From Rugalucina vietnamica (Eukaryota; Mollusca; Bivalvia; Lucinida; Lucinidae), in contig OZ024880.1 of NCBI GenBank assembly GCA_964017185.1, forward strand, positions 40,762,329 to 40,826,328: a DNA stretch of 64,000 nucleotides. Direction: 5' to 3'. The notes under the pieces were generated by a model that saw nothing but the letters and a program-made list of their open reading frames with translations, did no database searches and was not told the DNA's origin. Below, in pieces: positions 1 to 64,000 of the stretch (within the stretch, counting starts at the first letter, position 1; each line of letters opens with the position of its first letter). The translations under genes and the position numbers were made by a program.

Positions 1-545
1 GCCATTTTTCAGGTCTCAGGCTGCAATAGTCTCCAAAATATCCATTGTTTTCACCTTTCCCCATGTACAAGGCTATTTTTCCAAAACTGACCTTGCCGTA
101 AAATTGACTCCTCCGCCAGCAAGGTATAACCACGACCACCCCCTATTTCCATAGACAAACATTGTGTTTGTTTGTCTAACCCCCTTGTTGTCAAACCGCC
201 ATTGACCGTAAGCTAATGTGCTTATTTGAATGGTCAATATAAAACTAAATACTAAATGATGGGTGGTTTGACGGAGGACTCAATTAGGCAATGTCATCCT
301 AGGGACATCATTTGAGCAAACTACGATTGGCTGGATTCCCAGATACTACATATCAAGATTTGTGAAAATTGTCCTATCGGTTCTGGGTCTGGAAAAGAAG
401 ATTCTTGAGCATTTGTGAGCACGGCGGCTATGTTGAGCATAGATTCAGATTTCGCACATAAAATTTGTTCCCACTAAGCATGGAAGCTCCACATAAAATT
501 TAACTTTCATATGCCCAGTGATTTCTGAGAAAACTTTAAGCTATC
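1..545 (-). repeat. REP-1 interspersed repeat copy, minus orientation, split by MITE-1
   Basis: Degenerate copy of a dispersed repeat seen at least six times here. Its landmarks are a 'gaccttgccgtaaaa' block, a 'ggcggctatgttg' block (elsewhere 'ggcggccatcttgg') and an 'agctccacataaaatttaac' block in that order, which is the minus orientation relative to the full copy at 22677-24440. It has no coding potential. It is interrupted at 106-281 by a small terminal-inverted-repeat element. A short piece near 600-655 resembles bases 1-75 and may be a duplicated edge. Confidence 0.6.
106..281. mobile_element. MITE-1, 176 bp, flanked by AATT
   Basis: The ends are inverted: GACTCCTCCGCCA on the left and, read backwards, GAGTCCTCCGTCA on the right. 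The element is bounded on both sides by AATT (102-105 and 282-285), a plausible 4-bp target-site duplication. A second copy at 27186-27396 has the same ends and also AATT flanks. It holds no ORF, so it is non-autonomous. The superfamily is not determined. Confidence 0.8.
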
Positions 546-1087
546 ATTTTGATATTTAAATGACCTTAATTAAGTATACTCGTATACCTTGTTGTCTTTC
601 AAGTCTCAGGCTGAATATCTATTGCTTTCGCCTTTTCCAATGTAAAAGCCTATCATGTATGTATCCTGTTACGAGCAAGCGTAACAAGACAAGATAAACA
701 AATATGACCATAACATGTTTCCAGGTAACTGACTATTCCAGTAAAGGACAACCAACAAGTAAATGAATAAATAAATGATTTACGGGTACAAGTGCATAAA
801 TAAATCCTTGTCCCTCAAAATGTCAGTCAATCCTGTTTTCAAAATTCAAGTCCATATGAGCACAAGATATGTGTCCATACTTTATTTATTGTAATTCACA
901 GTAAATTCTGATCTGAACTAGTGAAACGAGAAAAATAAAACATTAACTGACTTCGAATTTCAGAATGCATGAGCCTGGACTGAGACCTGTGTATATATAC
1001 AGATCTGAGGAACCTTTTCCTACATTTCAGCAAGATTATATAATAAATTGTTCTCTAAAACAGAAAAGAACATGAAAAATGAACTTC
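546..1087. other. No gene recognised
   Basis: AT-rich sequence with many stops in all frames. Nothing recognised beyond a 600-655 stretch resembling the start of the window. Confidence 0.5.
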
Positions 1088-1728
1088 GGGCGTCAGACCC
1101 TATGATGGCCCCGACTTAAAGCTATTCATTTTAGTTGGTTGGGGCCGGAACTTCTTGTCTGTTGCTTGACCCACCGGGGTCCAACTGGTGTTTTTCTTTT
1201 GCTCCGGAGTTAGTAGGTTATTCGGCGCCCAGGGATCTCCATCGTCGGGCAGCTTACTCAATCTGTGAGCCCTGGTTTTTGACTCATCAGGATGTTTATC
1301 ATGGTTTATTTGTTTGTTCTTGATGGTTCATTGACTAGTTAGAGATTCACCACGAGGACCGAAGAACTAACTAAATGTTATGAACCACTGAGGGTGAGTT
1401 TATGGCCATGTAAAACCGGTTTAAGCCCGCCAGTAACTTTGTGTTACTGATCGTTCCAAGGCGATACTTCTGTGGCGGTTCTTTTTGGTTTATGTCTTGG
1501 TGTTTAAAATTTTTGTGCTGTTGGCGCCTTATGTATGTTTTCATATTTTAGTTAAGTTTAGGTAACTGAGTGGCCACCTACTGGGAAAATAGCTGCTCAT
1601 TCGGCTTACGATATGTTTTGTTGGTATAAGTACCTGATTGTTAGTTTGTTTTTTCCCACCTCGGTTTTTGGAGAGGGATTTTTTTCTGATTGCTCTTTTT
1701 CCTGATCTTTGCCTACTTGTACCTTTTT
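1088..1728 (+). mobile_element. PLE-A fragment: last RT codons plus 3' tail
   Basis: It begins in the last ten codons of the PLE reverse transcriptase (ASDPMMAPT then TAA) and runs through the complete ~620-bp non-coding tail to the shared end 'cctacttgtacctttt'. The sequence matches the tails at 41.07-41.7 kb and 57.78-58.4 kb in reverse complement. Being complete at the 3' end and cut at the 5' end is what target-primed reverse transcription produces. The 62-residue ORF inside is not a gene. Confidence 0.85.
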
Positions 1729-2650
1729 CAGAAAAACCTGGAAAGAAAAACTTCCCGAGGATTCAAGGGCCGAAATGACCACTGAGATTTAACCGAAGAA
1801 CACTGGAATGTTAGGGAACTATGCATCTTCTTAATTATATAATAGTGACAAAAATAATCAATGACGCACTTCTTTCAAGTTCAAAACTATAAAGCTATCT
1901 GACCAGTTTCGTATTGGAGATGGATGATTTTCAGAATATAGAATACCATGCTCTCTAGGTGTGATGGTTTGTGTCTATAATTTTTTTAAACTGGTACTCT
2001 TTGACATAATTTTGAGTTTTATTATACATGAAAGTTTCAGTTGAAATGAAATTCGAAACTAAAAGTTAACTCCGGATGTTGTGCTTGTTCAAGGGAGATA
2101 ATGCATATTGCTCTGTTTGTGACAGCTGATTTTGTGCTTTAAAAGTAAGTTGTTTTCAAAGAGGATTACTGAAAAAGTTTGGTGGTTATGGCCCACTTTG
2201 TTGTTGATTTTCTTGAAAGTGGCACATTGGTCTTTTTGTTCTGACAGATGTCAAAAGCTGGTGTTTTGCAGGTAACTTTCTATAGTTTGACAAAGTAAGG
2301 GATCCAGGCCATTTTGTATGTAAAAATAGTGGGTGGGGGGAGAGTACTAGACTGTCTTGTAGCTTTTATAAGGGTTCAGATTTATTCATGCTTTATTATT
2401 CTTTTTTGCATCATGTATGGAATAGTTATATGCAGGAGCATTGTAAATATCTTGACACAGTAGCATGGAATACACTTCTGAAAATCATAATCCCCAAATA
2501 CTCAAAATTGGCCGAAAGAATAGGCCCGTGCATCCTTAAATTCTAGAAACAAAAGAATTATATAATCAAGGTTACTTCCCTTCTATCATACTTGACAAGT
2601 AAAAGCTTAATAATTAATATTATTAAATCTGTCATATATATATATATAAC
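1729..2650. other. No gene recognised
   Basis: Unclassified AT-rich DNA. A short TA dinucleotide run lies at 2634-2649. Confidence 0.5.
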
Positions 2651-2994
2651 AATTCAAAATTGACCTTGCAGTAAAATGAGTCAAGGTCATCTGAACAAAG
2701 AATGATGAGCTGGAGTCCCTGATGCTACATACCAAGTTCCGTGGAAATCGGGCCAATCTGTTCTGGAGAAGATTTTTGAAGGTTTTATTACCATATATGG
2801 CCGTGGCGGCCATCTTGGTCATGTGACTAAGATCCCGTGAATAAACGTTCGTACCCCCTACCCATGAGGTCTCCACATAAAATTCCAACTTGATCGGCCG
2901 AGCGGTTTCAAAGAAGAAAATGTGGACGGACGGACGCCGGACCATGGCTATACTATAAGCTAACCTTGTTAGCCTAACGGCTCAGGTCAGCTAG
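2651..2994 (-). repeat. REP-1 copy with terminus
   Basis: Minus-orientation copy with the 'ggcggccatcttggtcatgt' core, the 'gatcggccgagcggtttca' block, the 'ggacggacggacgcc' block and the end 'ggctcaggtcagctag', which is the inverse of the element's 5' terminus at 22677. The 112-residue ORF across it is a repeat artefact. Confidence 0.75.
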
Positions 2995-3874
2995 TAAGTA
3001 AGGTTATCGCAAGGTCACGAGTTAAACAAAAATTACGAATTAATTCATAGGGCTTTTTGCTTGAGAAGCTTTTTGCTATTTATAGCCCTATCATATAAAA
3101 ATGTTACCCAAAGGGCACATTACGTCAAAATGTCGTCATATCAACGTCGATGACGTCGCATATCTATCTGACGTCATTCTGACGTCATGTGCCTGCTGGG
3201 TCAGTTACACAATAAAACCAATAATTGTAATTTCAGCATGTTTTATAGGCCTCTTTTTGGATGCTGAAATTCATCACCTTAACTAAGCCCTTCCCTATAT
3301 TTAAGGGAGGATTGTAATTCATTTTAGGCCCTGATGGTCATCTGGGACACGTATTGTTTAGGCCGTTTATACAAATCTTGATTTTTTTTATACAAACGTT
3401 TTTTAAACATACTTTTTTGGTGGTGTTGTTGTTGTTGTGTTTGTTTGTTTTTCATCATACACATGGTCCACATATTTTTTGCCTCAATTGGTCAAATTGT
3501 TTTATAGGAGATGTTTGAGCATTGTGGAAGACGACGAACGCCAGAGCATGCCTATCCTATAATTACACACACGAGATGAACTCAAAATCAAATGTCTATC
3601 TTCTGAACAATTATGACATGGGAACGTACAATGCAGTCAGTTGTATAATGCAATGTTAGGATTTTAAATGGTCTCTGGTAATTTTACTAGTTATATTTTT
3701 CATAATTAATCCCATTTTAACTAAAATGAGGAACATGTATATGAAATTTAAAAACCCTAGCATGCACCACTCAGAAATTTTAAAATTGTGTATCAGGCGC
3801 GCACACAGACACGCCCAAAGCAATATTCCTTCCCAATTCCAAAGATGATGGCATAATAAATCGGCTATCATGTA
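2995..3874. other. No gene recognised
   Basis: Unclassified. Contains a short GTT-rich run near 3422-3450 and repeated ACGTCA motifs at 3122-3190, but no supportable coding region. Confidence 0.5.
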
Positions 3875-4843
3875 CAGTGGACTCGACAATGGCGAACCAC
3901 TAAGAGGTCAAACGCAGTTATTTTAAATACGACCATGAGAATGTTATTCTATTTGGTACTCAGAACATCTTACATATCTCAGCTATACAGGAAAATAATA
4001 ATTTTAGTTCATTCAATTTCCTTATGGGAGATAACTCTGTTGATATGATACATCCCGCAGTAGACAATTGCGAACCAAACTCGACAATGGCGAATCAAAT
4101 AGTCTACAGCCCAAAAGAAACCATTTTAGAAGGTTATTTTTGCACACAAATGGTGCAATCATCATGCGAAACTAAATGGTGTTCGATAATGTTGTGTTAA
4201 TTTGCTTTGGTGCTTTATGTTCACTGTCAACAGCGAATTCCCCATCGGAAAGGTCAATTATTCCGGTTTAAACATGTCTTATTGCTTTAATGAATCAATG
4301 TAAGCCTAAATCAAGAGGGTTAAACCACGACTTGCACCAATATCACTTACGTCATTGACCAAACCAAATTGTTCCTGGGCGAGCCTTCCAAAGGTAGATT
4401 ATCAGTACTTTGTGCACATTCTTTTTACCACACAAAGTATGATTCGCCATTGTCGAATTTACATGTACATCTTTTCACGCTTATATCTACCTTCAATGTC
4501 AACACTTTTATCAAAAACATACATAATGTATAACTAGGGATAATAGGCATTAAAATAATGCAAAAATGGTTATAATAAAATGCTAAACACATTTTATCTG
4601 AACGGCTCTTTCCGCGGAACAATAAACTAGACATCTTTGTTAAGGGGTCAAGCGTTTCAGCAACCCTAATTTTATTGCCCGGTGGAATTTTGCCTACATT
4701 CTCCTACCAAACATCAAGGCATAGATGAAAGTAAATGACTGAGTTATATAATAGATAATATTTTGTCTTAGATTCAAGAAATTTTGCAATATCTTTACGA
4801 GTGATTCGCCATTGTCGATGATTCTCCATTGTCGAGTTAACTG
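3875..4843. mobile_element. pogo/Tc1-mariner-like non-autonomous element, 969 bp, TA-flanked
   Basis: The left end is CAGTGGACTCGACAATGGCG and the inverse of the right end is CAGTTAACTCGACAATGG. Both abut TA (3873-3874 and 4844-4845). A CAGT start with a TA target is characteristic of the Tc1/mariner/pogo superfamily, and the 'GACTCGACAATGGCGAA' style resembles pogo-group ends. The motif CGACAATGGCGAA recurs inside the element (about 4082-4095, and inverted at about 4441-4456 and 4803-4816), so the ends are internally repeated. No transposase ORF is present. Confidence 0.75.
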
Positions 4844-4850
4844 TATATCA

Positions 4851-5113
4851 CATTACGAAAACGCACCCATGTTTTATACAGAGTTTTCCTAACTTGTAAA
4901 AATTGAAAATTTCCATTCGAAAAATTTGGATATTTTTAATATTTTAGCTCAAAACATACATTGTGGGTACACGTTAGAACCGCCTCGCGAGTACCCACAA
5001 TGTATGTTTTGGATCAAAAATATGAAAATTAGATATACTCCTGCAAACCCGAGTTTTTCTATATTAAAGTGGGGTTTAAGGGGTATATATTGCACGGACG
5101 CGTTTTCCTGATG
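4851..5113 (+). mobile_element. MITE-3 copy, palindromic, 263 bp
   Basis: It starts CATTACGAAAAC and ends GTTTTCCTGATG, which are imperfect terminal inverted repeats. In the middle is a large inverted repeat around ACCGCCTCGCGAG, with arms reading 'acatacattgtgggtac' and its inverse. Other copies are at 7748, 13108, 17531, 27732 and 60935. It begins only 5 bp past the TA flank of the pogo-like element. Confidence 0.8.
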
Positions 5114-7004
5114 AAGAACTGAAACAAATTACAGCCATCACAGTACACCGGAAAAAGCGATGTGGGAATGTTGTCATGCAAAAAGTAGTTTTCGTTTTAG
5201 AAATCTTGAAACCAGATATCAAGTATAAGTGACAAGGGATAGTCCATATTCTTATAACAATACCAATCACTATCAAAACGATGAACACTGAAATGGACCG
5301 GAGTTGTTTCGTCATTAGATATTTTATTCCATTTCATTTCATTTATATATTGATTTATTCATTTATTTATATATTTATTGTTTTTGTTTTTTGTTTTGTT
5401 TTGTTTTAATGATTGCCAAAAATAAAAAGTTTATTCATATGTTTTTTCATTTAAAAATTATTCAAGGGCACAAACAAATATATTTTTATTTATTTATTTT
5501 TCTTCTTATTTTATTTTTTTTCTGTTTTTGTCGGGACGTTACCTTCATTTCCTGGGACTTCTTACTCTGAAAATGACCACCTATGTAAAAAAAAAAAAAG
5601 GCTTATATGTAGATTAATTGACTAAACCATTTTTGCCGGACGAGCTCAGACGTTCTAAGCGGATTCATAGCTGAACTGTATAAATAATATTAATGTAAAA
5701 TAATATTTCTTTTAGTCAAGCCCGCTCAGAAAAGCATTAATATTTTATTCCTCACAAGATATTACGTAAAAAAAAAATTAAAACAATTCGAAAATAAAAT
5801 AAATAATATTTTCAAACTGCTATAACAGCTTCCCCTCAAATTCTCTCAAAGTAACCAATCTCATTTTTCTTCTTGTCAGAAAACTCATTTCTTACACAAA
5901 CTGGTTTTTCACTTCAGATTCATCCGCGCAACAATATTGTTCATTTCGACAGACAAGTAGAGCGAAAGAAAAACACATTTATTATTCGCAGTATTATAAT
6001 ATCGTTTGAGCGACGAAGTTCTCTAATGTTAATGTTCGACCACACGCGTTTATTGTCCGGTGTCACACCGAGATTTTTAGTCATGTTCAATTTAGTAAAA
6101 AAATAAGTTCATATACATATATGTATACTAGTATGTAGTTGTATATTTTGGAGTACAATTATTAATTTATCTAAATATAATTATTGTTAAGATAAAGATT
6201 AACAAATTGCAGCACCCAAACCCATGCCTAATGAAATACTAATGACGGCTGATAAATATTAAATAGAATAGAAATATACAACATCATTTCGCGTAAAAGT
6301 AAATTGATAATTAATCACTAAACAGACATAACATTCCTACACGTATCTAAATTTTCGTTTTGAAATGAATGCAGAAATAAACAAATATAAAACATAAAAG
6401 ACTTTCTAAAACATATCCTTTCGCCTAACTCTGGCATTAAAGCATAACAGACACAAAGGAGTAATATATTCATTTGCGCGTTGTATTATGGACAGTAATA
6501 CGTTGGACTAGAGACTATTTATCATCATTAGAAGTCAACTCGGGTTTCCAGTATCACGTATAAACAAACATAAATTCATTCTCTGCTGAAAGACTATTTA
6601 CGATAACAACAATAATGCTTGTATATTATTTAGGCATTGACGGCTTGAGTTCAGCCCTTGTAAAGATCGGTGACATATCACTGAGATAGCTACTAACAGT
6701 GGCGACTCGTATTAGGCCCGCCCAAACAAGGCTTTTGATCGAGGTCTATCGCGTCTATGTATATGTTTGTCGATTACAAAAATGAACAAATGCATGTAAC
6801 TTTTCCATCCTCAGAAGTTGTTTATTTTTCATCACGATTGCTAATTTGGGTTTGGGCTACTGTTGTCAGGAAGGATTTATGCTTTCACGAAAAAAAATGG
6901 GATGCATTTTGAGGCATTTAGATAAGAAAAATAAAAACATTGAACTGGTCTGCAGAAATATTGATATGGAACAATAGTGAGAAATAAATGAGAGAAAACA
7001 CATA

Positions 7005-7051
<47 letters not shown>

Positions 7052-7747
7052 ACCCCAATATGAAATAAAACAAATCAATTTTGTTCTAGAAATACAAATG
7101 TACATGGTTCTTTCACACAAACGTTTTCCCGAAAATTTGTCGCGCGAGCATTATATGTCCGTGAAATAAGTGATCAGAACTGAATCCATTTTCGAATGAA
7201 ACAACAAGCGTTTTTAGAAGTCTTTCGCGTCTTTTTACGCGTCAAAATAAACCATTTTATAATTTATATGCATTCATAAATAAGACAATAAAAACAAAAA
7301 ATCATTCTTGAATTACCATTTAATGTAGATATGACTGAAATACATAAGACTATCCTACAATTTGCAACACGTGTTACCGTGACGCAGTTGTTAAAAATTA
7401 TCACATTTTATTTAACAAAATTCATAATAAAACGTGTGATACGAAAATAAAATAGCAACGAAAACATATCACCCGTTTTGCGAAAAAAAAAATCAAACAA
7501 ATCATAATGTATACCGTTCTGAGGACTGCAAGACGAAAAAATGCAGGGAATCAAGTTCTTGTTTGTATATAAACTATAAAGATTTAAGTATTAAGGACGT
7601 CATTCACTTCCATTTTGTGAATCAAATAAACAGACCTAGAGTGATTTTATTATGCGTATTTGACCGAATCCCGTAGCCTTTTACAAAATAAACACACGTA
7701 CAGTATGATGCAAACCCGATGCCAATATCTGAATATGCATATTATAT
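5114..7747. other. No gene recognised; AT-rich with simple repeats
   Basis: Very AT-rich non-coding DNA. A T-rich and TTTA-rich block covers 5335-5525. A 'gtcgggacgttaccttcat' piece at 5529-5547 resembles the 3' part of REP-2. An AAAT microsatellite is listed separately. ORFs here are short and unrecognisable. Confidence 0.5.
7004..7052. repeat. AAAT microsatellite
   Basis: About twelve uninterrupted AAAT units. Confidence 0.95.
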
Positions 7748-8026
7748 TGTAGTTAAAACATGTCAATGTAATGTATACCCCCTTATACCCCACTTTTATA
7801 TAGCAAAACTGGGGTATGCAGGGGTATACCTATTGTTCTTAATTTTGCTCCACAACATAGATTGTGGGTACTCGTTAGAACCGCCTCGCCGAGGCGGTTC
7901 TGACGTGTACCCACAATCTATGATTTGAGCAAAAATAAGAAAAATATCAAAATATTTCTACAGAAAATTTTCATTTTTTACAACTTTAAAAATCTCTGTA
8001 TATTGCATGGCCATGTTTTTGTAATG
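7748..8026 (-). mobile_element. MITE-3 copy, inverted
   Basis: Same family as 4851-5113, in opposite orientation. The central palindrome is intact (arms of CCGCCTCGCCGAGGCGG extending into 'tgtgggtac...gtacccaca'). It ends 'catggccatgtttttgtaat', the inverse of the family start. No coding capacity. Confidence 0.8.
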
Positions 8027-11000
8027 ATACAGACATCTTTTTACTGTGGTGTCGATACTTTTTCTGTGAAGCAATATCCAATTTTCGTATGCCTTTCCCA
8101 CACAATGTACGTCGACGTCTGTCGAACAACCGTTCTGCATATTACTTCAGAATTTAGTTATTCCGTTTACCGCTGAACAACATATCTATCACAACTGAAC
8201 ACTTATTCTCTGCATGTATACATTTCGTATGTGCAGGAAATACAATCTAAACCATTTCGTGCACTATTCCTGAACATTTTACAAGAAATTTCTAATCCTC
8301 AACCAAAACAAGTTACCCCTGAAGAGAAAATTCACCGAATAAGAAGCAGATGGCTGCTCCTCGAGTTTATATCTATAAGCAAGGAAGTTTTATGACCCCA
8401 CAAACCTTCTTCACTGCTGACCTAAGATGAAGAAAGTCATAAAATGTCTTTACTATCGCGATCATTATAGAAAATATTACCTTCCCCGCTTTCAAGCCCT
8501 AGTTTATTGAAACAACAAAATGTAACAAAATAGGTCGTTTCTGTAGCGATAAATTACAAGGCTCCTGTTGTAACGACCCAAATGTCTCTCACGTTCTAAA
8601 GAAAATGGCGGTTTTAACGCACCACCAAAGACGACAGTCGTTGTCAAATGTACATAAAATTCAAACAACTGCCAATAATTTTCTTCAAACCAAGGATGGG
8701 TTTGCTTGAATTAATGAAGTGGAATAGTTTATAGTTTTGGCATAGTCAGTAATTCACGTTAATTGTTTAGTCGGGTGAAAAGTTGGACACAATCGTCCTA
8801 TGCTATATCAAACCAAACACTGCCTTATAAAACACAAAGTATCAAGCTTGATAATCGTTCACTGCACATACATATCCTCCATATGTCCAAACTGAGACTT
8901 TTAATTTACACACAGTCCCAAATGAATTTTTGTGTTCATGAGTCCAAGATCCCCATAATTTGGTGTTCTGGTTGTAAGACCAGTGATTGAAAGGGCGCCT
9001 TTCAGGTTATGATTTTCAGATAATATACAACCAAAAAACAATCACTAAATCCATCAAGATAATAATAAAGTGTTGAAAACCCAAACACAAAATAAGAAAA
9101 GGCAACACAAAGAACACGATTTAATGAGTGACTAAATTTTGGAAGTTACTTCATAACTGTACAAGGCGACTGGTACAATCAGAATGCCTGCCCTATATGC
9201 CGAGATGGCAAACAAGTCACGATACAACATAACATACCGTTTAGGCTACTGAGCATCTCTTTCTGTAAATAAAATATAAAATATAAAGGTTTGATCCTTT
9301 GGAAGCAGAAAAACATTCAAAGGCTGCCACTGACTGACCCAAAACCGTAAAGCACAATGGGATGCAAACAGTACATAAACTGACAAGAGACACATGGGAC
9401 CATAAAAGAACCAAACGAAAGTTTGAACAAAGAACAAGAGGACCATCAGTAATGTCTGGCGAATCTACTTTCAGTCAAAGGCAACTGGACTGACCCAGAA
9501 ACAATCTACACAGTAACTAACTACCAGAAATAAACAAAGGATCTCATAGAAAAAATGCCTTAGTCCGTATTTGAACTTAACAACGACTAAATTTCGAATC
9601 AATGACATGTTAACATATGATCAATGCTACATGAAAATTCAAACAGAGTGGACCTAACATGAATTAGGCATTGCGTTTTGCGATCACAGTTCCCTTGGTT
9701 GACACTGGTTTTAAATACTTCTATATGAATGGCCTCTATATGAATAGTCTCAAGCCTGAAACAACCAGGTTCCGCATTGTCACGAAGAGGAAGTATCATC
9801 AGCGCCAATATTAATGTCACATCTTCCAATTACTAATTAAGCTATAACGCAAGATCAAAGCCAGGCCTTCAGACAAAGGATATCAAGTAGTATGATAAGC
9901 GAAGGATTTTTAACAGAATCCGCCGTATAATGGAAATTTTCATCAATGGAAAAAGAACTATAACCGATCATCATATTAAAGCCTGTGACAATTTCTCCCA
10001 TGTTTCCACGTCTTCTATAGAAGCTCTATTTGAATACATAAGAAGAAACATAGACGGGGAAACATGTAGGCAAGCATATTGTGAAGGAAAATGATATAAA
10101 AATGTATTGTGTGTATTAAATGATCCTCTTTCTACAAAGCCAACCAGAAGCTGAGTCCACAAGTATAAAGTAAAGCTCTCTCTCTCTCGCTCTCAAAAAA
10201 AAACAAAGAAAAGAAAAAAAGAAAAAAAAAACACTTTAGACTAGAATACTAGAAGGACAGCAACATAAAACTGTGCAGATATATAGGAAACAACCTATGG
10301 AAACGACAGTTCTTCTACACCTCATAAAACTCCTATTACAATAGTTAAAGATGAGATGAATGAACAAACAACGTCCACAGACAAATTCAACCCAGCTGGT
10401 AGAGCAAATAAGGTTCCAGAGCAAGGGACAGTACGCAAAAAAGTATTGCTGAGTCAGACTAGAAGCAACAATGTCATTATAGAAAGCTGGATGCATATGT
10501 AGTGTAATAATCGCGTATATAGGTACAAACTAGGAGAGTGAGAGATTTGTACAATAAACAATACGATAGAAAAAAACGGCTTTCAAAATGCACCATTCCA
10601 TAAAAACAACAACATTCAATCAAAGCAAGTCACTCCACAAAAATCAGAAGAAGCAACAATGCCGGGTTAGGTTTGCATGAGCCCTACTGCCAGAGAGAAA
10701 CACGAGGGTTGTTTTGAATTTGTAAAAGACATAGGACATCAAAAAATCAGTGACACAAATTTGTGTTGACACGGATACGAGAAAGAAAACCTGGAAAGAT
10801 AGGGGAGGGGGAGGATCGATCTGAGGCAACATCATGCCAGTCTTCCAGATGAGGTAAAAAGTGCTCAGACTATTGCCACCTTTCATAACAGATGTTTACA
10901 ATGGCTGATTGAGTGTGTATCTATTTATTATTATCTTACAAATATGATTTGCATGCAGATATACATATTTTTATTCTAGTATAAATAGTTGAGTTGCAAA

Positions 11001-11362
11001 TACATATTTATTCTACCCTAAGCATATGCTTTGCACATCCTAACTTGTCCTTAGTTTAAGTATTAATAATTGCAAATATTGTACTGCCTATTCCATACAA
11101 AGGAAATGATCTGTACATCTTGCCTTTTCTACATTTTGTTTCATTATAAATATATGTATATTCATAACAGTATAAACAATTGTGTTCACACCTTAACATC
11201 ATCAATGGAATACAACTTTGTCTGTTTTTGTATTTGTCTGTATTATAATGTTAATATGTATATACTGAGGGCATCAGAAATGGAACTGGAAGGTTTGGTT
11301 TTCTGGGAGCAATTTGACCCCTGCTCTCTTGGAGGTATGTACATTTTCGTATATATATTATA
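8027..11362. other. No gene recognised; mostly single-copy-looking upstream DNA
   Basis: About 3.3 kb without recognisable coding, RNA or transposon features. A CT/GA and poly-A low-complexity run is at 10174-10231. All ORFs are under 115 residues with no recognisable motifs. Being the largest repeat-poor block upstream of the Hox exon, it is a reasonable place to look for cis-regulatory elements, but I see no specific site. Confidence 0.45.
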
Positions 11363-12869
11363 CAGGTGCGTTCAGTTATTAATATACCCTTGCGATATTC
11401 AGAAATAAATTGACAACTTTTCTTGCTTTTGAACAGTCGTCACTGGCAAGAAATGGACAACTAAATACATTTGTTTATAAAATGTGTTAAGTATGAGTAT
11501 AAATTTTTACTCTGTATACAAAACTTCCAGATTTTGTGACGTTGTATGCCTAAATTGATTACATAACAGAACGAACCAAATTTTTTATAAAAATTTCGCT
11601 GATAATCGAGTTTCAAAGATTCCACAAGGAACCATGGTTAATTGAAATTATATTTATAATTTATGATAGAAAAACAATTTGTGTACTCAGGCTGAAAATT
11701 TTGTGTCTATATGAGCACTATGTACAATGTTACACCCTCATTTTCATTGTACATGTTAGAATTTCATGGTAAAGCTGTTGTTACAATATAAAACTAAGCA
11801 TGTCAGTGTTATTTTGCAAGGAACTAATATTTTACGACCAAAGCTTGCTAGGGAGTTCCTTCATGAGGTAAGCATGTCTTAAAGCACTGTGGAGTCACCT
11901 ATGGCTTTGTATTCTGCCAAAACGAGGGTTGGCATTTCATCATACAATAATTATTCATGTTTTGTTTTCTCGGCACAGAATACCATAGGGGACTGGTACT
12001 GAGAGGCTTTTATTGTTAGGCTATCTACAGCTCATCTTTGTGATGAGTCAAGGGAATCACAAGGACTTTCGAAGACAGACATCCCACTAATACCAATAAT
12101 GTGTTTTTCGGACTTAGGATAAATACAACGAACATTGCCTTGCATAATACGCATTCTTTATTGGCATGTTAATTTTCATCACTTAAACACTATAGAAGAT
12201 GTTTGAAATGCTAACCCACGTTCTGACAGAATACAAAGCCATGGGTGACTCCACAGTGCTTTAAGACATGCTTACCTCATGAAGGAACTCCCTAGCAAGC
12301 TTTGGTCGTAAAAACCTTTTGGTAGAATATTAGTTCCTTGACATGTTTACCTCGTGAAGAAACACACTTGCAAGCAAACCCGTCCTGGTAGAACATTAGT
12401 TTTCTTGCACAATACTCGACTGACATGCTGAGTTTTAAATTGTAACAACCGCTTTACCATGAAATTTTAAAATGTACAATGAATGAAAATCAGGGTGTAA
12501 TTTCGTAAATAGTGCTCATAAAGACACCATTTTCAGCCGTGGTACAAAAATGGTCAGTCTTTCATAAATTACAAATATAATTACAATCCATTAACCATGG
12601 TTCCTTGTAGAATCTTTGAAAGTCGAAAATCAGCGAATTATTTGTTAAAAATTTGGTTCCATATGTTATGTAATCAATTTAGGCATACACCATCACAAGA
12701 TCTGGAAGTTTTATATACAGAGTAAATATATATATTCATACCTAACAGATTATATAATCGAATTCATCCAGTTGTCCATTTCTTGCCAGTGACGATTGTT
12801 CATAAACAAGAAAAGTTGTCCATTAATTTCTGAATAACGCAGTGGTATATTAATAACTGAATGCACCTG
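11363..12869. mobile_element. FB-1: foldback transposon with ~0.6-kb inverted arms, TA-flanked
   Basis: The ends are CAGGTGCGTTCAGTTATTAA on the left and its near inverse on the right, each bordered by TA (11361-11362 and 12870-12871). The left arm runs to about 11940 and the right arm from about 12208. Matching inner blocks include 'aagcatgtcttaaagcactg' near 11870 and its inverse near 12262. The ~270-bp centre is non-coding. TA target and CAG start point to a Tc1/mariner-type non-autonomous element. The right arm carries an extra diverged internal duplication ('ggtagaatattagtt' and 'ggtagaacattagtt'). Confidence 0.8.
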
Positions 12870-13107
12870 TAGAACAAAGCTAAGACTTTCATATACATTT
12901 GTACCTGTATGTCACTTTATGACATGTCTTGGGGTGTGTTTTGTTTGTTAACTCAACATATCATCTTTATTTATTGTTAACATAACTGATATAAAATAGA
13001 AATGCAGCATGTCCTATGATGTATGAACTCCTTTTCTTAAGATTTGGAGACATTGCCTAAAGATATAATTTCATTTGTTATAAAATAAGAAGTTGTAAAA
13101 TGATAAA

Positions 13108-13359
13108 GATTACGAAAACATGCTCATGTAATATACAGATTTTTCCTAAGTTGTAAAAATCGAAACATTTCAGTAGAAAAATTTTGATATTTTTAGTTTT
13201 GCTCAAAACATAGATTGTATATTCACGTTAGAACTGCTACCCACAATGTATATTAAGGATAAAAATAAAAAAAAATAGGTATACCCCTGCAAAGCCCTGT
13301 TTTTCGATATAAAATGGGGTTTAAGGGGGTATACATTTCATGGACATGCTTTCCTGATG
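13108..13359 (+). mobile_element. MITE-3 copy
   Basis: It starts 'attacgaaaacatg' and ends 'catgctttcctgatg'. The central palindrome is partly deleted ('gttagaactgctacccac'). Confidence 0.75.
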
Positions 13360-13366
13360 GAAAGAT

Positions 13367-13490
13367 AAAAAAAAAAAAAAAAAAAAAAAAAAAGATAACT
13401 TATTCGGGATTCGAACTCGCATCACTAATTTACAAGTAACAAAGTACTTACCATAATATCTTGCACTCTTTCCACTACAGCAGGCCACCG
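13367..13490 (-). repeat. tRNA-like Pol III unit or SINE head with long T run
   Basis: On the minus strand, 13490 to 13394 reads as an A-box-like TGGCCTGCTGTAGTGG, about 50 bases of spacer, then a clear B-box-like GCGAGTTCGAATCCCG. It is followed eight bases later by an uninterrupted run of 27 T (plus-strand A, 13367-13393), which could act as a Pol III terminator. The T-stem pairing is imperfect and I cannot fold a clean cloverleaf. A tRNA-derived SINE head or tRNA pseudogene is therefore more likely than a functional tRNA. Confidence 0.5.
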
Positions 13491-13767
13491 CAGAAGATAT
13501 ATAACTTGATTTTACTTTATTAATGCACGTTTTAGGTACTTTATTTGATTTATATTTCGAACCAATGTATCTATAAATATATTATCCTGAGACATTTCAT
13601 AGAAGCAAAGTTAGGACACCTTAAGGATAAGACATATCACATTAGAAAATATCTGCTAAGGACATAGACATGTCATAAAACTTTAGACGAAACGACCTGC
13701 AACTTATTGCTTCGGAATAAGGCTTGCCATAAATGAACCTTTTCGTATTCAACGAGATATTATTATT

Positions 13768-13855
<88 letters not shown>

Positions 13856-14869
13856 CATTTTATGTTTATATATATGTTTGGCCATGTTTTGTTTTTCTTC
13901 AAAATGGCTCAAGGTTTCATTAACATTAACATCTATTAAATTTAATAACAAAAATCTTGATTGTTTGGCGAAAATATGCCAGATTCCGAGCATGTAAACA
14001 TTTCGCACCTTGCATGCAATTCTTAATTACAAAATAAAGTGATATGTTGTTAATGACCTGATTTGCACGTGATTAAAGAACTTGACAGTGCTATGACACC
14101 TTAAATTACCCATCGCACGCACATTATTATTATAATTTACCTGTAAAACGCAAGGTGTTCCGATTGCAATAAACACGTCACTACGCTGCATAAAATGGGT
14201 TTGCGCATGAAGCAGAAACTGAAAGTGGCTAGTGGCTTGAAAATGATAAAACAATGTTTCTTTCCATAATTACCTTGCAACAGTAGTCAATAAATGCAAA
14301 AATGGATTCGATAAACATTTATACTCACGATAAACTAAACTCGCCTGCAATTTTAAACATAACGGTAGGCTATTTGAATAATTAGCAAATAATAAGCACC
14401 ATGTCAGAGAGTAGCTTTGATCTTCAATATTTATGATCGGCGCATACGGCCCAATGTTTGATAGGTTTTTCTCAATCTTACCGATTCCCGCGCTTCAAAG
14501 GTAAAGAAAAATCCCTGATTAAAAGCAGAATACTTAGATGAAAATGATTTTGTTTACTTTATCGTCGTATTTTAGTCTATTTCCTTCCCGAATCATGTAG
14601 CTTTTCAATGTCACTACGTAACGCGGGGACTGTTTTTTCTCGCGGATGAATCAATCGTAGGTGTTCATGCGTCGCGAGGTTATAGGAGGTCAACCAACCG
14701 ATTACTCTGATTGGATGCCGGGAAAATGTGCACATTTATCTTCCGAACCGGTTGCAGATCTATCAGCTTTCTCAATGGTTTTCTGCTCTTTAATATTTTT
14801 AGTAGATAGATGGTTTTGCCATCATTTCAATGTGGTGTGGGGAGTAGTAAAATAAATTGTGTTCAAGAA
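13491..14869 (+). other. 5' flank of the Hox exon
   Basis: No transposon recognised apart from the microsatellite at 13759-13852. An inverted CCAAT box (ATTGG at 14710-14714) lies about 155 bp before the start codon. No convincing TATA box or transcription start can be placed. The region around 14560-14660 is locally GC-richer ('cgtaacgcggggactg', 'ctcgcggatgaatc'), which would suit a promoter, but this is inference. Confidence 0.3.
13759..13852 (+). repeat. Compound TTA / TTG / TG microsatellite
   Basis: A short TTA run passes into about fourteen TTG units and then about twenty TG units. The leucine-, cysteine/valine- and glutamine-rich ORFs over it are translations of the repeat, not genes. 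Confidence 0.95.
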
Positions 14870-15278
14870 ATGAGTTCATATTTACCTATTCGACATAATA
14901 GTGCTGCAAGAACAGATCATGATATTCATGCCGTAGACAATGCTAGCTATATGGAGCATTTTTTGAACATCCCAGATATATGCCCGACGGGCTCGGACTA
15001 CCGGTCGTCTAGGTACTATATGGGGCAATACCCGACCGACGCGTGTCGGATGGAAGCCCTCCAACAGCGAAATCATGACTTCAGAATGGGGTTACATGGA
15101 CGCTCATCTTTTTATCCAAATATGAACGTTGCCGCGAACTTGCAAAGGTTTAGAGACAATATGGAAACGTTTCAAGGAAATGCGAATAAAAATGAGCCCA
15201 TCAGTCCCGGAACTGGGTCCGGGCTTACCTCCGGGGACGGGGAAGCCCAGCCGTACTATCCCTGGATGAGTATAGTTG
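14870..15278 (+). CDS. Hox gene exon 1, Lox4/Lox2 (Ubx/abd-A-related) type, up to the hexapeptide
   Basis: First coding exon of a Hox transcription factor, 136 full codons plus one base. It opens MSSYLPIRHN, the MSSY start shared by many central Hox proteins. It has an aromatic/Arg-rich segment (SDYRSSRYYMGQYP, residues 42-55) and ends with the YPWM hexapeptide at residues 130-133 followed by SIVG, the PBX/Extradenticle-contact motif. The frame then runs into GTAAGT, an ideal splice donor, splitting the glycine codon in phase 1. This matches the exon boundary upstream of the homeodomain in Ubx/Lox-class genes. An in-frame ATG 20 codons upstream (14810) is open, but its context is weaker (T at -3, versus G at -3 for 14870). 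The homeobox exon was not found in the window. Lox4 is my first guess, Lox2 second; the hexapeptide flank alone does not decide. Confidence 0.88.
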
Positions 15279-15284
15279 GTAAGT
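15275..15284 (+). promoter_or_regulatory. Splice donor of Hox exon 1
   Basis: GTTG followed by GTAAGT, a near-consensus donor directly after YPWMSIV. Without splicing the frame would run to 15367 and end in unrelated residues. Confidence 0.85.
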
Positions 15285-16097
15285 GTATTTTTATAGACCA
15301 TATCGCTCATAAACATAGCTCACTGAAAGGTGTGCAATTAAACCAATGTTTACCGACCGCGTACTAAGCCAATGTTTACATTTTATGCCTGCCTGCTTGT
15401 TATATTATATCCCTGATTTAGGGGAGATTTTATTGTTTTTATATGACCCAAACATCATTTTCGAGTCATGTAAAATATATTTAACGACCTACAACACGAA
15501 GACATTGGATACTACCGAACTGAGGGGCGGAAAGTGTACGAAACTTTATGTCCACATAAAGATACGTTAGTGTTTCTAATAAAATACTGTAGTCCCAAGA
15601 TAGTCAGATAAAATAACAAAAATGATAACAGTTTACAAAATAATTGTTGTTGTATGATATTTTATTTCTTAGAATTTGTAATGTGTGATGAATTTCATTA
15701 AGTTTTTGTTGCATTGTTTTTTTTTTTAATATGATCACACAAAAGTGACTCATTTAGTTGTAATATAGACATATATTTATTCGTTTATCCACTCGATCGT
15801 CAATTTATATTTTAATATGCAATTTTATTAAACATAAAGGGAAAATTATATGGGAATCATTTGTTAAAAATGCGGAGTGAATGCTGCCAGCAACGATTTT
15901 ACGTTATAATATTACTTTTTATCTATTTTACCTTTGAAAAAGGATTGTAATGTGTATATTTAATGCTAAACATGCTTAAATATATAATAATAGTTTACAT
16001 TGCATCCTTGCATTTTCATGTGCATGGCAATCTGTAACTTCTGTATTTTAATCATATACTTTCACATTTTATGTTTTTGTTAATTAATACTTTACAT

Positions 16098-16140
<43 letters not shown>

Positions 16141-16339
16141 TCTATTTATTTATTTATTTATTTTTGTAGGCAGTAGTAGTCGTTACAATTTTGTTTAATT
16201 GATATTATTTTCATAATGCAAGTTTTAGTAGGGATATTTATAATTTGGTCTTTATGTTAAAAACTAAAACAACTGCAAAAAATGCATATATTGCTTCATT
16301 CACAATATTTTTCTTGGATTTTGTGCTACACACGCGTAA
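15279..16339 (+). other. Start of presumed Hox intron
   Basis: AT-rich, no recognisable coding. Contains the TTTA microsatellite at 16095-16165. No acceptor leading to a homeodomain was seen. Confidence 0.5.
16095..16165. repeat. TTTA microsatellite
   Basis: About seventeen ATTT/TTTA units with one 'tct' interruption. Confidence 0.95.
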
Positions 16340-16427
16340 AGTGTACTGGTATACCCACGATCTATGTTTTGAGCAATTATATTCAGTAAAACAGGTGAAA
16401 CAAAATTGCATGGGCAAATTTTCGTCT
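16340..16427 (-). mobile_element. MITE-3 remnant
   Basis: Short internally deleted remnant: 'ggtatacccacgatctatgt' followed by 'gcatgggcaaattttcgt', matching the middle and end of MITE-3 in inverted orientation. Confidence 0.5.
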
Positions 16428-16660
16428 AACAAAAACTTACTGCCTGCTTTTCCCTGTGGTCTAATAATATGATACTATCCATAACGTCACATTTACATCA
16501 TATGGTTTCATCAACTTGAAAATTTCATAGTTAGAAGACTTTCGATGAAAAGGACAGAAAGTGTTGGGCACATTTTTTTTTCTTTTTTCAAAACATTTTC
16601 TACATTCCGTATTCTATCGTGTTTTATTGAAATTCAGAGCCACTGAATACTTTATTAATT

Positions 16661-16895
16661 GAGCCTGTGCGTGAGAAAACCAACAATTTGCATGGGCGAA
16701 AACAAAGACGCAGATCAGCTTCGCGGTAACCGCGAAGCTGATCAGCGTCTTTGTTTTCGCTACACGGATAGTACATTTCCTCCTCTACTTATTCCCAAAT
16801 TTTCAAGATTCTGGGTTTCTTCTGTGACTGTACAGGCTGGTTTGTGTTGGACCTGGTCGGAAACCCAAATTGTTGGTTTTGTCATGCACAGGCTC
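16661..16895. mobile_element. MITE-2 copy, palindromic, AATT-flanked
   Basis: It begins GAGCCTGTGCGTGAGAAAAC and ends with the inverse (...CACAGGCTC). The centre is a long near-perfect hairpin with arms GCGAAAACAAAGACGC/AGATCAGCTTCGCGG and their inverse. Both sides are AATT (16657-16660, 16896-16899). Eleven more copies occur in the window. The 86-residue ORF across it is a repeat artefact. Confidence 0.85.
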
Positions 16896-17530
16896 AATTT
16901 ATACATGCGTTTACCCTGATGATTTTCGATTTTTTAAACATTTTAAAACATCTATTATATAAAGATACACGTTCTTTTACTGTGGTTTTAATTTAGAAAC
17001 GACGGGAAGCGTACAAGACGATTTGTATTAATGCGTTTATTGAAACATACACCAGTGTAGTTGTTCATATAAAAAATCGTGCTTGTGTGACCAACATGTA
17101 ACTTTCTTTTTTTAAATCACTAACTTCGCTTATAATATTGTAAACCTATCCCAAACATGCTATTTTTAAGACACAACCTAAATTCCTCATATCCTTATTG
17201 TAAAAAACCCATTCCTTAGAAGCACCCATCTTCAAATAATAAACACAAACCAAAAAATCAAAGAAAAAAGTTTCAGAATAACGCATACACTGCATTAATG
17301 CTAAAAAAGACATCAACACAGAAAAAAAATCCCTGTTTTATTTGAATCTCGACAAGGTTTAAATTGCTTCAAATTTTAACTTTTATATCAGCTTTGTGTG
17401 AAGTGGTAGCGGATAACAGGCTTTTTATTACGATTTCATCTCACAAAACTACAGGGAAATGTGTCCAATTATATAGCAATTTTAAAAGTTATCCTGTCAA
17501 TAAAGCCCTCTCGAGCTTGGAGTTTTAAAC
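16896..17530. other. No gene recognised
   Basis: AT-rich non-coding sequence with nothing identifiable. Confidence 0.5.
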
Positions 17531-17773
17531 CATTACGAAAACTTGCCTATGCAAAATACAGGGATTTTTTTCAAAAGCAAAACTTGTAAATTTCATTGGA
17601 AATAATTAGATACTTTTAATAATTTTGCTCAAAACATTGTTTCTAACGAGTACCCACAATCTATGTTTTGGAGCAAAAATAAGAAAAATAGGTATATCCC
17701 TGCATACCCCAGTTTTTCTATATAAAAGTGGGGTTTAAGGGGGTATATATTACACTGGCATGTTTTCCTGATA
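17531..17773 (+). mobile_element. MITE-3 copy, hairpin arm deleted
   Basis: CATTACGAAAAC start and TTTTCCTGATA end. The central hairpin is collapsed ('caaaacattgtttctaacgag'). Confidence 0.75.
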
Positions 17774-18977
17774 TCAGTATGATGAAACCTTATAACAGAA
17801 GTTGTAAGAATTGGTGCCATCCATGCAGCTTGCGTTTGGTGTCATCTGTTTTAATCATTTTGCTGTCATCTGCCTGGAAAATAAAATATAAATTGTGGTC
17901 CAAAATTCGAAGACTGTCAGTGTTAAGTTATACCCATTTGCTTTAAAGAGCCATATAACAGGTGCATCTTTGGTAAGTTTTCAACGCTCATAAAAACATT
18001 ACTCAAAATTTGCTTTGCCGGAACTATTTTATACGTATGCTTTTAAATTGAATTACATGTTTTGTGTACTTCATGCAAGATTGATATTTTAATAACTAAA
18101 TCCCAATTGGGTATAAGCAATTTGCTACATGGGTAAAATGTAACTGATTTATGCGCATACATGTACCTTCGTGTATTCAGTTAAAACTCTCAATCAAATT
18201 TCGAAAACATTCTGAAAGAAAAAAATCAGCATATTGACCAGTATACCATTTTTGATAAAAAGATAAAGTCGATCTGCTTATTGAGACAGTATTGTATGTG
18301 TTTATGTATTAGTAATGATACACATATACGTAATACTGAATTGCCAGAACTATTCAATTTTTTACGTAGACGTCTAAATGAATTACATGCTTGTAATGAT
18401 GGTACCAGTATGTGTATTCGTAACATGTAGTTAACACGTGTAGTTGTTTGACAAATCCTTGTTTCATATATTTTCTGCCTACTTGTACCTTTTTTAACAT
18501 ATTTTGCTATCTACAGCCCTGGCAGCCATCTTGGCCATGTGACCTGGAAGTGTATTTGGCAATCTGAATAAAGAACAGAATTGACTGAATTACTTTAAAT
18601 TGACACATGCAGTTCGAATAAAATTATGTCACGGATTCATACCCCATTTGAGTCAGAACTTGTGGCATTCGTTTTTAAGTGCACATGATCAGCAAGTATA
18701 AATGTACAGTCGAAATATACCGTACACCTCGCCATAAGTATAAATGTACAATCGCAATACACCGTACACCTCGCCATAAATTTAGATTTTCATTTATCAT
18801 ATGACGTCGCCATATTCCAGTGGATAACGTCATGTAATAAAATTGTTATGATCACATGTGTATTAACATTTTTGCGAAAATATGTAACATCATTGACAAC
18901 GTCCGTAACAACAATGTACATTTTAAATGAAAATATGTCCTATCCACTTTGAAGGCGATTTAAATGTTTTGAGATTG
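17774..18977. other. No gene recognised; small repeat pieces
   Basis: Includes a REP-1 remnant at about 18500-18552 ('ggcagccatcttggccatgt') preceded by a PLE-tail end ('ctgcctacttgtacctttt', 18475-18493), and a 42-bp tandem duplication listed separately. Confidence 0.5.
18695..18778. repeat. 42-bp tandem duplication
   Basis: Two adjacent 42-bp units (18695-18736 and 18737-18778), each starting AGTATAAATGTACA and ending CCGTACACCTCGCCATA, with four differences. Confidence 0.85.
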
Positions 18978-19648
18978 ATATTGCACGCCGTTGGGCCAGG
19001 CGTTAGACTCTATGATGGCCCCGACTTAAAGCTATTCATTTTAGTTCGTTGGGGCCGGAGCTTCTTGTCTGTTGTCTGGCCCACCGGGGTCCAACTGGTG
19101 TTTTTCTTTTGCTCCGGAGTTAGTAAGTTATTTGGCGACCAGGGATCTCCATCGTCGGGCAGCTTACTGAATCTGTTGAGTCCTCGTTTTTGATTCATCA
19201 GGATGTGTATCATGATTTATCTGTTTGTTCTTGATGATTCATTGACTAGGTAGAGATTCACCACGAGGACCGAAGAACTAACTAAATTTTATGAACCACT
19301 GCAGAAGCTGAGGGTGAGGTTATGGCCATGTAAAATCGATTTAAGCCCGTCAGTTATTTTATATTACTGATCGTTCCAGGGCGATACGTCTGTGGCGGTT
19401 CTTTCGTTTTAGGTCTTGGTGCTTAAAAGTTTTTGTGCTGTTGGCGCCTTAGGTATGTTTTCATATTTTTAGTTAAGTTTAGGTAACTCAGTGGCCACCT
19501 ATTGGGAAAATAGCTGCCCATTCGGCTTACGATATTTTCATGGTATAAGTACCTGATTGTTAATTTAGTTTTTTCCCATCTCGGGTTTTGGAGTGGGAAT
19601 CTTTTTCTGATTGCGCCTTTTCCTGATCTTTGCTTACTTGTACCTTTT
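18978..19648 (+). mobile_element. PLE-A fragment, plus orientation
   Basis: Starts in the last ~20 RT codons ('ttgcacgccg' onward) and runs through the whole tail to 'gcttacttgtacctttt'. 5'-truncated, 3'-complete. Confidence 0.85.
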
Positions 19649-20204
19649 TTATCCTGCTTTAAATGACATACGATAAAACGAATCTTACACTCGTGGCCAT
19701 GTCATACTGGGGAAATTTATCGAACTCACCCAAGGTTCGTTTAATAAATTTCATATGAAATGACCACCCGTGTAAGACCCTCTGTGTATAAACAAGTTGA
19801 AATTCAAAGAAATACAAAGAACTTAAGGTAGTTGAATTGCTCATTGTTCTTTGGAAAAGGCTTGGAAGCCGCTTGTACATCAGAATGAAATCCCTACTTG
19901 AGCTTGTACTATGATGTTCATGGTCTATATAAATGTTTATACCGCAAGTCAATAGTAATAACCAGTGAATACCAACCAAGCCTCAAAACACTTGACTTCG
20001 AATTCTAGAAAGAAGGTATGTTCTACAATACATGCATGGTAGACCTGGTCAGTGGAATAGACATAAATCTTTATTTTCATTCTATCAGCTAACCTTACAT
20101 GAACCTTTTCAGAGATGACGGTGACGGACGGACGATGTGTGAGCCTGACAGCTCGTCCAAGATCAGGAGTACATTCACTCATCCTGTTATTTTCAAACCC
20201 GCCG
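19649..20204. other. No gene recognised
   Basis: A 106-residue minus-strand ORF (19659-19979) has no recognisable motif. A REP-1 terminal remnant lies at about 20085-20180 ('gacggacggacgatgtg'). Confidence 0.45.
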
Positions 20205-20791
20205 ATGGGTCAGGCTGATAACTATGCTGCCTTCTTTAATTGCACGCCGATGAGTCGGGCGTCAGACTCTATGATGGCCCTGACATAAAGCTAATCATTT
20301 TAGATGGTTGGGGCCGGAGCTTCTTGTCTGTTGCCTGGCCCACCGGGGTTTAACTGGTGTTGTTCTTTTGCTCCGGTTTTCAGTAAGTTATTTGGCGCTC
20401 ATGGATCTCCATCGTCGAGCCGTTTACTGAATCTGTGAGTGGTTATCATGATTTATTTGTTTGTCCTTGATGATTCATTGACTAGTTAGAGATTCACCAC
20501 GAGGAACGAACAACTAACTAATTTTTATATTACTGATCATTCCAATGCGTAACTAAGTTCTGTTGTGGTTCTATTTGTTTAATGTTTTGGAGTCGAATTT
20601 CTGTGCTGTTTAGACCTTGTGTACGTTTTAATATTTTTGTTAAGTTTGGGTAACTATCGGGAAATAGCTGCTCACTCGGCTTAAAATATGTTTCTTTGGT
20701 ATAAGTACCTAATTGTCATTTTTTCCCACTTCGGTTTTTGGAGTGGGAATTTCTTTCGCCTTTTCCTGATCATTGCCTACATGCAACTTTT
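20205..20791 (+). mobile_element. PLE-A fragment, plus orientation, diverged
   Basis: Begins at the RT C-terminal segment corresponding to DNYAAFFN and continues through a shortened, mutated tail to 'gcctacatgcaactttt'. Older than the copy at 1088-1728, judging by its indels. Confidence 0.8.
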
Positions 20792-20837
20792 TGTGCGGTG
20801 TAATTACGGAGGATATCTCCAAAGTCAATACTCGTGT

Positions 20838-21272
20838 CATTGAGGGACTGGTGCGATCTCAATCTATGGACTCTATGGTCCGACTAAACATTGATTCTAG
20901 TCTGTTCAGAGTGACGTCATACCCAGACCATAGTTCAACTAAGCATTCCACTATGGTTTCATCGGAACAAGTATGGCCGACAGTGTTAAAATATTTCCTG
21001 GTCCACTAATTAATCAATGTACGATCATTTTTGTACCACTTTTGATACATTTTATTGTTTCTTTGATGCTTGAATTTATTTTTCCTTGATTTTTAATCTA
21101 CTGAAATACTCTCTTTGTCTTGAAACTAAAACAAATAGAAGACGGCTGTCCATGGGCGCCGCCATTAGACTATGAACCTACTAAACACCATTTCAATCAG
21201 CTTTTAGCTGAAGTATGCTCAATAACACCTTCCGTGATTAGACTATGGTCTGAGATCGAAGTCCCTCATTTT
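20838..21272. mobile_element. Possible non-autonomous element with TGAGGGAC inverted ends
   Basis: The left 'attgagggactggtgcgatc' and the inverse of the right end ('aaatgagggacttcgatctc') match with one gap, and the motif 'gactatggtc' also recurs inverted inside. No clear target duplication and no ORF. Confidence 0.4.
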
Positions 21273-21309
21273 AAATAAATTATATCTGTTGGTTTGTTTT
21301 AAAAGCGTT

Positions 21310-21590
21310 GCTCTACGTCCAAATGAACAGCTATGGTCATGTCGGGATGTTTCTCTATTTTGAGAGAACTTCTACCGGCCATTCGGGATGTCATGACATC
21401 AAAATAAGCGTTGAATGTAACCAGCCAAGTAGACCTAAACAATTATTTGAAGGGAGGTTGGGTGGGAATATGGGCCTCAGCCCGTTTGGACCGTGTGGAA
21501 TAGTTGTGTTGCTTGTGCCTTCAGGCGAAACTTATGAATTATCTACCAACTAGCCATCTAATTACTGGTTAATCGCGTATGAATTTGAAT
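21310..21590. repeat. Two REP-2 pieces in opposite orientation
   Basis: 21310-21440 matches the REP-2 3' half inverted ('agctatggtcatgtcgggat'). 21455-21590 is the REP-2 head in plus orientation ('gtgggaatatgggcctcagc' to 'attactggttaatcg'). Confidence 0.6.
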
Positions 21591-21597
21591 GGTAAAA

Positions 21598-21612
21598 TGG
21601 GGGGGGGGGGGT
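21598..21612 (+). repeat. Poly-G run
   Basis: About fifteen consecutive G. Could be a boundary artefact or an assembly weak point. Confidence 0.7.
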
Positions 21613-21639
21613 AGGACGGTCAAGCTGGGAATGGGAGAA

Positions 21640-22370
21640 TGGTCAATTTATGTTTGTGAAAATACTTTGGCGCCAGGTGGTTGTCTGCCCATGTCCCAGC
21701 GTGAAGACCATGTGTATGGTCTCAAACTGCCCAATGTGGCCTTCTTGCAAATGGACAATGAAGTTTATGTAAAGAATCCAGGTCACATGATCAAGATGGC
21801 TGCCAGGGCTATAAATAGCAAACGCTTTTGAAAAGGTACAAGTAGGCAATTATCAGGAAAAGGCACAATCAGAAAGAAATTCCCACTCCAAAAACCGAGA
21901 TAGGAAAAAACTAAATAGACAAATAGGTACTTATACTAAGAAAACATATTGTATTCCGAGTGAGCAGCTATTTCCCAATAGGCGTCCACTCAGTTACCCG
22001 AACTTAACTTAAACTATGAAAACATACACAAGGTTCAAACAGCACAAAGATTCGACACCAAACCATAAAACAAATAGAACCGCAACAGAAATATCTCCTC
22101 GGAACGATCAGTAATATAAAATAATAAAACCTCTAAAACCAGAAGACATATAAATTTGGCATGAAGCATCAAGGAATAGAGCTGTACAAAGTTTAAATAA
22201 ATTATAACCTTGGGATGATCTTGAGCTATGTTATGGCAAGGTCAATTTTGGGTTGCGTATATTTTTTAATTTAATTTTTTAATTAAATGCCGTTTAATTT
22301 GGAAACGTTGCAGAAATGGGCAAATGGATAGAAAATATTTGTATGTTCTCAACCTTAGGTTGTTATGAAC
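21640..22370 (+). repeat. REP-1 copy split by a PLE tail
   Basis: Plus-orientation REP-1 ('aagatggctgccagggctat') up to about 21831, resuming at about 22126 with 'ctaaaaccagaagacatata', which is the expected continuation judged from 23820-23850. Confidence 0.65.
21832..22125 (-). mobile_element. PLE-A solo 3' tail, minus orientation
   Basis: Only the last ~300 bp of the tail, starting (as read on the plus strand) 'aaggtacaagtaggcaatta'. Extreme 5' truncation with an intact 3' end, inserted in REP-1. Confidence 0.8.
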
Positions 22371-22384
22371 AAAGTCGTGGATTA

Positions 22385-22670
22385 TGTTTGATTTGTTTGA
22401 ATTGATGCTTAACGTCCCAGTCAACAGCCATTGTCATGTCGGGACGTTGCCTCCATTTTATTGGACTTTTACCCAAAATGAGGATGCCATGACATCCAAC
22501 AGGTGCTTCAAATATAACACATCCAACTAAACCACTAAGGCTTATAAGTATGGATGGTTAAACATGAAGCACTTTTTTCTGGGCAGGCTCAGACCTGAGT
22601 GGTTAACCACTAATCAGATGGTCAGTCAGTTGCGTACAAGCTTTGCCTGGAGGCATAAGTAACACATCTA
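22385..22670 (-). repeat. REP-2 SINE-like repeat, minus orientation
   Basis: Inverse of the 24710-25035 copy: 'gcttaacgtcccagtcaac', 'catgtcgggacgttgcc', then 'atccatac...agtggtta' blocks in inverse order. No ORF. Confidence 0.65.
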
Positions 22671-22676
22671 TTTATT

Positions 22677-24440
22677 AGCTCACCTGCGCCGAAGGCTCAC
22701 AAGGTGAGCTTATAGGATGGCTATGGTCCGGCGTCCGTCCGGCGTCCGTCCGTCGTCCGTCGTCTGTCCATAATTTCAAAGATCTTCTGAAAACGCTTGG
22801 CCAATCAAAGATAAAATTCATGTGGAGCATCCTTAGGAAGGGTGAACGAAAGTTTATATAAATTGTCCAGGTCAAATGACCTAGATGGCCGCCATGCCCA
22901 TATGTGGTAAAAACAAAACAACATAAAAAAAAACCTGGAACCGGTTGACCGATTTAAACGAACCTTCGTATATAGCATCGGGGACTCTGGCCCATTATAG
23001 TTTATAAAAACCATGACCTTGGGTTGACCTTGGCCTATTTTACAGCAAGGTCAATTTTGGTTACATAGGCTATTCAATGGAAAAAAGTGAAAACATTGAA
23101 TTTTTCAGGACGTTTTGTAGCCTGTGACCTGAAAGTTGGTAGATACAGACAACTTGTTGAGCTAATGAAGTGTTGTGAGTATTAAAGGTCAAGGTCATTT
23201 ATTGACGTTGGCCAAAGGTCATTTACATATAATGTTAAACTTAATTTTCTCAGTAACAACTTGACCAATCAAAGCCAAATTTTATATGTAGTATCCTTGG
23301 GATGGAGGAACAAAAGTTTGTGGCCGCCATGGCTATACATTTGTAAATAGCAAAAACCTTTCTAAATCTTCTTCCCCTGAAACAGAAACCTATGATTTTG
23401 AAACTTGGCATGAAGCATCAGGGGGAGGAGGTCTACAAAGTTTATATAAATCATGACCCTGGGATGAATTTGACCTATTTTACGGCAAGGTCAACATAGG
23501 TCGCCCATGCATTTAAATGGGGAAGATTGTGAAACTGTCATTTGAAGGTAAAAACTTCATGGGAATGGGCAACTGGACAGAAGAATTATGATTCTAAACA
23601 ATGGACCACATGGGTAGGTCTGTCCTCGACCCGGAGCAATAAACATGTATATTACCATAATATTCAAAGATCTTCTTCTCTGAATCCGATTGGCCAATCA
23701 AAGCCAACTGTCATGTGGAGCATTCTTAGGAAGAAAGAATGAAAGTTTATGTAAATGGTCAAGGTCATATGACAAAGATGGCCGCCATGGCCATAAATAG
23801 CAAAAACCTTTAAAAATTTTCTTCTCCAAAACCAGAAGGCCAACAATTTTGAAAATTGACATGAAGCATCAGGGAGAGGATCTATACAAAGTTTATATAA
23901 ATCATGACCTTGGGATGACCTTGACATATTTTATGACAATCCTTGAAGGCATTTGAATAGGGAAAATGTAATTAAATGGGGGAAACTAACTGGGAGTATG
24001 CAAATGGACAGAAGATTTATGTTTATGGAAAAATGTCCTTATGGGTTTGTCTGTCCCCGCCCCTGGGCTATATACATGTATATGACCATAATATTCAAAC
24101 ATCTTCTTCTCTGAAACCGCTTGGCCAATCAAAGCCAAACTTTATGTGGAGCATCGTTAGGAAAGGGGAATGAAAGTTAATATAAATGATCAAGGTCACA
24201 TAACCAAGATGGCCACCATGGCTTTAAATAGAAAAATCCTTTAAAACAACTCCTTCTTCAGAACTGGAAGACCTATGATTTTGAAACTTTGCATGAAGCA
24301 TCAGTGAATGGAGCTCTACAAAGTTTGTATAGTCATGACCCCCGGATGACCTTGACCTATTTTATGGCAAGGTCAGCTCATGTCGCATATCCCAGATCTC
24401 AGGTGAGCGTTTACAGGTCCATTGGTCCTCTGGTTTAGGC
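22677..24440 (+). repeat. REP-1, most complete copy, with internal tandem units
   Basis: Begins 'agctcacctgcgccgaag' and ends 'tcaggtgagcgtttacaggt', so the ends share an inverted CTCACCTG motif. Inside are about four diverged units of roughly 430-460 bp, each with a 'cgcttggccaatcaaag' block (about 22795, 23262, 23685, 24118), a 'gatggccgccatg' block and a 'catgaagcatcagg' block. The unit structure resembles an element amplified by internal duplication. No coding sequence. This repeat type is familiar from bivalve genomes. Confidence 0.75.
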
Positions 24441-24709
24441 ATCAAATGGGCGGGGCCCATAGTCCCACCGGACCACCCTCAAAGACATGGATTAGAGTAC
24501 ACACAAGATCACAGGTGGTTGTTTGCATAGGTCTGCTTTAATTTTCTGCGCCAGTGAAATCTAAAAAGAAGAAGTCTACTGTCAATGTTCATCTTTAGGT
24601 AGATGGCTAATTTTGCGGGACAGACACGAGACTTTGCGCCTCTGTCGTGTTTGATGTATTTTAACCAGCTTTATGCAAACGAATCTGTCTCTAGCAATTT
24701 TGTAACCGT

Positions 24710-25035
24710 GTTCAGGTGGGAATATGGACCCTCGCCCACTGAGGCCCTGGAAACTAGATGGGTTGCTTGTGCCGCCGGGCAAAGTTTATAAATTACTGAC
24801 TGACCATCTGATTACTGGTTAACCGCTCAGAAGAGCTTCGCGTGCCCGAATAAAGTGGTTCAAGTCAAATCATCCATGTTTTATATAAGCTTTAGGATAG
24901 TTTTCAACCAATTTTGGGTTTATGACGTCCTAATGTTGGGAAGAAGTCTCTCGAAATGGAGGAAACGCCCCGACTTGACCATAGCTGTTGACTGGGACGC
25001 TTAGCCACAACTAAAACAAACAAACAAAAAGCACA
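24710..25035 (+). repeat. REP-2 SINE-like repeat, near complete, with CAAA tail
   Basis: The head 'gtgggaatatggaccctcgc' is followed by 'gattactggttaaccgctca', 'gtggttcaagtcaaatcatc', 'gaccatagctgttgactgg' and a short CAAA-repeat tail. The tail and dispersed length-variable copies suggest a SINE or a LINE 3' end. The weak B-box-like GGTTCAAGTC is not enough to prove tRNA origin. Confidence 0.6.
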
Positions 25036-25244
25036 TTTTGTACCAAGCTTAATGCCGGACCACAACGGTATCATTTGCATATATTTAAGGTCAAGAATTT
25101 CTACATTTTGGACAAAATATGCATTGCAGCTGTATGTTTGGTGTTAATTTGTCAGATGTTACAGCTTTTAAAATACTGTTGAATATGGTGGCGAATGGCG
25201 AAGCTTCATTTATTGTCTTCCGATGACGTCATATCCACTTCTAT

Positions 25245-25335
25245 TTCAAGGGTGGTCGGGTGGGAATATGGGTCCTGCCCGTTGTAGTCGTCAGAAATAG
25301 ACGGGGATGATTGTGCCTCCAGGGAAAGATAATAT
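25245..25335 (+). repeat. REP-2 head fragment
   Basis: 'gtgggaatatgggtcctgcc' to 'gcctccagggaaag' only. Confidence 0.5.
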
Positions 25336-25337
25336 TT

Positions 25338-26216
25338 TTGGATGGTGGCGTTCCTCGCCGTGCTTCTTGTGGCTTGTGGTGTATGCGTTTCGCAACTTAT
25401 TAGGTTTGCCAGAGTCTGCGGTCGTGTGGCGGGCTTCGGCGCGCGAGGTGGGTGTTTAACAGCCAAACTTCTCCAGCTGGGCTATCGGTGTCCTGGGCTT
25501 CGGGAGGCGTTTTCTGGGTTTATAGCGGACGCTGTGGTTTGATTTCCAAATTAAGTGTTGCGCTTTTACGTGAGAGCCTTTCGGAACCAGAGTTTTATGG
25601 TGACTTGGTTTACAAATTAAGAAACATATAGGACGGATCAGTTCAGAGGGGTCGTAACACACAAGTTGTGGATGTGTGGGTTGTGGCTTGAGTTTTATTC
25701 GGCGTTCTGCGCGCTTGGCTTTTGACCCAATCATGGTTGGTGGCTGTGCTGCCGTCTTTGGTTGCGCAGCGGTGGGTCGGGCGTCGAGCTCTGTGGTGGC
25801 CCCGGCATGGGGCTGTTCGTTTTGGTTGGTTGGGGCCAGGGCTTCTTGTCTGTTGCTTGGCCCGTCGGGGTTCAGCTGGTGTTTTTCTTTTGTTCTGGGT
25901 TTCAGTAAGTTATTCGGCGCCCAGGGATCTCCATCGTCGGGCAGCTTGCTGAATCTGTTTAGTCCTCGTTTTTGATTCATCAGGGTTGTTACAATTTATT
26001 TTGGATGATTCATTTACTAGTTAGAGATTCACCACCGAAAAAGTAACTAAATGTTTTGAACCACTGCGGAAGATGAGAGTGAGGTAAGGCGCCTGTGAAA
26101 CCGGTTTAAGTCCCCCAGTATTTGTATATTACTGACCGTTCCAATGCGATATTTCTGATGTGGTTCCATTTGTTTTATGTTTTGGGATCGAATTTGTGTA
26201 CTGTTTGAACCTTATC
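25338..26216 (+). mobile_element. PLE-A copy with A-to-G hypermutated segments
   Basis: Plus-strand PLE copy starting at the RT region encoding DGDVPRRASYG in intact copies and running through the RT C-terminus into the tail, cut at 26216 before the tail end. Compared by eye with the reverse complements of 41.7-42.2 kb and 58.4-58.9 kb, segments 25347-25545 and about 25645-25850 have most adenines replaced by G, with few T-to-C changes. The intervening 25546-25640 and everything after about 25900 look normal. The RT stop TAA is altered to TGG, which is why a 99-residue ORF runs on into the tail. It is non-functional (frameshifts, stops). Confidence 0.85.
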
Positions 26217-26862
26217 CAACTAGTCAATGAATCATCAAGGACAAACAAATAAATCAAGAAAACCATCATGATGAAGCAAAAACGAGAACTCACAGATTTC
26301 GGTAAGCTGCCCGACGATGGAGATCCCTATGCGCCAGATACTGAAAATCCGGAGCAAACGAAAAACACCAGTTGAACCCCGGTGGGCCATGCAACAGACA
26401 AGAAGGTCCGGTCCCAACCAACTAAAATGAATAGCTTTATGTCGGGGCCATCACAGAGTATGACGCCAGACCCATCGGCGTGCAATTAAAGAAGGCAGCA
26501 TAGTTATCAACCATGATTGGGTAAAAAACTAAGCATGTAGATTAAGGTTACATCCTATACACCTGTAATGTGTTATGATTTTTCTGAACTGAAAATTAAA
26601 CTCATTCTTTCTTATAAGTTTCTTAAATTTGTATACCAAGTCACCATAAAATTCTGGTTCCGAAAGGCCCTCACGTAAAAGCGTCTTAAACCCAACACTA
26701 AATTTGGAAATCAATTCATAGTGTCTACGATAAAATTTAGAAAATGTGTTTCGAAGTTAAGGATCCCTGCTGGAAGTTTTGAGCGTTGAAGTCCCTAACA
26801 TGATTTCAGAAATAAGATGCGAAATGTATACACCATAAGAAGCACAGCGAGGAACTGGTTTG
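26217..26862 (-). mobile_element. PLE-A copy, minus orientation, abutting the hypermutated copy
   Basis: Directly follows the plus copy in inverted orientation. It contains the RT C-terminal segment (recognisable as SVGFKTLLREGLSEPEFYG on the minus strand, 26529-26714) and part of the tail, but lacks the terminal ~400 bp of tail. Its adenines are not depleted. Ends near 26862 in the region encoding the segment around SYGVYIS. Confidence 0.8.
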
Positions 26863-27067
26863 GTTAAGCTATTTATTAGTTATTAATCGTTCTTTTTCAG
26901 TACTTGCAGTTCATGTATAAAACTCAGCTGAAACCACAGTTGTCCGTGTATTCGACAACTTCTTCAAAAATGGGGAAAATCCTTACTGACTGCTCCGTAG
27001 TGTCTGGGTTGTGGGCGAGGGGGGGTTATTTCAGCAGTTCCCGATGGACTTATATTCAGATATATGA

Positions 27068-27474
27068 GCCTGTGCTTGTGAAAACCAACAATTTGGGTTC
27101 CGACCAGGTCCGACACAAACGGGGCTGCAAAGTCACAGAACATGGCTAGAGGATGGAAATTTTGGATTTAGAAAGTAGAGGAATTGAGTCCTCCGTCAAA
27201 CCACCCATAATTAGTATTCATTTTTATATTGACCATTCAAATCAGCACATTAGCTAACGGTCAATGACGGTTAGACAACAAGAGGGTTAGAAACCAACAT
27301 GTGTTTTTTTTTTTCAGGTAAAATATAGGTGCAAAACACAATGTTTGTCTAAGGAAATAGGGGTGGGCGTGGTTATACCGTCCTGGCGGAGGAGTCAATT
27401 GTACTATATGTGTAGCGAAAACAAAGGCGATGATCAGCTGCAATCTGCAGATTGTTTGTTTTCCCAAGCGGCGG
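27068..27474. mobile_element. MITE-2 copy interrupted by MITE-1
   Basis: GAGCCTGTGCTTGTGAAAAC start and 'gttttcccaagcggcggctc' end. The central hairpin is partly lost. Split at its conserved 'gaggaattgtact' site by the element at 27186-27396. Confidence 0.75.
27186..27396. mobile_element. MITE-1, 211 bp, nested in MITE-2 with AATT duplication
   Basis: Ends GAGTCCTCCGTCA and (inverse) GACTCCTCCGCCA, flanked by AATT at 27182-27185 and 27397-27400. Intact MITE-2 copies read 'gaggaattgtactatccg' with a single AATT here, so the 4-bp duplication is directly demonstrated. Opposite orientation to the copy at 106-281. Confidence 0.88.
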
Positions 27475-27731
27475 CTCAGTTTGGTCAATCTAACTTTTTT
27501 TTTCCTTTTTGGATTGATGTTCCTCGTTGTGTCTCTCGTATACATTTTGTACTGGATAAAACATTCAACTTATTGACATGCTGGAAAGCACCATTTTCAA
27601 ATTGCATGCTAAACGTTTAATATATGTTTTAGACAAGTATATGGAGTATAATCTGATCAAAACGCGAAATAGCTTTCATGCAACTGATGTAATTCAATTT
27701 TAAACATTTTCTCATCGGTATTTTTGTCAAG

Positions 27732-27997
27732 CATTATGAAAACTAGCCCATGCAATATACAGAGAATAAATGAAATTTTCAGCAGAAAAAAAATTGATAA
27801 TTTTTCTTATTTTTGCTAAAAACATAGATTGTGGATACACGTTAGCACCGCCTCGCCGAGGCGCTTCTAACGAGTACCCACAATCTATGTTTTGGAGCAA
27901 AAATAAGAAAAATAGGTATACCCCTGCATGCCCCAGTTTTTCTGTATATAAGTGGGGTTCAACGGGGTGCACATTTCACGGACATGTTTTCCTGGTG
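27732..27997 (+). mobile_element. MITE-3 copy
   Basis: CATTATGAAAAC start, GTTTTCCTGGTG end, central palindrome CCGCCTCGCCGAGGCG intact. Confidence 0.8.
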
Positions 27998-28371
27998 TAT
28001 ATACCAAAGTTTTTTCAATCCAAGAAAATTAAAGTTTGAAAGCCCATGTTTTCCTGTATTTTGCATGAAGTAATTTTCTTTTATTAAACGATTCAGACTG
28101 TAAGGTTTGTTGCAAAGTCTCACGGTGAACACAAAACATAAGTTGCCATTTAACTTTCTGTCTCCAGTGGGTCTTTAGGTTTAGTCTTTTGCTCATAAAT
28201 ATGCATGGAACAAGTACAAAGCCAAATGCAATATTGAGAGCAACGACTAAACGACCTATATATAGTAGCTGTCCTTTAGTGCTTTGGATTCAGAGGGGGT
28301 TCCGTTTCTCGTTCGCTAACATAAGCTTCAAGTATTCTTTCAAAACTTTGTTTCCAAATGTTTTTGATTAA

Positions 28372-29385
28372 AAAGGTACAAGTAGGCAATGATCAGGAAA
28401 AGGCGCAATCAGAAAGAAATCTGCACTCCGAAAACCGAGGTGGGAAAAGTGAAATGACAATTAGGTACTTATACTTAGAAAACATACCGTAAGCCGAGTG
28501 AGCAGCTATTTCCCAATAGGCGGCCACTCAGTTATCCAAAATTAACTAAAACTGACTCAGTAAGCTGCCCGACGATGGAGATCCCTGGGCGACGAATAAC
28601 TTACTGAAATCCGGTGCAAAGAAAAGCACCAGTTGAACCCCGGTTGGCCAAGCAGCAGACAAAAAGCTCCGGTCCCAACCAATTAAAATGAATAGCTTTA
28701 TGTCAGAGCCATCATAGAGTCTGACGCCCGACTCATCGGCGTGCAAATAAAGAAGGCAGCGTAGTTATCAACCCTGATTGCGTTAAAACTAAGCATGCAG
28801 ACTGTCGCATAACATTTAAGTTTTAACCTATTCGTCTGTAATGTGTAATGATTTTTTCTGAACTGAAAAGAAAAATCATTCCTTCCCGTAAGTCTTAAAT
28901 TTGTAAACCAAGTCACCATAAAATGCCCTCATGTATTATTCTGCAAATATGTTAGTTTATGGGCGGCACCTCATGAATACTTAATAAGACCTATACTATT
29001 TTTGATATAGGTAAAAACTAAAGGTATGCAGTTAAAAGATTCAACTCACATGATTTCTGTTAAAAAATTAGAATTAAATACGAATGTGCCTAATTCATTC
29101 GACTTGACAACACACAGGTAGCGATTTCGGGCTACGCTGAGTTCGCCTTTTCGATAATCTACCCACTTAAACAAATGGACTAGTCGACCACGCCCAGATA
29201 TGAATATTAAAGTTGTCGCCTATACAGTAACCTATTTGCCAAATAATTAAAGCGTCTTTAGCCCAACATTAAATTTGAAAATCGATTCATAGTGTCTGCG
29301 ATAGCATTTAGATTTTTTTTTTCGAAGTTTATGATACCGATGGCCCTGCTGGAGAAGTTTGGCTATTAAAATTTATTTCTTCGTC
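28372..29385 (-). mobile_element. PLE-A copy, minus orientation, interrupted
   Basis: Tail plus RT C-terminus (DNYAAFFICTP visible on the minus strand near 28740-28770). It is broken at about 28935 by an unrelated ~310-bp insert and resumes at about 29247 with the segment encoding the region before SEPEFYG. Multiple frameshifts. Confidence 0.75.
28935..29246. mobile_element. Small insert with inverted ends inside the PLE copy
   Basis: Left edge 'attattctgcaaatatg' and the inverse of the right edge 'attatttggcaaatagg' match imperfectly, suggesting a ~310-bp non-autonomous DNA element. No ORF. A target duplication cannot be settled because the PLE flank is also damaged. Confidence 0.45.
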
Positions 29386-29992
29386 GTAGCCTACAAAATA
29401 AGGAACGCAATTGAACGTTGAGTAAGGAAAGAATGTATATAATAAAAATAAAACTGAGATCCTTTAAGAGCAGTGAACATATTAATGAGAAAGGGGTTCG
29501 CCATACGCCGGTCCACCGATCTCAGGTTTGTTGAGCGTTGCAGGTCCCATTATAGTCCTCTGGTTTAAAATGTTGCATGATTTAATAATTAGGCATTTGA
29601 AGATATACGCTCATAGAGAAATAACCTTAGTTGATTGAATGCGTTGTTAGATTTTCTAGTACATCTTTGATGTCATGATACCATAATGTTGAGTAGTCCC
29701 ATAAAATGGAGAAAAACGTCCCAACATGACAGTAGCTGTTGACTTGGACGTAAAGCGTCGATTCAAACAAACAAAAGTCTGTACTCTTTCATCTAAAGAT
29801 AACAAAACGCACTTGGTATTGATCGCATAGAATCTTTTGGTTTTAAATGCATTAATTCCAAACTGCGTGCAGGATTTCAATGATTACAACATTATAGTAT
29901 GTTGGTAAAGCAGGATTTATTGTCCCCTAGATGATTGCTCTTACACATGTTTTGATGAAACCGTCAGAGACGATTAATATTTGAGCACATTT
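29386..29992. other. No gene; repeat remnants
   Basis: A REP-1 3' end lies at about 29505-29565 ('gatctcaggtttgttgagcg') and a REP-2 3' half at about 29655-29775 ('aacatgacagtagctgttga', then 'caaacaaac'). Confidence 0.55.
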
Positions 29993-30227
29993 GAGCCTAT
30001 GCATGAGAAAACCAACTATTTGGGTTTCCGAACAGGTCCGACACAAACCAGGCTGTACAGTCACCGAATGAAGCTAGAAGCTTGAAACTTTGAATATAAG
30101 TAGAAGGGGAATTGTAGTATCCGTGTAGAGAAACCAAAGGCGCTGATCAGCTTCGCGGTTACCGCGAAGCTGATCTGCGGCTTTGTTTTCGCATATGCAG
30201 ATTGTTGGTTTTCCCATGCGGCGGCTC
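29993..30227. mobile_element. MITE-2 copy, ATTT duplication
   Basis: GAGCC...GGCTC ends with ATTT on both sides (29989-29992, 30228-30231). The central hairpin is nearly perfect. Confidence 0.88.
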
Positions 30228-30485
30228 ATTTAATCACGTTTATATAGTTGTATAGAATGACACATAGCCGTTATACGACACCGGAAGCGACTTTTTGGTT
30301 TTGTGGGGGAGGGGACTGGCTAGATACCGTAAATACTTTGCAGGCTATTTATTTCCAGAAACAAAAAATGCGCGGCATCACAAGAAAGTGGGTATTCAAG
30401 GGGTTTCCACCGGCTCCAACATAAACGGACCATTGCAACCACAGAAAATACCTAGAATCTTGAAGTGTCGCATTGAAGAAGAATA

Positions 30486-31671
30486 CAGCTCCGTTTCATT
30501 AATAACATACCCCTGCAATGTCGCAAAATAAATTGACCCCGCACCTTGCATTGCATGGCTCATTGCTGGATGGTTATTAGTCTGGCCTGGATGAAACTTC
30601 TACAATTTGTGTATACATTGATGTGTGTTAAACTGGTAGTTTGTTTATATTGATCGTGAGCAGTCCGATTGGACAGGAAGCTGTTTTCGGCGTGTACCAA
30701 AATTCCGACAGAATTAATGTCAAGTTTTCAACTTTCGGCGATTGGTATTATGTTAGTCCTGTGAATACTGCCACTTTCTGACCTGAATGTTATTCATTGA
30801 CATCTATTTGATATACATTAAAACTTGCACCGCATTCGCAATACATATAAAGTTCAGAAATAATGATTAAATTTCCTTCATTACAGACATATTTCAAGGA
30901 AGCAAATGTTCTTAATGTCTACTTCCATCTTAGTGTGCTCTCGCGCGTTTAATATTTGATTCGTTGAAGTTTCTTTTGGGTGATTATTAATATAAGCCGT
31001 CTTGTTAAAATAGCCAGTCACACTATTTCAATCAATTGTAGTCAAAAATCATCAAATGTCCTTAATAAATATATGTTTAAGAATGTCATTACATAACTTA
31101 AAACATTGTCATCGGCAGGTACACATTGCATTAGATACAAGGCTATCGTAACTCTCTTTAAATAATCATGTCAACTGTTAATGATATTCTCAGATGTCCA
31201 GTTTTTAAATTTGATTAACTTTCAGACAATTTATGCGCTGAAAACATGCATTTGCATGGTAGCATTATACAGGGTAGTAGGTATAGTTAGATATTCCATT
31301 TCTACTTCAGTACTTTAGCGAATGTGATGTAAGTTTTAAGGTATCTACAATAGATGCCAATGAACAACATTCATGTCAGAAACTGGCAATATTCACAGTA
31401 CTTACATAATACCAATCGCCGAAAGTTGAAAACTTGACATTAAATCTACCAGAATTTTGGTACACGCCGAAAGCAGCTTCCTGTCCAATCGGACTGCTCA
31501 CAATCAATATAAACAAACTACCAGTTTAACACACATAAATATATACACAAATTGTAGAAGTTTCATCCAGGCCAGACTAATAACCATCCAGCAATGAGCC
31601 ATGCAATGTATGGTGCGGGGTCAATTTATTTTGCGACATTGCAGGGGTATGTTATAAATGAAACGGAGCTG
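30486..31671. mobile_element. FB-2 copy 1: foldback transposon, 1186 bp, TA-flanked
   Basis: Ends CAGCTCCGTTTCATTAATAA and its inverse, each next to TA (30484-30485 and 31672-31673). Arms of about 350 bp (to about 30840, and from about 31318) are highly similar. The ~480-bp centre is non-coding. TA target and CAG start suggest a Tc1/mariner-type non-autonomous element. A second, inverted copy at 40023-49363 shares the centre and is split by the LINE. Confidence 0.85.
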
Positions 31672-31673
31672 TA

Positions 31674-33367
31674 CATCGTATTATCTGTTGCACAGCGGAT
31701 CTGATTACTTGTTTTCGCGTCTCAACTTTCAGTAAATGTTATTGTACCCTTTGTACTAGATTCAATAAACAAGGTTTTGTGGAAAAAGCAAACAAGAAAA
31801 GGGTAGTATTACTTATGAAAACACGAAATCACTCTTCCTTTTTCAAATCCAGCAATATGTTGTATAATGTCTTAGTTACTGTCGTTGAGGCCTTGCGAAG
31901 TCGCCATTTTTTTGGGCAGCAGCAAAGCAAAATCAAACTATTTTAAACAGAAGGATATGTGAAAATACCCCAAAGATCGCCTACATTGCACCGTTTGCTT
32001 GGATCGATGTTCCCAATCGCTGATTTATGACGTCCAATTTTGTAGTCAGCAGACAACGGGTCTAAATTTAAAATTCAAATTTTCCAAATTACAATAATTT
32101 CATCTAGGAAAAGCAAACGTTTGGAGATAATTGTACACGGAAATATGAAGCCATGCTGTCGCTAGGGCGTTTGTACCAGCTCTGGTATTTTATGCTTACA
32201 TTATTAAGTTTGAATCTATTTGTGCATACATATTAAACGTTTCTGAAAGATTCGTGTCCCGTCGACATCTATAATCACCTTCTAAGTGTGCAGGCTCTGA
32301 AAACATTTATATGATAAGTTTACACTTCCACCACAGTCAGAATAGAGGCAACGTCCCGACATGACCATAGCTGTTAACTAGGACGTTAAGCATCTACTCA
32401 AACAAACAAACCTACAGTCCTTCGTGCTCGTGGAAAAGAATAATTATGATGGGTTAAGTATCGCTTATGAAGAAAATTTTGATGGGTACCCTTCGTACAT
32501 ATCTCGGCATCGGTTCTTATAATAATGGTCGCTGCCTCGTCCATGTTCTAAGACATGAAGACAAACTAACTACACTGTATCTGGATTTGTGCATTCAAAA
32601 TTCTTTAGACCTTGTGTTTCTGAAACAGCCACTTTGGGCATACTAGTAAACTTGAATGAACTGTATTGTATCTCTGACGAGAAATAGCTTCTTGGACGCC
32701 ATATTCAAAATTATGAAAACTACATGTATTAAGAGAGAAAAAAATAGTTTCAAACAATTACAGATGTAGCTACAGATGGACACTCAGAGTTCAATACAGT
32801 TTTGTTTTTCGTTTAGCTTGACGACTTTGGAATTCGTTTTGGACGTTCATGGATATCATAAAACAGTACTTCGTTCGCGTATGTTAATGAAATGCAAAAC
32901 TCATGGCATAGATCTTTTCTTTGAATAGACGTTTAACCTTCAATTGTTGTCTCGAGTAATTTCTAATCAATGCACAAGTAGATGGCATCAGAATTCAACA
33001 ACTGTTGACCACAAATTCTCAACCTTTCGCTCAGTCATCCCATAACTCACCACGCTAAAGACAGAACGGCCAGTTTAGGCTTTAAATTAATTGACGGTCA
33101 AGTGGAAAACCGAGTAATGTTAACGGACAAAAGGTCGATAATGGCCATAAGATGTTTTAGTTCATTGATTTTCAATTTGGATTTGTTTTATTGGCGAATT
33201 GTAATGAAGCCCTCTTCCGCTCTAAGTTGCAGATTGTTAGAATCGTTTCCTCTGGATAGTTTATTCTGTGCATTATTCATGACGCAAATGGTTTACCGGT
33301 TCGTTGTTAGCTACATCAAAGAGAGGGGCCCCGCATCCGAATTAAATAGGCATCAACAGCGGAATAT
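31674..33367. other. No gene recognised
   Basis: A REP-2 3' end at about 32335-32412 ('cccgacatgaccatagctgt' plus CAAA tail) is the only repeat seen. A 96-residue plus ORF (33102-33392) has no recognisable motif and runs into a MITE-2. Confidence 0.5.
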
Positions 33368-33586
33368 GAGCCCTGCGTGGGAAAACCAATAATTTGGGTT
33401 TCCGACCAGGTCCGACACAAAACGGCCTGTACAGCCATTGAAGCAGGCTAGAAACTTGAAATTTCGGATGATTGTACTATTCGTGTAGCGAAAACAAAGG
33501 CGCTGGTCAGCTTCGCGGTTACCGCGAAGCTGGTTTGCGCCTTTGTTTTCGCATATGCAAATTGTTCTTTTTTCATGCACAGGCTC
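33368..33586. mobile_element. MITE-2 copy, ATAT duplication
   Basis: GAGCC...GGCTC ends flanked by ATAT (33364-33367, 33587-33590). Hairpin intact. Confidence 0.88.
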
Positions 33587-34425
33587 ATATTAGTTTTGTA
33601 ACTCTGGTAATTACAAAAAGTAATGGTAATTAGGAAAGAAATGTAATGGTAATCAGGAAATATGAGATAGTTAATCAAACATATTGTCTCCGAACTTTTT
33701 GTCAGGTTTGCAGGATTTGGCAATCTTAATATATAATTACAAGAAATTTTGGTTATTTCAGTAATTACGAGCAGTTTAAATTTCAAGCTCAGCTGAGTTG
33801 AGCATGAAAAAAGTTTTATAACCAGGCGTCTGTCTGCCTCTGTTATACCGAATATATCTCGTTTTGGTTGAAAGTGTTTGGAAAGACTGTGTTATCTTGT
33901 CCTCTTGTATGTTTGTGTTGTATTGAGTCGTCCTTGCTTTCCCGCATGGTGTCAGGGTAGGAATTTTAAATCCAATAGTATAACTGCCATGACCATCTAT
34001 TCTTGCATTATGTCAGGTAAAACAAATAGTTGCAAGATTGATGGTAGAAGATCAGTTTATAGAACAAATGGTTGATATTTCATAATTAAATAAGACACGA
34101 AAATAAACGACCATAAATATCGACACTTTGAGTTCCGTGTTTCTGATGTGCATACACTGTATACCAAAATCATTCGTAGTTATTTACACAACAAGTTCAC
34201 GAAACGTGTAAACACAGCGCACTCAGACTAGACCTGTTGCTCAATACTAAACGCGACGGAACCATTTTACCCAGACCATCCTTAAAACGCTCCGAGAAAT
34301 TGTCTTAATACCTTTTTCAACGCTGCTGGTAATTAACAATTGATGGCTAGGTGTTTAACTAGCGGATATTCCATGTGATCATTCTTAGAGCATCGTCAGC
34401 AAATATGGACCCACCACAGAACATT
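33587..34425. other. No gene recognised
   Basis: AT-rich unclassified DNA. Confidence 0.45.
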
Positions 34426-34653
34426 TGGACTCATGTGAGTTTTGTCCACAGCAGACATGTGGTTTCCGAACAGGTCGGACACAAATCAGGCTGTGCAGTC
34501 ACAGAAGACAGCTAGAAGCATGAAATTTTGCATTTAGGAAGTAGAGGGATTGTACTATCCGTGTAGCGAAAACAAAGGCGCTGATCAGCTTCGCGGTTAC
34601 CGCGAAGCTGATCTGCGCCTTTGTTTTCGCCTGTGCAGATTGTTGGTTTTCCC
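34426..34653. mobile_element. MITE-2 copy, ends decayed
   Basis: The central hairpin 'gatcagcttcgcggttaccg' and inverse are intact. The outer left end is mutated and the right terminal GGCTC is missing. Confidence 0.75.
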
Positions 34654-35049
34654 AATTTTAACTCCGTGCGCCCGTATTGTAGCTATAGTATTATCTGGCA
34701 TAGTCAACGTTCCTAAAGCGTACGTCTAAATGCGTACATTTATGACTAGTCGGCCCGAATGGATTTCAGTGTTCATTGCACAAAAATGCCCAATTATTTT
34801 GCCTATTTTGTTCCGCAGAGGCTCGTTTATTTTGTAAAAATGACGGTTGATGATTCAATATTAGCACGAAAGTGAGCGTCATGTACGACGCACGGTCGGT
34901 GTAAATGAGGGACGACCATGTTGTATCTTCCATATAAATATTTTACATGTAAAGAAACTAACCAAACTAGCTGTACTGTATCATACGATGGCATCGATTT
35001 GATATACGGCATGGTCGAATTCAACTGCCTAAGTATTTGAGTAGAAACG
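34654..35049. other. No gene recognised
   Basis: Unclassified; an 81-residue minus ORF has no recognisable motif. Confidence 0.45.
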
Positions 35050-35335
35050 AGGCTTAGAGAATAGCTGCTCATTCGGCTTACGATATGTTTTCTTGGTATA
35101 CGTACCTAAGTGTCATTTTAGATTTTTTCCCATCCCTCGGTTTGTGGAGTGGGAATTTCTTTCTGATTGCGCCATTTCCTGATTATTGCCTACTTGTAAA
35201 AGAAAATTCGCATGGCTGTACCTGATTTTCGATTTAGTTTTTCCCACCTTGGTTTTTAGAGTAGGAATTTCTTTTTTATTGCGCTATGTCCTGATCATTG
35301 CCTATTTTTACCTTTTAGTATGTCCTTTGAAGGAA
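35050..35335 (+). mobile_element. Two successive PLE-A tail ends
   Basis: 35050-35200 holds the last ~150 bp of the tail ('ttcggcttacgatatgtttt' to 'attgcctacttgt'). 35220-35325 repeats the final ~100 bp ('tttttcccaccttggttttt' to 'attgcctatttttacctttt'). Two independent insertions or a partial tandem are equally possible. Confidence 0.7.
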
Positions 35336-36169
35336 AGCCCATGCAAGAAATGGCCGTTCGTCTCTCAGTACTGAGAATGACCATTTTATTTCTTGACCAT
35401 CAGATTGGATAGTTCATGTGTGTTGGTGAGTTCTTTGATGGCTGACTATGCCAGTTGTAGCTCTAAACTGTTTGTAGCAAGAAGAGCAAGTCATTGTCAA
35501 GGAATCTGCTGGTGGACCATTTGTCTTGGCTTTGCGTTCTCAGCGTTTTCTTTCAGCTTCACATAATACTCTTTTCTTCATAATGAGCTGCTTCTTTGTT
35601 GACGAGGCCCCGCTTGTGAGGTCCATATTAGATTCGATTCAAATGTCTTTATGTCTGAACTAACTTGACCAAAATAATTGATTAAATCAAAATTTCACGC
35701 GTGCGCCTTATGGGAAAGTGAAAATACAACTTAATATAGCTACTACAAGTAAAAATTAGAAAGAATTGCATGTAGCCACCGCCTGGAAACAGTCAACAAC
35801 AAGCTACAGGGGTAAGAATGTCTTTATTGCGCACAATTCAGAAACCAGCCGAAAAACAAATAACTACTTCGACCGCAAAGATGGTGTACAAATGCATAAA
35901 TCGTTTTTCGTAATCGATCATACAGTTTCGATTGATATAAGATGTATCGTTGTTATGCGACAGCAAAGGTTGCATATTTAAAACTCTAAAGAAATGGATG
36001 TTAAATTATTCCACTTGGAAGTCATATTTATCCCATGTTTGTAATTCTTGCTATAAGAAAGAGCGAGGGGAATTATTAGACGAGATGACATAATACCATA
36101 CATTTTTGTATGTATACATTATCAGCGTGTCTCCTTCTGGTGCATATGTTGCTATGCAAAACGAAACAT
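35336..36169. other. No gene recognised
   Basis: Unclassified; 71-residue ORF at 35766-35981 not recognised. Confidence 0.45.
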
Positions 36170-36600
36170 TCCCTCAATCATGGACCAATTTCTAAAATTT
36201 TGGCGTACGTCAGGGATCAAATATAGGGACACTTCTATTTCCTATTTTATTTACTTAGGTAATCTTTTATATGTATGCCGATGATGTTTTTCTGTTGCAT
36301 ATGTATCATAAAAAGTACAATTTATTACTTTTTTGCCTGAGTCATCTTCAAAAGGTTACATGGTTTTATTCCGGGACTTGTTCTGAAGATTTATTCATTC
36401 TGATAATCGCTCTTTAATTCATGTTTTTCAAGACACCTAAGTTGATAAGACGGACTTGTCATTCCTGATTTTCAATAAATTACTTTTTTTCTGCATATGG
36501 AACGGTACGTAACCGAATCTAATCGGGGCCAAGGCAGATGGACCTCAATCCAAGTAAAACTGATATCTGTAAAGATTCTGTTAACATTTAAGCTGTTGTT
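36170..36600 (+). pseudogene. Decayed LINE reverse transcriptase fragment
   Basis: In one frame the plus strand carries three RT landmarks in the right order. GVRQGS followed by LLF is motif B (from 36202), YADDVFLL is the catalytic motif C (from 36274), and QMDLNPSKTD is motif D (from 36535). At least one in-frame stop (TAG after LLFPILFT) and a deletion between B and C make it non-functional. The motif spelling differs from the LINE at 41-49 kb (GVRQGENLSPLLF, YADDTIIL), so this is a separate, older family. No endonuclease or 3' end could be assigned. Confidence 0.7.
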
Positions 36601-36649
36601 TTCCCTGTGTCTGGGATTGACAATGATTTTCAAAAGCCAACTTCCACTG

Positions 36650-36785
36650 TGCAGGGTGGGAACTTAGGTCCTCGCCCACTGGGGCCGTGAGAAAAATACG
36701 GGCTGCTCAATGTGCCTGTAGGCAAAGCTTATATCAGACGGACCGACAAAATGATTACTGGTAAACCGTTTAAAATGTGAGGGCC
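36650..36785 (+). repeat. REP-2 head fragment
   Basis: 'gtgggaacttaggtcctcgc' to 'attactggtaaaccg'. Confidence 0.55.
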
Positions 36786-37719
36786 TGCTATGACTTAGTC
36801 AAGCCATTCATACATATCAGCCGTTTACTTGGGTTGTTATACTCAAAGCACATGTGCACGGTGACATGGTACACCGCTTCCTTGACATGGTACAGCGCTT
36901 CCTATACTACGCGATGCGTTGCATTTATCCTGGCTTCAAGGGCACCTCTTCCTACTGGGTCTTTTCGCGGATTCCGAAAAGGTAAATGCATTTTATTTTA
37001 ATTAATTTACTTACAATAAATACATTTTTGTTCATGTTTTGCATTCAATGGGACTTGTTTTTAACACAGCTCACCATTGATCAACTTGAAAATAAAATTT
37101 GGAATCAAACGAATAAATTTGCGTAATTGTTATGATAATAGAAGGTATAGCCGTAAATGGATGTGGATTGCATGTTTTGTGTCTTTCTGTATATTTCATG
37201 CCAATATTTCGTTGCAATAATTTACAAGCAGAGCGACCCAGAAACTTCTGACATAAATGCCTCATATTGAATTATGGACAATTCGGACCATGGCTAATTC
37301 GGCCCTAGTCAATTCGGACCCTAAAACAATCGGCCCTAGTCAATTCAGACCTCGACCACTGGTCAATTCGGACCCCGACCACTGATCAATTCGGACCCTT
37401 TTTAATTGGTCAATTCGGACCTCAAAAATGCTTTGGTCAATTCGGACCTTTTCTGTTGATCAATTCGAATGTTTTCCATTGGTCAATTCGGACCTTTTCT
37501 GTTGGTCAAAGCGGACCTTTTCTGTTGGTCAATTCGGACCTTTACATTATGTATTTTTCATAAAGAAAACTGCGTTCAGATTAAAAACGAGACGTCATAA
37601 CATCTAAAATGAGACTTCAGTCCATATACAGGCCGTTAATTCTGCTGTGTCGTTTGAATAGATTACTTGTTGCTTTCAAGGTTGTTGTAAGCCATGAGCA
37701 GGCTTTAGAAGCCACTGTT

Positions 37720-38080
37720 GTAAGCCACTACAGAAGCTGAGGGTGAGGTTAGGATCCTGTAAAACCGGTTTAAGCCCGCCAGTAACTTTGTGTTACTGAT
37801 CGTTCCAAGGCGATACTTCTGTGGTGGTTCTTTTTGTTTTATGTCTCGGTGTTTAAAATTTTTTGTGCTGTTGGCGCCTTATGTATGTTTTCATATTTTT
37901 AATTAAGTTAAGGTAACTGAGTGGCCACCTATTGGGAAAATAGCTGCTCATTCGGCTTACGATATGTTTCATGTTATAAGTGCCTGATTGTTAGTTTGGT
38001 TTTTTCCCACCTCGGATTTTGGAGTGGGAATCTCTTTCTGATTGCGCCTTTTCCTGATCTTTGCCTACTTGTAACTTTTT
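37720..38080 (+). mobile_element. PLE-A solo 3' tail
   Basis: From 'cactacagaagctgagggtg' to 'gcctacttgtaactttt'. 3'-complete, 5'-truncated just inside the tail. Confidence 0.85.
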
Positions 38081-38149
38081 ACTGATTTCTTGCCGTGCTG
38101 TATGGCGGTCTCGCATTAATGCGGTTTGCGCTGGCTAATGTCATACGCC

Positions 38150-38460
38150 AGGGGAAAGTGAACTACAAAACACAAAGTACCCGTAAGAAACAGATGGGCT
38201 GCTTGAGCCTACAACTACTGACTGACCCTCTGATCACTGGTTAACCGCTAAGAAGGTCTGAACGAGCCCAGGAAGAGTGGTTAAAGTCAAACCATCCATA
38301 CATACAAGCCCTAGTGTTTATGTTTTCAAGCCAATTTCGGGTGTCATGGCATCGTAACCTATGGGTAAAAGTCCTACAAAATGGAGGCAACGTACCGACA
38401 TGACCATAGTTGTTGACTGGAATGCTAAGCCACAAATCAATCAACCAAGCAAGCAAGCAA
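38150..38460 (+). repeat. REP-2 copy with CAAG/CAAA tail
   Basis: 'gatcactggttaaccgctaa', 'tggttaaagtcaaaccatcc', 'cgacatgaccatagttgttg' in order, ending in a CAAG-rich tail. Confidence 0.65.
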
Positions 38461-38845
38461 GAAAACTAAATATTTCACTCGTGAATACAGCATAAAAGAT
38501 TGACATGAGTACTTCACTGCATTTTTATTTTAATGGCAATCCTTCCATCCTCAATCGATTCAAGCATTGGCTGATTCGGACCTTATTTCTGTTTCACAAG
38601 TGGTCAATTCGGACCCTAAACAGAGTCTGATATTGGCTAATCCGGACCTTAATCCGATTCGGTCCTTGTCTAATTCGGACCCTATTTCCTAAAAATCTTT
38701 TGCTAATTCGGACCTCGATTTTGCGGGGTCCGAACTGAGCCATGGTTGAGGTCCGAATTAGCCAAGTTCCGAATCAGCCAAGGTCCGAATTGTCCACAGC
38801 TGAGGTCCGTATTAGGTCCGAACTAGCCAAGGTCCGAATTGTCCA

Positions 38846-39529
38846 CGTACCCTCATATTCATTACTTTCGTTTTCGGTTTGGGTCACATCCTTGAAAATC
38901 GTTGCACCGCAAATGCACTTCATTCAGATGCGCGTCAAATTTACGTTCCCATCGGGGCAACATGGACGAGACTTCGTCCCTTATATGCATGCAGACATCG
39001 TAGAAGTATGCGCACAAGGCTGAGTTCACAACGAGTACAGGTTAATGAGCATACATACAATACGCTTTAAAGAATGCGCATACATTATTGTTGATATATA
39101 ACTATCAAGATGTAGATTCGTCATCTCCCTGGCCACTTCCATAATTAGACCAAATATTGTATACTTAAAATTTTATGGGGCACGTTGCTTGTTTTTGCTT
39201 CTTTTTTTTAACTCGAATCTTTATTACAACTAGGGTACAGGATACGGTGCAAGATTTTCTAGAGTTTTTAGGAAGCGTTGCAAATGAACAAACATATTTG
39301 TTTCTGGTTTGTATCTTTAGAAAAGTTGCGCATAGTTTCACACTGTTAACGTAGAATGCTTTGAAGACAACCAATGACAGCTGGCATTGGAATAGACTTT
39401 TCCTTCGTGTAAACTGAAATTATGCTCACTATATGCCAGGTTAGAATTCCCAGTAACTGCATTGTCCCAACTATTGTTATTTGACTGCAACGTTTTTCAA
39501 CAGTTGGTTATTTCCGTATTCCGTTAAAT
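38846..39529. other. No gene recognised
   Basis: Unclassified; ORFs of 60-93 residues at the left edge run out of the FB-like element and are not credible. Confidence 0.45.
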
Positions 39530-40907
39530 AACCAGAGGACCAAAGTACTGTAAACATTCACCTGAGAACTGGGATATATACCGCTACTTTGGTCGTATAT
39601 AGCCCCGGGGCAGGGCCAGGTGAACACATCGGGTCAATTTTATTTTCAGAATCATAAGTAATAGGTCTATTTGCCCATTCCTTGGAAGTGATTCCATTAA
39701 ATGGCATTTTTACAGTTTACTACATATGCGACCTAAGCTGTCCTTGCTAAAAAAGTCATCACAGGGTCATAATTTATGTACACATTGTAGTACTCTAGTA
39801 CCCTGCGCTACATGAAACGTTTTGTTGAAATCAGTACACCGGTTCCAGAGAAGAAGATTTTTGAAGGATATTTATTAAATATGGATATGGCAGCCAACTT
39901 GGTCATGTGACCTGGATTATTTATGTACACATTGATTCTCCCTTCCTAGATGCTTTATATTTAAGTTGGCTTTGATTGGCCAAGCGGTTTCCGAGAAGAT
40001 CTTTGAATATTATGGTAATATACAGCTCCGTTTCATTAATAACATACCCCTGCAATGTCGCAAAATAAATTGACCCCGCACCCTACATTGCATGGCTCAT
40101 TGCTGGATGGTTATTAGTCTGGCCTGGATGAAACTTCTACAATTTGTGCATTCATTTATGTGTGTTCAACTGGTAGTTTGTTTATATTGATCGTGAGCAG
40201 TCCGATTGGACAGGAAGCTGCTTTCGGCGTGTACCAAAATTCTGGTAGATTGAATGTCAAGTTTTCAACTTTCGGCGATTGGTATTATGTAAATACTGTG
40301 AATATTGCCAGTTTCTGACATGAATGTTGTTCATTGGCATCTATTGTAGATACCTTAACACTTACATCACATTCGCTAAAGTACTGAAGTAGAAATGGAA
40401 TATCTAACTATACCTACTACCCTGTATAATGCTACCATGCAAATGCATGTTTTCAGCTCATAAATTGTCTGAAAGTTTATCAAATTTAAAAACTGGACAT
40501 CTGAGAATATCATTAACAGTTGACATGATTATTTAAAGAGAGTTACGATAGCCTTGTATCTAATGCAATGTGTACCTGCCTATGACAATGTTTTAAGTTA
40601 TGCAATGACATTCTTAAACATATATCTATTAAGGACATTTGATGGTGTTTGAATACAATTGATTGAAATAGTGTGACTGGCGATTTTAACAAGACGGCTT
40701 ATATTAGTAATCATCCAAGAGAAACTTCAACGAATCAAATATTAAACGCGCGAGAACACACTAAGATGGAAGTAGACATTAAGAGCAGTTTTGCTTCCTT
40801 GAAATATGCCTGTAATGAAGGAAATAGCGTCTATTTAATCATTATTTCTGAACTTTATATGTATTGCGAATGCGGTGCAAGTTTTAATGTATATCAAATA
40901 GATGTCA

Positions 40908-40936
40908 TAACATAACATAACATAACATAACATAAC
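40908..40936 (-). repeat. TAACA tandem tail of the LINE
   Basis: Five and a half TAACA units at the LINE 3' end. Short tandem tails in place of poly-A occur in several LINE groups. Confidence 0.9.
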
Positions 40937-41071
40937 TTTATTTCTCTCAAACTGTATAATACAATACATGAGGTATTAAACACTGATCAAATAATATACG
41001 GTGAATGAAATGAAATGATAAAGGTGCGTGCACAGTTTACAGGCACTAAAATTTACTTAGAATATAGTAAA

Positions 41072-43093
41072 TGAAAAGGTACAAGTAGGCAAAGATCAGG
41101 AAAAGGCGCAATCAGAAAAAGATTCCCACTCCAAAAACCGAGGTGGGAAAAAACCAAACTAACAATCAGGTACTTATACCATGAAACATATCGTAAGCCG
41201 AATGAGCAGCTATTTTCCCAATAGGTGGCCACTCAGTTACCTTAACTTAACTAAAAATATGAAAACATACATAAGGCGCCAACAGCACAAAAATTTTTTA
41301 AACACCAAGACATAAAACAAAAAGAACCACTACAGAAGTATCGACTTGGAACGATCAGTAACACAAAGTTACTGGCGGGCTTAAACCGGTTTTACAGGTA
41401 CCTAACCTCACCCTCAGCTTCTGCAGTGGTTCACAACATTTAGTGAGTTCTTCGGTCCTCGTGGTGAATCTCTAACTAGTCAATGAATCATCAAGAACAA
41501 ACAAATAAATCATGATAAACATCCTGATGAATCAAAAACCAGGACTCACAGATTGAGTAAGCTGCCCGACGATGGAGATCCCTGGGCGCCGAATAACCTA
41601 CTAACTCCGGAGCAAAAGAAAAACACCAGTTGGACCCCGGTGGGCCAAGCAACAGACAAGAAGCTCCGGCCCCAACCAACTAAAATGAATAGCTTTAAGT
41701 CGGGGCCATCATAGAGTCTGACGCCCGACCCACCGGCGTGCAATTAAAGAAGGCAGCATAGTTATCAACCATGATTGGGTTAAAAACTAAGCATGCAGAC
41801 TGTCGCATAACATTCAAGTTATAACCTATACGTCTGTAACGTGTTATGATTTTTCTGAACTGAAAAGAAAAATCATTTATTCCTTTAAGTTTCTTTAATT
41901 TGTAAACCAAGTCACCATAAAATTCAGGTTCCGAAAGGCCCTCATTTAAAAGTGTCTTTAACCCAACATTATATTTGGAAATCAATTCATAGTGTCTACG
42001 ATAAAATTTAGAAAAGGTTTTTCGAAGTTTATGATACCGATAGCCCTGTTGGAGAAGTTTTGCCGTTAAACATTTATTTCGAGCGTTGAAGTCTGTAACA
42101 TGATTGCAGACTCTAGCAAACCTAATAAGTTGCGAAATGTATACACCATAAGAAGCACGACGAGGAACGTCACCATCCAAAAAAGGAAAATTTAGTATAT
42201 CAAAATCAAAGTCATCGCGCTTATCATAAATTTTAGAAGAAACAAATCCATTTGCAACAGAAAGATGTAGATCTAAAAAGGGGGCTTCGGTATCTGAGAT
42301 ATTAGCTTTGTTCAACTGAAGTTCAGGTGGATAAATTTGATTGACCATACCTTCAAAATAAGGGTTGTCAATGTTCAAAAGGTCATCGAGGTACCTAGAT
42401 GTGGAATTAAAAGCCTCGATAACATCAGCTTGATTATCATGGTTAAGAGAATCCATGAAATCTCTTTCGTAGCAATATAAAAATAAATCAGCTACGAGAG
42501 GTGCGCAATTTGTACCCATCGGAATTCCAACAATTTGTCTGTATAACTTGGTCCCAAATCTAATATAAATATTATCGAGGAGATAGGATAAGGCGTCGCA
42601 CACATTCTGACATGACCAAAGTGTATACCGACTTTGGTCAGAGGAAGTGAAAAAAGCCTTTCTGTCATTACATGCCAAATAAAGTGAACCATAGTTTTTT
42701 AATGCCCTTTTGAAGGTCCACTCTATCAAATCCAGAAGTTTTTCTTTAATTAGATTATGTGGTAATGTTGTATACAGAGTAGAAAAATCATATGTGGACA
42801 AGCTTGTCGCACGGAACCCTCTACACTTCAATTTACTGAGCACCTCACCAGAATTTTTTATTGACCAAAACCAATTTTTATTTGAAGTTTCATACACTGT
42901 CTCACAGTATCTTATAACATGAGATTTGATAGCAGTAAGACAAGAAGTTAATAATTTAGAAAGTTCAGTGGTAGTACAAGAGCTAGAATTTGCAATAAAT
43001 CTAGCTTTGTATGGTCTTTTGTGAAGCTTAGGTAACCAATACATCGTAGGAAGTTTGTCTTGGCCTTCATTGACACAAACAGAAAACTTAACA
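41072..43093 (-). mobile_element. PLE-A copy 1, ~2.0 kb, inserted at the end of LINE ORF2
   Basis: Complete tail at the left (plus-strand 'aaaaggtacaagtaggcaaa') and RT coding sequence to the right, ending where identity with copy 2 stops ('gaaaacttaaca', 43093). Of the RT it keeps everything from just before the 'LPTMYWLPKLHK' segment to the stop. LINE DNA lies on both sides: 3' UTR at 40908-41071, ORF2 from 43094. No target duplication is evident, so a small target deletion may have occurred. Confidence 0.85.
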
Positions 43094-46000
43094 TTATTTA
43101 ACATATTGAACCTACTTAATTGCTTCAATAGTTTTAACTTTTTAACAGACATTAATTTTTCAAATTTAATTATATTAATATGGCGTTGATAATACTTAGG
43201 TAAGTAAATTGATCTAGTATCATTAAAGAAATCGCATTCAAACAGGTAGTGAAATTCATCGCCTACAACATTTCTAGTGCACAGAGTACAGACTCTTAAA
43301 CGTCTGTTAATATCATCCCAGCGTCCCCTTTCGATAGGTAGTCTATGGTTCGCTGTACGAAATCTAGCAATTGGTATATAGAAATTTGGTTGAAGTTCAG
43401 TTAAATAAAACTCTGTTTTAAATTCTGTCTTGAATATTCTATAGTTACTGCATTTTGAGCTTTCAAAGACGGTTGTGTGCCACACCTGGACGTACTGCAT
43501 TTGTAGACGCTCCTGAACTTCTTTACAAAGCCAATTTACATCGTTAACAACATTACTTAACCAAATATAATTTAGTCCAACATCTTGTAAAATCTTTTGT
43601 ATACACAAAATCCATTTACATGAGTGAATATTATTTCTATGCAAATATAACAGTAATAGATACATTTTAAATGATAGTTTGCTATTCTTGCCAGTTAAAA
43701 TCTTTGCCCAGAATTTTACCATTCTTACTTTCACTTGTATAGACAAAGGAAAACGACCAAATTCTCCATAAACCATGACCAGTGGAGTATTACTTTTCAT
43801 TTTTAATATGACGCGCAAAAAGTCGAGATGAATTTTTTCTAGTGGTTGTAATATTTCGAAACCAGTTACTTCGCTGCCATATAAAAGTATGGGCACAATT
43901 GTTTGATCAAAGAGTTTCATCTGGCAATCAACTGGTAAGTGGAGATTGACAATTCGCTTTCGTAGAAGATGCATGGATTTATTTGCAAGTTTGGATACAT
44001 TTTTGATATGTTGCACAAAGCGTCCGTTTTTAGTGAAAAGCACTCCGAGATATTTAAATTCTTTAACGATTTCAATTTCTTCATCGTCAAATTTGAATGA
44101 AAAATGTTGATTTCCAATGCTACCGAATATAATAATCTTCGTTTTGCTGATATTTATTTTCAATTTCCACTTTTTACAATATTCATTAAATGCTTTCAAT
44201 ATGTTTTGGAACTCCTTAGCATTATCGCTAAGAATTATTGTGTCATCTGCGTATAGTAATAAGAAAAGGATAATAAAGATAGTAAATTCGTCATTCTGTA
44301 TACCAATTTCGATTCCTTTGCAGCCTGTTGTGTTCATATAATTTTCGAGGTCGTTTAAATAAATTGCAAATAATAAGGGTGACAGGTTTTCTCCCTGCCG
44401 GACGCCTTTGTCGCATGTAAAATAACCTGACGAGTTTCCGTTAATAGTTATGCAAGACTTTATTTCGCTATACATATTTCTTATAATGTTAAAGATTTTG
44501 CCTTCTATTCCATGTTTTAATATTTTTTGCCAAAGACCAACTCTCCATATGTTATCGAAAGCCTTCGTAAAATCTACAAAACAACAAAATAAATTTTGTT
44601 TCTTACTTTTATAGTATTCAATTAAACTATATAATGTCATAATGTTATCGACGGTCGAGTATTCTTTTCGGAAGCCACTCTGCGTTTCATTTAAAATTCT
44701 GTTGTCTTCTAAAAAGTTTGTTAATCTAGTGTTTATGATAGAGGTAAAAAGTTTACCAATACAGCTTAATAGTGTGATTGGTCGATAATTAGCTGGTTCG
44801 TTTTTACTGCCTTTATTTATATATATTGGTATTATATTGCCTTTGACCCAATCGCTAGGGATTATTCCATTTTGTAAAATCAAATTAAATATTTTTCTAT
44901 ATATAGGCACAAATATGTGTTTAGTAGAGATTATATATTCGTTTAAGATATCGTCGACACCACTTGATTTATTAAGTTTAAGTGATTTAATTGCCGTGTT
45001 AATTTCCTTATCATGTATAGGGTCGTTAAGTGCGTCATTTGATAGGCGGAATGCTTCGTTATATTCCGGATTTGGCGTTTCTATTAATATTTCCGGTGTA
45101 CGTTCTTGTTCGGCTAAGGGGACATCATTTGAGTTTAGTGACTTAAAATACTCAAACATATCATTCAAGGATATTGGTATTGTTTCATGCTTTTTTGTTA
45201 AGCTATTTATCATTTTCCAGTATTCTTTCGGCTTTTCAGTCCTGAGTTTTCGAATTTTTTTCTGTAAACCAACAATAAATTTAGCATGGTACTTTTTATT
45301 TATCGCTTTGTAGCGTTTAGAAGCATTTTTTAATGTTCGTAAGGAATAATCACTTTTTTGAATCGAGTGTATCTTCCTAGCAATATGAAACTTTTTCCTT
45401 GCTTTTTGACACTGCAGGCCAAACCAAGGTTTTGGGTTTTTAACTTTCTTGGATACGACTGTATACTTTTTAAAAGATAGTTTTACAGTTTTATTAAATA
45501 TATTTTTTACGTAATTTGCAAAAAAGTCTATTTGATTTTCGTTTAATGGAATATTGTTCGAATTGTCTAATAGTAAATTTAGATCATTAACCATCTTTGA
45601 GTCAATATTATTAATAAAAGACTCCTTTTTGGTTGGTTCCCATTTTTTATATGTAGCGTGAACTGATGGATTATGTCTAGTGTTTTGCGATGCAATAATA
45701 CTGAAAGAAATTGCACAGTGCACATCGGAAAACAATGGTGAATAATCATGAACATAAAAATTATTTACATAAAGTAATCCATCTAAATTGCATATCAAAT
45801 AATCTATAACACTTCCCTTTATGCATGTAGGGGCACCTGTCAAATCGCCATTGATTCGACCATTACAAATATACAGGTTATTATTGCGGCATAATTGTAG
45901 TAATTTGTTGCTAAAATTATTCCTAACGGTATCTTGTGACATTCTTGAGATTGGAATATTGTGCATTTGCAGCTCATTGCCGTTATTTAAGTAATTTAAT

Positions 46001-46512
46001 ACGTCATCGTCAATACCATAGTGTTGTGAAGTTACACGGTCTACAACGTAATCGGTATATTCGGGAGTGGTGCCCGTACGTGCATTAAGGTCTCCCATGA
46101 TATAAAAATGTTTACAACTGTTAATGTGGGGTAGTAATACTGTTTCAATTTCCGTAAAACTGTCATTATCACTATAGTTAGACCCGTCTGGCGGTATATA
46201 GGCAAATGCTATACATGTGTCTTTAATCGTAACTGGCGCTAAGCATGATATTTTAATAAGCATCAAAAATTCTGAATCGATTTCGATTAAATCTATGTAA
46301 GGGAGAATGTCATTTTTTACAAAAATTCCTATGCCACCAGAACGTCTGATAAATTGTTTCCTGTGCTTAGGGAAATATGTGTAATTCGGAAATGTTATCA
46401 CATCATCTTCACACGTCTTTGTTTCTGCTAAGCCTAAAATGTCACATGAATACAAGTCGGGTAGCGTTAGTTTGGATCTTAAGCCACAGACGTTCAAAAA
46501 CGAAATATTCAA
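41695..46512 (-). CDS. LINE ORF2 (endonuclease + RT) fused in frame to a PLE reverse transcriptase
   Basis: Open frame of 1605 codons. Residues 1-270 form an APE-type endonuclease: N7, E30 in LAETKT, D141/N143 in GDLNAR, D237 in VIDYLI, and D263/H265 in SDVH. Residues ~500-830 are the LINE RT: motif A FVDFTKAFD (D647), motif B GVRQGENLSPLLF (from 703), catalytic YADD (754-757). A Cys-rich CxxC...H...C motif lies at ~1075-1093. At residue 1140 the LINE stops and PLE RT begins: PKLHKRPYKARFIA (1161-), motif A YDFSTLYTTLP (1241-), motif B GIPMGTNCAPL (1329-), catalytic YLDD (1374-1377). The PLE half lacks the RT N-terminus present in copy 2. The join looks accidental: the displaced LINE 3' flank has a stop a few codons in. 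The LINE half looks intact and might still be active, but ORF1 is broken. Confidence 0.88.
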   Translation of the reverse strand: MNISFLNVCGLRSKLTLPDLYSCDILGLAETKTCEDDVITFPNYTYFPKHRKQFIRRSGGIGIFVKNDILPYIDLIEIDSEFLMLIKISCLAPVTIKDTCIAFAYIPPDGSNYSDNDSFTEIETVLLPHINSCKHFYIMGDLNARTGTTPEYTDYVVDRVTSQHYGIDDDVLNYLNNGNELQMHNIPISRMSQDTVRNNFSNKLLQLCRNNNLYICNGRINGDLTGAPTCIKGSVIDYLICNLDGLLYVNNFYVHDYSPLFSDVHCAISFSIIASQNTRHNPSVHATYKKWEPTKKESFINNIDSKMVNDLNLLLDNSNNIPLNENQIDFFANYVKNIFNKTVKLSFKKYTVVSKKVKNPKPWFGLQCQKARKKFHIARKIHSIQKSDYSLRTLKNASKRYKAINKKYHAKFIVGLQKKIRKLRTEKPKEYWKMINSLTKKHETIPISLNDMFEYFKSLNSNDVPLAEQERTPEILIETPNPEYNEAFRLSNDALNDPIHDKEINTAIKSLKLNKSSGVDDILNEYIISTKHIFVPIYRKIFNLILQNGIIPSDWVKGNIIPIYINKGSKNEPANYRPITLLSCIGKLFTSIINTRLTNFLEDNRILNETQSGFRKEYSTVDNIMTLYSLIEYYKSKKQNLFCCFVDFTKAFDNIWRVGLWQKILKHGIEGKIFNIIRNMYSEIKSCITINGNSSGYFTCDKGVRQGENLSPLLFAIYLNDLENYMNTTGCKGIEIGIQNDEFTIFIILFLLLYADDTIILSDNAKEFQNILKAFNEYCKKWKLKINISKTKIIIFGSIGNQHFSFKFDDEEIEIVKEFKYLGVLFTKNGRFVQHIKNVSKLANKSMHLLRKRIVNLHLPVDCQMKLFDQTIVPILLYGSEVTGFEILQPLEKIHLDFLRVILKMKSNTPLVMVYGEFGRFPLSIQVKVRMVKFWAKILTGKNSKLSFKMYLLLLYLHRNNIHSCKWILCIQKILQDVGLNYIWLSNVVNDVNWLCKEVQERLQMQYVQVWHTTVFESSKCSNYRIFKTEFKTEFYLTELQPNFYIPIARFRTANHRLPIERGRWDDINRRLRVCTLCTRNVVGDEFHYLFECDFFNDTRSIYLPKYYQRHINIIKFEKLMSVKKLKLLKQLSRFNMLNNVKFSVCVNEGQDKLPTMYWLPKLHKRPYKARFIANSSSCTTTELSKLLTSCLTAIKSHVIRYCETVYETSNKNWFWSIKNSGEVLSKLKCRGFRATSLSTYDFSTLYTTLPHNLIKEKLLDLIEWTFKRALKNYGSLYLACNDRKAFFTSSDQSRYTLWSCQNVCDALSYLLDNIYIRFGTKLYRQIVGIPMGTNCAPLVADLFLYCYERDFMDSLNHDNQADVIEAFNSTSRYLDDLLNIDNPYFEGMVNQIYPPELQLNKANISDTEAPFLDLHLSVANGFVSSKIYDKRDDFDFDILNFPFLDGDVPRRASYGVYISQLIRFARVCNHVTDFNARNKCLTAKLLQQGYRYHKLRKTFSKFYRRHYELISKYNVGLKTLLNEGLSEPEFYGDLVYKLKKLKGINDFSFQFRKIITRYRRIGYNLNVMRQSACLVFNPIMVDNYAAFFNCTPVGRASDSMMAPT

Positions 46513-46581
46513 ACTTTTGTTAATCAGTCTGCTAGAAAGTTTAGGTTCAGACTGCTGTGTAGATTGTGCCCCGTGACACCG

Positions 46582-48925
46582 CTAAACCGGCTCGTGAATT
46601 CCATGATTTTCTGCACTGATGCTCGCAGACGGATTTTCCGCAGATAATTGTGGTGAAAGTTCAATGTTTATATTCGATATGTAAGACTGGGTCGGATTTT
46701 CATTCACACTTGGAATAGTATTATGTTCTGTGTTGTTTCCTGGATTATTGCCTGGGTTCGGACCGGATTCTGAGGGTGAGGTTATGGCCATGTAAAACCG
46801 GTTTAAGCCCGCCAGTAACTTTGTGTTACTGATCGTTCCAAGTCGATACTTCTGTGGTGGTTCTTTTTGTTTTATGTCTTGGTGTTTAAAAATTTTTTGT
46901 GCTGTTGGCGCCTTATGTATGTTTTCATATTTTTAGTTAAGTTAGGGTGACTGAGTGGCCACCTTTTGGGAAAATAGCTGCCCATTCGGCTTACGATTGT
47001 TTCATGGTATAAGTACCTGATTGTTAGTTTGGTTTTTTTCCCACCTCGGTTTTTGGAGTGGGAATCTTTTTCTGATTGCGCCTTTTCCTGATCTTTGCCT
47101 ACTTGTACCTTTTCCATAGCTGACTGATCGTTTTCACTATCATCGTCCTTTGATTTTTTCATATTGTTTAGACTTTCCAGGGGAGATGACGCTTTTGTTT
47201 TCCCAGCATAGCTCCTCGTGTTACCAGGATCATCTCTTGGTAACTGCTCGAATGAATTTGCACTTTCGAAACTGATATACTGGCGTGGGGTTCCCGGTGT
47301 CTGTCCTCTAGGCGTATCCTTGAATGGGGGTCGGGGTTGGGTAGGGGGGTGTGGGTGGGATGTCGCTCCGCCTGGTGTGTCCCTGAATAGGGGCCGGGGG
47401 GTGGATGGGCCTTGGGTTGGGGGTGGTGCTTGTGTGTCCTTGGATAGGGGCGGGGGTGGTCCTCGTGTGTCCTTGAATGGGGGTGGGGGAGGGGGTGGGG
47501 GTCCTCTGAATAGGCTTCTTTGGGCATAGTTCTGCGCCTGCGGGTTCAGTTGATATCTACGTTCGTAACTTTGAGGTTCTGGCATTCTTTGGCCGTATTG
47601 TTGAGAATTGTTTATATTTGGTATAGTTTGTGCACTGAAGTTCTGACCACTATTTGCATTTTGGTAAGCAACTTTAACTGGGATATTGTTTTCACCGCAG
47701 ATGAACTTTTCATTGTTAATATATAAGGTATCTTTAACTAAACGAACTTTGTTATCAGGGTTGGCTTTTGCGGATTTCATTTTTGGGTAAAGCACTTTCC
47801 TCCTACGTTCATATTCGTCCGGGTATTGCTCTCTGACACCGTAGTTTGTATGTTTCAGAGTATCGGGGGCCCGCATTTTTACCATTTCTTTAGCTCTGTA
47901 TTCATGAAACTTGGCAATGATTGGCCTCGGCCTCACTTGATTTCTCCTGTATCTGCCCAGGCGGTGAACCCTATCAAACTGAATTTGTTCATATATTCGA
48001 TATGTTCAGCTAGGAAATTAATCAGTGTTCTTTCGCAATTTTCTTGCTCACCTTGGACAAGTTGGACCTCATTTATACCCGTGAATATTAGGTTTTCACA
48101 CATTTGTTTTTTATTCTCGATTTCTGAAACTTGCAGAAAACTCAGGGTTCCACTTATTTCATCAATTCTTTTGTTTAATCGTTCTTGTGATTTTAAGACT
48201 TCATCACACAAGCTACTGTATGTAGTTATGCTGGTGTCATATTCAATCTGTTTTGTTTTTATGTTGGTCAAGTCAGATTCGATTGTGTACACTTTATTTT
48301 CTACTGCAGTCATGCACTGCTTGAGAGCCGTTATCTGCTCAACGTGGCCTTCTATGCTATGAATTCGCTGATTTTGTTGACCCATTTGTTGATTTTGAAA
48401 CACGAGCTGGCTTTCGATTTTCCCAAGTCTCGAATCAAGGCTCTGCAAAATGTTTGTCAACTGGCCGGAGTTTTCGGCGTGGGACTGGGGTTGGGGTTGG
48501 GGTTGGGGGAGGGGCAGGGAATTCGGTACTCTTGGGGCTCCGATTTGTTCGCTTGTCTGCTGCATTGGGATGAATTGACCATGTGTTAGTTGTGTGGCCG
48601 GCTGCTGAAACATGGATACTGGCATGGGCGTCGGTGCAGCGGTCGTTGGTGACATCATAGTGCTCATCGCGCCTGCCTGGAATTGGTTCTGGAACTGATT
48701 CCCGTATTGACTCCCGTACAGAATGTCATTTGATTGGCGAATTATACCACCCGATAACATGTTTGTTGTTGCCATGTTCGTAATGTCACTATAATTACCG
48801 GCAACTGTGGAGTTCACGATGGGTGGGGTAACTGTTTGTGACGTAACTTCGCTAAGTTGGGCATTTAAATCCGAATTTATAAGTCCTTTTCCCTTCTTTT
48901 TGGCATTTTTCTGTTTTTTACTCAT
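46582..48925 (-). pseudogene. LINE ORF1 (L1-like RNA-binding protein), broken by a frameshift and a PLE insertion
   Basis: On the minus strand the protein starts MSKKQKNAKKKGKG (48925). It has a Gln/Pro-rich region (~60-150), a heptad-like coiled coil (~155-275), then an RRM-like start (ENLIFTGINE, ~280). Near 48000 the frame shifts by one base. The next frame carries HRLGR and RPRPIIAKFHEY, the hallmark of L1 ORF1p (Transposase_22-type) C-terminal domains, followed by a Pro-rich low-complexity region. At 47115 the ORF is cut by a 348-bp PLE tail in opposite orientation. Its last ~60 codons (GNNPGNN... to HEPV and stop) resume at 46767 and end at 46582, 69 bp before ORF2. The two main pieces (48925-47933 and 47936-46872) overlap by ATGA; a mutation is more likely than programmed frameshifting because RRM homology crosses the shift. 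Confidence 0.8.
46768..47115 (+). mobile_element. PLE-A solo tail inserted in LINE ORF1, opposite orientation
   Basis: From 'ctgagggtgaggttatggcc' to 'cctacttgtacctttt'. Its antisense translation (QVGKDQEKAQSEKDSHSKN) has become part of the ORF1 piece. 3'-complete, 5'-truncated. Confidence 0.85.
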
Positions 48926-50431
48926 TGTACCACTTTCGACACTTTCTTTTGGTTAAATACATTGTATAGATCACTGTCTTTAAGTTTATTTTTGAATTTC
49001 ATCAGTGACAAAGAAAAAAACCGCGACATTTTTAACAAGCTGCGTGCGTCAATGAATAACATTCAGGTCAGAAAGTGGCAGTATTCACAGTACTTACATA
49101 ATATCAATCGCCGAAAGTTGAAAACTTGACATTAATTCTGTCGGAATTTTGGTACATGCCGAAAACAGCTTCCTGTCCAATCGGACTGCTCACGATCAAT
49201 ATAAACAAACTACCAGTTTAACACACATAAATGTATACACAAATTGTAGAAGTTTCATCTAGGCCAGACTAATAACCATCCAGCATTGAGCCATGCAATG
49301 CAGGGTGCGGGGTCAATTTATTTTGCAACATTGCAGGGGTATGTTATTAATGAAACGGAGCTGTACATGTATATTGCCCCGTGGTGGGAGCAGACCAGCT
49401 CCAAGAATCGTAAATCTACAGTCCATTATCTTGAAGTTTTTCCCTACACATTATGTTTTAACCATTTTCCCAATTCATCTAAGTTGACATTGCCGTAAAA
49501 TATGTCACTGTCATCCCAGGGTCATGATTTATACAAACTTTGTAGAGCTCCATTCTTTGATGCTTTATTTTAAGTTTCAAAATCATAGGCCTTCTTGTTC
49601 TGGAGAAGGAGATTTTTTAAGGATTTTGCTATTAAAAGCCGTGGCGGACATCATGGTCATATGACCTCGTCCATTTATACAAACTTTCATTCCTAACGAT
49701 GCTTCACATAAATATTGGCTTTGATTGGTCAAGCGGTTTCAGAAAAGATGTTTGAATATAAGTGTGGTCATACACATGTATATACGCGGCCCCGGGATGG
49801 GAGCAGACAACCCCCTGGGGACAAAAGTTTTAGTATAAACATAAATCTTCTGTCCATTTGAATATCCCCAGCCCCCAACCATTTAATTACATTTTACTAA
49901 TTTTCCCCATTCAAATGCATTGGCGCTCTAAGTTGACCTTGCTGTAAAATAGATCCTAGAGTCATGATTTATACAAACTTTGTAGTTGCCTGATGCTTTA
50001 CGGCAAGTTTCAAAATCATAGGCTTACTGGTTCTGGAGAAGAATATCTTTAAAATGTTTTAATATTTATAGCCATGGCGGCCATTTTGGTAATGTGACCT
50101 TAACCATTTATACAAACTTTAATTCCCCTTTCCTAAGGATGCTCCACATAAAGTTTGGCTTTGATCGGCCGAGCGGTTTCAGAGGAGAAGTTCTTTGACA
50201 TTGTTGACGGACGGACGAACGCCGGAGCATGGCCATCCTAGAAGCTCACCATGTGAGCCTTCGGCTCAGGTCGGCTAATAAAAAGGCTAAACTTACCCCT
50301 CCGCCGACTTTTCGTCGCATTGTCATTACCCCTCCATGATGATTACGGTAATGGAAGTTGTGCCATTGAATCCAGGATAAATGAAACGTTTCGCGCGGTG
50401 TAGGAAGCGGTGTACCATGTCACCGTGATGT

Positions 50432-51450
50432 GGGTCCCATAATAGATTGGCTGCTTGTGCCTCCAGGTAAAGCCTATACCTTAATGGATAAGTTCTTGCA
50501 AAGAAGATATGAGCCTACCCAGGAAAAGTCGTGTCGAGTAGTTAAACCATCAATACATAATAACTTAAGTATTTTACTTTTAAAACGCATTTCGCATGTC
50601 ATGACATCTTAATGTTGCGTAGAAAGGTACAAGTAGGCAAAGATCAGGAAAAGGCGCAATCAGAAAAAGATTCCCACTCCAAAAACCGAGGTGGGAAAAA
50701 ACCAAACTAACAATCAGGTACTTATACCATGAAACATATCGTAAGCCGAATGAGCAGCTATTTTCCCAATAGCTGGCCACTCAGTTACCTTAACTTAACT
50801 AAAAATATGAAAACATACATAAGGCGCCAACAGCACAAAAAATTTTAAACACCAAGACATAAAACAAAAAGAACCACTACAGAAGTATCGACTTGGAACG
50901 ATCAGTAACACAAAGTTACTGGCGGGCTTAAACCGGTTTTACAGGTACCTAACCTCACCCTCAGCTTCTGCAGTGGTTCACAACATTTAGTTAGTTCTTC
51001 GGTCCTCGTGGTGAATCTCTAACTAGTCAATGAATCATCAAGAACAAACAAATAAATCATGATAAACATCCTGATGAATCAATAACCAGGACTCACAGAT
51101 TGAGTAAGCTGCCCGACGATGGAGATCCCTGGGCGCCGAATAACCTACTAACTCCGGAGCAAAAGAAAAACACTAGTTGGACCCCGGTGGGCCAAGCAAC
51201 AGACAAGAAGCTCCGGCCCCAACCAACTAAAATGAATAGCTTTAAGTCGGGGCCATCATAGAGTCTGACGCCCGACCCACCGGCGTGCAATTAAAGAAGG
51301 CAGCATAGTTATCAACCATGATTGGGTTAAAAACTAAGCATGCAGACTGTCGCATAACATTCAAGAAACCGTATGAAATGGAGGTAACATCCCGACATGA
51401 CCATAACTATCGACTGGGACGTACATCAACAAATCAAGCATACAAATCAA
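50432..51450 (+). repeat. REP-2 copy split by a PLE copy
   Basis: 50432-50620 carries the REP-2 middle ('gtgcctccaggtaaagc', 'catgacatcttaatgttg'). 51369-51450 carries its end ('tgaaatggaggtaacatccc', 'gaccataactatcgactggg', CAAA-like tail). The break coincides with the PLE at 50626-51363. Confidence 0.75.
50626..51363 (-). mobile_element. PLE-A copy 3, ~740 bp, AGAAA duplication
   Basis: Complete tail plus the last ~40 RT codons (to VFNPIMVDNYAAFFN and upstream). Flanked by AGAAA at 50621-50625 and 51364-51368, a likely 5-bp target duplication, although the trailing A's could partly belong to the element. Very similar to copies 1 and 2. Confidence 0.85.
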
Positions 51451-51714
51451 ACAAACTTGTATCTTACTACTGGTGAAGAGTTTGAAAAAGAATAGAAGAC
51501 ACCTGTATTGAATTAAGTAAATTTAAAATCCCAACCAGAACTTTACCACTTTTTCTTGAGGCAAAGAAGATTTGAGTCTGCCCAAGAAAAGTGGTTAAGT
51601 CAAACATCCATCCATCCATACAGGCAGCTTAAAAGAATATTACGCTCGGTGTGGGTTTTTCTTTCCAATTGCATGCAATTATCACATCTCTGTAAGGAGT
51701 CTGTAAAGGAATAT

Positions 51715-51951
51715 GAGCCGCTGCATGGGAAAACTAACAATCTACATATGCGAAAACAAAGACGCAGATCAGCTTCGCAGTAACTGCGAAGCTGATCAGC
51801 GCCTTTGTTTTCGCTACACGGATAGTACAATCCCTCTTCTACCCAACAACAAAATTTAAAGCATCTATCCATCTTCTGTGACTGTACAACCTGGTTTATG
51901 TCGGACCTGGTCGGAACCCAAATTGTTGGGGTTTTTTTCACGCACAGGCTC
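51715..51951. mobile_element. MITE-2 copy, ATAT duplication
   Basis: GAGCC...GGCTC, flanked by ATAT (51711-51714, 51952-51955). A REP-2 middle fragment lies just upstream at about 51545-51620. Confidence 0.88.
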
Positions 51952-52219
51952 ATATCTTGAGTGAGCATTCACCTACATCAACGTTCAGTTAATGGACATT
52001 AAGATCAAAATTTCTCTGATTTACGTGACAAACCATGGTGGTATAGAATAATTTATCAAGCATATTTAATAATACTATGCAAAGTTAAATCGTAAATTAT
52101 TCGTTGTTCTTGTTGCGCTAATAACACGGTATGCGTAATGGTATCAGGTTTAGAATTACTCCAGTACTGTTTCTTCAAGTGATATTGTTTAGTGCAAAGA
52201 TGGCTTCATGTACGTATAG

Positions 52220-52525
52220 TCAAATGGTAGGATGGTTGGGTGGTAATTTGGACCCCCCGCCCATTGGGGCATAAAGAAATAAATGGGCTGCTTGTGCCCC
52301 CAGGCAGAGTATATTTACAACTGACCATTTCCCGCTCAGGTCTGAGCCTGCCTAGGAATAGTGATTTCAAGTCAAACCATCCATACATAAAAGGCTTATT
52401 GGTTATATTTGAAGCACTTTTTGGATGCCATGACATACTAATTTTGGGTAAATGTCTCATAAAATTGAGGCAATTTCCCGACATGACCATAGCTGTTGCA
52501 TCAACCCAAACAAACAAAGTAGAAA
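52220..52525 (+). repeat. REP-2 copy with CAAA tail
   Basis: Head 'ggtggtaatttggacccccc', middle 'gatttcaagtcaaaccatcc', end 'cccgacatgaccatagctgt' and 'caaacaaac'. Confidence 0.65.
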
Positions 52526-53384
52526 TGTTATGGTTTTGTTGCTTTCAAAAAAGCTGATTCGGACATATTTTTTTTCCTGAAAAAGACTTTTATGTACACT
52601 ATTAAACTGTGATTTTGAAGATTGTATATAGAACGCACGTTAAATGAATCCGCAAGTTGACGAAGACGTTAAGTAGCAAAACACACAAGTAAGCAAAAAA
52701 GCTCATGACCAATTTATATACATGACAAAATGGCTTTTATTCCCGGACCTGTTTGGCTCATCGTCAAGCCTTTATCTCTGTTAAGAACCCACTCAAAATA
52801 TTGTATACCACACAAAACATTTCGGGTCATTATGCCCTGTTGAGCGGTCTGAAAGAAATAAGTACAGTGTTTGTATGACCAAACGCAAGTCTTACCAAGC
52901 TATGTATATATATATAGTTGCATTCTAAAGGTTTAGTTAGACTTTGTACACAGTATTTCAACGCATTGCACAATTAGGGGTGGCAGAGTGGGAATATGGG
53001 CCTGCGCCCATTTGAACGTGGGAAATCGATGGGCTGGTGTTGCCTCCGGGAAAAGCTTATGAACGACGGACCGACTTTTCTCAGCTTCAGTCGTCAACGA
53101 TGCCCCCGTTGCAATTCAGCAACAGCATTCCAGTCGTAACAAATTACAAAAGCCACTTCTTACGTGAGCACAAATCTTCTTCCAGTGGAATCTAAAATAA
53201 TGGCTGCGTCGAAAATCAATATCTGTTTTCTGAACTCGTAACATAACTTGGTTTATGATGTAGATTGATTTATGTTTAAAGAACCAACTAAAGTCATAGA
53301 TCTAAGGCACCAGTTACAGGGAAATAAACGAATTGAATTCTGAGGAATAAATAACAGGAGATTGAAACTACAGATTTTCAGGCG
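52526..53384. other. No gene recognised; one REP-2 head
   Basis: 52975-53085 is a REP-2 head ('gtgggaatatgggcctgcgc'). The rest is unclassified. Confidence 0.5.
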
Positions 53385-53678
53385 TCATTCGATTTTCGTT
53401 GCGTTAAAATTGCAGATAAACTTGACTGTCTCTTTCCTTCCATTGATAATGCACACTTTGTAAAAGTAGTGCTCACATGTGTTCAATAATGTAATATCTC
53501 TTTCCAATCTAATTCCGCCCAGCACTTGATCATCCACAAGAACCACCAACAATAATTTGGAAATAGTTTCACATTGGGTGACATTTTGCAAGCATTGCAT
53601 TAGATACGTATCACCAACAGCGCTCACCTGAAATTTGTCGTTGAGAAGATTGTCGAATTCTGTTGAACACAAGTACAA
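53385..53678 (-). CDS. Unrecognised 97-residue ORF
   Basis: Begins MYLCSTEFDNLLNDKF. The composition is balanced, without low complexity, and it lies outside all repeats recognised here, which is why it is listed. No domain, signal peptide or splice context is recognised, and an ORF this length can arise by chance. It could be an exon fragment or noise. Confidence 0.15.
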   Translation of the reverse strand: MYLCSTEFDNLLNDKFQVSAVGDTYLMQCLQNVTQCETISKLLLVVLVDDQVLGGIRLERDITLLNTCEHYFYKVCIINGRKETVKFICNFNATKIE

Positions 53679-54277
53679 AATTACTCATTTGCCTACATGA
53701 TCTCTATAGTTCGCCAAAGTACTAACTTTCTTGTCGAAGGAACTCATACTCTACGTCCTTCTATATTTTATGTTTGTCATGTATGTATAATTGCTCTCCT
53801 ACGTCATTCTGTATGGCCTGAGTTTATATGCAATAAAGTTATGTTCATTTTCATGTAAAATATGACCTTGCCATTTTCAAGGTAACCTCTGGGTCACATT
53901 TTGCACAGATTAAGATGAGTAAAAAACACAAATGATACATAAAAGGCTTCGTCAAAATTGGGTCACACGTCCTGTGTTCTGAACAATATGTCTTAAAGAT
54001 TTTACGAGCTATAGGAATCTCTTTCAGTCATGCTTCAATAACGAGCTAGGTGACAAGGCGACAACTTGAGGCATTAAGACAAATTTAAATAATTGCATAT
54101 ATATAATTTATTTTTATTTATGTACCTATTTATCTATTTTTATTTTATGTATTTTAGTTTTTATTTTGCTAAATTCACAATGACAAACAATTGGTATAAA
54201 AGAATTGGTTATTACACGAATTTTATGCAACGTACAGCATGCTAAAAATCTAAAACATGGTTTTAAAATGGTCTGAT
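53679..54277. other. No gene recognised
   Basis: A small REP-1 remnant near 53860-53905 ('gaccttgccattttcaaggt'); otherwise AT-rich. Confidence 0.45.
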
Positions 54278-54478
54278 TACTGGTAAAATGCCTAGATAGT
54301 CTGAGCCTGCCATTACTTGTGGTTAGGTTAAGATATCTGTACATATAAGCCGTAGTTGTGTACTTGGGTGGTTATGTTTTTAAAGCACAATTTGGTTGTC
54401 ATGACATACTAATGTTGGGGAAAAGTCCTATTAAAAGGAGACAACGTCCTGGCACCACAATAGCTGGTGAGTAGGACG
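54278..54478 (+). repeat. REP-2 3' half
   Basis: From 'attactggtaaaatgcctag' to 'acaacgtcctggcaccacaa'. Abuts the following MITE-2. Confidence 0.6.
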
Positions 54479-54487
54479 GAAAGATTT

Positions 54488-54722
54488 GAGCCGCCTCGTG
54501 GGAAAACCAACAATGTGGTTTCCGAACAGGTCCGACACAAACCGGCCTGTACAAGCACAGAAGCAGGCTAGAAGCTTGAAATTTTGGAGTTAAGTGGAGG
54601 AGGAATTGTACTATCCGTGTAGCGAAAACAAAGGCGCTGATCAGCTTCGCGGTTACCGCGAAGCTGATCTGCGTCTTTGTTTTCGCATATGCAGATTGTT
54701 GGTTTTTCCCATGAGGCGGCTC
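54488..54722. mobile_element. MITE-2 copy
   Basis: GAGCCGCCTCGTGGGAAAAC start and inverse end. The flanks are ATTT and AAAT, so no clear direct duplication. Confidence 0.85.
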
Positions 54723-54879
54723 AAATACTTAACCTCTTCCTTGATTCACAAGCCATTATGTATTATTCCTCACTAATACATGTATAAATTGGTGCTAGAG
54801 ATAGGCTATGGTATAGTATTCGGGAACTCCCTGTATCATCAATTTAGCAATATATAAAAGTAATATTTCAAAGACTTTT

Positions 54880-56130
54880 AAGCTCACCCGAGCCAGGCCA
54901 ACAAGGTTAGCTTATAGTATATGATTAACCCGGCGAGCCCGTCCGTCGTCGTACGTCCACCTTCTCAAAGATGTACTCCTCTGAAATGTCAAGGTAAAAT
55001 GACTAAAAAAATCTATGATGGGGTCTATGAGGCCGAAACAATGAATCTCATGGCAAATTTTCAGATTATTCAATTCTCTTCCGAGGCTCTGCCGAGGATG
55101 AGACTCGAATAATCTGACAACGAGACTGAGATTTCCTTGTTGAAGCCTCAGCACCATCATTGATTATTTTTCTCACCCATCACTTAAATCATTTTGTCTC
55201 TCAATAGGCTACAAGTGCTTGTTCAGGCAGCCATTTTGTTTGTTTTTTTTTACATGAAACAATATGCAAATTAACCAGTTAAAAATAAAAATAATTTTGT
55301 ATATGCACTAACCTTACAAAAATATTTAATCAGCATTTTGTTTTTTGTATAAGGTTCTCAGCAAAATTTGATTTTGAGATTTTTATCAAAGCAGCATACT
55401 ACAATTGCTCCTGTAAAGTTCCTGAAATTAACATCTATAAGGCTATTTTTGTCACTGACAGTTGACACCCAGCTTATCACTTCCTTATATGGATGTACAT
55501 AAAGAGATGTTCACTTCTATAGGCTAAATACAGAACTGATCGGCATATTTAGTAGTACTGAGGCAGAAACACATGCAGCTCAGACAGGCACACAAAGGAA
55601 CATGCTTGTCTGATGGGTGAGAAAAATGTCCACTTATGGTAAAAACTTTTCAAAATTGTTTGCACCAGAACCCAAAGTGTTGTAATCTCGTAGCTTGGCA
55701 TGTAGCACCAGGATCTCAAGTTCTACAAAGTTTATTTAAATCATGGCATGGACGTTGGATGACCTCGACCTATTATACGACAAGGTCAAATTAGGTTGCG
55801 TATACTTCTGAATGGGGAAAATTGATTAAATATCATTACATTGGAAAAAACTTGCTATGAAATGGATAATGGACATTAGATTTACGTTTAAGAAAAATAA
55901 TTTCATCACAGGGGTTTATCTGCCCTGGGGTTAAGCACACATATTCTATATGTCCATAAAATTAAAAACAAACTCTATCCCAATACCAGAAGTTATATGT
56001 TATTGAAACTTGTCATGCAGCATCAAGGTCTTCGAAGTCCATATAAATCATGACCTTGACTTTTTAATACCGATTTCAACCGATCTCACGTAAGGTGAGC
56101 ATTTCATGTCTCATGGTCCACTTGTTTCTG
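54880..56130 (+). repeat. REP-1 copy interrupted by another element
   Basis: Starts 'agctcacccgagccaggcc', ends 'cacgtaaggtgagcatttca'. The middle units (55640-56060) carry 'ttggcatgtagcaccaggat' and 'atcatgaccttgac' blocks. 54985-55635 is foreign to REP-1. Confidence 0.65.
55167..55626. mobile_element. 460-bp element with perfect 16-bp inverted ends
   Basis: TTTTTCTCACCCATCA at 55167-55182 is exactly repeated inverted at 55611-55626. The centre is AT-rich and non-coding. No target duplication is obvious. Only one copy is seen in the window. Confidence 0.55.
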
Positions 56131-56144
56131 AGGTCTATCAGTCT

Positions 56145-56378
56145 GAGCCGCCTCGTGGGAAAACCAACAATGTGGTTTCCGAACAGGTCCGACACAAACC
56201 GACCTGTACGGTCACAAAAAAGAGCTAGAAGCTTGAAATTTCGGATTTAAGTAGAAGAGGAATTGTACTATCCGAGTAGCGAAAACAAAGGCGCTGATCA
56301 GCTTCGCAGTTACTGCGAAGCTGAACTGCGCCTTTGTTTTCGCATATGCACATTGTTGGTTTTCCCACGTGGTGGCTC
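56145..56378. mobile_element. MITE-2 copy, AGTCT duplication
   Basis: Flanked by AGTCT (56140-56144, 56379-56383). The hairpin arms carry compensating changes ('cagttactg' centre). Confidence 0.87.
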
Positions 56379-57121
56379 AGTCTGTCTAGCAGCTTGTATT
56401 AGATACAAGTCTATCTCTTGAAGATTGTAACTGACATTGGGGATAGCGCATCATTATCACAAGAGTCAAAACCTGTGTTCAAGTTTTCGACCATACCAGA
56501 AGACAACAGTCATGACATTCTGCCAATGGTTGGGACTTTGACGTTTGGTGCTTCTTACCATGGAATGTGGTAGTTGCTTAAGGCACCAGACATTCTCAGA
56601 CTATGTATTTGTCGAGTATAACAAGAATTTCTCAAGATGTACCTCCATTATTAACACTCAATGCCTCATCATCCCGCTAAATATTTGCTACTAGATACCA
56701 TTGTAAATTGAAATTCACCCCGTTCAATAGATTAAGCTATTGTATATCAAAAAGGAAGAAGTTTAATAATGAGTGTAATGATAAGCCTTGAAATATATAG
56801 GTCTACGGACAGGGTTCTATTAAACTGTTGTGTCTGGTAATCATGTCTTTACAGATTGTATGAACGCCTAGATTTTTTTCACTCCTGTATGAGGGTTGGT
56901 TGGCAACGACAACGAACCGACAGGCCATGGATTCCATCCCCACTGGCGCCGGGTTGTGTCCTTGAGCAAGACATAACGCTCTTTTTTTCTGGTTAATACG
57001 CAGAAAATGGTTGCTCGATGTCCCGAGATTACTGAAACATTTTTGATTCGAACTTTGAACCAGTCAGTACAAACAAAAAAGTCAAGTATGTGTCGAAACA
57101 AAGTTCATAAACCATAAACAC
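56379..57121. other. No gene; possible SINE fragment
   Basis: 56885-57000 contains 'caggccatggattccatccc' followed by 'gtgtccttgagcaagacata', a combination common in tRNA-derived SINEs of marine animals. The fragment is partial. Confidence 0.35.
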
Positions 57122-57781
57122 TTAAAGTGTTTTGGCACCCTTATTTGATATGAACTTCAAATTGTAGAGTTTTCAAAAATATGAATTTTGATATAAAGTT
57201 GATAAAAATCGGTTGGGAAATAAGAATGTTATAGGCAATTTAACATGCAAAAAATGATTGTATGGGCGCCGCCATTTTGTTTGTTCGGTTAGTTTTCATA
57301 TTTTTATTAAAATCAAAATAAACATTGAACCCAATTAGAATAAATACTTCTATAAGCATGGGGGTCCACTAGTTATACATTCTGGAGAAAGATTTTTCAA
57401 AATCGCTTGAGAAATAGCGCAATAAGAGCAATTTGAAAATATTCAAAATGGCCGCCAGGAGTCTAATTTTGGTAATGCATGGAGTCTAAATGAAAACTGA
57501 AAAAATCAAATTAAATGAAATTTTCCCGAATATTTTCCTATCAAATTTTGATAGCTGTTTATTTATAGCAACAGGCAAGATTGTTAATCAAACTGGCACA
57601 CATATATGTTAAAGGAAGCCTTTAATTTTGATTTTATCCTATTTTCTTAACCTCAACTAGAAAACAAAATGGCGGCCATCCATATTTCATACTTAATTAC
57701 CCATAACTTTCTTATTAGACCACCGATTTTCATCAAATTTATATCAAAATGCTTTGTTTTGAAAGCTCTTGAATTTGAAAA

Positions 57782-60149
57782 GGTACAAGTAGGCAAAGAT
57801 CAGGAAAAGGCGCAATCAGAAAAAGATTCCCACTCCAAAAACCGAGGTGGGAAAAAACCAAACTAACAATCAGGTACTTATACCATGAAACATATCGTAA
57901 GCCGAATGAGCAGCTATTTTCCCAATAGGTGGCAACTCAGTTACCTTAACTTAACTAAAAATATGAAAACATACATAAGGCGCCAACAACACAAAAAATT
58001 TTAAACACCAAGACATAAAACAAAAAGAACCACTACAGAAGTATCGACTTGGAACGATCAGTGACACAAAGTTACTGGCGGGCTTAAACCGGTTTTACAG
58101 GTACCTAACCTCACCCTCAGCTTCTGCAGTGGTTCACAACATTTAGTTAGTTCTTCGGTCCTCGTGGTGAATCTCTAACTAGTCAATGAATCATCAAGAA
58201 CAAACAAATAAATCATGATAAACATCCTGATGAATCAAAAACCAGGACTCACAGATTGAGTAAGCTGCCCGACGATGGAGATCCCTGGGCGCCGAATAAC
58301 CTACTAACTCCGGAGCAAAAGAAAAACACCAGTTGGACCCCGGTGGGCCAAGCAACAGACAAGAAGCTCCGGCCCCAACCAACTAAAATGAATAGCTTTA
58401 AGTCGGGGCCATCATAGAGTCTGACGCCCGACCCACCGGCGTGCAATTAAAGAAGGCAGCATAGTTATCAACCATGATTGGGTTAAAAACTAAGCATGCA
58501 GACTGTCGCATAACATTCAAGTTATAACCTATACGTCTGTAACGTGATATGATTTTTCCGAACTGAAGAGAAAAATCATTTATTCCTTTAAGTTTCTTTA
58601 ATTTGTAAACCAAGTCACCATAAAATTCAGGTTCCGAAAGGCCCTCACTTAAAAGTGTCTTTAACCCAACATTATATTTGGAAATCAATTCATAGTGTCT
58701 ACGATAAAATTTAGAAAAGGTTTTTCGAAGTTTATGATACCGATAGCCCTGTTGGAGAAGTTTTGCCGTTAAACATTTATTTCGAGCGTTGAAGTCTGTA
58801 ACATGATTGCAGACTCTAGCAAACCTAATAAGTTGCGAAATGTATACACCATAAGAAGCACGACGAGGAACGTCACCATCCAAAAAAGGAAAATTTACTA
58901 TATCAAAATCAAAGTCATCGCGCTTATCATAAATTTTAGAAGAAACAAATCCATTTGCAACAGAAAGATGTAGATCTAAAAAGGGGGCTTCGGTATCTGA
59001 GATATTAGCTTTGTTCAACTGAAGTTCAGGTGGATAAATTTGATTGACCATACCTTCAAAATAAGGGTTGTCAATGTTCAAAAGGTCATCGAGGTACCTA
59101 GATGTGGAATTAAAAGCCTCGATAACATCAGCTTGATTATCATGGTTAAGAGAATCCATGAAATCTCTTTCGTAGCAGTATAAAAATAAATCAGCTACGA
59201 GAGGTGCGCAATTTGTACCCATCGGAATTCCAACAATTTGTCTGTATAACTTGGTCCCAAATCTAATATAAATATTATCAAGGAGATAGGATAAGGCGTC
59301 GCACACATTCTGACATGACAAAGGGTATACCGACTTTGGTCAGAGGAAGTGAAAAAAGCCTTTCTGTCATTACATGCCAAATAAAGTGAACCATAGTTTT
59401 TTAATGCCCTTTTGAAGGTCCACTCTATCAAATCCAGAAGTTTTTCTTTAATTAGATTATGTGGTAATGTTGTATACAGAGTAGAAAAATCATATGTGGA
59501 CAAGCTTGTCGCACGGAACCCTCTACACTTCAATTTACTGAGCACCTCACCAGAATTTTTTATTGACCAAAACCAATTTTTATTTGAAGTTTCATACACT
59601 GTCTCACAGTATCTTATAACATGAGATTTGATAGCAGTAAGACAAGAAGTTAATAATTTAGAAAGTTCAGTGGTAGTACAAGAGCTAGAATTTGCAATAA
59701 ATCTAGCTTTGTATGGTCTTTTGTGAAGCTTAGGTAACCAATACATCGTAGGAAGTTTGTCTTGGCCTTCATTGACACAAACAGAAAACTTAACAGGTAA
59801 ATCGTTTAAGTGGGCATTTACTACAGACACCTCATCAGTATCTGTCTCCAGATAAGCCCTGGTACCATCAAGCTCCTGTTTTAAGGTGTTAACGTAGTGA
59901 AGTCTACAAACGACAACAACATTGTTTGCGGCTTTATCTGCCGGAACCAAGACATACTTTCTATGAAATTCTTGGATACCCTGCTTCAAATGCCTAAATG
60001 ACGATTTGGGTTTAGGAGGTAAAAGATTAGTATTTTGTGAATAAAACTTAATACGTTTATCCACGATAGTGAAGATACTTCTTTTCCATTCTTTAAGAGC
60101 ATTATCCTCAACACCCTCTCGTTTACACCATCGATTACCGAAATCATTA
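57782..60149 (-). mobile_element. PLE-A copy 2, ~2.4 kb, longest RT
   Basis: Complete tail (57782-58397) and the longest RT coding stretch in the window, 5'-truncated at about 60149 where FB-3 resumes. TTGAA at the left junction (57775-57779) and 'attgaag' at the right suggest a short target duplication. No GIY-YIG endonuclease reading frame lies between the RT stop and the tail end. Confidence 0.85.
58398..60145 (-). pseudogene. PLE reverse transcriptase, 5'-truncated, one frameshift
   Basis: Reads on the minus strand from about 60145 (WCKREG...KEWKRSIF region, no start codon retained) through the fingers motif YVLVPADKAANNVVVV, then PKLHKRPYKARF, motif A YDFSTLYTTLP, motif B GIPMGTNCAPL, catalytic YLDD and a C-terminal thumb-like region (YGVYISQLIRFARVC), stopping at 58398. 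A one-base deletion near 59319 ('catgacaaag' against 'catgaccaaag' in copy 1) splits it into 60064-59195 and 59321-58398. The ancestral enzyme copies PLE RNA into DNA. The PKLHK...PYK..F and MGTNCAPL spellings fit PLE-type RTs rather than LINE or LTR enzymes, but the PLE clade is not assigned. Confidence 0.8.
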
Positions 60150-60281
60150 AATCATTGAAGTACATATTAATTAAGGGTACCAAAACACTTTAATAAATAA
60201 ATAAATAGCGAAATGCGCGTGAAACTAATGTAAAATGTCCATGCTGTGGTTGTAGTGCTTCTGGAGTTCTTAGCATCAAAT

Positions 60282-60515
60282 AAGCCGCCCCATGGGAAAA
60301 CCAACAATCTGCATATGCGAAAACAAAGGCGCAGATCAGCTTCGCAGTAACTGCGAAGCTGCTCAGCGCCTTTGTTTTCGCTACAAGGATAGTACACTTC
60401 CTCTTCTTCTTAAATCCGAAATTTCAAGCTTCTAGCCATCTTCTGTGCTTGTACAGCTCGGTTTGGATCGGACCTGTTCGGAAACCACAGTGTTGGTTTT
60501 CCCACGAGGCGGCTC
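60282..60515. mobile_element. MITE-2 copy, AAAT duplication
   Basis: AAGCC (mutated GAGCC) start and GGCTC end, flanked by AAAT (60278-60281, 60516-60519). Confidence 0.86.
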
Positions 60516-60590
60516 AAATGGTTGGTCTGTTGAACGAAGGGTTGAATGGTAGGTACTATACGTCCTGACAGTGTCATCTTGGTATAATAT

Positions 60591-60825
60591 GAGCCGGTCC
60601 GCAAGAAAACCGGTCTTCGGGGTTACCGACCAGGTCGGACACAAACCGACCTGTACAGTCACAGAAGATGGCTAGAAGCTTGGAATTTCGGACTAAAGAA
60701 GAAGAGAAATTGTACTATCCGTGTAGCGAAAACAAAGGCGCTGATCAGCTTCGCAGTTACTGCGAAGCTGATCTGCGCCTTTGTTTTCGCATATGCAACA
60801 ATCCGGTTTTCTCATGATGCGGCTC
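60591..60825. mobile_element. MITE-2 copy, ATAT duplication
   Basis: Flanked by ATAT (60587-60590, 60826-60829). Only 75 bp from the previous copy. Confidence 0.87.
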
Positions 60826-60830
60826 ATATG

Positions 60831-60929
60831 TTCTCTTTGTATCAGTACCTGATTGTCGATTTATTCCATTTCGGATTTTAGGATGCGACTTCTGTTCTGA
60901 TTACACAAGTTCCTCATCATTGCTTACTA
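60831..60929 (+). mobile_element. PLE-A tail remnant
   Basis: 'gtatcagtacctgattgtcg' to 'cctcatcattgcttact', a decayed last ~100 bp of the tail. Confidence 0.55.
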
Positions 60930-60934
60930 CGTTA

Positions 60935-61196
60935 CATCAGGAAAACATGTCCGTAAAATGTACACCCCTTTAACCCCACTTTTATAATTATAGTAATACT
61001 TGGGTATATAGTGGCATATCATTTTTTCTTATTTTGATCCAAAACATAAATTGTGGGTACTCGTTAGAACCGCCTCGCACCCACAATCAATGTTTTGAGC
61101 AATAGTGTTAAAAATATCAAAAATTTTCTGATGAAATTTTCCAATTTTACAGCTGAAAATAATTTCTGTGTATTGCATTGGCAAGTTTCCGTTATG
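60935..61196 (-). mobile_element. MITE-3 copy, inverted
   Basis: CATCAGGAAAACATG start and 'aagtttccgttatg' end. Central palindrome shortened. Confidence 0.78.
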
Positions 61197-61384
61197 CTCA
61201 CACAACTGCAATGTTTTGAAAAACGCAGAGACGACCAGCCATCTTGAAATTGACATTCTAAGTCACTGCATGTATTGGTTCAAAAAGGCCTTATTGGGAA
61301 AAATAATTTGACAATATGACAATCTTGAGTTTGAATCTTTAAAAATTTCTTAATTTATTCATTTTAATTTATTCATTTAATTTC

Positions 61385-61740
61385 TGATCATTGCTTACTT
61401 TTATCTTTTCTATAATAATTGGCATAACCATTCAAACACATATTCCTTCACGTTTTTGTTTAGTATATGTATAGCATATGGTAAACCGAATTAGCACCTA
61501 TTTCTCAATAGGCTGGGACCCGGTCACCCTAGCTTAACTAAAACTATGAAAACGTACATAAGGTTCAAACAGAACAAAACTTCGACTCCAAACCATGAAA
61601 CAAATAGAACAGAACAGAAGTATCGCTTTGGAACGGTCAGTTATATAAAATTACTGGGGGGTCTTAAATCGATTTTACAGGGCCCTAACCTCACCCTAGT
61701 CTTCTGCAGTGGTTCACAACAATTAGTTAGTGGTTCCAGT
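61385..61740 (-). mobile_element. PLE-A tail, old copy, minus orientation
   Basis: 'gatcattgcttacttttatc' remnant at the left, then the inverse tail ('caataggctgggacccggtc', 'cctaacctcaccctagtctt'), well diverged. Confidence 0.7.
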
Positions 61741-61782
61741 TCCCGACCATTGCTTAGTAAACACAATCTTGTTTTACTATTT

Positions 61783-62016
61783 GAACCGCCTCATGAGAAA
61801 ACCAACAATGTGGTTTCCGACCAGGTCTGACACAAAGCGAGCTGTAGACGCACAGAAGGCAGCTAGAGGCTGGAAATTTTGGATATAGAAAGTAGAGGAA
61901 TTGTACTATCCGTGTAGCGAAAACAAAGGCGCTGATCAGCTTCGCGGTTACCGCGAAGCTGATCTGCGTCTTTGTTTTCGCATATGCAGATTGTTGGTTT
62001 TCTCATAAGGCGGATT
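61783..62016. mobile_element. MITE-2 copy, ends mutated
   Basis: GAACCGCCTCATGAGAAAAC start, GGCGGATT end. Hairpin intact. No duplication retained. Confidence 0.82.
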
Positions 62017-62381
62017 ATACAAAACGTTTTTAACATTTGCATTACTCTTTGTCATATTGCTTCGATCTCATCAGAAGAAACATTCCGTTTGAAGATTTAA
62101 GATTATTGTTTTATAGCTAATTACAACTCTTTAGGAAGTTAACTAGTAATCTTTAACAAAACCTGTCATTAGCATGGCCCTAAATTTAGTAATCAGATGT
62201 TTGGAGAAAATTAAAGCTCGGCAGAAATAGCTAAAATAAGTTGAAATACCTGTCTCAACGATCAGACTGAGAGTTTTCCTGAGAATTTATAATCATTGAG
62301 GGCTGATTTTGCAAGGATTTTGTTTGCTTTTTAGGAGATGGAAATTAAGTATTAATAGGTTCCACTTCAGGCATCACATTT

Positions 62382-62615
62382 GAGCCACCTCGTGGGAAAA
62401 CCAGCAATGTGGTTTCCGAACAGGTCCGACACAAACCGGCCTGTACAAGCACAGAAAAGAGCTAGAAGCTTGAAATTTCGAATTTAAGTAGAAGAGGAAT
62501 TGTACTATCCGAGTAGCGAAAACAAAGGCGCTGATCAGCTTCGCGGTTACCGCGAAGCTGATCTGCGTCTTTGTTTTCGCCTATGCAGATCGTTGGTTTT
62601 CCCATGAGGCGGCTT
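62382..62615. mobile_element. MITE-2 copy, ATTT duplication
   Basis: GAGCCACCTCGTGGGAAAAC start, GGCTT end, flanked by ATTT (62378-62381, 62616-62619). Confidence 0.87.
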
Positions 62616-64000
62616 ATTTTACAAAGGCTCAAACGTTTATTTATCATAAATAAGGAACTGACGCATTCTCATTTAACGAATTTAGCCTGACATTTTATTT
62701 GGTAAGTTTGGTCATGCATGTGTGTGGACCACGGTCCCAGGTTGGTTCATTATGAAAACTTCGTCCATGAATTAGATTTTGACCTTGAAAATGAAATTTT
62801 TTAGTTGAATGTTTTTAATATTTGCCTTATTTTTTTAACTTTTTTTTTTAATCTGAGCTGTGTCTGAAATTGACTCATGTTCAGAACGGAGAGAGGTGTT
62901 TTTTTTGTAGTGCAAATACTATTTGGCCAAGGGAGTAGTTATTTTTGGCCAAGTGATGAGTTTTATTTTGGCCACCTAGTGTGTCAGATTTGGCCAAATG
63001 ATGTCTTATGTGGCCAAGTGATATTTTACCAGTCACGTCTGTACTTGGAGGTTAACTAGACACTCCATGCTGCATTGCTATGTTACACTCTTTTGACAAA
63101 TTAGTGGCATATCGAGCTCGGCCAATCACCTTTATATTCTATTTCTAATCGACCTAGCTCCCGCCCCTTAATTATTTTAAAACTTATTTTGAAACAATGT
63201 TTTGAAGCACAAAACGAAGCGACATGGACGACCGTTTTCTTGTTTATATATTCGAAAGACAAACTCTAGTCAGACAAACTTTTATAATACTTTACAGAAA
63301 GAAACGATATAGACATTTCACACGGAATTCCAGGAAGCCTGCCGGATGCCCTGAAGAACCCAACAATGACTTATAAAACAACATTTATATTTAATAACCA
63401 GTTTACTCGCACAAAACCATGTTGTCACTCGATTCTCGTCTTAATTGCCCTGATGCATTAATCTTTAGCTTAATGGCATCATAAAATAATAACTGTTCAT
63501 CGCCGATAACCTAATGATGAGAGCTCCCAGACATGTAAATCGAACTGCTGCTTTGATACCTTGGAAGAATGGTAGTTCTTCTTTCTTCCTGTTTTTGGTT
63601 AGACTATGATCGTGTTATGTAGAGACAGATGTAATAATAATATAACCAGAGACTGGGGCCTTCAGACCGGAGGTCTTCACTTAGACTCAAGGTGAGAAAT
63701 AACCAAATCTACAAACAAACAGCTACGAAACAGTAAAAAAAATTATATGGTTGCATATGCAACTCTTTAATAATGATGACCATCCTGTTTCATACATTAT
63801 TTCAATATACCAAGACCTCAAGAACCAAAACAGAAGTTTCGACTTTGAACGCTCACTGGAGGTATGAAATGTCAAATTAAAGTATGTTCTCTACAGTAAG
63901 TAAGTTTTGATATAACCAGAGACTGGGGCCTTCCTATTTTTATTATCAAAACTAACTAAGTGTAGTACCAAAACTAACAGAACGTTGCAAAGCGATATTT
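62616..64000. other. No gene recognised; short tandem motifs
   Basis: 62920-63025 holds about five spaced 'ttggccaa' units, several followed by 'gtgatg'. A 'tataaccagagactggggcc' block occurs twice, near 63640 and 63912. No credible coding region. Confidence 0.5.

Follow-up and report, generated by a model that had tools for sequence, protein, structure and literature searches.

A retrotransposon of the bivalve Rugalucina vietnamica, which its sequence places among the Naiad-type Penelope-like elements, carries clustered A-to-G (A>G) scars on its coding strand at nine loci on seven contigs among the loci compared, including one in the 64,000-nucleotide stretch analysed here (the window, C12:40762329-40826328 of the 1.09 Gb of genome searched). 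Very probably, ADAR repeatedly edited the sense RNA of the element while it was held in a sense-antisense duplex, and reverse transcription then carried the edits into the germline. The copies in the window and the parts of the hypermutated copy are as follows.

25335..26215, plus strand: 5'-truncated, A>G-hypermutated copy of the putative Naiad-type Penelope-like element, with the C-terminus of the reverse transcriptase (RT) and part of the 3' UTR (comparison of repeat copies)
25346..25545, plus strand: first A>G island, 33 of 56 adenines changed, with a peak of 13 of 14 at 25416-25454 (segment counts)
25546..25640, plus strand: near-unedited gap separating the islands, A>G at 2 of 30 adenines (segment counts)
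25641..25864, plus strand: second A>G island, 37 of 49 adenines changed in 25641-25850 (segment counts)
25951..26215, plus strand: distal tail, A>G at 3 of 56 adenines, ordinary decay without hypermutation (segment counts)
26215..26855, minus strand: unedited inverted copy of the same family, adjoining the hypermutated copy tail to tail; in the sense orientation, A>G 6/149 and T>C 7/227
41070..43093, minus strand: unedited copy, of which 41074-42964 served as comparator; SECIS_1 at 41653-41720 (alignment)
50620..51365, minus strand: unedited 5'-truncated copy; SECIS_1 at 51200-51267 (alignment)
57778..60152, minus strand: unedited copy, of which 57778-59666 served as comparator; SECIS_1 at 58356-58423 (alignment)

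The unedited state was taken as the majority base of each alignment column, counted where at least six rows covered the column and at least 60% agreed. Scored in this way, the hypermutated copy of the window shows A>G at 79 of 204 adenines and T>C at 9 of 301 thymines (p 4.7e-22), next to 13 G>A and 11 C>T changes; substitutions other than A>G number 76 in all. The first-pass annotation of this DNA had called T-to-C changes few, and the two types are indeed far from equally frequent. The changes are also unevenly placed, affecting 4 of 11 adenines at 25346-25415, 13 of 14 at 25416-25454, where they are accompanied by two transversions and by no other transition, and 16 of 31 at 25455-25545. 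Within the second island, 20 of 20 consecutive scored consensus adenines read G over 25740-25864, and the count at 25851-25950 is 4 of 12. The same annotation had given 13 of 14 adenines as G with two other changes at the peak, which was reproduced exactly, had placed further runs in 25347-25545 and about 25645-25850, which coincide with the two islands, and had described 25546-25640 and the distal tail as nearly normal, in line with the low counts listed above. It had also read the RT stop TAA as changed to TGG, and inspection by eye agrees that the TAA ending the reading frame reads TGG in the second island. The clustered coding-strand scar is confirmed as real, and chance is excluded as the source of the excess of A>G over T>C. 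Against the nearest subfamily, with a reference state defined by agreement of at least three of the four copies L024, L027, L028 and L029, the counts are 74 of 195 for A>G and 6 of 273 for T>C. Relatives that already carried these Gs while intact, which the annotation had raised as an objection to editing, did not emerge, as the 79 edited sites hold 2395 A, 83 G, 15 T, 6 C and 187 gaps across 34 unedited copies, with G in at least one of the 34 at 24 of the sites. Of 367 alignments between repeats inside the window, the top eight by asymmetry (ratios 5.8-7.5) each include the hypermutated copy, and the next row has a ratio of 3.9.

The comparison set comprised 42 rows, each with 700 or more aligned bases; four rows belong to the window and the other 38 to 37 genomic loci. 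One unedited copy is counted twice because L030 and L040 overlap, and L004 and L005 were omitted because they are segmental duplicates of L003. At p<1e-3, eight of the 42 rows show an A>G excess and none a T>C excess. Seven of the eight are strong, with A>G/T>C counts of 135/2 in L006, 117/3 in L003, 79/9 in the window copy, 72/2 in L002, 37/1 in L039, 32/3 in L034 and 27/2 in L022, and the eighth, L009, is weak (13/2). Among 20 consecutive consensus adenines, the strong copies reach maxima of 13 to 20 A>G changes and the 35 others at most 7 (the value of L009), while T>C counts in the same scan stay at or below 4 in every one of the 42 rows. In L009, 6 of 13 adenines close to the 3' end of the element are changed within one bin of 100 columns that contains no further change, which may mark a short edited island. 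The window copy also served as query in a second search, which gave 40 scored matches (of 3968 first-look candidates) at 30 loci, 25 of them new, and two further strong copies, L065 (125/2) and L050 (130/15), were found among the new loci. The match C5:6937454-6938332 of the first search, made with the same query, and the ten of the 40 second-search matches that lacked loci were left out, one of these ten, C3:1348129, being L024. As an edited query enriches for edited copies, the fractions of hypermutated copies found here are not frequencies. The first-pass annotation had expected a genomic copy of this kind to be unusual; among the copies compared here, at least eight other insertions are strongly hypermutated with the same scar. 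The A>G excess always lies on the coding strand of the element. The clearest case is L006 (extended as L043), in which, compared with the intact copy L048 over 2.1 kb, 178 of 570 adenines read G beside 5 other substitutions. In the main comparison of copies, A>G changes and other substitutions number 37 and 3 in L039 and 72 and 10 in L002, and the older copies show 117 and 42 (L003) and 130 and 89 (L050).

The identity of the element rests on its homologues, since searches of the L048 frame against Pfam and NCBIfam, of two window fragments against Pfam, and of solved structures gave no significant match. In the homologues P0041, P0025 and P0055, a GIY-YIG domain above the curated cut-off precedes an RVT_1 domain below it (in P0041 at 625-827, E 2e-6), and in P0028 RVT_1 reaches 47 bits, above its cut-off. 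P0041 is 36% identical to the L048 frame over 931 amino acids, and the region of L048 aligned to the GIY-YIG domain of the homologues lies N-terminal. The element in L048 is about 4.5 kb long, with direct repeats of about 320 bases, 99% identical, at 1568-1885 and 5797-6116 (pseudo-LTRs), and encodes one frame of 1101 amino acids if three TGAs are read as selenocysteine. Each of these in-frame TGAs is aligned with a cysteine of P0041, and one falls in a CxC motif (SUDC/SCDC). SECIS_1 was detected in four window copies, at 1094-1161 on the plus strand and in the three minus-strand copies listed with it above, overlapping the frame end in the copy at 57778-60152, and the element thus looks like a selenoprotein retrotransposon. 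Craig et al. reportedly described, in 2021, Naiad elements with an N-terminal GIY-YIG, a CxC motif, a C-terminal RT, pseudo-LTRs and inverted insertions, and members from clams are said to be selenoproteins with TGA selenocysteine codons and SECIS. The present element resembles these in its GIY-YIG, CxC, RT, selenocysteine TGAs with SECIS, pseudo-LTRs and inverted insertions, and the hypermutated family is accordingly classified, by sequence likeness, as a Naiad-type Penelope-like element. To our knowledge, A>G hypermutated Naiad copies have not been reported. On the minus strand of window positions 41000-46500, a frame of 1601 amino acids joins a LINE-like endonuclease/RT ORF, recognized by eye, in frame to the RT portion of the Naiad element, probably through a nested or adjacent insertion.

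Scars of this kind could have been inherited rather than made anew if a subfamily already bearing the Gs had amplified, and one scar has in fact been copied. At C1 64.14-64.21 Mb, L003, L004 and L005 are three near-identical copies of one edited insertion with its flanks, about 35 kb apart on one contig and differing by 1-3 positions in 3.9 kb; either a recent segmental duplication took the scar along, or the assembly duplicated the segment. Some regions are also edited in several copies, and site sharing is slightly above expectation, with z above zero in most of 36 pairs. However, sharing remains near chance once local rates are considered (z 0 to 2.0 in the 21 pairs among seven copies, and -0.3 to 2.3 in the 15 pairs with L050 or L065), and neighbour preferences would be expected to raise it slightly. 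In a tree built with the edited sites masked, the edited copies are scattered next to different unedited ones, and their p-distance to the nearest unedited copy ranges from 0.004 (L006) to 0.10 (the window copy). The best non-self match to the window copy is 80% identical among the 40 matches scored, and the 40 scored matches (of 2278 first-look candidates) to 1441 bases of unedited L048, itself included, all show a rounded identity of 100%. Amplification of a G-bearing subfamily is therefore very improbable, and the near-chance site sharing, the scattered masked tree and the range of distances indicate that the scars are most likely separate events of different ages. The intact element is the unedited form, and the L048 family is very young and probably active.

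Clustered mismatches of a single type can also be systematic errors, and a G-to-A case was reported by Zaranek 2010 in passages of PMC2873906. A sequencing or assembly artefact is nevertheless hardly credible here, as the changes track the strand of the element and not that of the contig, the older copies bear other substitutions too, and the same scar recurs in the three segmental duplicates. Other repeats are likewise unaffected in the 210 kb examined, a small sample consisting mostly of the window and the surroundings of element copies, in which no other repeat family carries the scar. Within this control, the 584 non-element rows of 4416 reach a top A>G or T>C ratio of 3.9, with 9 changes; inside the element, a ratio of 4 is passed by four rows whose query is L008, L018 or L020.

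The bases flanking the edited sites point to the enzyme. In the islands of the nine copies pooled, the edited share by 5' neighbour is 217/334 (.65) for T, 190/313 (.61) for A, 120/213 (.56) for C and 110/244 (.45) for G, and the shortage of 5' G is significant by permutation within copies (p 1e-4, pooled). For the 3' neighbour, G is highest with 132/205 (.64) and A lowest with 155/308 (.50). The 5' neighbour order of ADARs is U=A>C>G, and the pooled order is ADAR-like. Depletion of G upstream of ADAR sites is also described in parts of PMC2873906. The depletion is moderate and absent in some single copies: in L006 the edited share after 5' C (14/35) is below that after 5' G (21/39), in L065 the share after 5' A (24/55) is below that after 5' G (21/45), and in the window copy 11 of 19 adenines after G are edited against 61 of 93 after other neighbours. 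The disfavouring of adenines after a G, which the first-pass annotation had seen in several retained adenines, holds in the pooled data at moderate strength but not in every copy, and its proposal of ADAR editing of retroelement RNA followed by reverse transcription is supported by the pooled neighbours and by the rarity of T>C. The genome encodes candidate enzymes, with 14 matches to A_deamin (PF02137) at four genomic places, all above the curated cut-off and the best at 220 bits, a count that does not separate ADAR from ADAD and ADAT1. The A_deamin domain is present in ADAD and ADAT1 proteins as well.

An element reverse transcriptase that places C opposite template A, through dNTP imbalance or a low fidelity at A like that of adenine-targeted diversity-generating retroelements, would require no deaminase. 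New insertions would then likewise carry changes confined to the coding strand, and a neighbour preference that is only moderate is compatible with it. Such misincorporation is improbable in view of the spectrum, density and context of the changes. In L006, A>C and A>T number 1 and 0 beside 135 A>G, both being nearly absent in young copies, whereas diversity-generating retroelements mutate A to any base; in addition, the density reaches 20 of 20 adenines, nearly clean stretches separate the islands, and the pooled neighbour order fits ADAR. Editing by APOBEC of LTR retrotransposons, which similarly leaves clustered deaminase scars in retroelements according to parts of PMC2873906, differs in producing G>A through cytidine deamination of cDNA, in contrast to the coding-strand A>G seen here. 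An APOBEC-type excess of G>A on the coding strand is absent in the seven strong copies of the 42 rows, where G>A counts are 0 in L006, L039 and L022, 3 in L002 and 4 in L034, these being the five youngest, and reach 7 in L003 and 13 in the window copy; every count falls far short of the A>G count of the same copy. Changes made at the DNA level, by GC-biased gene conversion or by deamination of dA in the DNA strand of an RNA:DNA hybrid, are also highly unlikely, even though ADARs are able to deaminate dA in hybrid model substrates (passages of PMC12925331). If first-strand cDNA were deaminated, the coding strand would show T>C, and none of the 42 rows has an excess of it. The bias of gene conversion is strand-symmetric, whereas A>G and T>C differ sharply here.

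Returning to the editing of RNA by ADAR, the restriction of the excess to adenines of the coding strand makes the sense RNA the likely target. Between 50% and two thirds of the adenines in islands (local rate of at least 0.3) are edited, and editing density of this order points to a long, near-perfect duplex. Intramolecular RNA structure was considered as the substrate and rejected, as predicted self-folding bears no relation to edited and unedited adenines in seven copies (seven tests, smallest p 0.052), and self-comparison of L048 and L044 revealed no inverted repeats. An intermolecular duplex is therefore likelier, and its partner would most simply be antisense element RNA. At three of six edited loci (L041, L045 and L046), and also in the window, the edited copy has an inverted element copy no more than 10 kb away; inverted neighbours occur beside unedited copies too (L023, L025 and L030/L040). 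Inverted pairs are common, as at the 26215 junction of the window and in L023, L025, L030/L040, L045 and L046, some being only a few bases apart. Insertion of an edited hairpin as a single unit would require a T>C excess in the neighbour at 26215-26855, whose T>C count is that given in the list above, and the inverted neighbour in L045 is likewise unedited, so that one-unit hairpin insertion is rejected at both loci. The 26 C>T differences of 26215-26855 relative to L002 reflect L002, which is itself edited, and not a scar in the neighbour.

We infer that sense RNA of the active Naiad-type element would be caught in a long duplex with antisense element RNA, which would probably arise by read-through from oppositely oriented copies. 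Host ADAR could then turn roughly half or more of the adenosines within duplexed stretches into inosine, before the element reverse transcriptase copies the edited sense RNA at a new site, reading I as G. Reverse transcription makes G a lasting replacement for inosine, and the expected outcome would be a heritable, clustered A>G scar on the coding strand only.

Clusters of A>G that affect near 50% of regional adenosines are known from the hypermutation of retroviruses ascribed to ADARs, as passages of PMC12925331 describe. The present case is similar in pattern and differs from ADAR-hypermutated viruses in concerning a Penelope-like retrotransposon, at nine loci of one animal genome and with scars of different ages. 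In molluscs, A>G editing of Malacoherpesviridae RNAs by ADAR1 is described in PMC6651903, with a neighbour preference and at places of overlapping transcription in opposite directions. That editing occurs in RNA of DNA viruses and is not heritable in the host genome. No report of A>G hypermutated genomic Penelope-like copies was found among the titles and abstract openings of the open literature, and reports may exist in subscription journals. The marks of ADAR are usually legible in RNA alone and lost with it, and here they are apparently preserved in genomic DNA, in nine independent insertions that span from nearly unmutated to about 10% diverged. On a broader reading, germline ADAR would repeatedly and heritably mutate an active Penelope-like retrotransposon, as the A>G equivalent of APOBEC editing, and each scar would record, as a datable fossil, sense-antisense duplex formation and editing in the germline; this reading appears about evenly poised. 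If it is true, copies made in the presence of antisense element RNA would enter the genome full of missense changes. Edited copies are also raw material diverged at once. If ADAR marks are indeed kept in genomic DNA, assembled genomes with active retroelements could be screened for earlier ADAR activity, each island marking a duplexed stretch, and the restriction of retrotransposition by ADAR through editing would become testable; for LINE-1, the inhibition reported for ADAR1 seems to be editing-independent, according to passages of PMC12925331.

Most of the first seven edited copies have a clean 3' end. Selection for retrotransposition was considered as the cause of this clean end and rejected, since 12 of 22 adenines near the 3' end are edited in L065 and 6 of 13 in L009.
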